A stretch of DNA of 54,310 nt from Ignavibacteria bacterium (GTDB lineage Bacteria > Bacteroidota > Ignavibacteria > Kapaibacteriales > UBA4661): the NCBI GenBank assembly GCA_013298775.1, contig JAAFIV010000030.1:1-54310 (forward strand). The letters run 5' to 3'. Positions within the stretch are counted from its first letter, which is position 1. Each line of letters opens with the position of its first letter. Made by a program: the position numbers and the translations under genes. A model generated the notes under the pieces. The model made no database searches. It saw only the letters and a program-made list of their open reading frames with translations, and was not told the origin of the DNA. This document shows, piece after piece, positions 1 to 54,310 of this stretch.

Positions 1-124
1 TGCAATACTTCCAAGACCGTAATCAAAACAAGGTGATGATTCAGTGGAAATTCACTGAGTATCATGCACGTGAGGTCTTTGTCCGACATTATGAAAATGT
101 AAAAATTAAATAAACAAAGCACTA
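1..124 (+). mobile_element. Right end of an IS630-like insertion sequence
   Basis: The window opens inside an insertion sequence. It holds the last 36 codons of a transposase and a short AT-rich tail ending at a CTAG tetranucleotide (122-125). IS630-family elements insert at TA, often within CTAG, and duplicate the TA. The element joins the IPT/TIG-repeat gene on the minus strand exactly here, and that gene's repeat consensus is lost at the junction. The boundary at TA 123-124 is inferred, because the left end and the uninterrupted target are outside the window. Confidence 0.6.
3..113 (+). CDS. IS630-family transposase, C-terminal fragment
   Basis: An open frame enters from the left edge and ends with TAA at 111-113, giving 36 residues. 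It contains the pattern FQDRNQNK, then IQWKF, then a short basic tail. This resembles the C-terminal end of IS630/Tc1-mariner-like DDE transposases, which typically run QDRN..K..I.W.FT..DAR.K.....Y. The catalytic DDE residues lie upstream of the window, so activity cannot be judged. The reading overlaps the end of the truncated IPT-repeat gene on the other strand by 8 bases, as expected if the element inserted into that gene. The family assignment rests on a short tail and is moderate. Confidence 0.5.
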   Translation, partial: QYFQDRNQNKVMIQWKFTEYHAREVFVRHYENVKIK

Positions 125-3100
125 GTCGGGGAAATACTGGTAATCGTCGGCACGGGCGGTACAAAGGTAAACGCTGAGGGGAGCGTTGCAGTGCCGCGAG
201 GCGAAACCACGCTCACATCACCCGTCGCACCCACGCCGACAACTGCCGAGAGCGTTGTGCCGTCCGCAGAAGGCGTAAAACTTGCCACGACTTCTCCGCC
301 GAAGCGGACGGATGTAATGCCTGATAGATTCATTCCCGTGATGGTAATACTTGTCCCCGGAGAGCCGCTTGTGGGGCTGATGCTGGTGATAGTTGGCGGA
401 GGCAGAAGCGGTGAAAATCGTCCACCGGAAGTAGCAGTCCCAAGAGGCGTTACCACACGAAGCTCACCAATACTCACACCTGACGGAACAACCGACGTTA
501 TCTGCGTGGCACTCACCACAACAAAACTTGCTGCCGCCAGCGTACCGAAACTTACGGCAGTTGCGCCCGTGAAATTTGTTCCTGTGAGAGTAACTGTCGC
601 GCCTGGCAATGCCGACATTGGTGCAAAACTCGTAATAGTGGGCGTAGGCGGAACAACGTTGAATGACACGGCTGACGTGGCAGTGCCGCCGGAGGTTACC
701 ACCTGCACCGTGCCGCTCGCCGCACCTGCCGGAACAGTCGCGCTGATGCTGCCGTCAGAAAGTACCGTGAACGCCGTTATAGCCGTGCTGCCAAGCAACA
801 CGCGGCTTGCGCCCGTCAGTGCCACGCCTGTAATCGTGAAGGATGAGCCGACCGAGCCGCTTGCGGGCGTGAGCGCGGTAATGCGCGGCGTGGCGATGGG
901 CGTGAAAGGCGATACTGATGTGGCAGTGCCGCTCGGTGTTACAACGCTGATAACGCCTGCGCTTGCTCCCGCAGGAACCACAGCGCGAATCTGCTCTCCG
1001 CTAACAACGGTGAAACTTGCTGCTGGCGTGCTGCCAAAACTGACGGCGGTTGCACCCGTGAAATTTGTCCCTGTGAGCGTAACGCTCGCGCCGACTGCGC
1101 CCGTCGCAGGTGCAAAACTTGCAATAGACGGCACAGCACTGATGGTAAAGAGATTATACGGCGGCGTACCAACGCCAGATGGAGTCTGTACAATGATTGG
1201 CACTCGCCCTGAAGCACCTGCCGGAACACGTACTTGAATTTGCCCGTCGCTCTGGCTCACAATCATTGCCGCCACGCTGCCGAAACTCACCGATGTTGCG
1301 CTTGCTAAACCAGAACCAATGATAGTTACCATTGTGCCAACCGCACCAGAATTAGGTGTAAAGTTGCGGATATTCACATCAAGCCGAGTAGTGAAGTCAA
1401 ATAACGAAGAAGCATTACCGCGCGGCGTTTGGACGGTTACTATGCCAGAGAGAGTATTTATAGGGATGGTGAGCGTGATAGTGCGGTCGTTTACAACCGT
1501 TGGTGCAACCGAAATGCCGCTTGGGAAGATGTAGCTCGGCATAAGTACATTCGTCGCGCCTGTAAAGCCCGAACCTGAAATAGTCAAGGTGGAGAGTAAT
1601 GATGCGGGGTTTGGTGTAAATCTCGCAATAACGGGTGCGCCGGGAACGTAGGTAAATGGCATTGAGGAGGAAATTCTTGTGCCGCTTATGGTGCGGAGAA
1701 TGATACTTGCCGTCGTTACTTGCTCTGGCGCGGTGGTTGTTATTTGCGTCCCGTCGCTATTGACCCGAAAAGCTGCTCCAAATGAGCCAAAGAAAACCTC
1801 GCGCACAAGTTGGAGACCTGTTCCGGTGATAGTTACTTCCGTGCCAATGCCACCGCTTATAGGCGTAAAACTCGTCAGTATGGCGGCTATGCCCACCGTG
1901 AAGGGCGCAAGGCTTGTGGCTACGCCGCCAGAGGTTTCAACCTGTATAAACCCTGTCCGCGCTCCAACGGGAACCATCGCAGTTATCTGTGTAGCGGAAT
2001 TGACCATAAACCCTGCCAATACACCACCAAAGCGCACCGCCGTTGCGCCCGTAAAGTTTGTACCTGTTATCACGACCGATGCTCCAACTACGCCGCTTGT
2101 GGGCGTGAAGCTCGTGATAGTTGGCGTAGGCGGCGGCGGCGGTACTGTTACAGTGAAATTTGTCGCGCTTGTTGCCGTGCCGCTTGGCGTAACAATACTC
2201 ATGCCACCACTCACCGCACCAACAGGCACGGTTGCGGTAATTTGCGTAGCAGAATTGACCGTAAACACCGCCGATACACCACCAAAGCGCACCGCCGTTG
2301 CGCCCGTGAAGTTTGTTCCCGTTATCACGACCGATGCACCAACTACGCCGCTTGTGGGCGTGAAGCCCGTGATGGTGGGTGCGGGGGGAGACAAAGACGT
2401 TGGCGTAAAGGTGAATGTTGTGCCAGTGGGATGTGTTGTGGTATTCGCACGAGAAAGAATCATCTCCAGAGGATTATTCTGCCATGTAATAGCAGATGAC
2501 CATGCTACGGCAATAAGACGACCTTGAGGCGGAATGGAAATATTATTAGTCAGTGAGAGACTATTACCCGCAGTTCCTCCACCAATACCTACTTCAGGTA
2601 AAATAGGGGTGGTTCCGGCACTGCCTCCGAAATCACTTCCAAAATCAACGCTGCCATAGCGAATAGTTATTGTCCCGTTTTCGGAAAGAGATAGTTCAAA
2701 ATCAATACGCATCTGCTGGGCTTGGGTAGATGTACCGTCTCCACCGTTGGAATTATTGTAGAATCGCCGCCATTGCACAGTGAACGTGCGGTTGGGAGCA
2801 GTACCGGAGTTGCGATAGAACAGCACTCCTTCACCAGTTAAAGGGGAAAGAAAATATGCAAAAGCTGAAATTACTCCTGCTGCTCCTGATGCGCTTAATG
2901 CTCGAAATTGTGCAGGGTTTGAACCGAATCTCGGTATGCCATTGAAAGAAACGTACCCAGCTTCAAATACATTGAGTGATGTGTAGGAAATGCCGTTAAA
3001 GGGAAAGCTAAATCCAATCGGGACATCTGGATAAAACGCATTGGTATAGAAGGGAGCCGTTGTCCGTCCTCGTACTAATACCCCAGATGTTTCATTGCTT

Positions 3101-3255
3101 CCGGGTGGTGTCACCAAAACAGTTCCGCCAGAGGATACTCGAAAATTGTACGCACTGCTTATCTGGGCAAATGCTTGTGCTTGCAGCAATACATTGAGTG
3201 CTATCAGGACCACCAACCACACCAGCACAAACCGAGAAAGAGTCAAACATTTCAT
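106..3255 (-). CDS. IPT/TIG-repeat cell-surface protein, C-terminally truncated by an insertion sequence
   Basis: This 1049-residue protein starts with a signal peptide (hydrophobic core about residues 8-24, cleavage after AQAFAQ). A region of about 250 residues resembling Bacteroidota surface-protein headers follows. About nine IPT/TIG immunoglobulin-like repeats of 80-90 residues then run to the end, each opening with a motif like ITSFTPTSGVVGASVVITG and containing NFTGATAVRFGG. Such proteins are secreted or surface-anchored and often act in adhesion or glycan binding. The last repeat breaks off after ISPTS and continues as ALFI, then stop, precisely where the IS630-like element begins. The missing C-terminus would normally carry more repeats and perhaps a type IX sorting domain, so this copy is probably not correctly anchored. 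Neighbouring repeats are nearly identical at DNA level (for example around 2040-2110 and 2290-2360), so recombination between them is likely. Confidence 0.85.
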   Translation of the reverse strand: MKCLTLSRFVLVWLVVLIALNVLLQAQAFAQISSAYNFRVSSGGTVLVTPPGSNETSGVLVRGRTTAPFYTNAFYPDVPIGFSFPFNGISYTSLNVFEAGYVSFNGIPRFGSNPAQFRALSASGAAGVISAFAYFLSPLTGEGVLFYRNSGTAPNRTFTVQWRRFYNNSNGGDGTSTQAQQMRIDFELSLSENGTITIRYGSVDFGSDFGGSAGTTPILPEVGIGGGTAGNSLSLTNNISIPPQGRLIAVAWSSAITWQNNPLEMILSRANTTTHPTGTTFTFTPTSLSPPAPTITGFTPTSGVVGASVVITGTNFTGATAVRFGGVSAVFTVNSATQITATVPVGAVSGGMSIVTPSGTATSATNFTVTVPPPPPTPTITSFTPTSGVVGASVVITGTNFTGATAVRFGGVLAGFMVNSATQITAMVPVGARTGFIQVETSGGVATSLAPFTVGIAAILTSFTPISGGIGTEVTITGTGLQLVREVFFGSFGAAFRVNSDGTQITTTAPEQVTTASIILRTISGTRISSSMPFTYVPGAPVIARFTPNPASLLSTLTISGSGFTGATNVLMPSYIFPSGISVAPTVVNDRTITLTIPINTLSGIVTVQTPRGNASSLFDFTTRLDVNIRNFTPNSGAVGTMVTIIGSGLASATSVSFGSVAAMIVSQSDGQIQVRVPAGASGRVPIIVQTPSGVGTPPYNLFTISAVPSIASFAPATGAVGASVTLTGTNFTGATAVSFGSTPAASFTVVSGEQIRAVVPAGASAGVISVVTPSGTATSVSPFTPIATPRITALTPASGSVGSSFTITGVALTGASRVLLGSTAITAFTVLSDGSISATVPAGAASGTVQVVTSGGTATSAVSFNVVPPTPTITSFAPMSALPGATVTLTGTNFTGATAVSFGTLAAASFVVVSATQITSVVPSGVSIGELRVVTPLGTATSGGRFSPLLPPPTITSISPTSGSPGTSITITGMNLSGITSVRFGGEVVASFTPSADGTTLSAVVGVGATGDVSVVSPRGTATLPSAFTFVPPVPTITSISPTSALFI

Positions 3256-3431
3256 ACAGCACCTTGGAGAAGAATGGTAAAAGAATGATAACCAGCACCA
3301 GCAGTGGTGCGGTACTGCTCACAGGATGTGGCAGTTGGTTGTCAAGATACCAAACGAGGGAGGTGAAGTATTGTACGAATCGGAAATGGGCGAGGTACGG
3401 TGAGAAATCGTGAACAATGTGGTCAGAACGT

Positions 3432-4452
3432 TCATCCACGCTCGTTGGGAAAATCCACAACGAGTTTTTCAAATACGGGGTCTCGTTCGTGCAAGACTGC
3501 AAGCGGCGTTGTGCCGGCAAAGCGTTGAAAATCGCGGATAGCGTGCGATTGGTCGTAATATCCTGCTTGGTGAATGGCGGTGTGCATTTTTTCAGAGAGA
3601 ATTTTGCGTATGCCCTTGGTTTCAAGCTCTCTTTCGGTTGGTGCAGTAGCAGCAATCGTTCTCAAAAGCTGCGAGGCATAGATAAAGCGTTGCATTTCCC
3701 CAAAAGCCGCACCGGAAATACCAACGACGGTATTCATCACGTTCAGCACTTGCCGCTCACTGAGTCCAATTTCCTTGGCGACGGCGTGAATGCTCATTTT
3801 GCCGCGTCCCGCGCTCAGGCGTTGGCAGATGGTGGCAGCGTGTTCACGGCTGCGCACGGCATGGAGCGGGACGTGCTTGGATTCGGCAGCATGAAGTTTG
3901 CGCAGAAGAAATTCCTCCGCGTGGTTTGTCATGGCGTGAAATGCCGCAAGCGGCAACCACACTGGCGCAGAGGGCGAATTTTGCTGCTTTTGAAGGGCAT
4001 TCCGTGACGCGTCATAAAAAATCGTTTGGAGCTGCTCACGCAAGAACTCTATGCCTGATAAATGCTGCTCTGCTACATACACAGTGTCCTGAATTTCCCG
4101 CAATGCCCCCTAGGTGTGGATGCAAAAAACGATGCAGTCCAATCGGCGAAAACAGGATATTGAACGAAGCAAACCAGCCGTTGTCGGCATTATTGAGCAA
4201 AAGACCGCCATCCAATGAACGCGACAACTGCCCGTGAATACTTGCCTCGTGCGCCATATTGGTTGCACCCGACGCAGCATCAATGGTGAAGTGGCAGCCA
4301 AAAAGCGGAATGTTCAGCCCCGTAGAATCGTAAGCGGGAATCGTGGATGTCGCAAAAGGCGCGAAGTTGCTTTGGTGAACGCCCATGAGCATAAAGGAGC
4401 GCACCAAACCTTGCAATGCAGGATGTTTCGGGGAAATAGCGTGGATGTTCAT
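3432..4452 (-). pseudogene. AraC-family transcriptional regulator, frameshifted
   Basis: Two overlapping minus-strand frames together encode one AraC-type regulator of about 340 residues. The first frame starts with MNIHAISPKHPALQGLV at 4452 and carries the N-terminal ligand-binding-like region through FSPIGLHRFLHPHLGG. The second frame resumes at about 4103 with IQDTVYVAEQHLSGIEFLREQL and carries the two helix-turn-helix motifs, ending in GTTPLAVLHERDPVFEKL near 3440. The break falls at about 4100-4112, at a run of five C on the plus strand, a typical slippage or sequencing-error site. Either the gene is inactivated or one base is wrong in the assembly. Its target is unknown; no obvious partner gene is adjacent. 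Confidence 0.7.
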
Positions 4453-4632
4453 AGAAAGTAATTGCTGCTGGGGGGAGCATACTATTGTGCAAAAAGCGCG
4501 GTGAAAAGTGTCTGCCAAATGTACAAAAAGTACGTGAATCATTGATATTTCCTTTCGGCAAACACCAGCGCAAATGTGGAAATTTGCGTATATTGAAGCC
4601 GTATTTTTCTATGATAAATTTCACCTCGAAAA

Positions 4633-4839
4633 ATGAAAACATTCAATTATGCCATCTGGCGCGAAGGCAAATACTACGTTTCGCGCTGTTTGAACAACGA
4701 TATTGCTTCCTTTGGCGAATCCCGCGAAGAAGCATTGGCAAACCTCAAAGAGGCATTGGAACTGTGTTTTGAAGACAATACGGGCGAATATATTGAGGTT
4801 GCTGAAGTCAGTATCGGTGAGGAGTTCATTGATGCCTAA
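4633..4839 (+). CDS. hicB: HicB-like antitoxin
   Basis: This 68-residue protein matches the small HicB antitoxin core: a beta strand (FNYAIWREGKYYVSRC), then the ASFGESREEALANLKEALEL segment and an acidic tail. HicB proteins bind and neutralise HicA and usually repress their own operon. There is no extra C-terminal DNA-binding domain, so a partner or multimer would be needed for repression. Its end overlaps the start of hicA by 8 bases, which implies translational coupling. The antitoxin-first order is the reverse of the classical E. coli hicAB order but is common elsewhere. Family assignment is good; activity is inferred. Confidence 0.8.
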   Translation: MKTFNYAIWREGKYYVSRCLNNDIASFGESREEALANLKEALELCFEDNTGEYIEVAEVSIGEEFIDA

Positions 4840-5047
4840 ACAATATCCTTCACGAGATATTGTGCGGGTTCTTACCTTGCTCGGATTCACCTTTATATCG
4901 CAAAAAGGCTCACATGGCAAGTTTGCGAATAGTCGTGGCAAAACCGTGATTGTACCGATGAACAAACCAGAAATTCCCATCGGCACTTTTCAGGCAATTC
5001 TCAAGCAAGCCGATATTTCAGAACAAGAATTTAAATCATTCCTTTAA
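4832..5047 (+). CDS. hicA: HicA-like mRNA interferase toxin
   Basis: The protein is 71 residues when started at ATG 4832, inside the end of hicB. It has the HicA double-stranded-RNA-binding-like fold: an N-terminal helix ([13 protein letters not shown]), the motif GSHGKF with the probable catalytic His28, then [26 protein letters not shown]. HicA toxins cleave mRNA when free of HicB. The frame is open upstream, but the internal ATG gives the family-typical length and the normal overlap with hicB. The methylmalonyl-CoA mutase gene begins only 19 bases after the stop. All family landmarks are intact, so the pair is probably functional. Confidence 0.8.
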
Positions 5048-5066
5048 CGTCTTTCACTCCCCAACT

Positions 5067-7196
<2,130 letters not shown>

Positions 7197-7266
7197 GTTA
7201 AGCGGCGTAAAATCTAAGAGAGTAACTAAGATTATCTAAATTGAATTCTCAATAACTCTTCAAAAT

Positions 7267-8307
7267 ATGGACAAAAAATATCAAGTTTTTGTTAGCTCAA
7301 CATACACGGATCTCGAAAATGAAAGGCGTGAAGTAATTCAAGGCTTGCTCGAAATGAATTGTATTCCTATCGCCATGGAGTTATTTCCTGCTGCTAATGA
7401 TGACCAATGGACTTTCATTGAGCGTTTAATAGATGATTGTGATTACTATGTTGTTATTGTTGGAGGGCGATATGGCTCTTTATCGTCAGACGGCATCAGC
7501 TATACACGTAAAGAGTACGAATACGCCGTCAGTAAAAAAGTGCCAGTTGCTGGTTTTTTACCTAAAGAACCAGATAAGATTGCGATTGGAAAAACAGATA
7601 AAGATACAGAGAAGAATCGGTTACTTGATGAATTCAAAAACTTGGTAGGAAGAAAAATGTGCAAGTTCTACAATAGCCCCGAAGACTTGAAAGCTAAGGT
7701 AATTACTAGCATGATGCACTTAATGAGAAGCGATCCCAGACCAGGTTGGATAAAATCAGACACTCTCTCGGAAAATAATGTACAAGAGTTACTCAGGTTA
7801 CGAGAGCAAATTGATTATTTACAAGAGCAACTCTCTACACGTAGTAATGATGCCCCAGAAGGGACAGAAATCTATGAGCAAGATGAGGATACTTTTGATT
7901 TCAGCCTGACATATAGATTGGATATTTTTACTGAATTTGGGCAAGAGCATGATATGGTCATGAGATTAACTTGGAATGAAATCTTTTATGCAATGTCACC
8001 ATACTTGATAGATGAAGCAAGTGAAGCACAAATGCGAGATGGTCTAAAGCACTTTCTGGAACCCCAAGCCCAAATTCATTATCAAGGGAAAATGAGTAGC
8101 TCAGACTATCCTAAAATAGCTTCAATCCAGCTTAATAATGATGAATTTCAAACTATCAAGATTCAGCTTTCAGCCTTGGGGCTGATTGAGAAAAGCGTAA
8201 AGAAGCGCAGTATCAAAGATCAACAAACTTATTGGAAATTAACTGGCTATGGAGAGCATAAAATGACCTCATTAAGAGCCTTGCGCAAAAAACACACATC
8301 AAGATAG
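7267..8307 (+). CDS. DUF4062-domain protein
   Basis: This protein has 346 residues. Residues about 5-90 match DUF4062, with YQVFVSSTYTDLENERREV near the start and CDYYVVIVGGRYGSL. The domain resembles TIR folds and often sits at the N-terminus of STAND NTPases or other conflict-type proteins. Here no NTPase follows. Instead there is a short coiled-coil-like segment (about 175-195, LRLREQIDYLQEQLS), an acidic linker and a C-terminal region ending in YWKLTGYGEHKMTSL that looks like a winged-helix wing. By eye the gene is more AT-rich than methylmalonyl-CoA mutase upstream, which suggests acquisition by transfer. The exact function is unknown; a sensor or effector role in defence is inference only. 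Confidence 0.7.
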   Translation: MDKKYQVFVSSTYTDLENERREVIQGLLEMNCIPIAMELFPAANDDQWTFIERLIDDCDYYVVIVGGRYGSLSSDGISYTRKEYEYAVSKKVPVAGFLPKEPDKIAIGKTDKDTEKNRLLDEFKNLVGRKMCKFYNSPEDLKAKVITSMMHLMRSDPRPGWIKSDTLSENNVQELLRLREQIDYLQEQLSTRSNDAPEGTEIYEQDEDTFDFSLTYRLDIFTEFGQEHDMVMRLTWNEIFYAMSPYLIDEASEAQMRDGLKHFLEPQAQIHYQGKMSSSDYPKIASIQLNNDEFQTIKIQLSALGLIEKSVKKRSIKDQQTYWKLTGYGEHKMTSLRALRKKHTSR

Positions 8308-8414
8308 TATTACTCTTTTCAATGAAGCACCATAATCAGATTCATGTACAGATAATAGAAACACCTGAATTCACCCCATTCAACTCCCAACCAATTTTGT
8401 TTAAGAGTTTAGCT

Positions 8415-8565
8415 ATGCCTGAACTAAGCCGTTTTCTAGGTATTGTCATTTTCATGAACTACCGCGACCATCAGCCGCCGCATTTTCATGCCCGATACAA
8501 TGATTACGAATTGGCTTCTTGCACGTGAACACAAAGCACTCGCAACCATTGAACCACTGGAATAG
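8415..8565 (+). pseudogene. DUF4160 protein, degraded
   Basis: ATG at 8415 begins MPELSRFLGIVIFMNYRDHQ followed by PPHFHARYNDYE, the hallmark N-terminus of DUF4160 proteins. The frame then ends early with LASCT and stop. Shifting by one frame at about 8507 restores NWLLAREHKALATIEPLE and stop, which looks like the normal C-terminal end. The reconstructed protein is about 50 residues against a usual 75-90, so the middle was deleted and the frame lost. DUF4160 genes usually precede a DUF2442 gene, as here, in a toxin-antitoxin-like arrangement. This half of the pair appears dead. Confidence 0.65.
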
Positions 8566-8569
8566 CACC

Positions 8570-8830
8570 ATGTTTCTTCATATTCATTCGTTTCGCATTT
8601 GCAACGATTACATCCTTGAATGTGGCTTCACAACTGGGGAAATTCTGCGTGTTGATTTGCGCGATGAGCTTTACGGTGAAATATTTGAACCTCTTTTAGA
8701 CAAAAAGCAATTCGCCAAAGCCCGCATGAATACTGATACGCTGACCGTCGAATGGAGTAATGGTGCCGACTTCGCACCAGAATTTTTATACGAACTTGCC
8801 AAGCAACAACAGCATGAACTTCAGGAATAA
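8570..8830 (+). CDS. DUF2442 family protein
   Basis: This 86-residue protein starts at ATG 8570 (MFLHIHSFRICNDYILECGF). It shows DUF2442 features: a leading beta strand, GEILRVDLRDELYGEIFEPLLDK, and a central TVEWSNGADFAPEFLYELA. Members occur next to DUF4160 proteins and are thought to work with them, perhaps as toxin-antitoxin partners, but no activity is established. The gene starts 4 bases after the degraded DUF4160 remnant and ends 4 bases before the DUF2281 gene, so the three were probably one transcript. It looks intact although its partner is broken. Confidence 0.7.
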   Translation: MFLHIHSFRICNDYILECGFTTGEILRVDLRDELYGEIFEPLLDKKQFAKARMNTDTLTVEWSNGADFAPEFLYELAKQQQHELQE

Positions 8831-8834
8831 ACCC

Positions 8835-9056
8835 ATGACCACACTCGTACAAAAACTCGCAGAACTCCCGCCAAATCTTGTGCAGGAAGTTGATGACTTT
8901 GTGGATTTTCTGGTTGCAAAGCATCTTCCTCCTTCTTCTGAGATAAGCGAAGAAATGCAACAGCGCAAACACGACATCGAACAAAATCGTAACATCGTCC
9001 GTTTTTCGGCGCAAGAATGGAAGGCATATTGTGAGGAATATCGCCTTCCAAGTTGA
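8835..9056 (+). CDS. DUF2281-like antitoxin
   Basis: This 73-residue protein starts at ATG 8835. The N-terminal LAELPPNLVQEVDDFVDFLVAKH is the typical DUF2281 helix, followed by a charged segment and a C-terminal tail (RFSAQEWKAYCEEYRLPS) that could wrap a toxin. Small proteins of this kind commonly act as antitoxins. The stop overlaps the GTG start of a YoeB/Txe-like toxin reading frame at 9031, so the two were translationally coupled. The antitoxin is intact while the toxin frame carries an in-frame stop, a common end state of such cassettes. Role inferred from context. Confidence 0.6.
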   Translation: MTTLVQKLAELPPNLVQEVDDFVDFLVAKHLPPSSEISEEMQQRKHDIEQNRNIVRFSAQEWKAYCEEYRLPS

Positions 9057-9294
9057 AGCGTTCAAAGAATGACGGTCTTGGGCGGAAACAGACAAGAAAC
9101 TTCAGCTCAAAATTCTGGATTTGCTTAATGATGCTGCGCGTTCGCCCTTTTCGGGTTTGGGTAAGCCGGAACCATTGAAAGGCGATTGGCAAGGCTACTG
9201 GTCGCGTCGTATTGATGAAGAACACCGTTTAATTTATCGCGTTACCGAATCAGAGATTGTCGTCGTGCGATGTCGAGGGCATTATACACCGTAA
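9031..9294 (+). pseudogene. YoeB/Txe-family toxin interrupted by TGA at codon 14
   Basis: From GTG 9031 the frame reads MRNIAFQVEAFKE, then TGA at 9070-9072, then RSWAETDKKLQLKILDLL and on to GKPEPLKGDW, WSRRIDEEHRLIYRV and CRGHYTP before TAA at 9292. This is a full-length YoeB/Txe ribosome-dependent mRNA interferase (87 codons) in every respect except the stop. The conserved EHRLIY and the C-terminal HY motif expected of the active site are present. A single substitution explains the stop. No internal start with a good ribosome site is evident, so the toxin is probably silent, unless TGA is read through or is an assembly error. Confidence 0.75.
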
Positions 9295-9319
9295 ACTGTA
9301 TTATTTATCGTGAAAATTT

Positions 9320-10501
9320 ATGACCGAACCCTTCATCAAATATCTTCGCATTGAAAATTACAAGAGCATTGACAAGCTCGAACTGCGTGATATTCCGCCG
9401 TTTGCGGTCTTTGCTGGTGCGAATGGTTCGGGGAAGAGTAATTTTTTTGATGCGTTGGAGTTTGTAAAAATCTTTACTCGTTTCGGTATTGATGCGGCTT
9501 TGGAGCAACATCGAGGCTTCGATGATATTCACTGTGTTCGTCGTTATGGGGCAAAAGCACGTAAGTTTGAGTATGCTTTTATTTTTCAAGAGTATGTACG
9601 AGAATTTAATGAGCGAATTGTCGGTACAGCCGGAACGACAGAATATAACCTTGAAATATCTCATCTTGATAAAACTCCTCACATTACAGAAAGCCTATCC
9701 TTTTCTTCTGAGGCGTATCCATATACACGTGATGGAGACAAAATGTTTTGGTTTATGCTTGATGTACAATATCATCTTTTACAGCAAGATGCCCCAAAAC
9801 CACCTCACACGCCGCATCAATTACCTATCTCAAGCAATTTGTCCATGATGCAGCACTTTCAGGCAGCTTGGAAAGAACTGCATACCAATTTGAGCATTTT
9901 CCGTATTGACCCGCTTGGTGGCAAATATCCATCAGCTGCAAACGTTGATAAGTCACAACTGGACAAGCATGGACACAATGTAGCGGCAGTGCTGGAGCGT
10001 TTGGAAAAGGATGACGATATCCGGACAACGATTATGGAATACATCGGATTATGTGTTCCAAACCTTGAAGAATTAGCTATACGGCGGCATTTAGATGGCA
10101 GTAAAATGTTGATGATTAAAGAGTCCGGGGTGAAGAAAAAGTTTCCCGCGCATCTTATTTCTGATGGCACAATTTATTTACTCAGCCTTCTTGTTGCTAT
10201 TTTGGATAAAAACAAAAAAAGACGGTGGGTTTGCATTGAAGAACCAGAACGCGGTTTGCATCCAAAGGCAATCGCTGAGATGATTGATTTAATGCGCCGT
10301 ACAGCAACGCCAGACAATCCTATTTGGCTGACAACCCACAGTGAAACAGTTGTACGCTGTTTGCGCGATAACGAACTCTGGTTTGTGGAAAAGGAAAACG
10401 GCGTAACACAGATAAAACCTGCGCGGCAATTCACACCAAACGGGCTGACACGGAATCAAGCATGGCTTGCAAACGGGCTTGGAGGTGGCTTGCCATGGTG
10501 A
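9320..10501 (+). CDS. AAA family ATPase (SMC/OLD-like, AAA_21), possible defence ATPase
   Basis: This 393-residue ABC-type ATPase of the OLD/AAA_21 kind has a Walker A of GANGSGKS (33-40) after the typical YLRIENYKSI opening and a signature-like LISDGTIYLL (about 279-288). Its Walker B is VCIEEPERGLHPK, with Glu307-308, and its H-loop is LTTHSETVV (His340). There is no fused TOPRIM nuclease. Instead the next gene overlaps the end by 7 bases and encodes a separate TOPRIM-like protein. ATPase plus nuclease-like partner is the architecture of OLD-type, Gabija and PARIS immune systems, so an anti-phage role is a reasonable inference. It sits in an island full of toxin-antitoxin remains. Confidence 0.85.
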   Translation: MTEPFIKYLRIENYKSIDKLELRDIPPFAVFAGANGSGKSNFFDALEFVKIFTRFGIDAALEQHRGFDDIHCVRRYGAKARKFEYAFIFQEYVREFNERIVGTAGTTEYNLEISHLDKTPHITESLSFSSEAYPYTRDGDKMFWFMLDVQYHLLQQDAPKPPHTPHQLPISSNLSMMQHFQAAWKELHTNLSIFRIDPLGGKYPSAANVDKSQLDKHGHNVAAVLERLEKDDDIRTTIMEYIGLCVPNLEELAIRRHLDGSKMLMIKESGVKKKFPAHLISDGTIYLLSLLVAILDKNKKRRWVCIEEPERGLHPKAIAEMIDLMRRTATPDNPIWLTTHSETVVRCLRDNELWFVEKENGVTQIKPARQFTPNGLTRNQAWLANGLGGGLPW

Positions 10502-11079
10502 AAATTGGCTTTGTAGCAGAAGGTGAATGCGATACGTTTATCTTGAAGTCGGAGCATTTCCGCGCATTGGCAGAGCGTTTGGGCGTTTATGTTTGCCCTG
10601 AAATTATCAATGCGCATGGCGAGGGGAATTTACGCTACTCGAATCTTATTCCCTTTGCAAATCTTTGTTACGACCAAGCGGAGACACCTGATAAAATCAT
10701 CGTTCTGACAGACCTTGAAACAGAGCCTTGTGTTATCGAAGTAAAGAAACGTATAGAAACAAGCGGCATGGCAGATAAGATTGTGGTTGCTCGAAAAGCA
10801 CTGGAAGCCTGGTTCTTAGCCGACCACGAAGGGCTTTCTCGCTATCTTGGTCAGAGATTCCCTGTGGTTGAATTTCCCGAACAAACAGCAACAATGCCAT
10901 GGGATGAGCTACGGCAACGTGTAAAAAGTGTGAGTCCGCGCGGCGTTGGACAGCTTAAAAAAGCCTTTGCAAAACGTTTTGCAGCACATTTCTCCCTCGA
11001 ACGCGCCGCCCAGCACCCACGCTGCCCAAGTGCCGCATATTTCCTTGAGACGCTCAGAACAATGGCTGGTTCGCCATAA
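10495..11079 (+). CDS. DUF4276-like (TOPRIM-fold) partner of the AAA ATPase
   Basis: This 194-residue protein starts at ATG 10495, overlapping the ATPase stop. The N-terminus VKIGFVAEGECDTFIL supplies the glutamate expected of a TOPRIM domain (Glu9). IIVLTDLETEP (about 68-78) supplies an Asp73-x-Glu75 pair, and VARKALEAWFLAD matches the E-AW-LAD segment typical of DUF4276 and related TOPRIM-like families. TOPRIM domains occur in OLD nucleases, topoisomerases and primases and bind divalent metal through these acids. The protein ends with a basic helical segment (SPRGVGQLKKAFAKRF). The tight overlap implies co-translation with the ATPase. Nuclease activity is inferred; the family placement is moderate. 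Confidence 0.65.
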   Translation: MVKIGFVAEGECDTFILKSEHFRALAERLGVYVCPEIINAHGEGNLRYSNLIPFANLCYDQAETPDKIIVLTDLETEPCVIEVKKRIETSGMADKIVVARKALEAWFLADHEGLSRYLGQRFPVVEFPEQTATMPWDELRQRVKSVSPRGVGQLKKAFAKRFAAHFSLERAAQHPRCPSAAYFLETLRTMAGSP

Positions 11080-11188
11080 TCATTATTGTTTTGCTTTTTC
11101 AAAAAATCCCTATACTTTTCTTCTTTCTGTAATACAACCGTTCAACAAATATAATTCACAACATTTCTTCTCTTCATCTTCCAACAGT

Positions 11189-11761
11189 ATGCCAAGCAAG
11201 CAACCCAGCAGCGTCTATCAACTCAAGATAACGCTCAACGACAGCAAACCCGCCATTTGGCGGCGTATCGAAATCAGCAGCGATACGAAGTTGGACAAAG
11301 CCGCACTCATTATTTTGAAAGCAATGGGCTGGGAAAATGCGCATCTGCATCAGTTTATCGTAGGGCAGACGCTGTATTCTATGCCCGACCCGTATGACAT
11401 GATGAATTCCCTCGACGAGCGTAAATACACGCTTGCGCAGATTTTACCGAAGGAAAAAGCGAAGTGTTTATTTGAATATGATTTCGGCGACGGCTGGAAT
11501 CACGAACTGTTGGTCGAAAAAGTGCTGGAGGCAGAACCGAAAGTCAAGTATCCACGCTGTACGGATGGCAAAATGGCGTGTCCGCCGGAAGATTGCGGCG
11601 GCGTGTGGGGCTATATGGATATGGTGGAAATCCTGAAAGACCCCGAACACGACGAGCATGATACCTTCGTGGACTGGCTTGGTTTGGAGAGTGGTGAGGA
11701 TTTTGACCCGAAGGAATTTAATGTGGAAGAAGTAAATGCGCGGTTTCGAGGGAAAGGATAG
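11189..11761 (+). CDS. Plasmid pRiA4b ORF-3-like family protein
   Basis: Translation from ATG 11189 gives 190 residues. The protein shows the pRiA4b ORF-3 signature: YQLKITLNDSKPAIWRRIEI at the start, WENAHLHQFIVG, then YEYDFGDGWNHEL in the form FEYDFGDGWNHELLVEKVL, followed by CPPEDCGGVWGY and DPKEFNVEEVNARF. The family is widespread on plasmids, phages and in mobile islands; its biochemical role is not established. The frame is open further upstream to 10946, but that part overlaps the preceding gene and is not conserved-looking. The next gene follows closely on the same strand. It may mark the right end of the accessory island. Confidence 0.85.
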   Translation: MPSKQPSSVYQLKITLNDSKPAIWRRIEISSDTKLDKAALIILKAMGWENAHLHQFIVGQTLYSMPDPYDMMNSLDERKYTLAQILPKEKAKCLFEYDFGDGWNHELLVEKVLEAEPKVKYPRCTDGKMACPPEDCGGVWGYMDMVEILKDPEHDEHDTFVDWLGLESGEDFDPKEFNVEEVNARFRGKG

Positions 11762-11860
11762 GAGACCACATTGCTGAACATCACAAAACAACAAGAGAGA
11801 TTTCAAGAATACGTCAAGAATGACGTATCTTTCAAAAAACGTATCAAACGACAAACAATA

Positions 11861-13636
11861 ATGCCCGTCCTCCGAATGCCAGTATCTATCAGCAACGCAG
11901 GTAAAAACGCCTGTGGAATTGTATGCGTAATGATTATGCAATTGTGGTGTTACGGCGGAACAATCTTCGCCCAAACATCGCATAAAACAAGGCTTCCCGA
12001 TGAAATCTCTAAACATCAACCAACAATTCTGCCCATTCTTACCTCCGATGGGAAACGGCTCTATTTCGACCGCAAACATCATCCCGATAATAGCGGCGCG
12101 ACAAACGATTATGATGAAATCTGGTTTTCTGACAAATTACCTAATGGTGCGTGGGCGAAGCCAGCAAGTATTGGTGCGCCTCTGAACACCATGGGCAGCG
12201 ATGTCTTTTGTTCGCTTTCGCCCGACGACCGCACCGCACTTGTCTATGGCGTGTACGATAAGGAATTGCCGGTGAAAGTTGCGGGCTTCTCCATGACGCA
12301 TCAACACAAGGGTTTGTGGCAATTTCCACGCCCAATTCTCATTGAGAATTTTTACAATCGCGCAAAAAAATACTATGCCCGTCTCGCACCCGACAACCGC
12401 ACGCTTTTACTTGCCTTGCAGCGCGATGACGCACTTGGAGGCTTGGATTTGTACGTGTCCTTTCGCAAAAGTGCCGAGCGTGATACCACGATGGTTTGGA
12501 CAGAACCCAAACATCTTGGGAACGTGATAAACACAAGTGCCTACGAAGGTTCGCCACATCTCGCTGCCGATGGAACAACGCTGTATTTTTCTTCCGAAGG
12601 CTTGGGTGGAAGCGGTGTTGCGGATATATTTGTGTCGCGGCGTTTGGATGATTCTTGGCAGAAATGGTCGAAGCCGCAAAACCTTGGAAGCCTCATCAAT
12701 ACTCGCGAGGAAGACAGTTCGATTTTTGTACTACTCGACGGCTCTGCTGCCTATTTTGTTTCCAGCGATGAAACCGTTACCGACACCTCCAACGCAAAAG
12801 GCATATTTTACGCGCCCCTGACAGATTCGCTCCAACATCAGGGCGCAGTGCTGCTTTCGGGCAATGTTACCATAGATTCCTATTTGCTCAAGCAATACAA
12901 CATTCCGCAGAGCGCACGAATCCTTGTGCAAGCGTATCGCGTGAGCATGGAAAATGGAAAGCTCATTCAAACACTTGCCGCGCTTGCAGAAACAACTCTT
13001 GAGGATAGCAAAACCAGCAACAAAGGAAGCGGCAAAGAAGGTGGTAAATACGCACTCACGCTGCCCGCAGATACACGCTACTATCTGAAGGCAAATGTTG
13101 TTGGGTTTGGCGATATTCCGCTTTTCCGCAAGGTTGTTGATACGCGTTTTGATGCTCATTCTGAAACTCGTTCTGAAACTCGTTCTGAAACTCGTTCTGA
13201 AACTCGTTCTGAAACGCATTCTGAGACTTCTCCCAAACATTCGACCAATACTCGCTTTGAACGAAAAATACTCAACATTTCCTTTGGCGCATCTACGCTC
13301 ACGTTTCCGCCCGTGCGCTTTGGGCAGGAACAAAGTACGGTACTAGCAGAATATAACGCGGTACTTGCGTGGATTGCCGAAGAAGCAGCAACGACGCGCT
13401 CTGCACGGCTGACCATTACAGGACACACCTGCGACCTTGGCACGGATGAGGAAAACGACGCACTTTCAATACAACGCGCTGAAGCCGTTGCTGCACTGTT
13501 GGAATCGCTCGGCGTAGAACACGCACAAATGCTCGTCGGCGGGCGTGGCGAAAAAGAACCGCTCGAACGCTCGCAGATGGATGATGCACGAGCAAAAAAC
13601 CGCCGCGTGGAACTTGTGATGAAGCGCGGAAAATAG
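11861..13636 (+). CDS. OmpA-family protein with WD40-like (PD40) beta-propeller repeats
   Basis: From ATG 11861 the protein has 591 residues; TTG 11771 would add 30. The ATG start places a signal peptide at the N-terminus, ending near TIFAQ. PD40 repeats follow (for example TSDGKRLYFDR, SPDDRTALVYG, APDNRTLLLAL, AADGTTLYFSSEGLGGSG), then a carboxypeptidase-regulatory-like strand region. A low-complexity tandem SETR segment comes next, and a C-terminal OmpA domain carries LTITGHTCDLGTDEEND and AKNRRVELVMK for peptidoglycan binding. Such PD40-OmpA proteins are periplasmic or outer-membrane components in Bacteroidota, some tied to type IX secretion and gliding (PorE/SprE-like). A specific role here is not shown. 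Confidence 0.88.
   Translation: MPVLRMPVSISNAGKNACGIVCVMIMQLWCYGGTIFAQTSHKTRLPDEISKHQPTILPILTSDGKRLYFDRKHHPDNSGATNDYDEIWFSDKLPNGAWAKPASIGAPLNTMGSDVFCSLSPDDRTALVYGVYDKELPVKVAGFSMTHQHKGLWQFPRPILIENFYNRAKKYYARLAPDNRTLLLALQRDDALGGLDLYVSFRKSAERDTTMVWTEPKHLGNVINTSAYEGSPHLAADGTTLYFSSEGLGGSGVADIFVSRRLDDSWQKWSKPQNLGSLINTREEDSSIFVLLDGSAAYFVSSDETVTDTSNAKGIFYAPLTDSLQHQGAVLLSGNVTIDSYLLKQYNIPQSARILVQAYRVSMENGKLIQTLAALAETTLEDSKTSNKGSGKEGGKYALTLPADTRYYLKANVVGFGDIPLFRKVVDTRFDAHSETRSETRSETRSETRSETHSETSPKHSTNTRFERKILNISFGASTLTFPPVRFGQEQSTVLAEYNAVLAWIAEEAATTRSARLTITGHTCDLGTDEENDALSIQRAEAVAALLESLGVEHAQMLVGGRGEKEPLERSQMDDARAKNRRVELVMKRGK
13158..13228 (+). repeat. 12-bp in-frame tandem repeat encoding SETR
   Basis: The 12-base unit TCTGAAACTCGT is repeated about five times, with one or two degenerate copies (His or Thr variants) at the edges. 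It encodes a Ser-Glu-Thr-Arg linker just before the OmpA domain of the PD40 protein. Because the unit is a multiple of three, slippage changes linker length without breaking the frame. Confidence 0.9.
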
Positions 13637-13665
13637 ATTTGTAGAGATAGCACGAAAAATGTATT

Positions 13666-13693
13666 TTGGACAGCTATTGCGAAAGTTTATATG
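13666..13693 (+). promoter_or_regulatory. Candidate promoter for sdhC
   Basis: TTGGACA at 13666-13672 and TATATG at 13688-13693 lie about 80 bases before the sdhC start, with a gap of 15 bases. The same TTTTGGACA block precedes tRNA-Thr near 53801. This is a pattern match only. Confidence 0.25.
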
Positions 13694-13763
13694 TAAAACA
13701 ATGAATAACAGTGCCATCAACGGCAATTCAAGCAAATTATTCTCTCTTCACTACTTCAATTTT

Positions 13764-13770
13764 CGGAGGT
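13764..13770 (+). promoter_or_regulatory. Ribosome binding site of sdhC
   Basis: CGGAGGT ends 4 bases before the GTG start codon at 13775 and fixes that start. Most other genes in the window lack such a site, as is usual in Bacteroidota. Confidence 0.7.
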
Positions 13771-13774
13771 TTTT

Positions 13775-14428
13775 GTGAGTGTACTCAATAATCTTTTTAC
13801 CATTTCGATAGGCAAAAAGCAAGTCATGGGCGTACTCGGCTTGGCATTATGCGGTTTTGCATTTGCCCATATGACGGGAAATTTCCTCGTTTTTCAAGGC
13901 GCAGAAAAATTTAATGCCTACGGCGACTTTTTGCATAATTTACCCGCCTTTCGCTTAATCGAAATCAGCCTCGCAGCTCTCTTCATTGCGCATATTGTAA
14001 TGGGAATTGTGCTGGCGGTACAAAATCGCGCAGCCCGTCCAGAGGGATATGTGAATAAGAAAAGCTCTGGTGGCGCGTCCTTAGGCTCGTCCACGATGGC
14101 GTTTACGGGTATTTATTTTATCGTGTTTTTGGTGGTGCATTTGATGAATATTCGCTTCCACATTCTCCCCACCCCTGTGGCAGGAGCAAGCGAATACGAC
14201 GTAACGGCGGGTGTTATGGCGAATCCTGGTTTTGCCATTTTCTATGTGGTTTCTGCACTCGTTTTGGGCTTGCATCTTTCGCATGGCTTGTCGAGCGCGT
14301 TCCAATCGTTGGGATGGTACAGTCGTGGTTTTACGCCACTTCTCAAGAAAATTAGCGTCGTGTACGGCATTGCTATTGCCGTTGGATATAGCGCGATTGC
14401 AATTTTCTTACTCAGCAAACACGGATAA
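13775..14428 (+). CDS. sdhC: Succinate dehydrogenase cytochrome b subunit (b558 type)
   Basis: This 217-residue integral membrane protein has about five transmembrane helices. It matches the Bacteroidota-type succinate dehydrogenase/fumarate reductase cytochrome b, which binds haem and quinone and anchors the flavoprotein and iron-sulfur subunits. Visible features are the N-terminal GKKQVMGVLGLALCGFAFAHMTGN (helix A with His), FRLIEISLAALFIAHIVMG, VFLVVHLMNIRFH and GLHLSHGLSSAFQSLG, which hold the haem histidines. The start is GTG at 13775 behind a clear CGGAGGT at 13764-13770, one of the few strong ribosome sites in the window. The partner genes sdhA and sdhB are not adjacent: a terminator and a minus-strand gene follow. 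They must lie elsewhere or be absent. Confidence 0.93.
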   Translation: MSVLNNLFTISIGKKQVMGVLGLALCGFAFAHMTGNFLVFQGAEKFNAYGDFLHNLPAFRLIEISLAALFIAHIVMGIVLAVQNRAARPEGYVNKKSSGGASLGSSTMAFTGIYFIVFLVVHLMNIRFHILPTPVAGASEYDVTAGVMANPGFAIFYVVSALVLGLHLSHGLSSAFQSLGWYSRGFTPLLKKISVVYGIAIAVGYSAIAIFLLSKHG

Positions 14429-14480
14429 ACGAGTATCTATTTTTTAGCTGCCGACGGTACAATATACTAGCAATACAAAA

Positions 14481-14520
14481 AGCCCTCTTCATAGCATCAA
14501 TGCTCGTGAAGAGGGCTTTT
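14481..14520. terminator. Bidirectional terminator between sdhC and a minus-strand gene
   Basis: AGCCCTCTTCA (14481-14491) pairs with TGAAGAGGGCT (14507-14517). The hairpin is flanked by AAAA on the left and TTTT on the right, so it can end transcription from both converging genes. Confidence 0.85.
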
Positions 14521-14568
14521 GTATTTCCGAATATGAGAACAATGTTACGGGCAAATACAAGGCTAAAA

Positions 14569-14928
14569 TCACATAAACAGCATGAGCAATTTGCCCACTC
14601 CTGCTATCATTCCTTCGCCTTTTGCCAAAATTCCTGCAAAATTAAAATATCGAACAAGACCAAAGGCAAGAAGCGAAACGCCATAGACTTCCATAAATCG
14701 TTGAAGTCCGGGAAACGCATTCGCACCATTGGAAGTAGTGCCGAAAAGAATGCCAATGATACCCATAGCAATACCGACTGCGAAGCGCGGTGCGCCCGTC
14801 AATGCGGGCAAAAGAAGGCTCAAAAACCAACTCGTTGCAAGGGCAGCAATAACCGCAACACCAGTAATAATCGGGCTTGGTGCCGCATGTTCGTGGTGAG
14901 AATGCTCAGCGTGGGAAGCGTGTGCCAT
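14569..14928 (-). CDS. Small integral membrane protein of unknown function
   Basis: This 119-residue protein has a His-rich N-terminus (HASHAEHSHHEH, which could bind metal). About three hydrophobic helices follow: roughly 21-42 (ITGVAVIAALATSWFLSLLL), 48-66 (FAVGIAMGIIGILFG) and 80-116 in part (VYGVSLLAFGLVRYFNF, GKLLMLFM). No family is recognised. It converges on sdhC across a shared terminator, so it is a separate transcription unit. The open frame, membrane pattern and its position between a terminator and a free upstream region support it as a real gene. Its function is unknown. Confidence 0.65.
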   Translation of the reverse strand: MAHASHAEHSHHEHAAPSPIITGVAVIAALATSWFLSLLLPALTGAPRFAVGIAMGIIGILFGTTSNGANAFPGLQRFMEVYGVSLLAFGLVRYFNFAGILAKGEGMIAGVGKLLMLFM

Positions 14929-15046
14929 AAAATTGAATAAACAATGTGAAAGAATCAGTGTTTTAGAGGCAGTTGGATAAAAATAACAAAGCGCAAGATA
15001 GGGACGCGTTCACAATTCTTCAAATGAAAAATTTGTGACAATGAAA

Positions 15047-16120
15047 TTAAAATGCAATGCCGCGCAAGCGCAATCCAGCGTTTTCAGGGAAACCAAAGGC
15101 AAGGTTCAAATTCTGCACCGCTTGACCAGACGCGCCTTTGAGCAGATTATCAATCACACTGACGACAAAAAGCATGTCGTCATGTTTTTCTAAATGAAGA
15201 ACACATTTGTTCGTACCGACAACCTGCTTGACATCGGGTGCTTCCAATACCGCTTCATTGCTGGTGTTTGTATCTTTTTCTACAAACGTACATTGCACAA
15301 AAGGATGTTCCTTGTAATACTCTGCATACAGTGTTCGTGCGGCTTCGAGGGAATCATTGTAACGGCAGTACATAGAAACGAGAATACCACGGGTAAAACT
15401 GCCGCGCATCGGCACAAAATGGAGCGTTGAGGGCGATTGGGGCGTTGTGGAATGCACCGAAACACTATGTTGCAAACTTGCGTGAATCTCGCGCAAATGC
15501 TGGTGTGCAAAGGCTTTGTACACAGAGATATTTCCTGCTCGCCACGAAAAGTGTGAGGTCGCCGACAAACTTTGCCCTGCACCCGTCGAACCAGTAACAC
15601 CCGTTATATGGACTTCTGGCGGCAATTGTCCTGCGTGTGCAAGGGGCAAAAGCGCGAGTTGAATAGCAGTCGCAAAACAGCCTGGATTTGCAATATTTTT
15701 TCCCTGCTCTCGTGCTAAACACAATGCCGTGCGATGGAGTTCCGGCAAGCCGTAGAGCCATTTTTCAGCATTCTTGCCTTCCGCATACCGAAAATCTTGG
15801 CTAAGGTCAATCACGGTAATATGAGGTGGAATCTCGTTTACTGCGAAAAATTTTATTGCCTCGCCATGCCCCACGCAAAGAAAGAGCGCGTGAATACTTT
15901 GACGCGAAAGCAAGGTTTCAAGCGATTCATGCGAAAAATGAAGCGTGGTATCACCCAATACATCTGAATGCACGGCGTGGAGCGGCTTGCCAGCATTGCT
16001 GGAACTATGCACAAATGCTACCTCCACGTGCGGATGATGCAAGAGTAAACGAAGCAATTCCCCGCCCGTATAACCTGCACCACCGATGATTCCGACCTTG
16101 ATAGTCTCTGGATTCGTCAT
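15047..16120 (-). CDS. argC: N-acetyl-gamma-glutamyl-phosphate reductase
   Basis: This 357-residue enzyme performs the NADPH-dependent reduction of N-acetylglutamyl-5-phosphate to the semialdehyde, the third step of arginine synthesis. It has the N-terminal Rossmann signature VGIIGGAGYTGGELLRLLL, the active-site motif IANPGCFATA with Cys148, VTGSTGAGQSLS and the C-terminal NLLKGASGQAVQNLN. Length and motifs fit the long-form ArgC. No other arg genes are adjacent, so the pathway is dispersed in this genome. A large palindromic repeat lies directly upstream. Confidence 0.96.
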   Translation of the reverse strand: MTNPETIKVGIIGGAGYTGGELLRLLLHHPHVEVAFVHSSSNAGKPLHAVHSDVLGDTTLHFSHESLETLLSRQSIHALFLCVGHGEAIKFFAVNEIPPHITVIDLSQDFRYAEGKNAEKWLYGLPELHRTALCLAREQGKNIANPGCFATAIQLALLPLAHAGQLPPEVHITGVTGSTGAGQSLSATSHFSWRAGNISVYKAFAHQHLREIHASLQHSVSVHSTTPQSPSTLHFVPMRGSFTRGILVSMYCRYNDSLEAARTLYAEYYKEHPFVQCTFVEKDTNTSNEAVLEAPDVKQVVGTNKCVLHLEKHDDMLFVVSVIDNLLKGASGQAVQNLNLAFGFPENAGLRLRGIAF

Positions 16121-16137
16121 GGCATGATTTCAAAAAT

Positions 16138-16268
16138 AAGGTTGTGGATATAATTACGTTACATTGGGCAGACAAGAGTGTCTGCTTGTGCCGAAGCCAG
16201 TGTTTATCAGTAGCGCAGACACTCTTGTCTGCGCCACGAGATGCCAATGTATTGTGTCCACAACCTTA
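16138..16268. repeat. Palindromic intergenic repeat, family A copy 1
   Basis: An outer inverted repeat (AAGGTTGTGGATA at 16138 against TGTGTCCACAACCTT ending at 16267) encloses ACATTGG/CCAATGT and an inner pair, GCAGACAAGAGTGTCTGC against GCAGACACTCTTGTCTGC. The inner halves are each palindromic as well. It has a MITE-like organisation without coding capacity. Confidence 0.8.
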
Positions 16269-16289
16269 GAGTAGATTATTTGTAACTCG

Positions 16290-16421
16290 TCAGGTATATC
16301 CCCGTCGGGCGGCTGAAGAGTGCGTAAACGCTGCCTTACGGCGGGTGCGTCGCTTGCACACCACTCGCCAGACAGCGACTGCACTTGTGATAACAGCCGC
16401 CCGACGAGATAGTACCTGACC
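16290..16421. repeat. Palindromic intergenic repeat, family B copy 1
   Basis: CCCGTCGGGCGGCTG (16301) is answered by CAGCCGCCCGACGAG (16395-16409), inside a further TCAGGTA/TACCTGA pair. The left arm carries the module GAAGAGTGCGTAAACGCTGCC and the right arm the module GCACTTGTGATAACAGCC. Together with the family A copy it fills the 340-base gap between argC and mtaB, in which no gene is seen. Confidence 0.8.
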
Positions 16422-16463
16422 AGTTATTATTTTTTTCCAATACACACCAACATCTCAAACACC

Positions 16464-17873
16464 TCACCCCATAATCGGGATGTATGCCGCATGGTGGCTG
16501 GCTTCGCGCTGCACTTGTCCTAGATACTCTGCCAGCACAGTTTCGCCGCTTGTTGCCGGGTTCAATTCCTGCAAACGCACTCGCACAGGCGATTGCACAA
16601 GCATCGGTGGAGCTGCAAATTCAACACGAACATAATTTTCTGTCCAGCCCGACCACAAGCCCGTTTCAGCGTTGCGCTGCTCAGGAATAACAATGCGTTC
16701 CCCAAAAGCCGCATGATTACTAGCATTCAGGCTGTGTGCTTGCTCTTGGTAAAAATGGAGTTTTTTCTTTGCAGACAAGGTGCGAAGCCGCTTCGAGCGT
16801 TCTGCGCGTTTGTGCGTAGGAACGCCGCCGCTTTGTGCGCTGAGTTCCGCAGCTGGCGTATTTTCTCGCTCCGAGTAGGAAAAAACGTGCAAATACGACA
16901 CGGGAAGTTCGTGCAAAAATTGAAACGTTTCTTCAAAATACGCATCAGATTCCGTTGGAAAGCCGATAATTACGTCCACGCCAATCGCAGCATCGGGCAT
17001 GGAAGATTTTATGCGATGTACAAGCTCGGCATAATATTCCGCCTTGTAGCGGCGGCGCATTTGGCGGAGAATTTCTGGCGAGCCGCTTTGCAAGGGGATG
17101 TGGAACGATGGACAAAAGACCTTCGACCCAGCGATAATATCAATAATTTCATTGGTCAATAAATTCGGCTCAATAGACGAAATACGGACGCGTAGATTTG
17201 GTTGCAATGCTTCAATTGCCCGCACCACGTCGGTAAATTCTTCGCCCGTCGAAGCGCGGTAGTCGCCTAAGTTGATGCCAGAAAGCACGACTTCGTGATA
17301 GCCCGCCCGCTCCAGCTCGCGTATTTTCTGAGGAATGAGGCTGAACTCCATTGCGCGACTTTTTCCACGTGCAAGCGGAATCGTACAAAAACTACATTTG
17401 TAATTGCAACCGTCCTGAAGTTTCAAAAATGCCCGTGTGCGGCTATCCGTCTCGCTGGAATGCGCTTCAACAAATTCAATATCACCCTCCAATTCATCAA
17501 CAAAACAATGCGGCGTGGCAAACTTCCGAAAGCCGCCCGCAATACCTTCAACAAGGCTTGGAATCTTGAATTTCTCCTTCGCGCCAAACACCGCATCAAC
17601 CCCCTCAATGGAGGCAATTTCTTCTGGCTGCAACTGCGCATAACAGCCCGTAACGCCCACAAATGCTTCCGGCGAAGTGCGTAGCGCACGGCGAATTATC
17701 TGGCGGCATTCTTTATCCGCATTTTCCGTTACTGTGCAAGTATTGATAATCACAGCATCAGTAGGCTGTCCGAAAGGAACGACGGCGTGTCCGGCTTGCT
17801 CAAAGACGTGTTGAAGCTGTGAGGTTTCGGCGTAATTCAGCTTGCAGCCGAGCGTGTAAAAAGAAACATTCAT
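16464..17873 (-). CDS. mtaB: tRNA (N6-L-threonylcarbamoyladenosine(37)-C2)-methylthiotransferase
   Basis: This radical-SAM methylthiotransferase converts t6A37 to ms2t6A37 in ANN-decoding tRNAs. Started at ATG 17873 it has 469 residues. The N-terminal UPF0004 domain begins SFYTLGCKLNYAETSQL and contributes Cys10, Cys46 (INTCTVTENAD) and Cys77 (VTGCYAQ) for one iron-sulfur cluster. DGCNYKCSFCTIPLARG gives the radical-SAM C-x3-C-x2-C (156, 160, 163) for the other, and a C-terminal TRAM-like region follows. The CKLNYAE motif separates MtaB from MiaB and RimO. The 30 extra upstream codons in the open frame overlap a decayed repeat and are unlikely to be translated. Confidence 0.93.
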   Translation of the reverse strand: MNVSFYTLGCKLNYAETSQLQHVFEQAGHAVVPFGQPTDAVIINTCTVTENADKECRQIIRRALRTSPEAFVGVTGCYAQLQPEEIASIEGVDAVFGAKEKFKIPSLVEGIAGGFRKFATPHCFVDELEGDIEFVEAHSSETDSRTRAFLKLQDGCNYKCSFCTIPLARGKSRAMEFSLIPQKIRELERAGYHEVVLSGINLGDYRASTGEEFTDVVRAIEALQPNLRVRISSIEPNLLTNEIIDIIAGSKVFCPSFHIPLQSGSPEILRQMRRRYKAEYYAELVHRIKSSMPDAAIGVDVIIGFPTESDAYFEETFQFLHELPVSYLHVFSYSERENTPAAELSAQSGGVPTHKRAERSKRLRTLSAKKKLHFYQEQAHSLNASNHAAFGERIVIPEQRNAETGLWSGWTENYVRVEFAAPPMLVQSPVRVRLQELNPATSGETVLAEYLGQVQREASHHAAYIPIMG

Positions 17874-17910
17874 GGGAAATTTTTCTGCAATCAAATGAAA
17901 CATACATGCG

Positions 17911-17960
17911 ATACTTGCTGGCTTCGGTAATGCAAACACTCTTGTTACGCGCCTTGAATT
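17911..17960. repeat. Decayed half of family A repeat
   Basis: GGCTTCGGTAATGCAAACAC followed by TCTTGTTACGCGCC resembles the right half of better copies (GGCTTCGGTAGC-CAGACACTCTTGTCTG). It lies between mtaB and the RodZ-like gene. Confidence 0.45.
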
Positions 17961-17985
17961 CAAGTGCCATTTACAAAAGCTCTAC

Positions 17986-19095
17986 TCAATTATTCTTTAT
18001 CGGATTCGGAGCGGGAAGTTGAATTTTGCCAAACTGTGGTTTCGGCGGTGCGACGTTGGGAGTTACGGGAACAATTGTTTTTGTTGCCTCTTTGCGGCGC
18101 ACAGCAAGGCGTGGTCTGGGCTTGGTGGAATCTGTTTTCGCAAAATTTGGTGCGGCGGTTGGTGTGCTGCTGGCTGAATTTGGCGCGGTTGTCGTCGTTG
18201 CATTTGCTGAAGCGGGCGTATTTGCTGGGGTGTTGTTCGTAGTAGCGGGTGCACTTTGCTTGATAAGTGAACCATCAATATTCCGAATAACTGTCGGATA
18301 ATTTGAAGAACTAATCACCTCGCGGCGTTGAGCGTCGCGGGCAATGCGTATATCGCGCACAACTTCGCCGCGCTCACCGAATTTTTCCAATGGTCGTCCG
18401 TTCAGCGTAAAGGCTGCACCGCCCGCATTTCCAAGCGCGAGCGAGAGTTGCTTCTCCGCCGACCAACGGTAGGTTTTGCCAGATTCCAGCGTAATCTGCT
18501 CGCTGCGTTTTTTATCCATCACGATATTCAGCCACACATTTTCGTCCGCACGCGCTTCTAGCACGAGGCTATCGCTGAGTGTTTGCCGTGCAAGCGTGGC
18601 AGAGTCAAGTGTAGAGCCGGGTTTGATTGTTTCAGCAATAATGCGCAAAGGACGTGTAATCATGGTATCATCGGGCTTGCGCGGAATTTTCGGTGCGGCA
18701 ATAATTAAATAGCCAGCAATCGCAATTAAGCAACCAACGGTAGAATAAATAATCGTGAGAATGCGCTTATTCCGCGCGCTTTGGTCGGAGAAATAGGCAG
18801 GTGTGAAGACATTCGTTGGCATCGAAAGCGGCGACACAAGCTCGGTTTGTTGCGGTTGGAAACGCTCGGCTACTTTGCCTTCACCGAGCGACAAATCTGG
18901 CTCTGGTACATTCAAAAACTGCGAGTACGTTTTCACAAACGAACGCATGTACGTCGGCGGTAATGCTTGAAAATTACCGCTTTCAATTGCTTCAATCACA
19001 CGCACGCCAATTTTTGTCCGCTTCGCAACTTCATCAATCGTCAAATTGCGCTGCTGGCGGGCAGTACGGAATATTTCGCCATCGGTTATCGTCAT
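17986..19095 (-). CDS. RodZ-like protein (HTH plus DUF4115)
   Basis: This 369-residue membrane protein has an N-terminal helix-turn-helix of the RodZ/XRE kind (residues 5-65; ARQQRNLTIDEVAKRTKI, then ALPPTYMRSFVKTYSQFL). One transmembrane segment lies at about 112-134. A periplasmic DUF4115 beta domain spans about 160-265 (LVLEARADENVWLNIVMD, GKTYRWSAEKQLSLALGNAG). An Ala/Thr/Pro-rich low-complexity tail follows to the end. RodZ links MreB filaments to the cell-wall elongation machinery and keeps rod shape. Family-level assignment is firm; no mreB is seen here, so the specific role is inferred. Confidence 0.85.
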   Translation of the reverse strand: MTITDGEIFRTARQQRNLTIDEVAKRTKIGVRVIEAIESGNFQALPPTYMRSFVKTYSQFLNVPEPDLSLGEGKVAERFQPQQTELVSPLSMPTNVFTPAYFSDQSARNKRILTIIYSTVGCLIAIAGYLIIAAPKIPRKPDDTMITRPLRIIAETIKPGSTLDSATLARQTLSDSLVLEARADENVWLNIVMDKKRSEQITLESGKTYRWSAEKQLSLALGNAGGAAFTLNGRPLEKFGERGEVVRDIRIARDAQRREVISSSNYPTVIRNIDGSLIKQSAPATTNNTPANTPASANATTTTAPNSASSTPTAAPNFAKTDSTKPRPRLAVRRKEATKTIVPVTPNVAPPKPQFGKIQLPAPNPIKNN

Positions 19096-19243
19096 AAAAG
19101 TAGCATCGTTGTAGAGGAATGGGAAGGCTCAAATCGAAGGCTGAAAAGTATTTCATTCGTGCTTTCATTCCTTATTTTTCCTATCAGAAGCCTTGCTATT
19201 GCTTGCAAATATACAACATTCTTACCAAATTTTCGCGCTTCAA

Positions 19244-19295
19244 CGTGAGGGACACAGGACTTTCGTACATGGCACAGGCAAGAATGGTACGCACT
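19244..19295. repeat. Decayed family A repeat next to the surface-protein stop codon
   Basis: GACACAGGACTTTCGTACAT followed by GGCACAGGCAAGAATGG resembles one half of family A (compare GGCACAGGCATTCTTGCC at 32312). It lies just beyond the stop of the large surface protein, whose C-terminus looks cut short. Confidence 0.4.
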
Positions 19296-19309
19296 ACCGC
19301 AGATGAACA

Positions 19310-22300
19310 TTATTGCCCAATATCCATCACACCAAGATTCAGGAATGATGCGTTGTTGTAGGCAGAGCCGCGTATGCGAAACTGGGGGCTATAATTCACA
19401 AAGCGCACAGAATCTCGTATCCACAAATTTCCGCGTACCAGCACAGGATTCCACGCGCTCACGAGAGCTTCAGCGCGAAGACTGATGTTTCCGTAGGCGT
19501 TGATTGTCGCGCTCTCATCGCCGCCAAGTGCCATCAATGCTACGTTTTGGGGGATTGGCTCAATCACATGCTGCGCTCCGTACCATTCCACCGTTGAGCG
19601 TTCATCGAGCCTGTACAGCGCGTAATTACTGACTGTTCCCGTTGAAGCATCTGCAAAGCCACTTGTGCCGCCGATGCGGAGGATTGCGCCTGTCCCCATG
19701 CTGCACACACTTAGCTCTGATGCGTTTGGTGGCGGCATGTTCGAGGGAAAAATAGGCAAAGGCGTACCATTCTTCAGCGTAAATGTGCCAAGCTCCAACG
19801 TGCCACTTGTGAGCGAGAGATTTTGGGTAATACTCATGCTACGATTGGCGGTAAGCGTGATACCTACTGGCTTCGCCATGCCAAGCGCGTACACCGTGCT
19901 GGGCAGAGCATCGCCGAAAACCTGTGCAGTTGCGCCGATGTACTCATATGCGGCATTGGGTGAGAAGCTGCGCACGGCGTTTGTGCGAATGTTACCAGTA
20001 TTACTTGGAAGCAGCATAATTCCTTGTGCCGAGCCAATGCGCAGCGTTGAGCGGTCGTTCAAACGAAAGACATTGCCGCCAAGCACCGCATCATCACTGC
20101 ATTCCAGCGTGCCAGTCGTGCTTACGCCCACCCCAACTTGTATTCCGCCAATACTTACCTCGCGTGCCAGCACAATGACGTGGTTATCTCTGCCGCTCGT
20201 GCCGCCGCCAACAACGACCGAGTCCGTTGGGCGCGATGGAAATAAGCCGCTTGCTACCTGCGCTCCACGATGCGATACAAACGACCACGAAGCCGCATCC
20301 GTCCAGTTGCCGCTTGTACGGCTGTAAAAAATGCGTTGCGGCGATTCCAACCACGTCCAATCGCCCTCTATTTCTGAGGCGGAGCGTTGTGTGAGCGTGT
20401 CGGCGAGGAACCATGAGCCATTGGGTGTGGTTTCATCAGGGCGATAGCGTGAAAAGCGCGTGGCATCGGGGCTTCCAGAAAAATCGCTCGGCGGTGCAGC
20501 AATGATGCGCCCCGTGCCTGTCAAGCCACTTGCTTGCACCGACCAATACCGCCGCGCAAAGCTCGTAACGCCGCTCTGTGCCTGCCTGTGTGCGCCTTGC
20601 GAGGTAGGCATTGTGTTTCCGCCCACTGCCAAGCGCACGCCCATCTGCCCGCCAGACGCGCCCGCAGCCTCGTATCGAAGCGGGTTGTAGCTGGCTTGCG
20701 GACGTGCTGCGCTGCCGAGCGAACTCACGGGAAAAAGGTAGTCTGTTGTTCCTGTGGCGAGCATGGCGCGAAAGAGCCGTCCGCTTGTACTGCTTGTCCG
20801 AATAGCGCGTAGTTCGGGCGTGTCGGGTGTAGTAAATGGTACGGCGTTTTGAATGGCGTTGGTGTTGGAATTGGTGAGAACGAGGTCGGTACTTGCGCCA
20901 AGCTCTAGTATTTGCGGACTTGCTGATGGTGTTTCTTGCAAATTCAACACGCCTTGTACCGTTGCTGTCCGCAAAAGCTGCACCACGCCTGCGCCCATGC
21001 CTTGTCTGTTCATCGTGCAGTTATGGAGTGTGAGCGTCCCAACGCCGCTTATGGTCTGGTTTACAGCGTTATTGCCCTGCAAAGTGAGTGTTGATGCGGC
21101 TACGATTACAGTTGCTCCCGTCTGTATTCGTGTGCCATCGAAGCTGCCATTGACAAGGATATTCCCTGCTACACGTAGGTTTTGTGCGGGTGAGTAGGGA
21201 TTCAGACTCATGCCGTTGAAAATACTAAGATTTGCGAGCGCGAGATTTTGCGGGATATTGATGTTGAATTGCTGCATTGGTGAGCTTTGCGCGTCGCCGA
21301 ATTGGATGGTGCCGCCGGAGATGGTGGAATTGGATGGAAGCCAAAAGTCTGCGGGACGGCGTATATTCGTGCTTGTATTAGCATTTCGCAGCAGAATAGT
21401 TCCGCCAGACATGAGAAATGACGAGGAACTTGAGGGTAATTCAAACGAGCCTAGACCTGCATTGTTCGAGCCAACGCTTGTTACGATAAGAGTTCCGCCC
21501 GTTTGCTCATAGCGAAGTGCGTCGGCTTCTACTGATAAAGAACTTTCCCGTGCCAAACGTCCAGTAAGAATAACTGTACCTTGCCGAAGAATGAAAGAAC
21601 TTACATTAACATCTCCATCGTACCGAATGCCATTACCAGCATTTAGACCGAAAAGACTAGGCTGTGAACTTGTCGTATTAAAGAGCAGTTCACCACCAAG
21701 AAGTTCAAGGGTTCCACTCACACCGCTTTGTCCAAAAAGCATATTTGCCGTGCCTACGATATGGATTGCACCTTGCATTTCAATAATTTGTGTACCAGAC
21801 ATTGAAGTATTTTGATGCAATGAAAGTGTTCCTGCACTTTGTCGCCATGTTCCACCAAAAGTAGCAGGTACACCTATCGCAAATTCAAATGCGTTTGTAT
21901 TTGAGACAGTTCCAACGCTTACATCAATCGTAATAGAGCAATCAACAACGTTTGTTCGAGAGCTTTTGTTAAGATAAATTTGATAGCAACGTATAGGATT
22001 CATGGGCGTTCCAGTAATTGTTTGCAATCCTGTTGATGCAAATATCATTCGTCCTCTATAACTATTTGTACTGGAATTCGGTCGTAATGCGATTGTGCCA
22101 TTATTCAGGATATTTCCATGCAAAATCAGGTCGTTCGGTAGTCCTGCGCCGACATTTTGGATAGTGAGTATTCCCATAGACTCAATGCTGAGATTACCAC
22201 GAATCTCCAATATCCGAATAGCAACATTATCGTATTGCAAAGTGCCTTGGATGATGGTAAGATTTGTGATAATTGCATCAGTGTTGAGTGTGATTGTATG

Positions 22301-22513
22301 CCCACTTCCAATGACGACATTATCTGTCGCCATATTTGGCGACATCGTTGCCGCAGGACCTGAAAACGAACCTGTACGCCATGTTGCAGGGCTGCTCCAA
22401 TTTCCTGTCATGGCAGAACTGTAATACGTTTCGGCAACAAGCGAATCCCCGCAAACCAGCAAATATGCGGCTGATACTACAAGGAAGAAGAAAAATGAGC
22501 GCAATCCGTTCAT
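19310..22513 (-). CDS. Very large secreted beta-helix-like surface protein
   Basis: From ATG 22513 the protein has 1067 residues. A signal peptide (hydrophobic FFFFLVVSAAYLLV) is followed by ETYYSSAMTGNWSSPATW and DNVVIGSGHTITLNTDA, a header common in Bacteroidota and Chlorobiota surface proteins. A second copy of this header occurs at about residue 760 (RIFYSRTSGNWTDAASW, DNHVIVL). Between and after them are many short Gly/Asn/Thr-rich strands such as LTLQGNNAVNQTISGVGTLT, as in parallel beta-helices. The protein ends with FLNLGVMDIGQ in the middle of this repetitive region and has no C-terminal sorting domain, so it is probably truncated. The repeat remnant at the 3' end supports that. Adhesion or a surface role is likely; no enzyme motif is seen. 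Confidence 0.75.
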   Translation of the reverse strand: MNGLRSFFFFLVVSAAYLLVCGDSLVAETYYSSAMTGNWSSPATWRTGSFSGPAATMSPNMATDNVVIGSGHTITLNTDAIITNLTIIQGTLQYDNVAIRILEIRGNLSIESMGILTIQNVGAGLPNDLILHGNILNNGTIALRPNSSTNSYRGRMIFASTGLQTITGTPMNPIRCYQIYLNKSSRTNVVDCSITIDVSVGTVSNTNAFEFAIGVPATFGGTWRQSAGTLSLHQNTSMSGTQIIEMQGAIHIVGTANMLFGQSGVSGTLELLGGELLFNTTSSQPSLFGLNAGNGIRYDGDVNVSSFILRQGTVILTGRLARESSLSVEADALRYEQTGGTLIVTSVGSNNAGLGSFELPSSSSSFLMSGGTILLRNANTSTNIRRPADFWLPSNSTISGGTIQFGDAQSSPMQQFNINIPQNLALANLSIFNGMSLNPYSPAQNLRVAGNILVNGSFDGTRIQTGATVIVAASTLTLQGNNAVNQTISGVGTLTLHNCTMNRQGMGAGVVQLLRTATVQGVLNLQETPSASPQILELGASTDLVLTNSNTNAIQNAVPFTTPDTPELRAIRTSSTSGRLFRAMLATGTTDYLFPVSSLGSAARPQASYNPLRYEAAGASGGQMGVRLAVGGNTMPTSQGAHRQAQSGVTSFARRYWSVQASGLTGTGRIIAAPPSDFSGSPDATRFSRYRPDETTPNGSWFLADTLTQRSASEIEGDWTWLESPQRIFYSRTSGNWTDAASWSFVSHRGAQVASGLFPSRPTDSVVVGGGTSGRDNHVIVLAREVSIGGIQVGVGVSTTGTLECSDDAVLGGNVFRLNDRSTLRIGSAQGIMLLPSNTGNIRTNAVRSFSPNAAYEYIGATAQVFGDALPSTVYALGMAKPVGITLTANRSMSITQNLSLTSGTLELGTFTLKNGTPLPIFPSNMPPPNASELSVCSMGTGAILRIGGTSGFADASTGTVSNYALYRLDERSTVEWYGAQHVIEPIPQNVALMALGGDESATINAYGNISLRAEALVSAWNPVLVRGNLWIRDSVRFVNYSPQFRIRGSAYNNASFLNLGVMDIGQ

Positions 22514-22552
22514 ACGTACATCCTTTTGCTGGTGATATTCGATGAAAGAGAA

Positions 22553-22605
22553 TAAAAAAAAACCGACTGCACACCGTACCAATACTGGGCGTGATGCAGT
22601 CGGAT
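22553..22605 (-). terminator. Terminator after the double-OmpA-domain gene
   Basis: On the minus strand CCGACTGCA (22603-22595) pairs with TGCAGTCGG (22571-22563) and is followed by a run of nine T. It lies downstream of the OmpA gene ending at 22650 and before the large surface-protein gene, separating the two units. Confidence 0.85.
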
Positions 22606-22649
22606 GGAAAAATACTCGTGGGATTCTCGTGAGTCGCGGGCGGGAATAT

Positions 22650-24062
22650 TTACTCGTATTCCACTGGATTTTCTACATCAATGACTACCGTGCGACAGTA
22701 GAAGCGGGCTTCAGGCAATTCGTTGTTTTCATATAACAACGGTGTTGTTTTTCCACGACCTGTAATTTTACTTTCTTTGACGACACCTGCTTTATCCACG
22801 CCCATCGACGCGGCAACAGATTTAGCGCGGCGTTCAGAGATTTTCAAGTTAAAATCTGCTGTGCCAACAATATCCGTATAGCCCGTAATCGTCACTTTGG
22901 AATTCGCTTTTATGCGATTATCCTTCTTGATAAACTCAACAATTTTCGCATTTCCTTCTTCAACTTTATCCGAACCAAACGGGAAAAGAATAAGGCGATA
23001 CCGGTCTTTTTCCACGTCGTTCAAGCGTTCACGCCGCTTTTTCTGCACGGTAATCATCTGCACGGGCATGGACATTCGCTTCGATTTCTCATTCGGAACG
23101 CCAGCGTCTTTGAAACGTACTTCCAAATCGTAGGTAATCGGCACGGTATCAAGCGGGATGGCATTTTTATCTTTGTTAATTTTCCAATCAACGACGGGAC
23201 GAATTTTCCCTGCGGCGGTAATGGGCTGACGCAAATTTTTGTTCCGTTGCTTAATGTTAATGCCCCATTGCTGCGGCTCGGCTTCGTTCGTTACTTTATT
23301 GTAAAAGCGCACAATTGGCGGCGTAGCTTCACGAAGCGTGTCCATCACAAAGACGGGCTGAATGACATCCCACGAGCCAACAAGCTCCACACGGCGGTTC
23401 TCTTGGTCGGATTCCAAGGGGCTTTCCTTCGAGGTGGAGGGCTTCTCAGGAAGGTCGCGTGATTGTGTTGCGAGGCGGGTAGCATCAATTTTCCAGACAT
23501 CCATGATGTACTTTTTTACAGCTTCTGCGCGACGCTGCGAAAGGTCTTTATTGCCTTTTTCTGGACCCACGTTTGCATTGCAGCCAACAATCGTCAAGGT
23601 CGCATCGGGCAAGGTTTTGAGGCGATAGCCAATAATATTGAGAACATCGTAATACACATCCAGCGTTTCTGAGCCAAAGAAGCGTTCAGGGCGAAAACCT
23701 TCCGCCGCAATGTCCGTCATCACGCGGTAGCGTTCGGGAATGGTGGCGGAATTATCATCGAAAAAGACGTAGTTCAAGAGCGGGTGAATCTGGCGGCTCA
23801 AATACTCATCCACACGGATTTGCACCACTGGTACTTCCACGCCATTTGCTTCCACGCCCATTGCGCGGATTTCTGGCTTTTGCGGGGCTTGTACTTCGTC
23901 TTGCGCATATGCGCTCGTTGCGAAGCACAGAGCAAGTGCGAGCATGAAAAGAAGAGGCTTCCAGCGATTTTGTGCGTGATTCTCCAACGGATTTTTTCGC
24001 TGATTCTTTGGTTGATTCTTTCGCTGATTTTTACCGCGAACTGCGTATCGGCGTTGTGTCAT
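22650..24062 (-). CDS. Outer-membrane protein with two OmpA-like domains
   Basis: This protein has 470 residues. After a basic N-terminal stretch with tandem KNQR-like units lies a signal peptide (about 33-53, LLFMLALALCFATSAYAQ). The first OmpA-like domain spans about 80-230 (VFFDDNSATIPERYRVMTD, LTIVGCNANVGPEKGNKDLS and ENRRVELVG). A beta-rich middle region follows, and a second OmpA-like domain lies at about 355-470 (LILFPFGSDKVEEGNAKIV, VTITGYTDIVGTADFNLKIS). OmpA domains bind peptidoglycan and tether the outer membrane. The basic extension before the signal peptide is unusual; initiation may really occur near Met40 (MLALAL), which would remove it. It is monocistronic, with its own terminator. 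Confidence 0.85.
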   Translation of the reverse strand: MTQRRYAVRGKNQRKNQPKNQRKNPLENHAQNRWKPLLFMLALALCFATSAYAQDEVQAPQKPEIRAMGVEANGVEVPVVQIRVDEYLSRQIHPLLNYVFFDDNSATIPERYRVMTDIAAEGFRPERFFGSETLDVYYDVLNIIGYRLKTLPDATLTIVGCNANVGPEKGNKDLSQRRAEAVKKYIMDVWKIDATRLATQSRDLPEKPSTSKESPLESDQENRRVELVGSWDVIQPVFVMDTLREATPPIVRFYNKVTNEAEPQQWGINIKQRNKNLRQPITAAGKIRPVVDWKINKDKNAIPLDTVPITYDLEVRFKDAGVPNEKSKRMSMPVQMITVQKKRRERLNDVEKDRYRLILFPFGSDKVEEGNAKIVEFIKKDNRIKANSKVTITGYTDIVGTADFNLKISERRAKSVAASMGVDKAGVVKESKITGRGKTTPLLYENNELPEARFYCRTVVIDVENPVEYE

Positions 24063-24445
24063 AAAACATCCTCAAAAAACATGAAAAATTGTATGGTATA
24101 GTTTGTATGTGTAGTGCGTATTCAAAAAAAAACGAACTGCCGCCGCACAAGAAGTGAAGAGCGTTGTAAGCGTATTCACCGCAAGTAATGGCAAAAGTTC
24201 GCATAGAGAGAAAAGAGAGACAACCATCAGAGAACGGCAAAGATACAAAAATTTATCTTGCCCAAGCATCACGAAAACACCGCGCTTCCTTTATTAGATG
24301 CTTGCAGGGAAGGAAGGTTTAATCAGCCTTGCATTCAAGAGCATTCGCTCTCGACTAGGCTCTGAGTGGGACTTTTAGTGAGACTTTTAGTGAGACCCTC
24401 ACTAGGAAGTGAGAGCCTCACTGCTACCCTGAGAAGCAAAATTTT
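24063..24445. other. Gap between the OmpA-like gene and terC
   Basis: No gene is supported here. The left part is AT-rich and should hold the promoter of the OmpA-like gene. The right part (about 24340-24425) holds palindromic GTGAGA-type repeats described separately. Confidence 0.5.
24355..24425. repeat. Palindromic repeat, family E copy 1
   Basis: CTTTTAGTGAGAC occurs twice in direct repeat, followed by CCTCACTAGGAAGTGAGAGC and CTCACT, which fold back on the GTGAGA units. Similar AGTGAGAG/CTCTCACT stems follow thrB (42700) and the YebC gene (53730). It may act as a transcription end for terC on the minus strand. Confidence 0.5.
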
Positions 24446-25162
24446 TTACGAGCCTTTTCGCTTGCGCACTTGCATATTCAACAATTCCACGCCAAAAGAG
24501 AACGCCATTGCAAAGTAAATATAGCCTTTCGGGACTTCCACGTGGAAACTCTCCGCCACAAGCAGGAAGCCAATCAGCATGAGGAAAGAAAGGGCAAGCA
24601 TTTTCATGGTTGGGTTGCGGTCAATGAAATCACTGATGTAGCCCGAAAAGGCGAGCATAACGATAAGCGAAATAATGACGGCAATCATCATCACAATAAC
24701 GTGGTTCGATAAGCCGATAGCCGTGAGAACGGAGTCAAACGAAAAGACGATATCCAGCACCACGACTTGCGCAATCACACCTAAAAGTGTTGAACGCTCT
24801 TTCACATTTGTTCCGTCGTGCGCATCGTCGGCAACGTTATCGTGGATTTCCCGCGTCGTTTTTGCCATGAGAAATAAACCGCCGCCCAAAAGTACAATAT
24901 CGCGCCCCGTAACGCCATGATTCAGCACCGTAAACCAAGGCTGCGTCAGGTGCGCTAGGTAGGAAAGCATCGAGAGCAGCGCGAGACGAAACACCAACGC
25001 CAACCCAAGCCCGATAGTACGCGCCTGTGCTTGCTGGTTTTTCGGTAAACGATTCACAACAATCGAAATAAAAATCACATTATCAATACCCAAAACAATC
25101 TCCATGATAGTAAGCATGAGGAGACTAAGCCATGTTTCGGGTTGCATCCAAATTTCAAACAT
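24446..25162 (-). CDS. TerC family integral membrane protein
   Basis: This 238-residue polytopic protein of the TerC/Alx superfamily has about seven transmembrane helices. Helix 1-2 holds the hallmark IMEIVLGIDNVIFISIV with its buried acidic residues, and the second half repeats it as VVVLDIVFSFDSVLTAIGL. These paired E-x-x-x-x-x-D-N and D-x-x-x-S-x-D motifs are thought to bind and move metal ions; Alx and TerC relatives export manganese or help metalate exported enzymes. There are no tellurium-resistance neighbours, so a general metal role is more likely than tellurite resistance. Confidence 0.9.
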   Translation of the reverse strand: MFEIWMQPETWLSLLMLTIMEIVLGIDNVIFISIVVNRLPKNQQAQARTIGLGLALVFRLALLSMLSYLAHLTQPWFTVLNHGVTGRDIVLLGGGLFLMAKTTREIHDNVADDAHDGTNVKERSTLLGVIAQVVVLDIVFSFDSVLTAIGLSNHVIVMMIAVIISLIVMLAFSGYISDFIDRNPTMKMLALSFLMLIGFLLVAESFHVEVPKGYIYFAMAFSFGVELLNMQVRKRKGS

Positions 25163-25251
25163 GAGACATCCTTAAATGGTAATGTTGATGTTGATAAATT
25201 TTTTCGCGGCACGTCCACGTATTGCAAGGAATAGAGAAGGTTTACGCAATG

Positions 25252-25389
25252 TCATCAACTTAAACATTTTCCCCTCACCCCAACCCCTCTCCCAGAGGTA
25301 GAGGGGCAAGATGCGAAGCCAAGTCTGTACCCTCGCCCTTTGGGAGAGGGTCGCTCGCAGAGCGGGGTGAGGGCTTTAAACTGTTGATG
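25252..25389. repeat. Palindromic repeat, family C copy 1
   Basis: Imperfect terminal inverted repeats (CATCAACTTAAAC against TTTAAACTGTTGATG) enclose CCCCTCACCCCAACCCCTC, CTCCCAGAGG...CCTCGCCCTTTGGGAGAGGG and GGGGTGAGGG. This gives two nested hairpins. It fills most of the gap between terC and the histidine-kinase gene. Confidence 0.75.
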
Positions 25390-25409
25390 AAGTTGAGGTT
25401 TTACGGCAT

Positions 25410-26699
25410 TTATCCAACTGTTACGGCTGCTTGGTGGAGCGGAATTTCCACAAAGAACGTCGAGCCTTTCGCGCCTGTTTCTGGCGAACTTTCGACCCAC
25501 AGTTTTCCATTGTGCAGTTCCACAATTTGCTTAACAATCGCCAAACCTACGCCCGTAGAGCTTTCGCCGCCTGTGGGCTGGGCAGAAAGGCGTTGGAAAA
25601 ATTGGAACATTTTTTCTTTGTCTTCTTTTGTGATGCCTGGACCTTCATCTTGGATTGCAATGCGCATCGTATCTTTATCTGCATCACTGAGGCGAATCGT
25701 AATTGTTGTGTCTTTCGGGGAATACTTTACCGCATTAGAAATAAGATTTTCCAAAACTTGCCGAAAACGCCGCTCGTCAATATCTGCCACGAAATGGTGC
25801 GCCGCTTCAATGTTGATGCGCTGCCCTTTTGCTTCTGCGGCATGAGCGTAATCATAGCAAATCACCTCAACAAGCTCTTTTACTGAGCGGCGGAGCGGGT
25901 ACAATTTCATTTGCCCCATTTCGAGCGCGGCAGTATCTAAGAGGTCTTTGATGAGGTTCAGCATCCGCTCAATCGTGCTTTGCATCATATCCACGACTTC
26001 TTTTTGCGTATCGGGATTGCTTTCCATCGTCAGGATTTCCGCCAGCGAGCGCATTGCACCTAATGGATTTTTCAAATCATGCGAAACAACTGATAGCAAG
26101 CGGGTTTTGAGCTTATTTGCGTGGTCTAATTCATCAATGCTTTGTTGGAGCGAAACGTTAGATTCGAGGAGGTCTTGCGTGCGCTTGCCAACTTCCTTTT
26201 CCAGAATTTCGCGCAATGCCTTCAGTTCCTCATTTTCACCCGTAACAGTCTCCAGAGCCTCTGCGCTGGCATTTTCCGCAATGGAATTTCTATACTTGCC
26301 GAGTGCTTCACGCACAATGCCGCTCAAATGCGCTCCCTGCCAGGGTTTGTTCACGAAACGATACAAGTTTGCATTATTGATTGCATTCGTAATACCGTCG
26401 GTGCTGCTTTGCCCTGTGAGCATGATATTCACAATGCTTGGCTTGATATTGTGAATGCCAATCAAGGTTTCATCGCCCTTCATTTCGGGCATAATGTAGT
26501 CGCAGATAACCACTGCAACGTGTTCGCCTTTGTTTGTTAGCTCTTGCACGAGCGCGACGGCTTCTTTGCCACTTTGCGCCACTTCAATGTCGCACTCTTC
26601 CCCCAAGCACTCGGAAAGCTCCATTTGAAGCGATTCCAAGACAATTTCTTCATCATCAATGCAAATAGCAATGGGTTTACGATTTAAGATATCATTCAT
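25410..26699 (-). CDS. Hybrid response-regulator/histidine kinase
   Basis: This 429-residue protein carries an N-terminal receiver domain (1-130) with the acidic pocket IDDEE (15-18) and phospho-acceptor Asp67 in VVICDYIMPEMKG. A coiled-coil linker follows (about 145-200), then a HisKA domain with His207 in LLSVVSHDLKNPLGAMRSL. The HATPase_c domain ends the protein, with N-box LISNAVKYSPKDTT, G1 DEGPGITKED and G2 TGVGLAIVKQIVE. It has no transmembrane segment, so it acts in the cytoplasm and probably receives a phosphoryl signal through its own receiver. No cognate regulator is next to it. The family is certain; the signal is unknown. Confidence 0.95.
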   Translation of the reverse strand: MNDILNRKPIAICIDDEEIVLESLQMELSECLGEECDIEVAQSGKEAVALVQELTNKGEHVAVVICDYIMPEMKGDETLIGIHNIKPSIVNIMLTGQSSTDGITNAINNANLYRFVNKPWQGAHLSGIVREALGKYRNSIAENASAEALETVTGENEELKALREILEKEVGKRTQDLLESNVSLQQSIDELDHANKLKTRLLSVVSHDLKNPLGAMRSLAEILTMESNPDTQKEVVDMMQSTIERMLNLIKDLLDTAALEMGQMKLYPLRRSVKELVEVICYDYAHAAEAKGQRINIEAAHHFVADIDERRFRQVLENLISNAVKYSPKDTTITIRLSDADKDTMRIAIQDEGPGITKEDKEKMFQFFQRLSAQPTGGESSTGVGLAIVKQIVELHNGKLWVESSPETGAKGSTFFVEIPLHQAAVTVG

Positions 26700-26818
26700 A
26701 ATTCAAATAGTTCAAGGTCAAAAGTGTATGCTCGAAAATTTGCTGAAGCCAAGATTTTGTGCGGCTTCCCAGCGTTAGTTGTTGCGTGATACCGTTTATT
26801 TTTCAGGATTCTTCGTGT

Positions 26819-28345
26819 TTATTTTTTCTCGTCTTTCTTTTCTTCTTTTTTCTCATCTTTCGGCTTTTCTTCTCGTGGTTTTTGCGGCTCGCGCAAATCA
26901 TTCCCTTTCAAAGAATACGACCACATTTCTTTGCCGCTCACGTTGTACACGGTGCATTTCAAGGTGCGGTCGCGCTGCGCTCCTGTCACTTCAAAAATAG
27001 CAAAGTTATGTTCGCCAACAAAAGTGTTTGGAACGCGCAAAGTGTTTGCTTCGGTAATCGCGCCTGGATTCGAGCCAGCAGTGAGCGAGGAAATGGTGAA
27101 ATCGTGCAAAGGATACGTTCCTGCGCGGTCTAATTTCGTTAGCTCGGTGTGATGGCGGTCGCCCGTTACAAAGATAACGCCGCGAATGCCTTCTTTCTCA
27201 ATCAAGTCCAACAGCTTTTTCAATTCTTCGGGATAAATCGCATAATTCTCATAAACTGCCATTGGATTCAGCACTTGTCCGCCGATGGCAATAATTTTGA
27301 AGGTAGCTTTACTATTGGAAAGCGCGTCAATAAGCCATTCTACCTGCCACTCGCCCAAGAGTTCGCGCTTGCCCGTTTTGCGGTCATTCGGCGAGCGGTG
27401 ATAGCGATTATCCAAGAAGAAAAAGTGAACATCGCCCCATTCTGCCTGTCCCGTGATGCCGGGTTGATTCATCGCGCCGTAGTGTGGATTTGCCCAAAAG
27501 AGCTTGAATGCGTCCAACGTCATATTTTTCCCAACATACGAGCGGTCGCCGTCGTTTGGACCAAAATCGTGGTCGTCCCAAATCGCGTAATGATGCGTGG
27601 AGGCGAGAAATGGCTGCAATTCTGGCAAGGAGCGCGTTGTGGTGTAGCGTTTCAAAATGCCTGTACGCGAGCCAACATCTGCCTCGCGCGTATAGACGTT
27701 GTCGCCGAGCCAAAGCATCATGTCGGGACGCATTTTGTGCATGGTCGTGAAAATTTCGTAATCGCTACCGTAGGCACGTCCAGCGCGGTCGTAGGGCGGG
27801 TCGTTCACATAGAAGCAGCTTCCAAGCGCGATTTTGATATTCGGCGGGTCGGTGCGGAACAGCCAGTTTTTCAGTGTTTGAAATTGCATCGGGTACGGAC
27901 GCGGAATGTTTTTTCCGTTGATGTAGAGTTCGTAGGTGTAGGTTCTGCCCGCTTCTACTTCGGTTGCCAGAAGTTTTGCTGTAAACGCATCTTCCTTGCG
28001 CGTCGTGATTTCATCGGTCTCGTAGCGCACCGTTGCGTTGGTTGCATCGAAGTAAACAAACTTTACTTTTGCTGCTTGTTTAGTCTGCACCCAAAGTGCA
28101 ACTTCGCGCATTTGCGAATAGCCGAGCATGGGACCCGATTGCAGCAATTCCGCTTCATTAGCGGGCTGCGGGCTTGTTGTTTGTGGGCTATTTGCTCCTT
28201 TTGCGGGTGTTTTCTGTGCAAAGGAAGCGAAGGGAAGAAAAGCAAGCGCAGCAATGAGCAAAAAATATCCCCTGAACTGCTCATAAGTGCTGGTGTTGCG
28301 CGGGGTTTGTGCGAAGACGAAAGGAACGCGGAACATCATAACCAA
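26819..28345 (-). CDS. PhoD-type alkaline phosphatase / metallophosphoesterase
   Basis: This 508-residue exported protein has a signal peptide with hydrophobic core LLIAALAFLPFASFAQ (about residues 29-44). A Fn3-like PhoD N-domain follows (YSQMREVALWVQT and later YTYELYINGK). The catalytic metallophosphatase part has IALGSCFYVND, MMLWLGDNVYTRE, YAIWDDHDFGPNDGDRS and FVTGDRHHTEL, which supply the metal-binding Asp, Asn and His residues. PhoD enzymes release phosphate from diesters or monoesters outside the cytoplasm. The last 20 or so residues are a highly charged Lys/Glu tail (KPREEKPKDEKKEEKK), unusual for the family. Several ATG codons lie within the first four residues, so the precise start is open. 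Confidence 0.9.
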   Translation of the reverse strand: MVMMFRVPFVFAQTPRNTSTYEQFRGYFLLIAALAFLPFASFAQKTPAKGANSPQTTSPQPANEAELLQSGPMLGYSQMREVALWVQTKQAAKVKFVYFDATNATVRYETDEITTRKEDAFTAKLLATEVEAGRTYTYELYINGKNIPRPYPMQFQTLKNWLFRTDPPNIKIALGSCFYVNDPPYDRAGRAYGSDYEIFTTMHKMRPDMMLWLGDNVYTREADVGSRTGILKRYTTTRSLPELQPFLASTHHYAIWDDHDFGPNDGDRSYVGKNMTLDAFKLFWANPHYGAMNQPGITGQAEWGDVHFFFLDNRYHRSPNDRKTGKRELLGEWQVEWLIDALSNSKATFKIIAIGGQVLNPMAVYENYAIYPEELKKLLDLIEKEGIRGVIFVTGDRHHTELTKLDRAGTYPLHDFTISSLTAGSNPGAITEANTLRVPNTFVGEHNFAIFEVTGAQRDRTLKCTVYNVSGKEMWSYSLKGNDLREPQKPREEKPKDEKKEEKKDEKK

Positions 28346-28457
28346 AGTACAAAAAAATGAAGGAGAAAAGAGAAATGAGACTCTGAAGCAAGGTATTATG
28401 CTGCTCCGAAAGCCTCATCTGAAATATGCTATTGAAGGAAAATCAGAACTGGTCAAA

Positions 28458-28570
28458 ACCCCGTCGGGCGGCTGTTATCACAAGTGCAGTAGCCGTCCGT
28501 CGGATGCTGTGCAAATCCTTCACCCGCCGGACGGCAGCGAATCTGCACTCTTCAGCCGCCAGACGGGAAG
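28458..28570. repeat. Palindromic repeat, family B copy 2
   Basis: CCCGTCGGGCGGCTGTTATC (from 28460) with ACAAGTGCAGTAGCCGTC forms the left arm. CCGCCGGACGGCAGCGAATC and TGCACTCTTCAGCCGCC then AGACGGG form the right arm. The right arm carries, in reverse complement, the other inner module (GAAGAGTGC...CGCTGCC), so the arms are only partly complementary. Confidence 0.75.
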
Positions 28571-28580
28571 ACGCTAGAAC

Positions 28581-28740
28581 TGTTACAAACTCATCTTACG
28601 CACACCCGCCCTCACCCAACCCTCTCCCAGAGGGAGAGGGCTTCAGAACTAGCTCCCATCAACCCTCGCCCTCTGGGAGAGGGTCTCGCGCAGCGAGGGG
28701 TGAGGGCGGCGTGAGGGTGTGCGTAAGGTGAGTTACAAAA
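28581..28740. repeat. Palindromic repeat, family C copy 2
   Basis: The ends are inverted (GTTACAAACTCATCTTACGC against GCGTAAGGTGAGTTACAAAA). Inside are ACACCCGCCCTCACCC and its complement, then CTCTCCCAGAGGGAGAGGG and CCTCGCCCTCTGGGAGAGGG. The element ends 2 bases from the stop codon of the ATP-grasp gene and with family B copy 2 fills the 400-base gap, which holds no gene. Confidence 0.75.
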
Positions 28741-28742
28741 TC

Positions 28743-29951
28743 TCACGCCGTTGCTTTGTCTGGTGCTGGCAACGACATATAAAAATCATTGTAAAAACGC
28801 TGCTGATAATTGTCCAGAAGCTCCGTAACGCGCTCGTATTTTGCCGAGCGGACAATCAAGCCAGCGTGTTGCGCTTTATTCATGCGCCAGCAAATTTCGG
28901 GGTCGTTGTAGGACGACATATCGGGCCATTCTTGCTTCGAGAGCGAAATGATAATGCCTGCGTAATCTTTCTTTGCTTTCGGAGCTTTGTAGGGCTGTGT
29001 GCCGTAGTTAATCTCAATTTTCGCCCATTCTGCCCAGAGATTCACGCCCGTTGCGGCATCCACCATTTCCACGATATTTGCTCCGCCCACGCGAGCGGCA
29101 GTTTCCATGAAGTACATTTTGCCGTCGGAATGTGCTTTGATGAACTCCGTGTGCGACGCGCCAAAACGCAAGCCCATAGCGGTCAAGACCTGCTCGTTTG
29201 ATTTCAACGCATCTTTTTCGTCTTGGCTGCCTTGCTCAACGTTGCGCGTGGTGAAAATGCCGCCACCGTGCATCACGTCAAACGGCGGCTTGCCGTATTT
29301 GCTCACGCATGCAAACACAATTTTGCCATCGAACATGAGCGAATCCACGTGAAAAATATCACCTGGCAAAAACTGCTCCACGAGATGCTGTGCGCGGCGG
29401 TCGCCTAATTCTTCGTAGATTTTCCAGAGTTCTTCGTGGGAATTTACTTTCTTCACGCCAATCGCCGAAGCCTCGCCACGCGGTTTCACGATGTACGGCA
29501 CGGGAACGCGCTCAGTAAAGGCTTTTACCGCTTCTTCATTCACCAAATGCACGTAATCGGGCGCGAGAACGCCTTCATCCCACGCACGGCGGCGCATTGC
29601 CAATTTGTCGCGGAAATTGCGCGTTACCGTTTCGCCGAAGCCGCGTAATTGCAAGTGGTCGCGGAGCAAACCTGCTGCTTCCAAATCGTAATCATCCAGC
29701 GCGACAATCGCATCAATTTTCTCTTTTCGCGCAACATACGATACGCTATTGACCAACTCGGTATCATCCCATTTGCCGTCAATATCGCGCAGTACAAAGA
29801 TTTCGTCAATATGGTCGCGGGGCCAGTCCGCATTGTTGGTGCGCGGCGCGGTGAGCAATAGAACGCGGCAACCCTGACGCTTTGCTTCACGCATAAATTC
29901 CGAGCCTTTATCGTAGCTCGCTAAACACAAAATTGTAAATGCTTTACTCAT
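28743..29951 (-). CDS. ATP-grasp enzyme of unknown substrate
   Basis: This 402-residue protein belongs to the ATP-grasp superfamily (carbamoyl-phosphate-synthase-large-chain-like). It has an N-terminal PreATP-grasp fold (FTILCLASYDKGSEFMREA; IVALDDYDLEAAGLLRDHL), a lysine-binding strand PYIVKPRGEASAIGVKKV and EQFLPGDIFHVDSLMFDG. A metal-binding C-terminal part contains FMETAARVGGANIVEMV. These enzymes join a carboxylate to an amine or thiol at the cost of ATP, as in dipeptide or cell-wall modification. The gene runs in the same direction as the MFS transporter upstream, separated by a repeat, so the product or substrate may be transported. No substrate can be assigned from sequence. Confidence 0.85.
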   Translation of the reverse strand: MSKAFTILCLASYDKGSEFMREAKRQGCRVLLLTAPRTNNADWPRDHIDEIFVLRDIDGKWDDTELVNSVSYVARKEKIDAIVALDDYDLEAAGLLRDHLQLRGFGETVTRNFRDKLAMRRRAWDEGVLAPDYVHLVNEEAVKAFTERVPVPYIVKPRGEASAIGVKKVNSHEELWKIYEELGDRRAQHLVEQFLPGDIFHVDSLMFDGKIVFACVSKYGKPPFDVMHGGGIFTTRNVEQGSQDEKDALKSNEQVLTAMGLRFGASHTEFIKAHSDGKMYFMETAARVGGANIVEMVDAATGVNLWAEWAKIEINYGTQPYKAPKAKKDYAGIIISLSKQEWPDMSSYNDPEICWRMNKAQHAGLIVRSAKYERVTELLDNYQQRFYNDFYMSLPAPDKATA

Positions 29952-30002
29952 GGAACTCCTTAAAAACAGATACTGAAAAGATAGGTTTTACGTCGTTGAT
30001 TG

Positions 30003-30135
30003 GTTCTCCCGTCCGACGGCTGAGGAGTGCGTGAACGCTGCCGTCGCACGGGTTTCTCGGTAATGATTTGTTCTGCGCTCTTTTGCCGTGAAACCCGTTC
30101 TACCGCCCAAGAAACGGTAGGACGGGAAGAGAACG
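30003..30135. repeat. Palindromic repeat, family B-related copy 5
   Basis: TTCTCCCGTCCGACGGCTGA with GGAGTGCGTGAACGCTGCCG opens it and GAAACGGTAGGACGGGAAGA closes it. It shares the module GGAGTGCGTGAACGCTGCC with family B copy 1 and adds the module GTGAAACCCGTTCTACCG, also seen near 46320 and 48320. Confidence 0.65.
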
Positions 30136-30143
30136 GAACCTGA

Positions 30144-31403
30144 CTACTCCACATAATTCAAATCCTTGCCAAAGGTTTCTTTCAAGCCCCACAGACAGGC
30201 AAACGCAATCACCATACCAAGTGCGCTGACCGCAACACCGCTTCCAATCAAGCCGAGCGAAGGAGTGAGAAATTGAAAGAGCTTCGTCATGGGAACAACG
30301 GAACCGCGCACGAAGTTTGGTGCGGTCGTGGCAACGGTGGCGCGAAGATTTGTACCAAATTGTTCTGCGGCAACGGTAACGAAAATTGCCCAATAGCCTG
30401 AGGACAAGCCAAGTAGAAAAATAATCGCATACACGACATTTGCTGAGGGCGTTGCGCCAAAGAAAACATTCATCAGAAAATACGCAGCAATGCAGAGAGA
30501 ATCAAAGATTAAAAATATCAAAAATACTTTTTTTCGGCTTTGCAAACGCTGGCTGAGATAGGGCGTAAGGAAGTCGCCCAGCGTAATGCCGACGTAGCAA
30601 AACATAATCGCTCGCCCGCCTGTTATCGGCTCTTGTACGCCGAGTGCTTTGGCAAATTCTGGCGAAAACGTCACGAGAATGCCAACGACCACCCAAAGCG
30701 GCACACCGACGAACACACAACGCACGTACCGTAAAAAGCGTTCCTTGTCGCGGAAAATACTGAAAAAATCACCGCGATTCGTGCTGCTTTCTTTGATTTT
30801 ACTGAACATTCCCGATTCAAACACGCCAATTCGCAGAACCAAGAGCGCAAGCCCCAAGCCGCCGCCAATCCAATACGCAATGCGCCAATCAAACGCCTGC
30901 GCCACAAAGTATGCCAGAACCGCGCCCGAAACGCCCACGCCAGCGACAATCATTGTCCCGAAGCCGCGTATTTCTTTTGGCAATACTTCCACCACGAGCG
31001 TAATTCCCGCACCTAATTCGCCCGCCAATCCAATCCCAGCAATAAAGCGCAATGCCGCGTAGGTAGGGATGTCGTGAACAAAACCATTGGCAATATTTGC
31101 CAGCGAATAGGTGATAATTGAACCGAACAAAATCGAAAGTCGTCCTTTTTTATCACCTAAAATGCCCCAAAATACGCCGCCGACGAGCATTCCGAACATT
31201 TGCATATTGAGCAAAAAGATACCATCATCCAGCAACTGTGCGCCTTCCAAGCCGAGTGCTTTCAAGCTCGGTACACGCACAATGCTGAACAGCACCAAAT
31301 CGTAAATATCCACGAAATATCCCAGCGCGGCGACGATTACTGCCGTATTGAAGATATTGCTGGAGAATCCTTGTTCGTTGTTTCCACTTGCCACAGATTG
31401 CAT
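30144..31403 (-). CDS. MFS transporter (sugar/metabolite:proton-symporter type)
   Basis: Started at ATG 31403 (MQSVASGNNEQGFSSN) the protein has 419 residues and about twelve transmembrane helices. It shows the Major Facilitator motif A between helices 2 and 3 (GVFWGILGDKKGRLSILFGS). The helix-4/5 region (AALRFIAGIGLAGELGAGIT) is typical of the metabolite:H+ symporter and SV2/PcaK-like branch, and there is an early DIYDLVLFS acidic motif. The open frame extends 38 codons upstream, but these are encoded by a palindromic repeat. It is transcribed toward the ATP-grasp gene, which begins 190 bases downstream across a repeat. The substrate is unknown, probably a small organic acid or similar. Confidence 0.9.
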   Translation of the reverse strand: MQSVASGNNEQGFSSNIFNTAVIVAALGYFVDIYDLVLFSIVRVPSLKALGLEGAQLLDDGIFLLNMQMFGMLVGGVFWGILGDKKGRLSILFGSIITYSLANIANGFVHDIPTYAALRFIAGIGLAGELGAGITLVVEVLPKEIRGFGTMIVAGVGVSGAVLAYFVAQAFDWRIAYWIGGGLGLALLVLRIGVFESGMFSKIKESSTNRGDFFSIFRDKERFLRYVRCVFVGVPLWVVVGILVTFSPEFAKALGVQEPITGGRAIMFCYVGITLGDFLTPYLSQRLQSRKKVFLIFLIFDSLCIAAYFLMNVFFGATPSANVVYAIIFLLGLSSGYWAIFVTVAAEQFGTNLRATVATTAPNFVRGSVVPMTKLFQFLTPSLGLIGSGVAVSALGMVIAFACLWGLKETFGKDLNYVE

Positions 31404-31452
31404 AAAACCTCGCTTTGTTGAATCTCGAATTGAACACACACATTTTTTTCTT

Positions 31453-31586
31453 CCCGTCGGGCGGCTGTTATCACAAGCACAGTAGCCGTCTGGCGGGTGA
31501 GTCGCCTGCACATCCACGCTGGACGGTAGCCTTCACAATCACTCGCTGGACGGCTACTGTGCTTGTGATAACAGCCGCCCGACGAG
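31453..31586. repeat. Long near-perfect palindrome, family B copy 3
   Basis: Bases 31453-31490 and 31549-31586 are inverted copies with 37 of 38 positions complementary. The arms contain CCCGTCGGGCGGCTGTTATC and ACAAGCACAGTAGCCGTC. The 58-base centre has its own weaker GGACGG/CTGGACGG units. This is the best copy of the family and lies between the MFS start and the lipoprotein gene's end. Confidence 0.9.
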
Positions 31587-31596
31587 AACCTGAATG

Positions 31597-32280
31597 TTAT
31601 TTTCCCGCACTTGCCAGTACATCTTTCACCAGCGCATCAGTAATAAGCGCAGCCGCTTCGCTGAGAGCGGGAGCAACCGTAGAAGCCGCATCACTACTGC
31701 GCTGGACGGTTTGCGAATAGACTTTTTGAAGTAGAATTGTTTGCCGTGATTGCTCGTCAATGCGCTGAAGCGTGCAGTGCATCGTGAGTGTAAGCGTGTT
31801 TGCGGGCTGCGCGGGCGCGTTGCGGGCAAGACACTCGCTAATACGCGCTTCCAACTGATACTCTGGCACAACCGACGACGACGGCAGAAATACGCCCTTC
31901 GTGAATACCGCACTTTGCTGAATCCGATTCACAAACGCGGCGGTGAGCAGTTCCTGCGGCTCGCTCGCCCAGCGATGATAGTGCAAAGGCTGTGTTTCTG
32001 TCGCGCTGACGAGGGTAACGATATGGTCGGTGTCAAATTCGCTATCAATCGTAAAGGGTTTCACCAGCAAACCCGCACTAATACTGCCCGCCGAGACCTG
32101 CACAGGCTTTGACTCTAAACGATAAAACACCGTTTTGGGATATTCCGAGCGCAACGACACGCATGAAGACAAAACACTGCAAAGCGCACAAATACTAAGG
32201 AGTACGCCTGTGCGACCGATAAAGACGGGCTTTGATAGGATAGACAATTGTGTCTGTTCATCTACCATAATTCTATCCAT
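31597..32280 (-). CDS. ABC-type transport auxiliary lipoprotein (PqiC/MlaX-like)
   Basis: This is an outer-membrane or periplasmic lipoprotein of the ABC_trans_aux (PqiC) family. With the start at ATG 32280 it has 227 residues; the lipobox is SVLSSC (Cys40 in this numbering). The mature part shows the family features FYRLESKPVQVSAGSI near its start, an HYHRWASEPQELLTAAFVNRI segment, and YQLEARISECLARN. A more upstream ATG at 32322 lies within a repeat and is unlikely. It follows the MCE protein and ABC ATPase genes in the same direction, so it should complete a phospholipid-transport assembly across the periplasm. Confidence 0.8.
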   Translation of the reverse strand: MDRIMVDEQTQLSILSKPVFIGRTGVLLSICALCSVLSSCVSLRSEYPKTVFYRLESKPVQVSAGSISAGLLVKPFTIDSEFDTDHIVTLVSATETQPLHYHRWASEPQELLTAAFVNRIQQSAVFTKGVFLPSSSVVPEYQLEARISECLARNAPAQPANTLTLTMHCTLQRIDEQSRQTILLQKVYSQTVQRSSDAASTVAPALSEAAALITDALVKDVLASAGK

Positions 32281-32310
32281 AATCTTAACGATACAAAAAA
32301 TATCAAATAG

Positions 32311-32384
32311 TGGCACAGGCATTCTTGCCTGTGAGCATTAGCACGTGGGTCAGGATAAACACAGACAAGAATGTCTGTGCCACT
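32311..32384. repeat. Palindromic repeat, family A copy 2
   Basis: GTGGCACAGGCATTCTTGCC and ACAGACAAGAATGTCTGTGC followed by CAC form the two halves, each palindromic and together inverted. It lies between the MCE gene and the lipoprotein gene of the mla-type operon. A short direct repeat TGATGTTGCC follows at 32391 and 32401. Confidence 0.75.
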
Positions 32385-32474
32385 GAAGCCTGATGTTGCC
32401 TGATGTTGCCTGCTGTTTAGCGATGTTGTCGTGTGTTATAGCCTTCAGCGTTGTCTCATCCTTTTGCCTTTCCT

Positions 32475-33488
32475 TTACTTTTCCTTCGGCGGCGGCTCGG
32501 CAAAAAGAAGCTGTGAAGGATTATCGTTCACAAGACGGAGCGACTTGCGTAGCTCGCGGTTAGTAGCTTTCAGCTCGTGAATGAGAATGTTGAGATTGCC
32601 CACAGAATTGTCTGCGCGACGCGTCAAGCCGACGACGGAGTTTTGAATGGTGAGCATGGTTGTATCGTAGCGTTGCACAATGTCGTCCGTGCGCTTGGCA
32701 AGTTGCATTTGCTCAAGTTCTTTATCCACACTTGCGGTGATGCGCTCCAGTTGCTCTGCCGTTTTCACGAGTGTTGTACTCATCAGCACAAGATTTTTGC
32801 TTACTTCTTGCGCATCGTTCATCACGGTACTTGCCTTGCCGACAATTTTCGCCGTATCTGCCGCACCAACAAAGCGTCCGACGGCTTTCGAGGAAAGATT
32901 AACATTGTGAATAATCTGCGCAATTTCAGGATTTTCTAACGATTCCGCCAAGGCTTTCAGCGTGCGCACGCTTTGCGTTGAAATGCCGCGTGTATCCAGC
33001 GCAATGAGATTATTGATTGCCTCGTTGATACTCACGCGCAATTCCTCAATTGAGGACGGCGCAGACGGCAACACAGGATGCTCCGAAGCGAAACTGAGTT
33101 GCGGATGAGCCGTCATCAGCATTTTATCGCCTGGATAAAAGAGCAGCAAATACCGCGAGCCGGCAATACTCGCCATTTCTATCCGAAGCCGCATACTATC
33201 GGCAATGTACACATTTTTGTTGATGCGTACCGTTACTTCAATCAGCTTCCCATCGGGCGCGAGGCGCAAACGCTGGATATTACCGACGGGAACGCCCTGA
33301 TATTTCACGGGCTGCCCAGCTTCCAAGCCCTGTACGGAGGTATCGAAGTAGGTGTTGAATTGGCGATATTCTTGGAAAAATTTTGCCGCGCCGAGCCAGA
33401 GAATCAGCACCACCAGTGCCGTCAAGCCAGACAGCACAAAAACGCCAATCATAAACGGACTGGAAACACGACGTGTGGGAATGCTCAT
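32475..33488 (-). CDS. MlaD/MCE family lipid-transport protein
   Basis: This 337-residue protein starts at ATG 33488. One N-terminal membrane anchor (about 11-34, FMIGVFVLSGLTALVVLILWLG) precedes a single MCE domain (about 42-120) with YFDTSVQGLEAGQPVKYQGV and VGNIQRLRLAPDGKLIEVTV, typical of MlaD. The long C-terminal part is helical (EELRVSINEAINNL, ...ELEQMQLAKRTDDIVQ) as in proteins that form a periplasmic tunnel. It takes part in phospholipid movement between inner and outer membranes together with the ATPase upstream and the lipoprotein downstream. Repeats of family A lie on both sides of it. The specific direction of transport is not known. Confidence 0.92.
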   Translation of the reverse strand: MSIPTRRVSSPFMIGVFVLSGLTALVVLILWLGAAKFFQEYRQFNTYFDTSVQGLEAGQPVKYQGVPVGNIQRLRLAPDGKLIEVTVRINKNVYIADSMRLRIEMASIAGSRYLLLFYPGDKMLMTAHPQLSFASEHPVLPSAPSSIEELRVSINEAINNLIALDTRGISTQSVRTLKALAESLENPEIAQIIHNVNLSSKAVGRFVGAADTAKIVGKASTVMNDAQEVSKNLVLMSTTLVKTAEQLERITASVDKELEQMQLAKRTDDIVQRYDTTMLTIQNSVVGLTRRADNSVGNLNILIHELKATNRELRKSLRLVNDNPSQLLFAEPPPKEK

Positions 33489-33530
33489 ACGATGTGTGGT
33501 GAAATTAAATGGGATAAGACCTTTGCAAAT

Positions 33531-33613
33531 GGCGCAGACAGGAGTGTCTGCGCTACCATCTGTTTGAAATTTCATAGGGCTTCGGTAGCACAGACACTCT
33601 TGTCTGTGTCACA
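33531..33613. repeat. Palindromic repeat, family A copy 3
   Basis: GGCGCAGACAGGAGTGTCTG and GGCTTCGGTAGCACAGACAC with TCTTGTCTGTGTCAC form its halves. It sits between the ABC ATPase and MCE genes of the lipid-transport operon. Confidence 0.75.
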
Positions 33614-33677
33614 GAACGAGTATATGAAAGTCTGATGAGATTTGAAGCGGCTTGCAGTCTTTATCCTCAATCTGGTT

Positions 33678-34442
33678 CTACGCGCTTGCTACGCGATGGA
33701 AAAAATTATACACCCGCTCATCATGCGTTATTGCTTTCACTTCTGCAAGCGTGCCGTGAGCAATGATGCCGCGTGCGCCCTTGTCGAGCATTATCACGTA
33801 GTCCGCGATGTCGTCAATGCTTTGGAGTTCGTGCGTAACGACAATCATCGTGGTTCCGAGTGCGGAATTGAGTTCGCGGATGAGCTTATCGAGCGAGGCA
33901 GAACTGATGGGGTCAAGTCCCGCAGAGGGTTCATCAAAGAAAAGAATTTCGGGGTCGAGAGCCATTGCGCGGGCAATTCCAGCACGTTTTTTCATGCCGC
34001 CGGAAATTTCCGCCGGAATGTAGCCTTGAAATTTACCCAAGCCTACCGAGCTTAATTTCATTGCAACAATTTCCGAAATACGTTCCTCTGAAAGCCGCGT
34101 ATTTTCAAGGAGCGGCAGCGCAACATTCTCTGCCAGCGTCATGGATGCAAACAGCCCGCCTGACTGGAACAAGATACCAAATTTTCGTAAAATATGCCGC
34201 CGTTCTTCGCCAACAGAACCCAAAAATTCTTCGCCGTCGTAGCGAACGCTACCTTCTTTTGGCTCGACAAGCCCCGTGAGCGTGCGCAAGAGCGTACTTT
34301 TGCCGCAGCCGCTTCCTCCCAAAATCACGGAAATTTTCCCACGCGGAACGTCGAAGTTAATATGCTCAAACACGCGCAGCCCACTAAACTCAACCGTGAG
34401 ATTGCGGGCTTCGATGACATTCGTGCTAGTGTGTGCGGACAT
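33678..34442 (-). CDS. ABC transporter ATPase of the Mla type
   Basis: This 254-residue ATPase has Walker A GGSGCGKST, Q-loop FQSGGLFASMTLAENV, signature ISGGMKKRAGIARA and Walker B ILFFDEPSAGLDP, and ends with VVTHELQSIDDIAD. The GGLFASMTLAENVALP and SGGMKKRAGIARAMALDPE segments are characteristic of MlaF, which powers phospholipid trafficking with the MlaE permease. The MCE and lipoprotein genes follow in the same direction. The permease gene that normally precedes or follows mlaF is not in the window, an atypical arrangement. Expression probably begins in the 50 bases upstream, behind the terminator at 34494-34537. Confidence 0.93.
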   Translation of the reverse strand: MSAHTSTNVIEARNLTVEFSGLRVFEHINFDVPRGKISVILGGSGCGKSTLLRTLTGLVEPKEGSVRYDGEEFLGSVGEERRHILRKFGILFQSGGLFASMTLAENVALPLLENTRLSEERISEIVAMKLSSVGLGKFQGYIPAEISGGMKKRAGIARAMALDPEILFFDEPSAGLDPISSASLDKLIRELNSALGTTMIVVTHELQSIDDIADYVIMLDKGARGIIAHGTLAEVKAITHDERVYNFFHRVASA

Positions 34443-34493
34443 TGGGCAATACAGTAAAAACAAAGAATTATTCCTGCGACGCGGGCAAATTTA

Positions 34494-34537
34494 CACAAAA
34501 AAGCCGCTTGAAGAATATATTTCCTCCAAGCGGCATC
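34494..34537 (-). terminator. Terminator after the GHL10-type hydrolase gene
   Basis: On the minus strand GCCGCTTG (34534-34527) pairs with CAAGCGGC (34510-34503), followed by TTTTTT. It isolates the lipid-transport operon from the upstream gene. Confidence 0.85.
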
Positions 34538-34714
34538 AATACTTGTAGTCTGCCAAATATATTTAACAAAGATTTGAGGCAACAATGTTCGCTATACCAA
34601 TGTTCGCTATACCGAAGTTGGTGTTTGTTGGACCATGCAGACCATTCTTCCTGCGCTCTTCCTCCGCGCCATTTGCGCACGTCTTCCTTTTTTTGTTGCT
34701 CCTTTATCGCTCCT

Positions 34715-36541
34715 TTATCGCTGCACAACCACTTTCCGCACAAACGATAACACATCGTCAGCTTCGATGTGAACGGTGTACACGCCCGTTGCAAGCGGCT
34801 CTATATCTGCATCCACAAGATGTTCGCCCTGTGGATATGTGGTGTCGGTGAGAACGAGAAGTGTTCTGCCGAGTAAATCTACGACGCTGAGACGTAAACG
34901 CACTGGTTTGGGAAGAGTAATACGCACAAAAAGCCGCTGTTGTGCGGGATTGGGAAAAATATCCGCACGCAAACCCTGCATTGATGCACCAAGCAAATTC
35001 GTAATACTTATCGTAATACTTGTTGCAATATTCACACGAACAGGGCGACTTTCATTGCTCAGGCGGTCGAGCGCGGTGATGGCAAAGGCGGTGGTTGTTG
35101 CGTCTCGTCCACGCAGCGTCAATGCGGTGTCGCGTGTGATGCCCAGTATCTGTGCGGCATTGCGGATGTGCGTGCTGTCCAGCATTCTGCTACTTGGCAT
35201 TTGAGCAATACTGTCGGCGAGGGCGTAGAGGACGTAGTGCGTGGCGGTATCGCCATCGCTGGCGGGCGCGGGTTTGCGCCATTGCACACGTACCGAATCA
35301 CCAGCGCGATTGCCCACCGCATTCTGTGGCGCGTTGGGCGGGATGTTGTCTTTCCACGCCATTGTTGGCAGGAGTGCGGGTGTGCGGTATTGAGTTGTTT
35401 GTAACATGCCCCGAATCCCCTTCAAATCTCGCGTGAGACCATTCGAGCTGAACCACACTGCGCCTTCGCCCGCCTGCTCGCGATTGAAATCAATTTGCCG
35501 CGTGAGGTCATCCGCCGACCACGCCACATCGGTGAGGCGATACGCCCCCAAACCCGTGTACAAATGCCGCCCCGCAGACCGCGCCATTCCTTGCCACCAG
35601 GGCATGAGTTTTGCATAATCCTGTCCACCACCGAATTTCCAATACAATTGCGGAATCACATAATCCACCGTTCCAGCCTGCAACCACGCCAGCGCGTCGC
35701 AATAAATCACGGAATACGCATCCAAGCCCGATGTACCTTGTGGCGTGCCGCTTCGCCAAATTCCAAACGGACTAATACCAAATTTTACGTGCTTCTTCGC
35801 TGCGCGAATACTATCGGAAATGGCTTGTACGAAGATGTTTACGTTGTCGCGCCGCCAATCCGCAATATTCGTAATCCCGCGTGAATACTGGGCAAACGTG
35901 CTAGCATCCTGCGTGGTTGTGCCTTCATACGGATAAAAATAATCGTCGAAATGCACACCGTCAATATCGTAGCGGCGCACTACGTCCATAATCACCGAAA
36001 GCACGTAGGCACGCACTTCTGGCAAGCCTGGATTAAGCAGACGAAACGGACTCCCATACGCAAGATGCCATGCGGGTTGTACACGAGAAATATGCGTGTC
36101 GGCGGGACGTGAATTTGCTGAAACGACCGAGCGAAAAGGATTGAACCACGCGTGGCATTCCATATTGCGCTTGTGTGCTTCGTCAATCAAGAATTGGAGC
36201 GGGTCCCAGACGGGTTCGGGAGCGCGTCCCTGTGCGCCCGTCAGCCATTCCGACCAAGGTTCGCGGGCATTGGCGTAGAGCGCGTCGGCGGCGGGGCGAA
36301 TCTGCACGAACACAGCATTGATGCCGAGTGCGCGGTGTGTTTCGAGAATAGTGATTGCGTCGGCACGTTGTTTTTCGGGCGTATCGGTAGAGCGAAGGGG
36401 GAAATCTATATTCGAGACAGATGCAATCCAAACACCGCGAAATTCACGCTTTGGTGCGCTTTGTGGCATTTGCGCAAAGCAAATATGAAGCGATGTAACA
36501 AGAAAAAAACACAGGAAACGGGGAAGCGATATTGTAAGCAT
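34715..36541 (-). CDS. Family 10-like glycosyl hydrolase (GHL10/DUF187) with type IX sorting domain
   Basis: This 608-residue secreted protein has a signal peptide to about residue 23 (LHICFAQ). A GHL10 TIM-barrel domain spans about 32-380 with REFRGVWIASVSNIDFP, HRALGINAVFVQIRPAADALY, YDIDGVHFDDYFYPYEG and VDYVIPQLYWKFG. A fibronectin-type region follows (NAPQNAVGNRAGDSVRVQWR). The C-terminal domain of about 80 residues (ADIFPNPAQQRLFVRI, VVDLLGRTLLVLTD, LATGVYTVHIEADD) is a Por-secretion sorting signal. GHL10 relatives act on peptidoglycan-like or other glycans; the substrate is not known. The exported enzyme should be surface-attached or released by the type IX system. Confidence 0.93.
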   Translation of the reverse strand: MLTISLPRFLCFFLVTSLHICFAQMPQSAPKREFRGVWIASVSNIDFPLRSTDTPEKQRADAITILETHRALGINAVFVQIRPAADALYANAREPWSEWLTGAQGRAPEPVWDPLQFLIDEAHKRNMECHAWFNPFRSVVSANSRPADTHISRVQPAWHLAYGSPFRLLNPGLPEVRAYVLSVIMDVVRRYDIDGVHFDDYFYPYEGTTTQDASTFAQYSRGITNIADWRRDNVNIFVQAISDSIRAAKKHVKFGISPFGIWRSGTPQGTSGLDAYSVIYCDALAWLQAGTVDYVIPQLYWKFGGGQDYAKLMPWWQGMARSAGRHLYTGLGAYRLTDVAWSADDLTRQIDFNREQAGEGAVWFSSNGLTRDLKGIRGMLQTTQYRTPALLPTMAWKDNIPPNAPQNAVGNRAGDSVRVQWRKPAPASDGDTATHYVLYALADSIAQMPSSRMLDSTHIRNAAQILGITRDTALTLRGRDATTTAFAITALDRLSNESRPVRVNIATSITISITNLLGASMQGLRADIFPNPAQQRLFVRITLPKPVRLRLSVVDLLGRTLLVLTDTTYPQGEHLVDADIEPLATGVYTVHIEADDVLSFVRKVVVQR

Positions 36542-36564
36542 AATGTGAAAAAATGAATGGTTAT

Positions 36565-38961
36565 CTACTGCCGATGTTGCACTTGAATTGCTTTACTATA
36601 ATTCATTGTTCGTGATTTCAAATGTACAAAATACGTGGCGGCTTCGTAGTTCTCATTTTCAACCTTCAGCGTGATAGTGTGCGTGCCAGGTTCGTACTCG
36701 GTTTCCGCTAAGATAGCCACTTCGCGCCCTTGCGCATCCAGCACGGTCAATTTCACTTTTTCCTTCACGCGCACGCCAAAGCGCACAATTGCTTGGTCAA
36801 AAACAGGATTTGGATAGACAGAAAGCGTGGTAAGCGCAGTGTCGGTCTTTTGTATAGGCGCGGTGGTGAGAGAATTGACATCATAGCGGCGAAGCAGTCC
36901 CGACGAGCGTTCTAGCGCGAGGAGTTGGTTGCGTTTAGAATCGAAATGCACGAGCGGCGCAAGAAGTTCATTTGTACTAAAAAGTACCCGCGAAGCAGTA
37001 ATGGCGAACGTTTGCGGGTTGCATTCTTGGAGAATAATTGCATTATCTTGTTTGGTAATGCCGAAGAGTGTTGTTTGCTTTGCATTCATGCCAAGAATGC
37101 GGCTCATGCTTGGTAGAATCTTGGGTTCAGCACGGCGTTTCTCTAGCTCAATACCAATTCCACCGATAAACAATGTTTTATCGAACGAATTGTAAAAAAG
37201 CAGTTTTTCCGACCACGCATCCATTGCGGGTGTCCATTTTGCGGCAAGATTGATGGAATCCGACAATGTGTTGTTGGTCAAATTATACACGTTGAGCATT
37301 TTTTGTTGTGTGCGCAGAACGCAGAGTTTATTCGCATCGGGGATGTACGCAAGTTGTAATGCGCCTTGTGTCAGTTCATTCGCTACAAACGTGTAACCAA
37401 GCACTTTCAAGGCTTTTTCCGTTGCAGCAGAAGATAAATCAACGCCAACAACGACTTTATTTTCTGGCATCGCGAGATACAGTTTCTGCTTTGCGCGGTC
37501 GAGAGTAAGCGTGGAAAGCGCATCGCTCCTCAATTCTTTGTGTCCAAAAATCGGAGTTTTGCCAATGTATGAATTGGTCAGGGTCGAAAAAATGTACAGC
37601 ATATTTTCCTGCTGTGCCAAACCAAATAAGCGTCCGCGAGTAGAATCCACCGCAAGTGCAGTCGTCCACGCGCCAGAGGGAAGCTCGGCGGATTCTTGCG
37701 AGGCAAAGGTGTAGGCAAGGATGCGGTTTTTCGCGCCATAACGATTACTCACAAATACTGTCGCGCCATTGGGAGAGACGGTCATGTCATCGAAACTGCG
37801 GGTAATATCTATAAAATTCAGATTTGATGAGGCTTTCAGCGAAGATATTTGATGAAATTGCACCGTTCCTTGCTGCTCGGCAACAGTGAGCAAGAGTCCG
37901 CGTGATTCGTCCAACGCCAGCCCTGTTACGCGCATTCCTAAGCGTACAGAATCACGTATATCCTTCACGCTGCCAATCGCCAGCATTTTTCCGTAGTTTC
38001 CGCCTTCGCCCTGCGCACTACCGCCATTTTCCGAAACCACAAAAAGCTGCTCCGCACTCGGCGAATACACGGCGTGTTGGTATATTCCACCAAACGAAAT
38101 ATGCTTGAGCGTTACGTTTGTGCCAAGCTGAAGCACTCGTGCATTCTGCGTTCCAACGACAATCATTCTATTCCAAAGAGTATCTACAAACATTTTCGGC
38201 AACGGTACCGGCGTAGCAATACTGAAGGTTTTAAGCTGTGTGTAGGGCGGAATATAGGAATACGATACGAGGCGTTGTTGAAAATGCTGCACGTCGCGGC
38301 TGGTGAGGAAAATACGTTTGTTGGTGGAATCAAGCGCGATACCGCCGATAATAAAGCCAACGGCAATGGTATCAAGCGGACGCAAAGTGGCAGCATCGAA
38401 AATGCGGAGAATATTGTAATCCGCAAGAAACAACCGCTTGCCAGACCGCTCCAATGCTATATCCTGAATACCAACGCGGTAGGTTGCTGTGGTGATAAGC
38501 TGCTGCGTTTGCGTATGAATGGCATAGAGCATTTTTAAGGAATCGCGCTCGGCACGGGCAGTGTAGAGATAGAGCAAGTGCTGATGCGGGTTTGCGAGCA
38601 GTGCCAGTTCATCGCCACGTGGCGTAAAGGGTGCGTTCAGAAAACCTTGCTGGCGCACGCTGTCTATATTCACGATGGGAAATTGCGGTGATTGCTGCGA
38701 AGAAATATACGCCAAACCCCGCACGGCATCTATGCCAACCGAAAAAGGCTTTGGCGTGGACGGGTAGCGAAAATCAAACTTATCGAGAAGATTCACTGTT
38801 TCAATAAGGCGATAGCTTTGCGGCGGAGCTTGGGCAAGCACACCAAAATTCATCCCCCAAAACATGCACAAACCAAGCAACAGACGAGCAACGAAGCCTG
38901 GAACAGAGGCACCACAACAAGCAGAAACAACGTACTTAAAGATAGAATACAAAGCTATCAT
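36565..38961 (-). CDS. T9SS-sorted beta-propeller-like surface protein
   Basis: This 798-residue protein carries a signal peptide (about 10-45, hydrophobic SACCGASVPGFVARLLLGL then MNFGVLAQ). The middle contains many short YVTN/NHL-like units of the form LDSTNKRIFLTSRD, DESRGLLLTVAEQ, SPNGATVFVSNRYG, DRAKQKLYLAMPENK, as in seven-bladed beta-propellers. The C-terminal 80 residues are a type IX sorting domain (LSVYPNPVFDQAIVRFGV, LDAQGREVAILAET, YEAATYFVHLKS). No catalytic motif is visible; propellers of this type bind ligands or proteins. It precedes the GHL10 hydrolase gene by 23 bases on the same strand, so the two T9SS cargo genes are probably cotranscribed. Confidence 0.85.
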   Translation of the reverse strand: MIALYSIFKYVVSACCGASVPGFVARLLLGLCMFWGMNFGVLAQAPPQSYRLIETVNLLDKFDFRYPSTPKPFSVGIDAVRGLAYISSQQSPQFPIVNIDSVRQQGFLNAPFTPRGDELALLANPHQHLLYLYTARAERDSLKMLYAIHTQTQQLITTATYRVGIQDIALERSGKRLFLADYNILRIFDAATLRPLDTIAVGFIIGGIALDSTNKRIFLTSRDVQHFQQRLVSYSYIPPYTQLKTFSIATPVPLPKMFVDTLWNRMIVVGTQNARVLQLGTNVTLKHISFGGIYQHAVYSPSAEQLFVVSENGGSAQGEGGNYGKMLAIGSVKDIRDSVRLGMRVTGLALDESRGLLLTVAEQQGTVQFHQISSLKASSNLNFIDITRSFDDMTVSPNGATVFVSNRYGAKNRILAYTFASQESAELPSGAWTTALAVDSTRGRLFGLAQQENMLYIFSTLTNSYIGKTPIFGHKELRSDALSTLTLDRAKQKLYLAMPENKVVVGVDLSSAATEKALKVLGYTFVANELTQGALQLAYIPDANKLCVLRTQQKMLNVYNLTNNTLSDSINLAAKWTPAMDAWSEKLLFYNSFDKTLFIGGIGIELEKRRAEPKILPSMSRILGMNAKQTTLFGITKQDNAIILQECNPQTFAITASRVLFSTNELLAPLVHFDSKRNQLLALERSSGLLRRYDVNSLTTAPIQKTDTALTTLSVYPNPVFDQAIVRFGVRVKEKVKLTVLDAQGREVAILAETEYEPGTHTITLKVENENYEAATYFVHLKSRTMNYSKAIQVQHRQ

Positions 38962-39256
38962 AGAAATTTTCTTAGAAGTTTTACTTGGAAAGAAAGATAA
39001 CCATTGAACAAAGCTATACTTTCAAGGAACTTAGAAAAATTTTCGCACCCACCAAAACACATTTTGTGAAGTTTCCTCTCAAAGTGTGAAGAATGCAGCG
39101 AAATACAAAAATAGTGCAGTAAGGAGCTTGAAAAACGTGACCTGTTATCCAATTTTGATATTGGATTTTATGATAAAAAAACACATATTGCATATCTGTT
39201 TTGCAAATTTTATTGTACAAATCTGAATAGTACACAGTACACTTGCCTGATTTTTT
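38962..39256. other. AT-rich gap upstream of tRNA-Leu
   Basis: No gene is seen. The stretch is AT-rich and should contain diverging promoters for the beta-propeller gene (minus) and tRNA-Leu (plus). No clear consensus can be named with confidence. Confidence 0.5.
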
Positions 39257-39342
39257 GTCTGAGTGGCGAAATCGGCAGACGCACAGGACTTAAAATCCTG
39301 AGTCTCGTAAGGGACGTGCGGGTTCAAGTCCCGCCTCAGACA
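39257..39342 (+). tRNA. tRNA-Leu (TAA)
   Basis: The acceptor stem GTCTGAG/CTCAGAC ends with discriminator A (CCA not encoded). The anticodon stem-loop CAGGA-CTTAAAA-TCCTG gives anticodon TAA for leucine UUA/UUG codons. A long variable arm (AGTCTCGTAAGGGACGT) is typical of Leu, and the T arm is GCGGG-TTCAAGT-CCCGC. Confidence 0.97.
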
Positions 39343-39375
39343 CTTTTTGCAAGAATACTTGAGACGAATACCTTC

Positions 39376-39411
39376 AATGCCGCTTCATTCCACGAAAGCG
39401 GCATTTTGGTT
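39376..39411 (+). terminator. Terminator after tRNA-Leu
   Basis: AATGCCGCTT (39376-39385) pairs with AAGCGGCATT (39396-39405), followed by TTGGTTTTTGG. It ends the tRNA-Leu transcript. Confidence 0.75.
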
Positions 39412-39453
39412 TTTGGAATATTATGTTGGCAAAAATGAGAATTGGGTAAGTGT

Positions 39454-39552
39454 CTCGTCGGGCGGCTGTTATCACGAGCGCAGTAGCCGTCCGGCGAGTT
39501 CTTCCGCCTCACAGAGAGACACCGCCGGACGGTGAAGAAACCGCCCGACGGG
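39454..39552. repeat. Palindromic repeat, family B copy 4
   Basis: CTCGTCGGGCGGCTGTTATC with ACGAGCGCAGTAGCCGTCC forms the left arm; GCCGGACGGTGAAGAAACC with GCCCGACGGGG forms the right. It lies between tRNA-Leu and the GT2 gene and gives an open reading frame extension that is not part of the gene. Confidence 0.75.
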
Positions 39553-39611
39553 GTAAATATTCAGGTAAAAGCATTTGGGTAATTCAAACATTCCTCAAAA
39601 AATTTCACGAT

Positions 39612-40580
39612 ATGAGCGCATTTCCGTCTGCATCGCCCATTGCAACTGCACCACGCATTTCCGTTGTGATTCCGCTTCTGAACGAGGAAGAATCTCTGCG
39701 CGAATTGGCGGCGCGTTTGCACGAGGTCTTGCAAACGCTCGCTGATGGCGAGTACGAAGTGCTATTTATTGATGACGGCTCAACCGATGGCTCGTTTGCG
39801 GTGTTGCAAGCCCTCCACGCGGAAAATCCACGCTTCGGCACGATTCGCTTTCGGCGGAATTATGGCAAGTCCGCCGCCCTCGCGGTAGGTTTTGCGCGGG
39901 CTGAGGGCGATATTGTGATAACAATGGATGCCGATTTGCAAGACGACCCCAGCGAACTTCCCGCGCTCTGCGCAAAGATTCACGAAGGCTACGACCTCGT
40001 GAGCGGCTGGAAGAAAAAACGCTACGACCCATGGCACAAAACCATGCCGTCGAAGCTCTTCAATGCGGTAACCTCACGCATGAGCGGTATTCGCTTGCAC
40101 GATTTCAACTGTGGCTTGAAAGCGTATCGCCGCGAAGTGGTGAAAACGCTCCACGTCTATGGCGATATGCACCGCTACTTGCCCGCGCTGGCGCATTGGG
40201 AAGGCTTCCGCGTTACGGAAATTCCCGTACAGCATCATCCGCGCAAGTTTGGCTATTCCAAATTCGGTGTAAGCCGCTTCGTTTCTGGCTTTCTGGACTT
40301 GCTCACGGTTTTAGCCACCACGCGCTACATCAAGCGTCCGTTGCATTTATTCGGCTCAATCGGCGTACTGATGGGCTTGCTGGGCTTTGGCATTGAGACG
40401 TACCTCACGTTTGGTTGGTTTCTCGGCACAACCGCGCTTTCCAATCGTCCACTTTCGTGGCTCGGAATGCTGCTCATTATTGTTGGTGTACAGCTTGTCT
40501 CGATGGGGCTTCTGGGCGAAATGATTGTGAAAAATACGGCTCGTGGAATTGAGCAATACTCTATTCGAGAAGAATTTTAA
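39612..40580 (+). CDS. Polyprenyl-phosphate glycosyltransferase-like GT2 enzyme
   Basis: This 322-residue GT2-family enzyme resembles dolichyl-phosphate mannosyltransferase and undecaprenyl-phosphate ArnC-type enzymes. The catalytic domain shows ISVVIPLLNEEESL, the nucleotide-binding VLFIDDGSTDGSF, metal-site VITMDADLQDDPSE and the DFNCGLKAYRREVV motif. Two C-terminal membrane helices (about 235-258 and 270-300, ILLTVLATTR region and MLLIIVGVQLVSMGLLG) anchor it. It should transfer a sugar from a nucleotide donor to a polyprenyl phosphate for envelope glycan assembly or modification. Met at 39612 is chosen because the upstream frame is inside a family B repeat. It stands alone. Confidence 0.93.
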   Translation: MSAFPSASPIATAPRISVVIPLLNEEESLRELAARLHEVLQTLADGEYEVLFIDDGSTDGSFAVLQALHAENPRFGTIRFRRNYGKSAALAVGFARAEGDIVITMDADLQDDPSELPALCAKIHEGYDLVSGWKKKRYDPWHKTMPSKLFNAVTSRMSGIRLHDFNCGLKAYRREVVKTLHVYGDMHRYLPALAHWEGFRVTEIPVQHHPRKFGYSKFGVSRFVSGFLDLLTVLATTRYIKRPLHLFGSIGVLMGLLGFGIETYLTFGWFLGTTALSNRPLSWLGMLLIIVGVQLVSMGLLGEMIVKNTARGIEQYSIREEF

Positions 40581-40611
40581 GTGTATCTGATGTAGCTTTA
40601 CAAATGTTGTC

Positions 40612-40872
40612 GAATTCGCCCCCTTGATAAAAGCAGGACTGTTAAGTTCTTTTTATACGATGCCGTGAAAGCCGCGCCAATCCTTTGCCCCCTTGATAAA
40701 GGGGGAACGGGGGATTTGCCACAAGCCGCACCGTTACGAGACTGTCTTTTAGAACTTTACAGCCCTGCCCTTAATAAAGGGGGAACGGGGGATTAAACGC
40801 TTCAACACCGTATCAAATCTACTCGTTTCGCGTGGCAAATCCCCCGTTCCCCCTTTATCAAGGGGGCGAATG
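40612..40872. repeat. Nested inverted-repeat element, family D
   Basis: The motif CCCCCTTGATAAAGGGGGAA occurs around 40686, a variant at 40767, an inverted copy (TTCCCCCTTTATCAAGGGGG) at 40847 and a half copy at 40619. The outermost ends GAATTCGCCCCCTTGATAAA and TTTATCAAGGGGGCGAAT are inverted. The element separates the GT2 gene from rsfS and contains no gene. Confidence 0.8.
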
Positions 40873-40932
40873 AGTGAGGTTGCTGTGCAAAAAAAAACAC
40901 GCAACTACTTTCTTTCATCCCTTCATTTTTTT

Positions 40933-41682
40933 ATGAATCAATCCCACTCAATAGCCCTTGCTGCCTTGTGTTCACGGACGCTCGACGGCTTAAAAGCAGA
41001 AAATATCGTCGCGCTGGATTTACGCACCGTTGATTCCGCGCCAGCCGACTTTTTCCTTATTTGCTCTGCCACGTCCGATGTCCACGCCCGTGCGCTGAAT
41101 GACGCGCTTACTCGCGCCACTGTGAGCGTCGGGGAACGCCGTCCGCGCTCGGAAGGACGCGATGTTGGTGATTGGGTGCTGTTGGATTATTTCGATGTTG
41201 TTGTGCATATTTTCCGCGCCGAATCCCGCGAATACTACAAACTCGAAAAGCTCTGGGGCGACGCGCCCGTCGTGGATTTTGCGAAATTAGAACAAGAAGA
41301 ACGCGAACAAGAAAAAGCGGAAAAAGAAGCAAAGCCCAAAGCAACAAAAACGAAAGTTGCTACAAGTAAGACTACATCAAGCGCGAAGGCAAGTGCGACA
41401 AAAGCGAGCGTAGCGAAAACTACGAAAGCTGCTGCTGCGCCGAAAAAAGTGATTGCTGCGAAAACTTCAACGGCAAAATCTACCAAAGCAGACGCAGGAA
41501 AAGCAAGTAAAGAAGCAGCTCCTAAGAAAGCAGCTACAAAAACAACGACTGCGAAAATAAGCGCAGAAAAAACTCCAAAAGCGAAAGCTCCCGCAACAAA
41601 GGCAAAAGCGACAACGGCAAAAACAACCACCAAAGCTGCAACCACAAAGAAATCCCCACGTACAACGAAAGCAGAAGAATGA
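40933..41682 (+). CDS. rsfS: Ribosome silencing factor RsfS with long Ala/Lys-rich tail
   Basis: From ATG 40933 the protein has 249 residues. The first 115 or so form the RsfS/Iojap domain (ALCSRTLDGLKAENIVALDL, APADFFLICSATSDVHARAL, GRDVGDWVLLDYFDVVVHIF and ESREYYKLEKLWGDAPVV). That domain binds uL14 of the large ribosomal subunit and blocks subunit joining in starvation. The remaining 130 residues are a Lys/Ala/Thr-rich basic tail (TKTKVATSK, AKASATKASVAK, AATKTTTAKIS) resembling histone H1-like bacterial proteins. Usual RsfS lacks such a tail. It should bind RNA or DNA, and may reinforce ribosome binding. thrB starts at its stop with a 4-base ATGA overlap. Confidence 0.93.
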   Translation: MNQSHSIALAALCSRTLDGLKAENIVALDLRTVDSAPADFFLICSATSDVHARALNDALTRATVSVGERRPRSEGRDVGDWVLLDYFDVVVHIFRAESREYYKLEKLWGDAPVVDFAKLEQEEREQEKAEKEAKPKATKTKVATSKTTSSAKASATKASVAKTTKAAAAPKKVIAAKTSTAKSTKADAGKASKEAAPKKAATKTTTAKISAEKTPKAKAPATKAKATTAKTTTKAATTKKSPRTTKAEE

Positions 41683-42662
41683 AACAGCACTACACACGTG
41701 TAACAGCCTTTGCTCCAGCGACTGTTGCGAATGTTGCAAGCGGTTTTGATGTGCTGGGTTTTGCGTTGGAATCGCCTGGCGATGAAGTAACGGCGCGGCT
41801 TGTGGAGGGCGACGGTGTGCGCATTGTTTCCATTGCAAGCGACGAGGGTTTGCCAGAATTGAACCTGCCCACAAACCCGCTTGAAAACACGGCAAGCGGC
41901 GCGGTTCTTGCACTCATGCGCTCTCTGTCGGGCAACGAGAGCGAGCAACTTTTGGGAAAATACGGCATCGAACTAGAAATCCGTAAGCGAATGCCTGCTG
42001 GAAGCGGCATGGGTTCAAGTGCGGCGAGCGCGGCGGCGGCAGTTTTGGCAGTAAACGCGCTTGTTGGCAATCCGAAAACGCCCGAAGAATTGGTCGAATA
42101 CGGCATGAAAGGTGAGGCGATTGCAAGCGGCTCGGAACACGCCGACAACGTTGCTCCCGCGATTATGGGCGGCATCGTTCTCATTCGCGGCTACAACCCG
42201 CTCGATGTGGTGCGTATTCCCGCCCCGCAAAACCTGTATTGCACGATTCTCCGCCCGCACTGCGAAGTTTCTACCAAAGAAGCGCGTGGAATCTTGCCAA
42301 AAGAAATTCCGATGAAAACCGCCATCACGCAATGGGGCAACCTCGCTGGCTTGATTGCTGGCTTGATGAAGCAAGACATGGGCTTAATTTCCCGCTCCCT
42401 GACGGACGTTGTCGCCGAGCCACACCGCGCCGCGCTTATTCCGGGCTTCCACGCCATGAAAGAAGTCGCGCTTCAGGCTGGTGCGCTGGGTTGCAGCATT
42501 TCGGGTTCGGGTCCGTCGGTGTTCGCGCTCTCGTCCTCGAAAGCAGGAGCAGAGCGGGTTGGCACGGCAATGCAGGAAGCACTTGTCAAAGAATGCGTCG
42601 GTGGGACGTTGTATGTTTCGCAGGTTGCCGAAGGCGGTCCGCGCATTGTTTCGGCGGAATAA
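41679..42662 (+). CDS. thrB: Homoserine kinase
   Basis: This 327-residue GHMP kinase phosphorylates homoserine on the way to threonine. It shows ATVANVASGFDVLGFALE at the N-terminus, the ATP-binding MPAGSGMGSSAASAAAAVLA, HADNVAPAIMGGIVLI and the C-terminal GALGCSISGSGPSVFALS. Length and motifs fit ThrB. The start codon overlaps the rsfS stop, so the two genes are co-translated, an unusual pairing of amino-acid synthesis with a ribosome regulator. A palindromic family E repeat follows. Confidence 0.96.
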   Translation: MKQHYTRVTAFAPATVANVASGFDVLGFALESPGDEVTARLVEGDGVRIVSIASDEGLPELNLPTNPLENTASGAVLALMRSLSGNESEQLLGKYGIELEIRKRMPAGSGMGSSAASAAAAVLAVNALVGNPKTPEELVEYGMKGEAIASGSEHADNVAPAIMGGIVLIRGYNPLDVVRIPAPQNLYCTILRPHCEVSTKEARGILPKEIPMKTAITQWGNLAGLIAGLMKQDMGLISRSLTDVVAEPHRAALIPGFHAMKEVALQAGALGCSISGSGPSVFALSSSKAGAERVGTAMQEALVKECVGGTLYVSQVAEGGPRIVSAE

Positions 42663-42699
42663 TTTCACGCAAAAACAGCTACAAACCTTGCCAATACTT

Positions 42700-42742
42700 G
42701 GCTCCAAGCGAGGGTCTCATTTCCTAATGAGGCTCTCGCTAC
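42700..42742. repeat. Palindromic repeat, family E copy 2
   Basis: After ATACTTGGCTCCA the arms GCGAGGGTCTCAT and ATGAGGCTCTCGC pair around TTCCTA. The same ATACTTG-CTCCA lead and a related stem follow the YebC gene at 53730. The stem can act as a transcription end for thrB but lacks a T run. Confidence 0.6.
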
Positions 42743-42762
42743 CACGCTACAAGCCAGAAAAA

Positions 42763-43115
42763 ATGTCCGCCAACGCTCCCATCTTCATCTTTACCGCCCT
42801 GTATTTTTCTGCGGTTTTCTTGTAAATGTATTGCCCTTGCCAATACTTCTAAAGCAGGTAAAATCTGGCGCGTACGGTATTCGGATGGTCGAGTCATTTC
42901 TTTCTGAGGAACATTGGTACAGAATAAATTGTTATGGAGCAAAAGCAATGATGCTTGCGTACTCGCTTCCCATGTTGTGTGTGGGCGTTTTGCTTCTCGT
43001 GTTGCGACCACATCCGTTTGTCGCGGGCGTGGCAACTTTTCTAGGAAATATCAGCTTCGCACTGCTTGGAATGAGCATCATTAAGCGGTATGCGCGGCGT
43101 TTGGTTATTCGCTGA
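42763..43115 (+). pseudogene. SdpI-like small membrane protein, frameshifted
   Basis: ATG 42763 opens MSANAPIFIFTALYFSAVFL and a stop. The next frame, entered at about 42815-42822, continues VNVLPLPILLKQVKSGAYGI then RMVESFLSEEHWYRINCYG and AYSLPMLCVGVLLLV to the stop at 43113-43115. Joined, these give about 115 residues with three or four membrane helices and a YGIR...L.SEE.WY..N..G segment like SdpI/YfhL-family proteins. The join falls at TTTTCTTG. Either the gene has decayed by a frameshift or one base is missing in the assembly. The SdpI resemblance is moderate. Confidence 0.5.
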
Positions 43116-43149
43116 AATGTACGACAACTTGCTTTTAAACTGGGCTTCA

Positions 43150-43227
43150 GTGGCACAGACATTCTTGTCTGTGTTTATCGCCTACAACTCGCACCAAGAC
43201 TCACAGACAAGAATGTCTGTGCCACTA
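43150..43227. repeat. Palindromic repeat, family A copy 4
   Basis: GTGGCACAGACATTCTTGTC and ACAGACAAGAATGTCTGTGC with CAC form inverted halves separated by about 35 bases. It lies 47 bases before the gcvP start, so it is in the 5' leader region of that gene. Confidence 0.85.
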
Positions 43228-43273
43228 TTGAAAACATTTTCGCACTCAATACTTCAAAAACCCTCCACACCGC

Positions 43274-46261
43274 ATGAATCCTTCGTCCACCACCCCAGCC
43301 GCAAATCCACTTCTCTCCAACTTCGACGTTTTCTCCACACGCCACATCGGACCAAATGCCGACGAACAGGCACGAATGCTGGCGCGAATCGGCGTTGCTT
43401 CGATGGAGCAGCTTATTCAAGAAACTGTTCCTGAGAGCATTCGCTTGAAGCAACCGCTTCGCTTGCAACCCGCACAAACAGAGCATGAATTTCTCGCTGA
43501 CCTCAAAGCAACGGCGACCGAAAATACCGTGATGAAATCCTACATCGGTCTTGGCTACTACGATTGCATCACACCGCCCGTGATTTTGCGTAATGTGATG
43601 GAAAATCCAGGCTGGTACACGCAATACACGCCCTACCAAGCGGAAATCGCTCAGGGACGGCTTGAATCCTTGCTCAATTTCCAAACAATGGTGATTGACC
43701 TCACAAAGCTCGAAATTGCCAACGCATCCTTGCTGGACGAAGCAACGGCGGCGGCTGAAGCAATGCACCTCATGTTTGCAGCGCGGGTGAAGGAATCCGT
43801 GCAGAAAAATGCGAACGTATTGTTTGTGTCGGATGAATGTTTTCCGCAAACGATTGACCTCCTCCGAACCCGCACCGAACCTATTGGTGTGGAGTTATTG
43901 ATTGGCAATTATGCAACATTAGATTGGGAAAAACACCCAAATATTTTTGGCGCAATTTTGCAATATCCCGCAGCTTCAGGCGAGGTGCATGATTACCGCG
44001 CATTCTGCGATGCGGCACACGCACACCACGCAATGGTCTGTGTTGCGGCGGATTTGATGAGCCTACTTTTGCTCACACCTCCGGGCGAATTTGGCGCAGA
44101 TATTGCCGTTGGCTCGGCGCAGCGATTTGGTGTGCCGCTTGGCTACGGTGGTCCGCACGCGGCGTATTTTGCCACGAAAGAAGAGTACAAGCGGCTTCTG
44201 CCCGGTCGCATTATCGGCGTTTCGATTGACGCGCAAGGCAGCGTGGCGTACCGAATGGCATTGCAAACCCGCGAGCAGCACATCAAGCGCGACAAAGCCA
44301 CCAGCAACATCTGCACTGCACAAGCACTACTCTCGAATATGGCGGCAATGTACGCGGTCTGGCACGGTCCGAGCGGCTTAAAATCTATTGCAACGCGGAT
44401 TCATTGTCTCACAACAGTTCTCGCAAAATCGCTCACCACGCTTGGTTTCAACGTGGCGAACGAGTATTGGTTTGATACGCTCACCATTTCTTTCGACCAC
44501 GAGCGCACAAAAGAAAACATCCGCAAACACGCAAACACGCACAGCATCAACTTCCGCTACGCCGCAGACGGCTCAGAATCTCACTTTGTGGGCGTTTCGC
44601 TGGATGAAACCACGACGCTGAACGATGTACAGCTCATCATCACAGCATTTGCGCGGGCAACGGGCAAAGATTTATCGCGTCTCAATTTCGACGAGGTTGC
44701 TGCAACGCAAGATTTAATGCACCTTCCGAAGAAATTGACCCGCACCTCGCAGTATCTCACACATCCCGTTTTCAATCGCTACCACTCTGAACACGAGATG
44801 CTGCGCTATGTGAAGCACCTTGAGAACAAAGATTTATCGCTCACACATTCGATGATTGCGCTTGGTTCTTGCACAATGAAACTGAACGCCACAACCGAGA
44901 TGATTCCCGTAACATGGCGTGAATTCAACGGTCTGCATCCTTTCGCGCCCGTGCAGCAGGCGCAGGGCTATCAACGTATTTTCAAGGAATTGGAAGACGC
45001 GCTCTCTGAAATTACTGGCTTCCCAGGCGTTTCCTTGCAGCCAAACGCTGGCGCACAGGGCGAGTATGCAGGTCTCATGGTCATTCGTGCGTATCACCTT
45101 TCGCGTGGCAATGGGCATCGGAATATTGCGCTTATTCCATCGTCTGCACACGGCACAAATCCTGCGTCGGCGGTGATGGCGGGAATGAAAGTGGTGGTCG
45201 TTGGTGTGGATGAACGTGGCAATATCGACATGGACGATTTGCGCAAAAAAGCCGACGAACACGCACCAAACCTTGCCGCGCTCATGGTAACATATCCTTC
45301 GACGCATGGCGTGTTTGAATCCACCATCAAGGAAATATGCGCTTTGGTGCATGAAAAAGGTGGTCAGGTCTATATGGACGGCGCGAATATGAACGCGCAA
45401 GTTGGTTTGACCAGTCCCGCGATGATTGGCGCGGATGTGTGCCATTTGAATTTGCACAAAACCTTCTGCATCCCGCATGGCGGCGGCGGTCCGGGCATGG
45501 GTCCAATTTGCGTAGCGGCGCATCTTGCCCCCTTCCTTCCAGGACACAGCCTCATCCCAACAGGCGGCGACAAGGCTATTTCTGCGATTTCGGCGGCTCC
45601 TTGGGGCAGCGCGAGCATTTTGCTCATTTCCTACGCCTACATTCGTCTCATGGGCGGCGGCGGCTTGACGCGGGCAACGGAAGTGGCGATTTTGAATGCA
45701 AACTACATCAAAGCCCGCTTGGATGCTCATTATCCCGTGTTGTATTCTGGCGAAAGTGGTCGCGCCGCACACGAACTGATTTTCGACCTCCGCGAGTTCA
45801 AAAAACACGGTGGCATCGAAGCTGAAGACGTAGCAAAGCGGCTTATGGACTACGGCTTCCACGCGCCGACGCTTTCTTTCCCCGTTCCTGGGACAATCAT
45901 GGTCGAGCCGACGGAAAGTGAATCACTAGAAGAACTTGACCGTTTCTGCGAGGCGATGTTGCAAATCCGCAAGGAAATTCAAGCCGTGATTGACGGCACA
46001 GCAGACAAAGACGACAACGTGCTGAAACACGCTCCGCACACCTCGCACGTGGTTACTGCCGACCTCTGGCAACACGCATATACCCGTCAGGAAGCCGCAT
46101 ATCCGCTTGCGTGGGTGCGCGAACGCAAGTTCTGGCCAACTGTTGGGCGTGTGAACAATACGCATGGCGACCGCACACTGATTTGCGCTTGCCCGCCGAT
46201 GGAAAGCTATATGGAAAATGATGGCGTAAGTACGAGTATTGGTGCGTCTTCGGTGGCGTAA
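43274..46261 (+). CDS. gcvP: Glycine dehydrogenase (decarboxylating), P-protein
   Basis: This 995-residue PLP enzyme is the glycine cleavage system P-protein, which decarboxylates glycine and loads the aminomethyl group onto the H-protein. It is the fused form (both halves in one chain). Visible signatures are [20 protein letters not shown] at the N-terminus, [19 protein letters not shown], and the C-terminal half with [39 protein letters not shown] holds the PLP lysine at about Lys729. Length is normal. The partner genes gcvT and gcvH are not adjacent. A family A repeat lies just upstream and no glycine riboswitch is seen in the leader. Confidence 0.97.
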
Positions 46262-46284
46262 TACAAGGTTTCAAAACAAGATAT

Positions 46285-46345
46285 TTTCCCCGTTCTGCCG
46301 ATTGACGATGACTTTGTAGCTTCGGTAGAGCGGGTTTCATGGTGT
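46285..46345. repeat. Family B-related module
   Basis: CCCCGTTCTGCCG at 46289 and CGGTAGAGCGGGTTTCATGG at 46323 resemble the GTGAAACCCGTTCTACCG module at 30087 (inverted). It lies between gcvP and lspA and may explain the open frame before the lspA start. Confidence 0.45.
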
Positions 46346-46371
46346 TTCTCTTACCATTTTCCCCACGTTCT

Positions 46372-46983
46372 ATGCGTATTCGCAATGCTGGATTTATCCT
46401 CTTTTCCCTCTGCTTAATTCTTCTCGACCAAATCACGAAAATTGCCGTCAAGGGCTTTCACATTGGTTCGTGGCAGCATCAAGGAATGACGCTGTACGAG
46501 AGCATTGAGATTGTGGGCGATGCTGTGCGCTGCACGTTTGTCGAAAATCCAGGAATGGCATTTGGGATTAGCTTTGGTGCGGGAAAGATTTTTTTGAGCC
46601 TTTTTTCTGTATTGGCAAGCGGCGTACTAGTGTGGTATTTGGCACGGTTGGAAACGCCGAGTTTTGGCGCGAAACTGGCTCTGGCACTCATCTTTGCCGG
46701 TGCGACGGGAAATTTAATTGACCGCGTATTTTATGGCGTATTCTACGGCGAATCACCGCTTTTTTACGGCAAAGTTGTGGATTTTATTGATGTGGATATT
46801 CCTGACCTCGCCTTCTTTGGGCGGGAATACACGCGCTTTTGGGTCTTTAATGTGGCGGATTCTTGTGTGAGTGTGGGTATGGTCTTTATGCTGTTTTTTA
46901 ATAAGCATTTGCCATTTTTACAGGAAAAATCTTCTGCCACAGTTGCAGAAGCTGCGTCAAGTCTTGAAATGCCAATGAAATAG
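46372..46983 (+). CDS. lspA: Lipoprotein signal peptidase
   Basis: Started at ATG 46372, this 203-residue integral membrane aspartic protease cleaves signal peptides from prolipoproteins. It shows LILLDQITKIAVK in the first helix, FVENPGMAFGISFGAG, LALALIFAGATGNLIDRVFYG with one catalytic Asp and FWVFNVADSCVSVG with the other. An upstream ATG at 46339 would add 11 residues but lies in a repeat-like stretch. Slightly long inserts (GESPLFYGKVVDFIDVDIP) are usual in Bacteroidota LspA. It would process the lipoproteins encoded nearby. A terminator follows. Confidence 0.95.
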   Translation: MRIRNAGFILFSLCLILLDQITKIAVKGFHIGSWQHQGMTLYESIEIVGDAVRCTFVENPGMAFGISFGAGKIFLSLFSVLASGVLVWYLARLETPSFGAKLALALIFAGATGNLIDRVFYGVFYGESPLFYGKVVDFIDVDIPDLAFFGREYTRFWVFNVADSCVSVGMVFMLFFNKHLPFLQEKSSATVAEAASSLEMPMK

Positions 46984-47028
46984 ATATTCCATCAGCACGT
47001 TTTTGCTACCGTACTTAAAAAAGTTTTG

Positions 47029-47072
47029 CCCAAACATCAGAGAGAATCTTGTGTTTGGGCATTTCATTTCTT
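47029..47072 (+). terminator. Terminator after lspA
   Basis: GCCCAAACA and TGTTTGGGC pair around CATCAGAGAGAATCTTG, followed by ATTTCATTTCTT. It stands about 45 bases after the lspA stop codon. Confidence 0.7.
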
Positions 47073-47297
47073 AGGGCAGCGTCATTAACTAGAGTGCATT
47101 ACCTTTCAGAACAGCTTTAAAACAACGATGGACGACACCGTGCCAGTATCGTCCAACTTGTTCCCCTTCCTTTGGGAGTGCCTATGATAAGGAGCTTCCG
47201 TTATATTTTCAAATTCAAAGGAAGTCTTTTTGATTCAGACTAAGGTCTCTTTTGTTGTGGTATGACTATCTCTATTACTAATTGTATGCCAAAAAAA

Positions 47298-47332
47298 ATA
47301 AAGCCGTTTTTTGCTACAAAAAGGCTTTTTAG
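47298..47332. terminator. Second hairpin with T run
   Basis: AAAGCCGTTTTTT and AAAAAGGCTTTTT form a stem around GCTAC. It can serve as a terminator in either direction. No gene ends close before it on the plus strand, so its target is unclear. Confidence 0.5.
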
Positions 47333-47556
47333 AGTTTGAAATGTCTCATTTTTGATTTGCTTTTATCGCATTTTTGATAGTCTTTCTCTGTTTCTTGAGA
47401 TATTTTTTTACCCCATTATTGTGAAGTAGATACTCTGTGAGTATCTACGAAGTATGGTCATCGCTGATGCTTCGTTCTGGCACATATCGTCTGGTTGCTG
47501 AGATTTTTGTATATTCATAAAAATAATTTTTACCACACTTTCCAACAACTTTCATT

Positions 47557-48231
47557 ATGAGCATTCCACTTCGAGTAATAGTCACGGGCGCGACGGGAAT
47601 GGTCGGCGAGGGCGTACTTCATGAGTGCTTGCGGCATCCCACCGTAGAATTGGTGCTGGTAATTGGGCGCAAACCGTGCGGTGTGCAGCATCCGAAACTT
47701 ACGGAAATCATTCACGGCGATTTATCCGATATTGCTCCCCTGAAAGAGCGTCTAACAGGCTTCAATGCGTGCTTCTTTTGTGCGGGAGTCTCATCGGTAG
47801 GGCTTTCGGAAGCAGAATATACCAAAATTACATATACGCTTACACTAAACTTCGCACGTACTCTTGCTTCGGTGAACCCCGACGTGACCTTTTGCTATGT
47901 TTCCGGCTCAGGCACAAACAGCAGCGAGAAGAGTGGCAGTATGTGGGCGCGAGTAAAAGGTAAAACCGAAAATGACCTTTTTACATTGCCCTTCAAGCGA
48001 GTGTTTGCCTTCCGTCCAGGCTATATGCACCCTACGCCAGGCTTAAAAAATACGCTCTCATTTGTGAAGTATGTTTCCTGGCTATATCCGATTATTCGTG
48101 CGCTAACCTCGAATATCGCCTCGACACTGGCGGAGGTTGGTGTGGCGATGATACATGTGGCACAAAACGGCGCGGAGAAGCGAGTTTTAGAAGTACGAGA
48201 TATTATTGGAGTGGCGGCAAATGAGATTTAA
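47557..48231 (+). CDS. NAD(P)-binding epimerase-like protein
   Basis: This 224-residue protein has a Rossmann fold of the extended/atypical SDR kind. It starts RVIVTGATGMVGEGVLHECL (glycine-rich nucleotide motif) and continues VLVIGRKPCG, HGDLSDIAPLKERLTG, ACFFCAGVSSVGLSE, TFCYVSGSGTNSSE and ARVKGKTENDLF, an incomplete form of the S-Y-x3-K arrangement with Lys retained (WARVKGK). FAFRPGYMHPTPGLKN follows. Similar proteins are annotated as NAD-dependent epimerases or HTATIP2-like oxidoreductases. The substrate is unknown. It stands alone. Confidence 0.85.
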   Translation: MSIPLRVIVTGATGMVGEGVLHECLRHPTVELVLVIGRKPCGVQHPKLTEIIHGDLSDIAPLKERLTGFNACFFCAGVSSVGLSEAEYTKITYTLTLNFARTLASVNPDVTFCYVSGSGTNSSEKSGSMWARVKGKTENDLFTLPFKRVFAFRPGYMHPTPGLKNTLSFVKYVSWLYPIIRALTSNIASTLAEVGVAMIHVAQNGAEKRVLEVRDIIGVAANEI

Positions 48232-48273
48232 TGCGGTCTTCGTCCTAGATATATCCTAAAAAGGGTGAGACGC

Positions 48274-48336
48274 TCTTCCCGTGCCACGGCTCAAGGAGTG
48301 CAGAAACGCTGCCGTAGTACAGGTTTCACGGTATGC
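48274..48336. repeat. Family B-related copy 6
   Basis: CTTCCCGTGCCACGGCTCAA then GGAGTGCAGAAACGCTGCCG and ACAGGTTTCACGGTA share the modules GGAGTGC-x-AAACGCTGCC and GGGTTTCACGG with copies near 16320 and 30020. The right side is incomplete. Confidence 0.6.
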
Positions 48337-48460
48337 AATTTCCACCTGTACTCAAGTATAGCTGATACAACCTGCATCCAACAAATATGTACAACAAATA
48401 TGTACAACAATGAATGCCTCATCAAACCTGCTAGTCCGTCAAACAAATGTTTAGCGTCTT

Positions 48461-48535
48461 GTGGCGCAGACGAGAGTGTTACGCGCTACCGCACAATACT
48501 GGCTTCGGTAGCCACAGACACTCTTGTCTGTGCCT
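48461..48535. repeat. Palindromic repeat, family A copy 5
   Basis: GTGGCGCAGACGAGAGTGTT and GGCTTCGGTAGCCACAGACA with CTCTTGTCTGTGCC make up the halves. Outer segments GTCCGTCAAACAAATGT and ACATTTGACAGAC are also inverted. Confidence 0.75.
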
Positions 48536-48696
48536 CTTCAAATACATTTGACAGACTACGACACTCTCCAAAGAACGCACGGTCGTGAGTACATAATTTT
48601 TCTACTTTTTGTAACCAAGTTCTTCCCTGCGGCTTATTCTCTGTACAACCATGATGAAATCATCTTCACACAATTTTTCATATTTTTTGTACAGCT

Positions 48697-49506
48697 ATGA
48701 ATATCTTCTCTTCTTCTCGCCTTACCGCACCAGTATTTGTGCGCTCTTCTCGTCTTTTTCATTTCTCGCAGCGTTCTGTTACGTTTGGCGCACTCTTGGT
48801 ATTGGCTGCTTTTGTGAGTTCTTGCGGCAACTTCTGGAGCGGTCTTGGTACCTCATTGCAAGGAAGCGGCATCTCAAAAACAGAAAAGCGCGATGTGGCA
48901 GCGTTTACCCGCATTGTCAATACGATTCCGATTGATATTGAGGCAACAACAAAGCAAGACCAACAGCTTGAACTTACTGGCGATGATAATGTTTTGCCCT
49001 ACGTAAAAACCACTGTTTCTGGCGGAACACTCTTTGTGGACACCACCGAGCCGCTCTTGAATTGGTCGAACAAAACGACATTGCGCTTGAAAATTTCCAT
49101 GAGAACATTGGAATCGGTTGAAGTGAGTGGCGTTGGCAGCGTTACCGCCGAGCCTCTTGAAACACCGACAATGCGAGTAGCCATGAGCGGTGCGGGAAAT
49201 ATTACACTGAATAAAGTGAAAGTGCAAGAGTTCTCCGCATCGGTATCGGGCGTGGGACAAGTACGCGTACAAGGCGAGGCTGATAGAGGGGAATTGGACT
49301 TGAGCGGTGCAGGAAACATACAAGCACGCTCTCTGGTGCTGAAGCAAGCAAATGTGCGCGTTTCAGGCGTTGGTTCGGCGTATGTTTCCGTTCTTCAGAC
49401 GTTAGATGCTGCGGTTTCTGGTGCAGGAAATGTCATCTACTACGGCTCTCCAGCGACCGTAAACCGCAGCATTTCTGGTGTTGGCAGCATTCGTCGTGGT
49501 GAGTAA
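48697..49506 (+). CDS. DUF2807 (GIN-domain) lipoprotein
   Basis: This 269-residue protein has a hydrophobic N-terminal stretch and lipobox AAFVSSC (Cys43), so it should be a lipoprotein processed by LspA. The mature part is a DUF2807 beta-helix built from alternating motifs, SVEVSGVGSVTAEPL, MRVAMSGAGNITL, FSASVSGVGQVRVQG, GELDLSGAGNIQAR and AAVSGAGNVIYYG, ending SISGVGSIRRG. These domains (head GIN) are frequent in the Bacteroidota envelope; the function is not established, though structural, adhesin-like roles are proposed. A perfect terminator follows. Confidence 0.9.
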   Translation: MNIFSSSRLTAPVFVRSSRLFHFSQRSVTFGALLVLAAFVSSCGNFWSGLGTSLQGSGISKTEKRDVAAFTRIVNTIPIDIEATTKQDQQLELTGDDNVLPYVKTTVSGGTLFVDTTEPLLNWSNKTTLRLKISMRTLESVEVSGVGSVTAEPLETPTMRVAMSGAGNITLNKVKVQEFSASVSGVGQVRVQGEADRGELDLSGAGNIQARSLVLKQANVRVSGVGSAYVSVLQTLDAAVSGAGNVIYYGSPATVNRSISGVGSIRRGE

Positions 49507-49556
49507 TGCGAAAATGACGGACTGCATGCGATACAACAAAGCAAAAACGACAAAAC

Positions 49557-49600
49557 AAAAGAGTGTTACCTACAATGAAGTAGATAACACTCTTTTCTGT
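49557..49600. terminator. Bidirectional terminator
   Basis: AAAAGAGTGTTA (49557-49568) pairs with TAACACTCTTTT (49584-49595), with an inner CTAC/GTAG pair. It serves the DUF2807 gene on the plus strand and citrate synthase on the minus strand. Confidence 0.85.
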
Positions 49601-49670
49601 TTTTGGGGTACATTGTACCCAGATTTGCTAGATTCAATTGTAGAAAGATTGATTGTTTCAATTCTTATTC

Positions 49671-50951
49671 TTAGCTCATACCAAGCAATTTCTTGATACC
49701 AGGCGTGGTCAAACCTTTCGGGCGGGTAATCGGTGCGCCTGAAGCCCGCGCCAGTACAAGTTGAGCCGAAATACCCATTGCGCGAGATACGCCAAACATG
49801 ACGGTATAGAACTCGAATTCGGTCATGCCGTAGTAATTGAGCAATGAGCCAGAAGCCGCATCCACATTGGGCCAAACGTTCTTTGCTTTACCGTGTTCGG
49901 TCAATACTTTTGGTGCAATTTGGAAAAGTTTATCCACGATGCCAAATACTTTATCATCCACGCAGTTTTGCTTGCCGAAGTTGTAAAATGCGGTGAAGCG
50001 TGGGTCGGTAACGCGCAACACAGCGTGTCCGTACCCAGGAATAACTTGTCCACCATTCAACAATCCCCAAAGCTCTTTTGTCAATTCTTCGTCGCTGGGA
50101 ACGCCGCCAAATTTCTCATGCAATTCCAACACAAACGACAAACATTCTTGATTTGCCAAGCCGTGCAGCGGTCCTGCAAGCCCGTTCATTGCTGCGCTGA
50201 AAGAATAGAACAAGTCTGAAAGTGCCGATGAAACAGTGTTTGCAGTAAATGCGCTCACGTTACCGCCTTCATGGTCGGAGTGCAATACGAGATACATGCG
50301 AATAAGCTCGGTGAAACGGCTGTTCGTGTCTGGCAAGCCCAGCATATAAGCGAAGTTCGCGCCCCAGTCGAGGTCGGTGCGAGGCTGAATACGCTCACCT
50401 TTATCGAAACGCATACGGTAAATTGCTGCGGCAATGGTCGTGATGCGGGAAAGCAGCAAGAAAGAGTCTTCCAGCATGTACATCCACATCTTATCTTTGG
50501 CTTTACCAGAGTCGTAGGCACGGCGGAAGTTCGATTCGCGCTCCATCACAAGGATTGCGGTGGAAAGCATCACCATCGGATGGGAATCGCGCGGCATCGC
50601 TTCCAAGACGTTCCAGACGTAGTAGGGGACAGAGGAATTGCGGGTAAACATATCGTGAAGCTCAGTGCGCTCGGCATCATTGGGAAATGCGCCTGTGCAA
50701 AGCAAAAAGAAAATATCTTCGGGCTGGGCTTTGGTAAGTTCCAAAATAGGGATATTGCGAATACGCAAGCCTTCATCAGGGTTTACGGTCGAGGTGTCGC
50801 ATATCATCGCTGGAACACCGCGAATGCCGCCAAGAACTTGTCCGGCTGTAATTTCTCCGATTTTTGTTTCTTCATGCTGTTTCGCCATTTGTTTGCGCTC
50901 AACGCGCATGGTTTCAGCGATTTCAGCCATTTTGGCGGCAATCAATTTCAT
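49671..50951 (-). CDS. Citrate synthase (eukaryotic/mitochondrial type)
   Basis: This 426-residue enzyme condenses acetyl-CoA with oxaloacetate. It is of the mitochondrial-like type rather than the GltA type. It has an N-terminal helical extension (AEIAETMRVERKQMAKQHE), then IGEITAGQVLGGIRGV, MYLVLHSDHEGGNVSAFTAN and HGLANQECLSFVLEL. VIPGYGHAVLRVTDPR holds one catalytic His, WPNVDAASGSLLNYYGM holds the catalytic Asp, and ERIQPRTDLDWGANFAYML precedes these motifs. Eukaryotic-type enzymes are known in some Bacteroidota and Chlorobiota. It is monocistronic, with a terminator downstream shared with the DUF2807 gene. Confidence 0.95.
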   Translation of the reverse strand: MKLIAAKMAEIAETMRVERKQMAKQHEETKIGEITAGQVLGGIRGVPAMICDTSTVNPDEGLRIRNIPILELTKAQPEDIFFLLCTGAFPNDAERTELHDMFTRNSSVPYYVWNVLEAMPRDSHPMVMLSTAILVMERESNFRRAYDSGKAKDKMWMYMLEDSFLLLSRITTIAAAIYRMRFDKGERIQPRTDLDWGANFAYMLGLPDTNSRFTELIRMYLVLHSDHEGGNVSAFTANTVSSALSDLFYSFSAAMNGLAGPLHGLANQECLSFVLELHEKFGGVPSDEELTKELWGLLNGGQVIPGYGHAVLRVTDPRFTAFYNFGKQNCVDDKVFGIVDKLFQIAPKVLTEHGKAKNVWPNVDAASGSLLNYYGMTEFEFYTVMFGVSRAMGISAQLVLARASGAPITRPKGLTTPGIKKLLGMS

Positions 50952-51392
50952 GAATCACTCCGATAAATTCTGGTGGTTGAAAGGAAAGAATTGATAAATT
51001 TCGTCAGCTAGTGGCGCGGACACTCTCGTTTGCGTCTCGTATTGTGCAGATGCCCAACACCGCATAAAATCTACATCCTGAACGATGGAGCAAAAGGTGT
51101 CCATTTGCTGTGGGCAAAAATACACAAAAATATGACGTTTGCAAATACAGAAACAAGAATGTTCGCACCATTCGCAAAACCGCATAAATACTGGCTTTGC
51201 AGAACTGGAACAAACATTCTTGTTTGTATGATTTTGTCAAATATCGCTTGTGCTCAATATTGCATGAACATCGCTCAAAGCCGCATGAGAGCGATATAGC
51301 ACAAAGATAATGACTCTTGGGAATGAATTTTAGTGTACAACATCGGCAAACTAAAGCAACGAAGGTTCTCAAAACCCTATCAATTCTTGTCT
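50952..51392. other. Intergenic region with decayed family A repeats
   Basis: No gene is supported. GTGGCGCGGACACTCTCG at 51011 and GGAACAAACATTCTTGTTTG at 51207 look like eroded halves of family A; another fragment is ACAAGAATGTTCGCACC at 51152. The rest carries no recognised signal. Confidence 0.5.
51010..51230. repeat. Decayed family A repeats
   Basis: At least three family A half-stems (51010-51037, 51150-51170, 51190-51230) occur with mismatches in one gap, as if one or two ancient copies had been eroded and rearranged. Confidence 0.45.
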
Positions 51393-52613
51393 TTAGTGCG
51401 CCGCAACGCCATTGGTCGTTGCACCGCGAAAACCGAGTACATTGCCTACTTCATCGAAGGTTTCGACAATGCGGTCGAGATGATGTTTCTCGTGCGAAGC
51501 CATGTAGCTCGTGCGCATCATGCTCATATTCGGCGGTACGCCAGGCGGAATGAAAGCATTCACGAAGACATCGCGGTTGTAGAGCTGCCGCCAGTACATA
51601 AGCGCGTTTTCGAGCGAACCGACAATTACTGGAACAATGCCCGTTTGATTATCCAACACATGGAAACCTTTCTCGCGCAAGCCTTTCCGCACATATCCTG
51701 CATTGCTTACCAATTTTGTAATCAATTCCGGCTGCTCTTCAAGAATTGCCAATGCTTCGATTGCTGCTGCGCACGAGGCGGGAGTTGGGCTGGCACTGAA
51801 AATGAGCGCGGGAGAATTGTGCTTCAAATAATTGATAACGCGCTCTGGACCAGCAACAAAGCCGCCCAGCGACGCGAAGGTTTTTGAGAATGTTCCCATA
51901 GTAATATCGGCTTCGTGGGTCAAGCCGAAGTGGCTTGCGGTACCGCGTCCGCCAACGCCAACAACGCCTGTTGCATGGGCATCATCCACCATCACGCGAG
52001 CATTGTATTTGCGGGCAACTTTGATAAGTTCTGGCAAGTTCACAATCGCACCTGTTACAGAGAACACGCCATCGGTAACAATAAATTTTCCTGCTGTGTC
52101 GGGGATTTTCGCAATCACGCGCTCAAGGTCCGCCATGTCGTTGTGCTTATAGCGCACAAACTCAGCAGTCGCGCCTTTTGCGAGCAATGCGCCGTTTACG
52201 ATACACGCATGATTTTCTTTGTCGGAAATCACGTAATCGCCACGTTGCACCAAGCCAGAAACCACGCCGAGAGCGGTTTGGTAGCCCGTGCTGTACAACA
52301 AGACCGATTCATATCCCAAAAACTTCGCAAAACGGGCTTCCAATTCATTATGAAGGTCAATCGTGCCAGTCAAATAGCGAGAACCGGAGCAGCTCGTACC
52401 GTATTTATCAATCGCGGCTTTTGCGGCTTCGCGCACGCGCGGATGCCCCGTCAAACCGAGATAATTATTCGAGCCAGCCATGATAACTTTACGTCCTTCC
52501 ATCATCACTTCTGGACCTTCATTTTCCTGAACAGCGCGAAAATACGGATACATATCCAGTGCCTTTACTTCGTCGGCGCGGGTAAACTCGAAGCATTTTT
52601 GAAACAAATCCAC
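51393..52613 (-). CDS. Alpha-oxoamine synthase, probably serine palmitoyltransferase
   Basis: This 406-residue PLP enzyme of the alpha-oxoamine synthase family (with KBL and BioF) has AGSNNYLGLTGHPRVREAA and SCSGSRYLTGTIDLHNELE. SDKENHACIVNGA has a PLP-stacking His, VMVDDAHATGVVG has the PLP Asp210 and His213, and MGTFSKTFASLGGFVAG has the PLP Lys244. The early YPYFRAVQENEGPEVMMEGR and SCSGSRYLTGT segments fit the bacterial serine palmitoyltransferase group, the first enzyme of sphingolipid synthesis, known in Bacteroidota. No other sphingolipid or biotin genes are adjacent, so the SPT assignment rests on sequence; BioF or KBL is the alternative. Confidence 0.85.
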   Translation of the reverse strand: MDLFQKCFEFTRADEVKALDMYPYFRAVQENEGPEVMMEGRKVIMAGSNNYLGLTGHPRVREAAKAAIDKYGTSCSGSRYLTGTIDLHNELEARFAKFLGYESVLLYSTGYQTALGVVSGLVQRGDYVISDKENHACIVNGALLAKGATAEFVRYKHNDMADLERVIAKIPDTAGKFIVTDGVFSVTGAIVNLPELIKVARKYNARVMVDDAHATGVVGVGGRGTASHFGLTHEADITMGTFSKTFASLGGFVAGPERVINYLKHNSPALIFSASPTPASCAAAIEALAILEEQPELITKLVSNAGYVRKGLREKGFHVLDNQTGIVPVIVGSLENALMYWRQLYNRDVFVNAFIPPGVPPNMSMMRTSYMASHEKHHLDRIVETFDEVGNVLGFRGATTNGVAAH

Positions 52614-53013
52614 TGTGCTACTCCTTGTGTAAAACTGGATTTGCTGAAGTCGAGCGTTGTGCTTGTTTCAGCAAATCTATAACAATGAAAAATGGTAATT
52701 TTCGGTGATAAAGCAACGGTATCAAATGGGTATCGCGCTAAGGTATAGCGGGCGTGGTGATGCGGTTGCAATTTAGTTGATATGTCAATTATTCCAAAGC
52801 GTCTGCAATATACAATTTATGCTGGAAATACGGAAAGAATCTTACGGAAATCTTTGGAAAAAGTTCATGTTTTGTGAATAATATAAGCAGTTTCAATTTC
52901 ACATCTTCAACACGAAACTTTGCTACGTGAGAAGAATTCACTAGTTTTGCAATCGCAATGACGCATATTGCATTCAAAAACTTTTCATACCATCTCATTC
53001 CTTTTGAACCATC
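52614..53013. other. Intergenic region between the SPT-like and YebC-family genes
   Basis: The two genes diverge here. No further gene or repeat is recognised in 400 bases. The right half is AT-rich and should contain the YebC-gene promoter. Confidence 0.5.
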
Positions 53014-53727
53014 ATGGGTCGTATTTTTGAGAAACGAAAACACAAGATGTTCGCACGCTATGATAAAATGGCGAAAACCTTTACACGCATTGGGAAGGAA
53101 ATTGCGATTGCTGTAAAAACGGGTGGCACCGACCCCAACAATAACTCGCGTTTGCGAGCAGCAATGCAAAACGCAAAAGCGAATAATATGCCTAAAGACC
53201 GCGTAGAAGCTGCCGTCAAGCGTGCTTCTGGCAAAGACGCTTTGGATCTCTCGGAAGTAGTGTACGAGGGCTACGGACCGCACGGTGTGGCGATTGTCGT
53301 GGAAACAGCAACGGATAATCCGACGCGGACAGTAGCGAATGTTCGGAGCTATTTCAACAAATACAACGGCTCAATGGCGACGGCGGGCGCGTTGGAGTTT
53401 ATGTTTCAACGGCGCGGCGTATTTACTATCGGCATTCAAGGCAAGGCAATGGACGAATTAGAAATGGACTTGATTGATGCTGGCGCGGAAGATATTGAGG
53501 TGGACGAAGAAGAACAAACCGTGCGTGCGCTGACCGAGTTTGAAAGTTTTGCGAAAATGCAAAAAGTGCTGGAAGAAAAAGGCTTGGATGTGCGCAGCGC
53601 AGAAATCCAGCGTATTCCGAACAATTCCGTCGCGCTTACGGAGGAACAAATGGACGATGTTGCAAAACTCATTGACCGCATCGAAGAAGATGAAGACGTG
53701 CAAAATGTGTTCCACAATATCGCATAA
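53014..53727 (+). CDS. YebC/PmpR family DNA-binding regulatory or translation factor
   Basis: This 237-residue protein matches the YebC/TACO1 family: the N-terminal domain (KRKHKMFARYDKMAKTFTRI, GGTDPNNNSRLRAAMQNAKA and NNMPKDRVEAAVKRASGKD) and the middle EVVYEGYGPHGVAIVVETAT then NPTRTVANVRSYFNKYNGSM. The C-terminal domain ends with MDDVAKLIDRIEEDEDVQNV. Members were described as transcription regulators and more recently as ribosome-associated factors that relieve stalling at proline stretches. It carries a longer N-terminal stretch (MGRIFEKRKHKM) as in Bacteroidota homologues. A palindromic repeat follows. Confidence 0.93.
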   Translation: MGRIFEKRKHKMFARYDKMAKTFTRIGKEIAIAVKTGGTDPNNNSRLRAAMQNAKANNMPKDRVEAAVKRASGKDALDLSEVVYEGYGPHGVAIVVETATDNPTRTVANVRSYFNKYNGSMATAGALEFMFQRRGVFTIGIQGKAMDELEMDLIDAGAEDIEVDEEEQTVRALTEFESFAKMQKVLEEKGLDVRSAEIQRIPNNSVALTEEQMDDVAKLIDRIEEDEDVQNVFHNIA

Positions 53728-53729
53728 AT

Positions 53730-53782
53730 ACTTGCTCCAGTGAGAGTCTGACTTCTTTGTCAGGCTCTCACTTCTTCTGAGT
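53730..53782. repeat. Palindromic repeat, family E copy 3
   Basis: After ATACTTGCTCCA the arms AGTGAGAGTCTGAC and GTCAGGCTCTCACT pair around TTCTTT. It shares its lead and arm with the copy after thrB (42700). It may terminate the YebC-gene transcript. Confidence 0.6.
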
Positions 53783-53802
53783 AAAAAAATCTGATAAAAG
53801 TT

Positions 53803-53833
53803 TTGGACAAAAAAAAGAAACATCGTAAATTAG
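53803..53833 (+). promoter_or_regulatory. Candidate promoter of tRNA-Thr
   Basis: TTGGACA (53803-53809) and TAAATTAG (53826-53833) are spaced 16 bases apart and end about 20 bases before the tRNA. The same TTTTGGACA block lies upstream of sdhC. Confidence 0.35.
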
Positions 53834-53854
53834 TAGTCTTGACAAAAAATCATT

Positions 53855-53927
53855 GCCAATCTAGCTCAGTTGGTAGAGCAGCTCATTCGTAATGAGCAGG
53901 TCACCGGTTCGAGTCCGGTGATTGGCT
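53855..53927 (+). tRNA. tRNA-Thr (CGT)
   Basis: The acceptor stem GCCAATC/GATTGGC ends with discriminator T. The anticodon arm GCTCA-TTCGTAA-TGAGC gives CGT (ACG codon), and the T arm is CCGGT-TCGAGT-ACCGG-like (CACCGGTTCGAGTCCGGTG). The length of 73 is standard; CCA is not encoded. Confidence 0.97.
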
Positions 53928-53948
53928 CTGGGAGGTAGAATAACCTCC

Positions 53949-53986
53949 AAGAAAAGCCTTGAATTTACCCATTCAAGGCTTTTCTT
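53949..53986 (+). terminator. Strong hairpin between tRNA-Thr and tRNA-Pro
   Basis: AAGAAAAGCCTTGAAT (53949-53964) and ATTCAAGGCTTTTCTT (53971-53986) form a perfect 16-bp stem ending in TTTTC. The tRNA-Pro gene begins 3 bases later, so it needs its own promoter within the hairpin or readthrough. Confidence 0.75.
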
Positions 53987-53988
53987 TT

Positions 53989-54062
53989 CGGACTGTAGCG
54001 CAGCCCGGTAGCGCACTACTTTGGGGTAGTAGGGGTCGTGGGTTCAAATCCCGCCAGTCCGA
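53989..54062 (+). tRNA. tRNA-Pro (GGG)
   Basis: The acceptor stem CGGACTG/CAGTCCG ends with discriminator A. The anticodon arm CTACT-TTGGGGT-AGTAG gives anticodon GGG (CCC codon), and the T arm is GTGGG-TTCAAAT-CCCGC with one mismatch-tolerant pair. CCA is not encoded. Confidence 0.95.
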
Positions 54063-54079
54063 CATCAAAACCAGCATTC

Positions 54080-54112
54080 AAGCGGCTTCCAACGGAAGCC
54101 GCTTTTGCTTTC
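54080..54112 (+). terminator. Terminator after tRNA-Pro
   Basis: AAGCGGCTTCC (54080-54090) and GGAAGCCGCTT (54094-54104) form an 11-bp stem with loop AAC, followed by TTGCTTTCT. Confidence 0.8.
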
Positions 54113-54138
54113 TACCAGATTTTCTACCTAATTTGTTG

Positions 54139-54310
54139 GGTCGTGTCCTAAAAGAGTTGCTATGTAGCAATGAAGCCTGTTGACAAGCATAAGAAGAAGA
54201 AAAAGCATAAAAAGTCAGGAAAACGGCGTAGTTTTCTGACATGGCTTGTACAGAAATCATTCTCGTCCGCATGTCCTGACTGCAACAGCGAAGATATAAA
54301 ACGCAACGGA
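54139..54310 (+). mobile_element. Left end of an insertion sequence at the window edge
   Basis: The element may begin around GGTCGTGTCCTAAAAGAG at 54139, just after the tRNA-Pro terminator, and runs off the right edge. It contains the start of a transposase-like reading frame. The exact terminal repeat cannot be confirmed without the other end. Confidence 0.4.
54170..54310 (+). CDS. Transposase N-terminal fragment with zinc ribbon
   Basis: ATG 54170 opens an unclosed frame of 47 residues to the window end. It begins with a Lys/His-rich stretch (KPVDKHKKKKKHKK) and reaches SACPDCNSEDIKRNG, a C-x2-C half zinc ribbon of the form CPxC...IKRNG. IS1-type InsA and related transposases start with such a motif (CPxCxS..VxKNG) followed by a second Cys pair. 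The second pair, if present, is beyond the edge. An in-frame stop (TAA) just upstream supports ATG 54170 as the start. The assignment to a transposase is moderate and the family uncertain. Confidence 0.5.
   Translation, partial: MKPVDKHKKKKKHKKSGKRRSFLTWLVQKSFSSACPDCNSEDIKRNG

Follow-up and report, generated by a model that had tools for sequence, protein, structure and literature searches.

A HEC-01 gene pair in an Ignavibacteria genome, with a putative TOPRIM-like DUF4276 effector

Identity and layout of the gene pair

In this study, we report that two overlapping genes of an Ignavibacteria bacterium (GCA_013298775.1, contig JAAFIV010000030.1) are HEC-01, a catalogued candidate defence system, to which they add one more member. 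They were found in a window of 54,310 nt (the whole stretch of DNA analysed, positions 1-54,310 of the forward strand), in which the initial annotation had proposed a two-gene anti-phage system that matched no named one, a statement that is now superseded. The top PADLOC model for the ATPase is PDLC04176 HEC-01A (8.2e-121, 401.8 bits, model positions 3-371 of 371), and that for the effector is PDLC04191 HEC-01B (3.3e-57, nearly full length). The window pair combines matches to both HEC-01 models with same-strand adjacency of the two genes, and the runner-up PADLOC models were far weaker (AbiLi, 2.5e-31; AriA, 3.5e-30; mad3, 2.5e-18; GajA, 9.1e-15). In Pfam, the ATPase matches AAA_21 (2.1e-27), as expected from its first description as AAA_21/OLD-like, and the effector matches DUF4276 (5.2e-11, 43.6 bits; cut-off 30.2), a family that Pfam labels a domain of unknown function. 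The effector had also been described as DUF4276-like rather than as the DUF4435 of PARIS, and this agrees with the absence of an AriB match and with a weak match to the DUF4435 profile.

9320-10501, + strand: HEC-01A, ABC-type (AAA_21/OLD-like) ATPase of 393 aa, putative sensor/regulator; intact open frame
10495-11079, + strand: HEC-01B, DUF4276 TOPRIM-like protein of 194 aa, putative two-metal nuclease effector; intact open frame
10495-10501, + strand: two-gene overlap of 7 bases; start codon 10495-10497, stop codon 10499-10501
9121-9294: YoeB remnant, C-terminal part (profile positions 27-80 of 80), preceded by an in-frame stop

The start of the effector is ATG 10495, which agrees, on alignment, with where the E. 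coli relatives L109 and L110 are annotated to begin; the mechanical ORF begins at 10462. The overlap length given in the initial annotation follows directly from the start and stop codon coordinates.

HEC denotes Hma-embedded candidate (PMC12988326; PMC12111858), the HEC systems having been discovered through their embedding in Hma (PMC12111858), and the defence system HEC-01 is also dealt with in PMC12724379. No embedding in Hma was found for the window pair, as judged from its neighbours at 4.7-13.6 kb, where the genes are HicA, a mutase, DUF4062, toxin-antitoxin genes, PRiA4_ORF3 and OmpA/PD40. The HEC systems are reportedly described in a 2024 preprint by Payne et al. In the literature searched, which lay outside preprints and most subscription papers, we found no mention of DUF4276.

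The immediate surroundings of the pair consist of a DUF4062 gene, DUF4160/DUF2442, DUF2281 and the YoeB remnant, flanked by a methylmalonyl-CoA mutase (named by eye from the sequence, without a family search) and an OmpA/PD40 gene. The toxin-antitoxin remnants noticed earlier around the pair are indeed present, namely the YoeB part, a DUF4160 fragment (profile positions 1-26 of 65), DUF2442, DUF2281 and HicA, which the mutase separates from the pair. The pair also sits in an AT-richer island, as had been proposed, with a GC of 0.41-0.45 per kb at 7-11 kb against mostly 0.45-0.58 elsewhere in the window, though three further kilobases are at 0.42-0.44.

The ATPase and its DUF4276 partner

The motifs of the ATPase are those of an ABC-type head, interrupted by a middle part that is poorly conserved. 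Residue counts refer to a 59-row alignment of ATPase ORFs of 320-520 aa, which includes a few ATPases that have no effector partnership.

9416-9439, + strand: Walker A GANGSGKS, residues 33-40; Lys39 kept in 58/59 aligned ATPase ORFs
9500-9949, + strand: variable middle, residues about 61-210, putative recognition lobe; low identity to relatives
10160-10171, + strand: SDGT, residues 281-284, presumably an ABC-signature-like motif; Ser281 57/59, Gly283 58/59
10238-10243, + strand: Glu307-Glu308 after the Walker B strand (model strand 303-307); Glu308 57/59, Asp 2/59
10337-10339, + strand: His340, which we take to be the switch (H-loop) position; His 42, Gln 14, Asn 3 of 59

The Walker A, the Glu307-308 pair and His340 thus stand where the initial annotation had placed them. 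In a comparison with ten relatives, the identity of the ATPase middle was 0-40% per 30-residue block, mostly 10-30%, and the start of the protein was better conserved than the middle in 9 of the 10, the exception being the C9 copy of the same genome, in which identity is low from the start onward. The AF2 model of the ATPase (pLDDT 75.4, built on an 8-row alignment) has Rad50/SMC/PtuA heads as its best fold matches (Z 17.8-19.8 among the best 50 rows); AriA is absent from these 50 rows, which excludes nothing.

With regard to the effector, the profile comparison, the fold search and the conservation of Glu9 and Asp73 support the view that DUF4276 is TOPRIM-like with an OLD-type signature, as predicted from sequence and modelled structure. 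The counts given below come from a 59-row effector alignment that omits the duplicate L092 and the effector ORFs of <150 aa at L085 and L105.

10519-10521, + strand: Glu9, candidate TOPRIM glutamate; 56/59 effectors; aligns with the Glu of VEG in OLD profiles
10618-10620, + strand: Gly42, candidate TOPRIM glycine; 55/59
10711-10719, + strand: Asp73-Leu-Glu75, putative D-x-D/E motif; Asp73 58/59, position 75 acidic 38/59 and Tyr 16/59
10804-10806, + strand: Glu104, helix glutamate, candidate metal-B ligand; 59/59
10957-10959, + strand: Lys155, candidate catalytic lysine; 47/59

When the DUF4276 effectors (the 59-row family or eight chosen members as query) were compared by hhalign with OLD TOPRIM profiles (19 OLD-like TOPRIM fragments, five lead sequences tried), values of 84-94% were obtained, against 0.1-0.2% for reversed templates; the E-values apply to single comparisons. 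These profile alignments place Asp73-x-Glu75 on the OLD D-x-D, and the two longer of them align Glu104 with the Glu of x-I-E. In the AF2 model of the effector (pLDDT 72.6, 8-row alignment), strands 2-8 and 67-72 end right before Glu9 and Asp73, respectively. The sole Foldseek match in the PDB below 0.001 is the BpOLD TOPRIM 6nk8 (8.3e-4). In VIA-align all Z values are below 8 (2p62, 7.0; BpOLD 6nk8, 6.6; AriB 8ux9, 6.5; GajA, 5.7), and Argonaute MID domains reach Z 5-6 in the same list. The top row, 2p62, is an uncharacterised archaeal protein tied with BpOLD and AriB. A sequence search of solved structures returned no significant match for the effector or for its profile.

The two-metal site of BpOLD is formed by E400, E404, D455, D457, T506 and E508, plus K562, and this enzyme tolerates single active-site substitutions (PMC6755086). 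The effector order Glu9, Asp13, Asp73, Glu75, Glu104, Lys155 parallels the order of the BpOLD site; Lys155 corresponds to BpOLD Lys562 by order and spacing only, without an alignment, and position 13 is acidic in 32/59 effectors. Position 102 is Glu in 50/59 effectors but Ala in the window protein. The acids Glu9, Asp73 and Glu75 were correctly located in the initial annotation, and the TOPRIM-like order that it read from them holds in part: the two first acids are conserved and the OLD profile and fold matches agree with it, but an acid at position 75 is not a general feature of the family. The poor conservation of this second acid of the D-x-E is our reservation on the TOPRIM reading.

Linkage, genomic sites and the variable ATPase middle

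The adjacency of the two families, proposed initially for a single locus, is recurrent. The ATPase gene lies directly upstream of the effector gene, on the same strand, in 59 of 62 places, these being 59 distinct regions, two further loci and the window. The regions (60 loci, with L060 and L092 representing the same place) were hand-picked from DUF4276/HEC-01B matches and are neither random nor exhaustive, and the ATPase and effector search models were iterated from the window proteins on that same set. Fifty of the linked places have overlapping genes, eight have a gap of 0-25 bases and one has a gap of 202 bases; L085, L098 and L105 are counted among them with ATPase ORFs that are short or broken. 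The exceptions are L054, without an effector ORF, L071, where no ATPase was found, and L093, in which the genes are 1866 bases apart. In the genome of the window itself, all three DUF4276 places have such an ATPase directly upstream and the three copies have diverged from each other; the 3/3 pairing within this one genome indicates that the linkage is more than chance.

DUF4276 is present in 80 of the 395 genomes of the phylum sample (E 0.001), and the close HEC-01B model was matched in 3/10 genomes of the family. Pairs are present on the viral contigs L111-L115, and the effector alone as query found no relative on viral contigs. Against phage records, the effector gave no match and the ATPase matched four records, all without annotation. 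Across the phylum sample, the genes that flank the pair are of mixed kinds, with no PADLOC family matched by more than 3 of the 107 scanned (of 114 chosen genes, seven were omitted, mainly for size) and with ResIII (7) and DEAD (6) as the commonest Pfam matches.

In the genus, the position behind the mutase serves as a slot for variable cargo, as follows from the differences in its content among G001-G008. In G007, a pair occupies the same site behind the same mutase. In G008, all that is left there of a closely related effector is its C-terminal end (58 bases at 89.7%, 28 residues at 78.6%), accompanied by DUF2442 and DUF2281 pieces; a DNA methyltransferase and a NotI-like endonuclease lie next to these. 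In the stretch covered for each of G001-G006 (about 3 kb only for G001), none of the genes that the window has from the mutase to SdhC, these two excepted, was found. The earlier description of the locus as typical of defence islands is only partly borne out: the slot holds variable cargo in the genus, and the phylum sample shows mixed neighbours of the pair.

A second setting of the pair was found in E. coli. Effector relatives at 35-36% identity are carried on 11 plasmid records, all from E. coli, and a whole-pair query with one E. coli pair found a close relative in 26/5426 E. coli genomes; in 26/26 rows the match is bounded by pglX and pglZ. In the three E. coli loci read in detail (L109, L110 and L176), the pair lies exactly between pglX and pglZ and has the same 7-base overlap as in the window. 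A near-mode search with the adjoining pglZ returned 28 genomes, the same 26 by accession (>99% identical) and two at 85-87%; the near identity of the 26 pglZ genes indicates a single BREX lineage, so that the placements do not count as 26 independent ones. Of the two genomes at 85-87%, E. coli R18 carries in the pglX-pglZ slot an ATPase with AriAB/AriA as top matches and a partner protein whose only PADLOC match at 1e-5 is AriB (9.4e-15), and in 2273-PO3 the BREX locus is broken. Thus, either HEC-01 or a PARIS-like pair can occupy the BREX slot of E. coli. The occurrence of TOPRIM-linked OLD-ABC pairs within BREX has already been described as a class, and PARIS is activated by the phage Ocr protein (PMC12839542); DUF4276 is absent from the main text of that paper.

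The E. coli mosaic, which comprises three haplotypes, indicates which part of the pair changes. Between X14-3 and N17, identity in 150-base blocks along the BREX locus is mostly 0.95-1.00, with the exception of two patches: one in pglX at about 4.1-6.3 kb, where identity falls to 0.38, and one in the ATPase middle at about 7.05-7.95 kb, where it is 0.60-0.80. The first patch is presumably the PglX specificity region. The effector, pglZ and brxL blocks are 0.95-1.00 identical between these two haplotypes, the effector being at 99.5% nucleotide identity. Between S30 and X14-3, the pglX patch differs and the ATPase does not (0.95-0.99), and therefore the pglX and ATPase exchanges are separable. 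A break at a similar place was seen between the window and G007, whose ATPases have a nucleotide identity of 0.88-0.90 over residues 1-40, 0.29-0.50 over residues 61-220, then 0.40-0.68 as far as residue 380 and 0.85 over the final 13 residues. The first 40 codons resemble in this respect the mutase, at 0.82-0.94; the effector of G007 has also diverged (38% aa). From these sequence patterns we infer that the ATPase middle may be a recognition lobe that recombination replaces, leaving the nuclease in place. Fast selection without recombination may also explain the divergence of this part.

Proposed mechanism and relation to known systems

It seems fairly probable to us, taking the model as a whole, that an ATPase sensor with an exchangeable lobe controls a TOPRIM nuclease and that infection aborts as a result. 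The ABC-type ATPase would hold the small TOPRIM protein inactive until a phage product is recognized by the variable middle, upon which the TOPRIM protein would be released or activated. It would then act as a two-metal nuclease on nucleic acid, with Glu9, Asp73 and Glu104 as metal ligands, and this cutting would abort the infection. The target may be RNA, as for AriB, or DNA, as for OLD; we slightly favour RNA, given that PARIS is likewise encoded by split genes. The release step is itself taken by analogy with PARIS. A more specific proposal, which we make tentatively and at somewhat below even confidence, is that HEC-01 acts as a second-line guard in the manner of PARIS and has an exchangeable sensor, with the ATPase middle recombining separately from the PglX specificity region and the DUF4276 TOPRIM nuclease staying constant. 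If this were true, natural alleles would detect different phage products, for example anti-restriction proteins, and share one killing enzyme.

The alternative that survives best, which we regard as possible but unlikely, is that the pair is an OLD-like split DNA nuclease, that is, one DNA-cutting machine that reads the ends or structures of phage DNA with neither a trigger protein nor a release step. OLD and GajA do cut DNA (PMC6755086; PMC10781630), the ATPase model resembles Rad50/SMC heads, and the effector profile fits the OLD TOPRIMs far better than it fits a DUF4435 set of four sequences. However, the E. coli ATPase middle varies over a constant nuclease, a pattern that fits a varied protein trigger better than DNA ends, and the BREX slot can hold a PARIS-like pair instead.

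It is improbable that the pair is a toxin-antitoxin or addiction module without phage sensing, in which the ATPase would neutralise a toxic TOPRIM protein as selfish cargo. The overlap of the genes, the adjoining toxin-antitoxin remnants, the decay in G008 and the occurrence of pairs on viral contigs and plasmids would all suit such a module, but its position inside the E. coli BREX operon and the confinement of the E. coli divergence within the pair to the ATPase middle speak against it. We are equally doubtful that the window copy is in decay and has lost its function: the toxin-antitoxin genes beside it are broken and the related G008 copy is reduced to its C-terminal end, yet both window frames are open and the predicted active-site residues are present. 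Finally, a housekeeping DNA repair or maintenance pair with no role in defence, which the Rad50/SMC-like ATPase head might suggest, is very hard to reconcile with the patchy distribution in the family and phylum samples and with three diverged copies in one genome.

Returning to the sensor-nuclease model, DUF4276 gains from this analysis an OLD-like TOPRIM signature, predicted from profiles and models, and can stand in a BREX position that a PARIS-like pair takes in a different strain. What is sensed is probably determined by the variable middle of the ATPase, and the natural E. coli alleles, in which a near-constant effector is combined with a changed ATPase middle, make sensor specificity directly testable in laboratory strains. 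Specialists may be surprised by DUF4276 as a putative TOPRIM, by a slot common to it and a PARIS-like pair, and by a constant effector under a changed sensor.

Several known systems resemble the window pair in part. MADS contains the MAD3/MAD4 proteins, and the window ATPase has a match to mad3 (2.5e-18), the effector a weak one to mad4 (0.025); membership was rejected, the MAD3 score of 96.3 bits lying below the NCBIfam cut-off of 420 and the matches being far weaker than those to HEC-01. Gabija and OLD share with the window effector the OLD-type TOPRIM acids, and the GajA and BpOLD TOPRIMs are among its fold matches. In these systems, the ATPase and TOPRIM are fused, and GajB of Gabija is a helicase (PMC10568477), whereas in the window the ATPase and TOPRIM-like proteins are encoded by separate genes and no helicase is present among the scanned flanking proteins, and the pair was therefore not assigned to Gabija. 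HEC-04/IbfA likewise combines an ABC ATPase with a TOPRIM, but in a single fused protein; protection against T4 and T5 has been reported for it second-hand (PMC12111858). PARIS membership was rejected as well, there being no AriB among the 15 PADLOC matches of the effector and hhalign values of 0.2% and 15.3% against the 4-sequence DUF4435 set. PARIS, which aborts infection through tRNA cleavage (PMC12409363), differs from the window pair in its effector, AriB being DUF4435 according to the initial annotation and the window protein DUF4276, and shares with it the separate, tandem ABC ATPase and TOPRIM genes (AriA and AriB).

A variable cargo slot behind the mutase

The site behind the mutase gene (window 7197-11770), compared with loci L169 and L170, the latter from genome G007, is a variable cargo slot within the genus. 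HEC-01, the pair of an ABC ATPase and a DUF4276 TOPRIM-like effector, occupies it in both the window and G007, while in G008 it holds an effector remnant together with a restriction-modification pair; none of these genes was found at this site in G001-G006. Over a tract of 148 bases at the start of the ATPase gene, the window (9318-9465) and G007 (L170:3031-3178) share 91% identity, which drops abruptly downstream of the tract. Other window genes are as follows.

7267-8307, DUF4062 protein (2.5e-29), open frame
9022-9294, YoeB-type toxin remnant, with an in-frame stop preceding the portion that could be recognised
33678-34463, minus strand, further ORF of 261 amino acids matching the ATPase profile iterated from the window proteins (1e-27)

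The DUF4062 gene heads the AT-rich stretch, and its product had no match among the PADLOC models.

Profile labels and pairs on viral contigs

The HEC-01A and HEC-01B labels of PADLOC models PDLC04143 and PDLC04144 look swapped; the model of 190 positions, labelled HEC-01A, matches effectors, and that of 395 positions, labelled HEC-01B, matches ATPases. ATPase-effector pairs also occur within viral contigs (L112 and L115), and the L112 pair is flanked by ORFs that, judged by eye only, resemble a phage repressor and an integrase.

The pglX-pglZ slot of E. coli BREX loci

Across the stretch compared in E. coli, from pglX to brxL, strong haplotype differences are confined to two patches, one in pglX and the other in the middle of the HEC-01 ATPase.

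L110:7052-7952, divergent ATPase-middle patch, compared against L176 (both E. coli BREX loci)

Between S30 and X14-3 the pglX patch differs, whereas the ATPase-middle patch does not. The pglX-pglZ slot, which carries HEC-01 in other E. coli, is occupied in strain R18 by a pair resembling AriA and AriB, the ATPase and effector of PARIS (L175:4078-5867).
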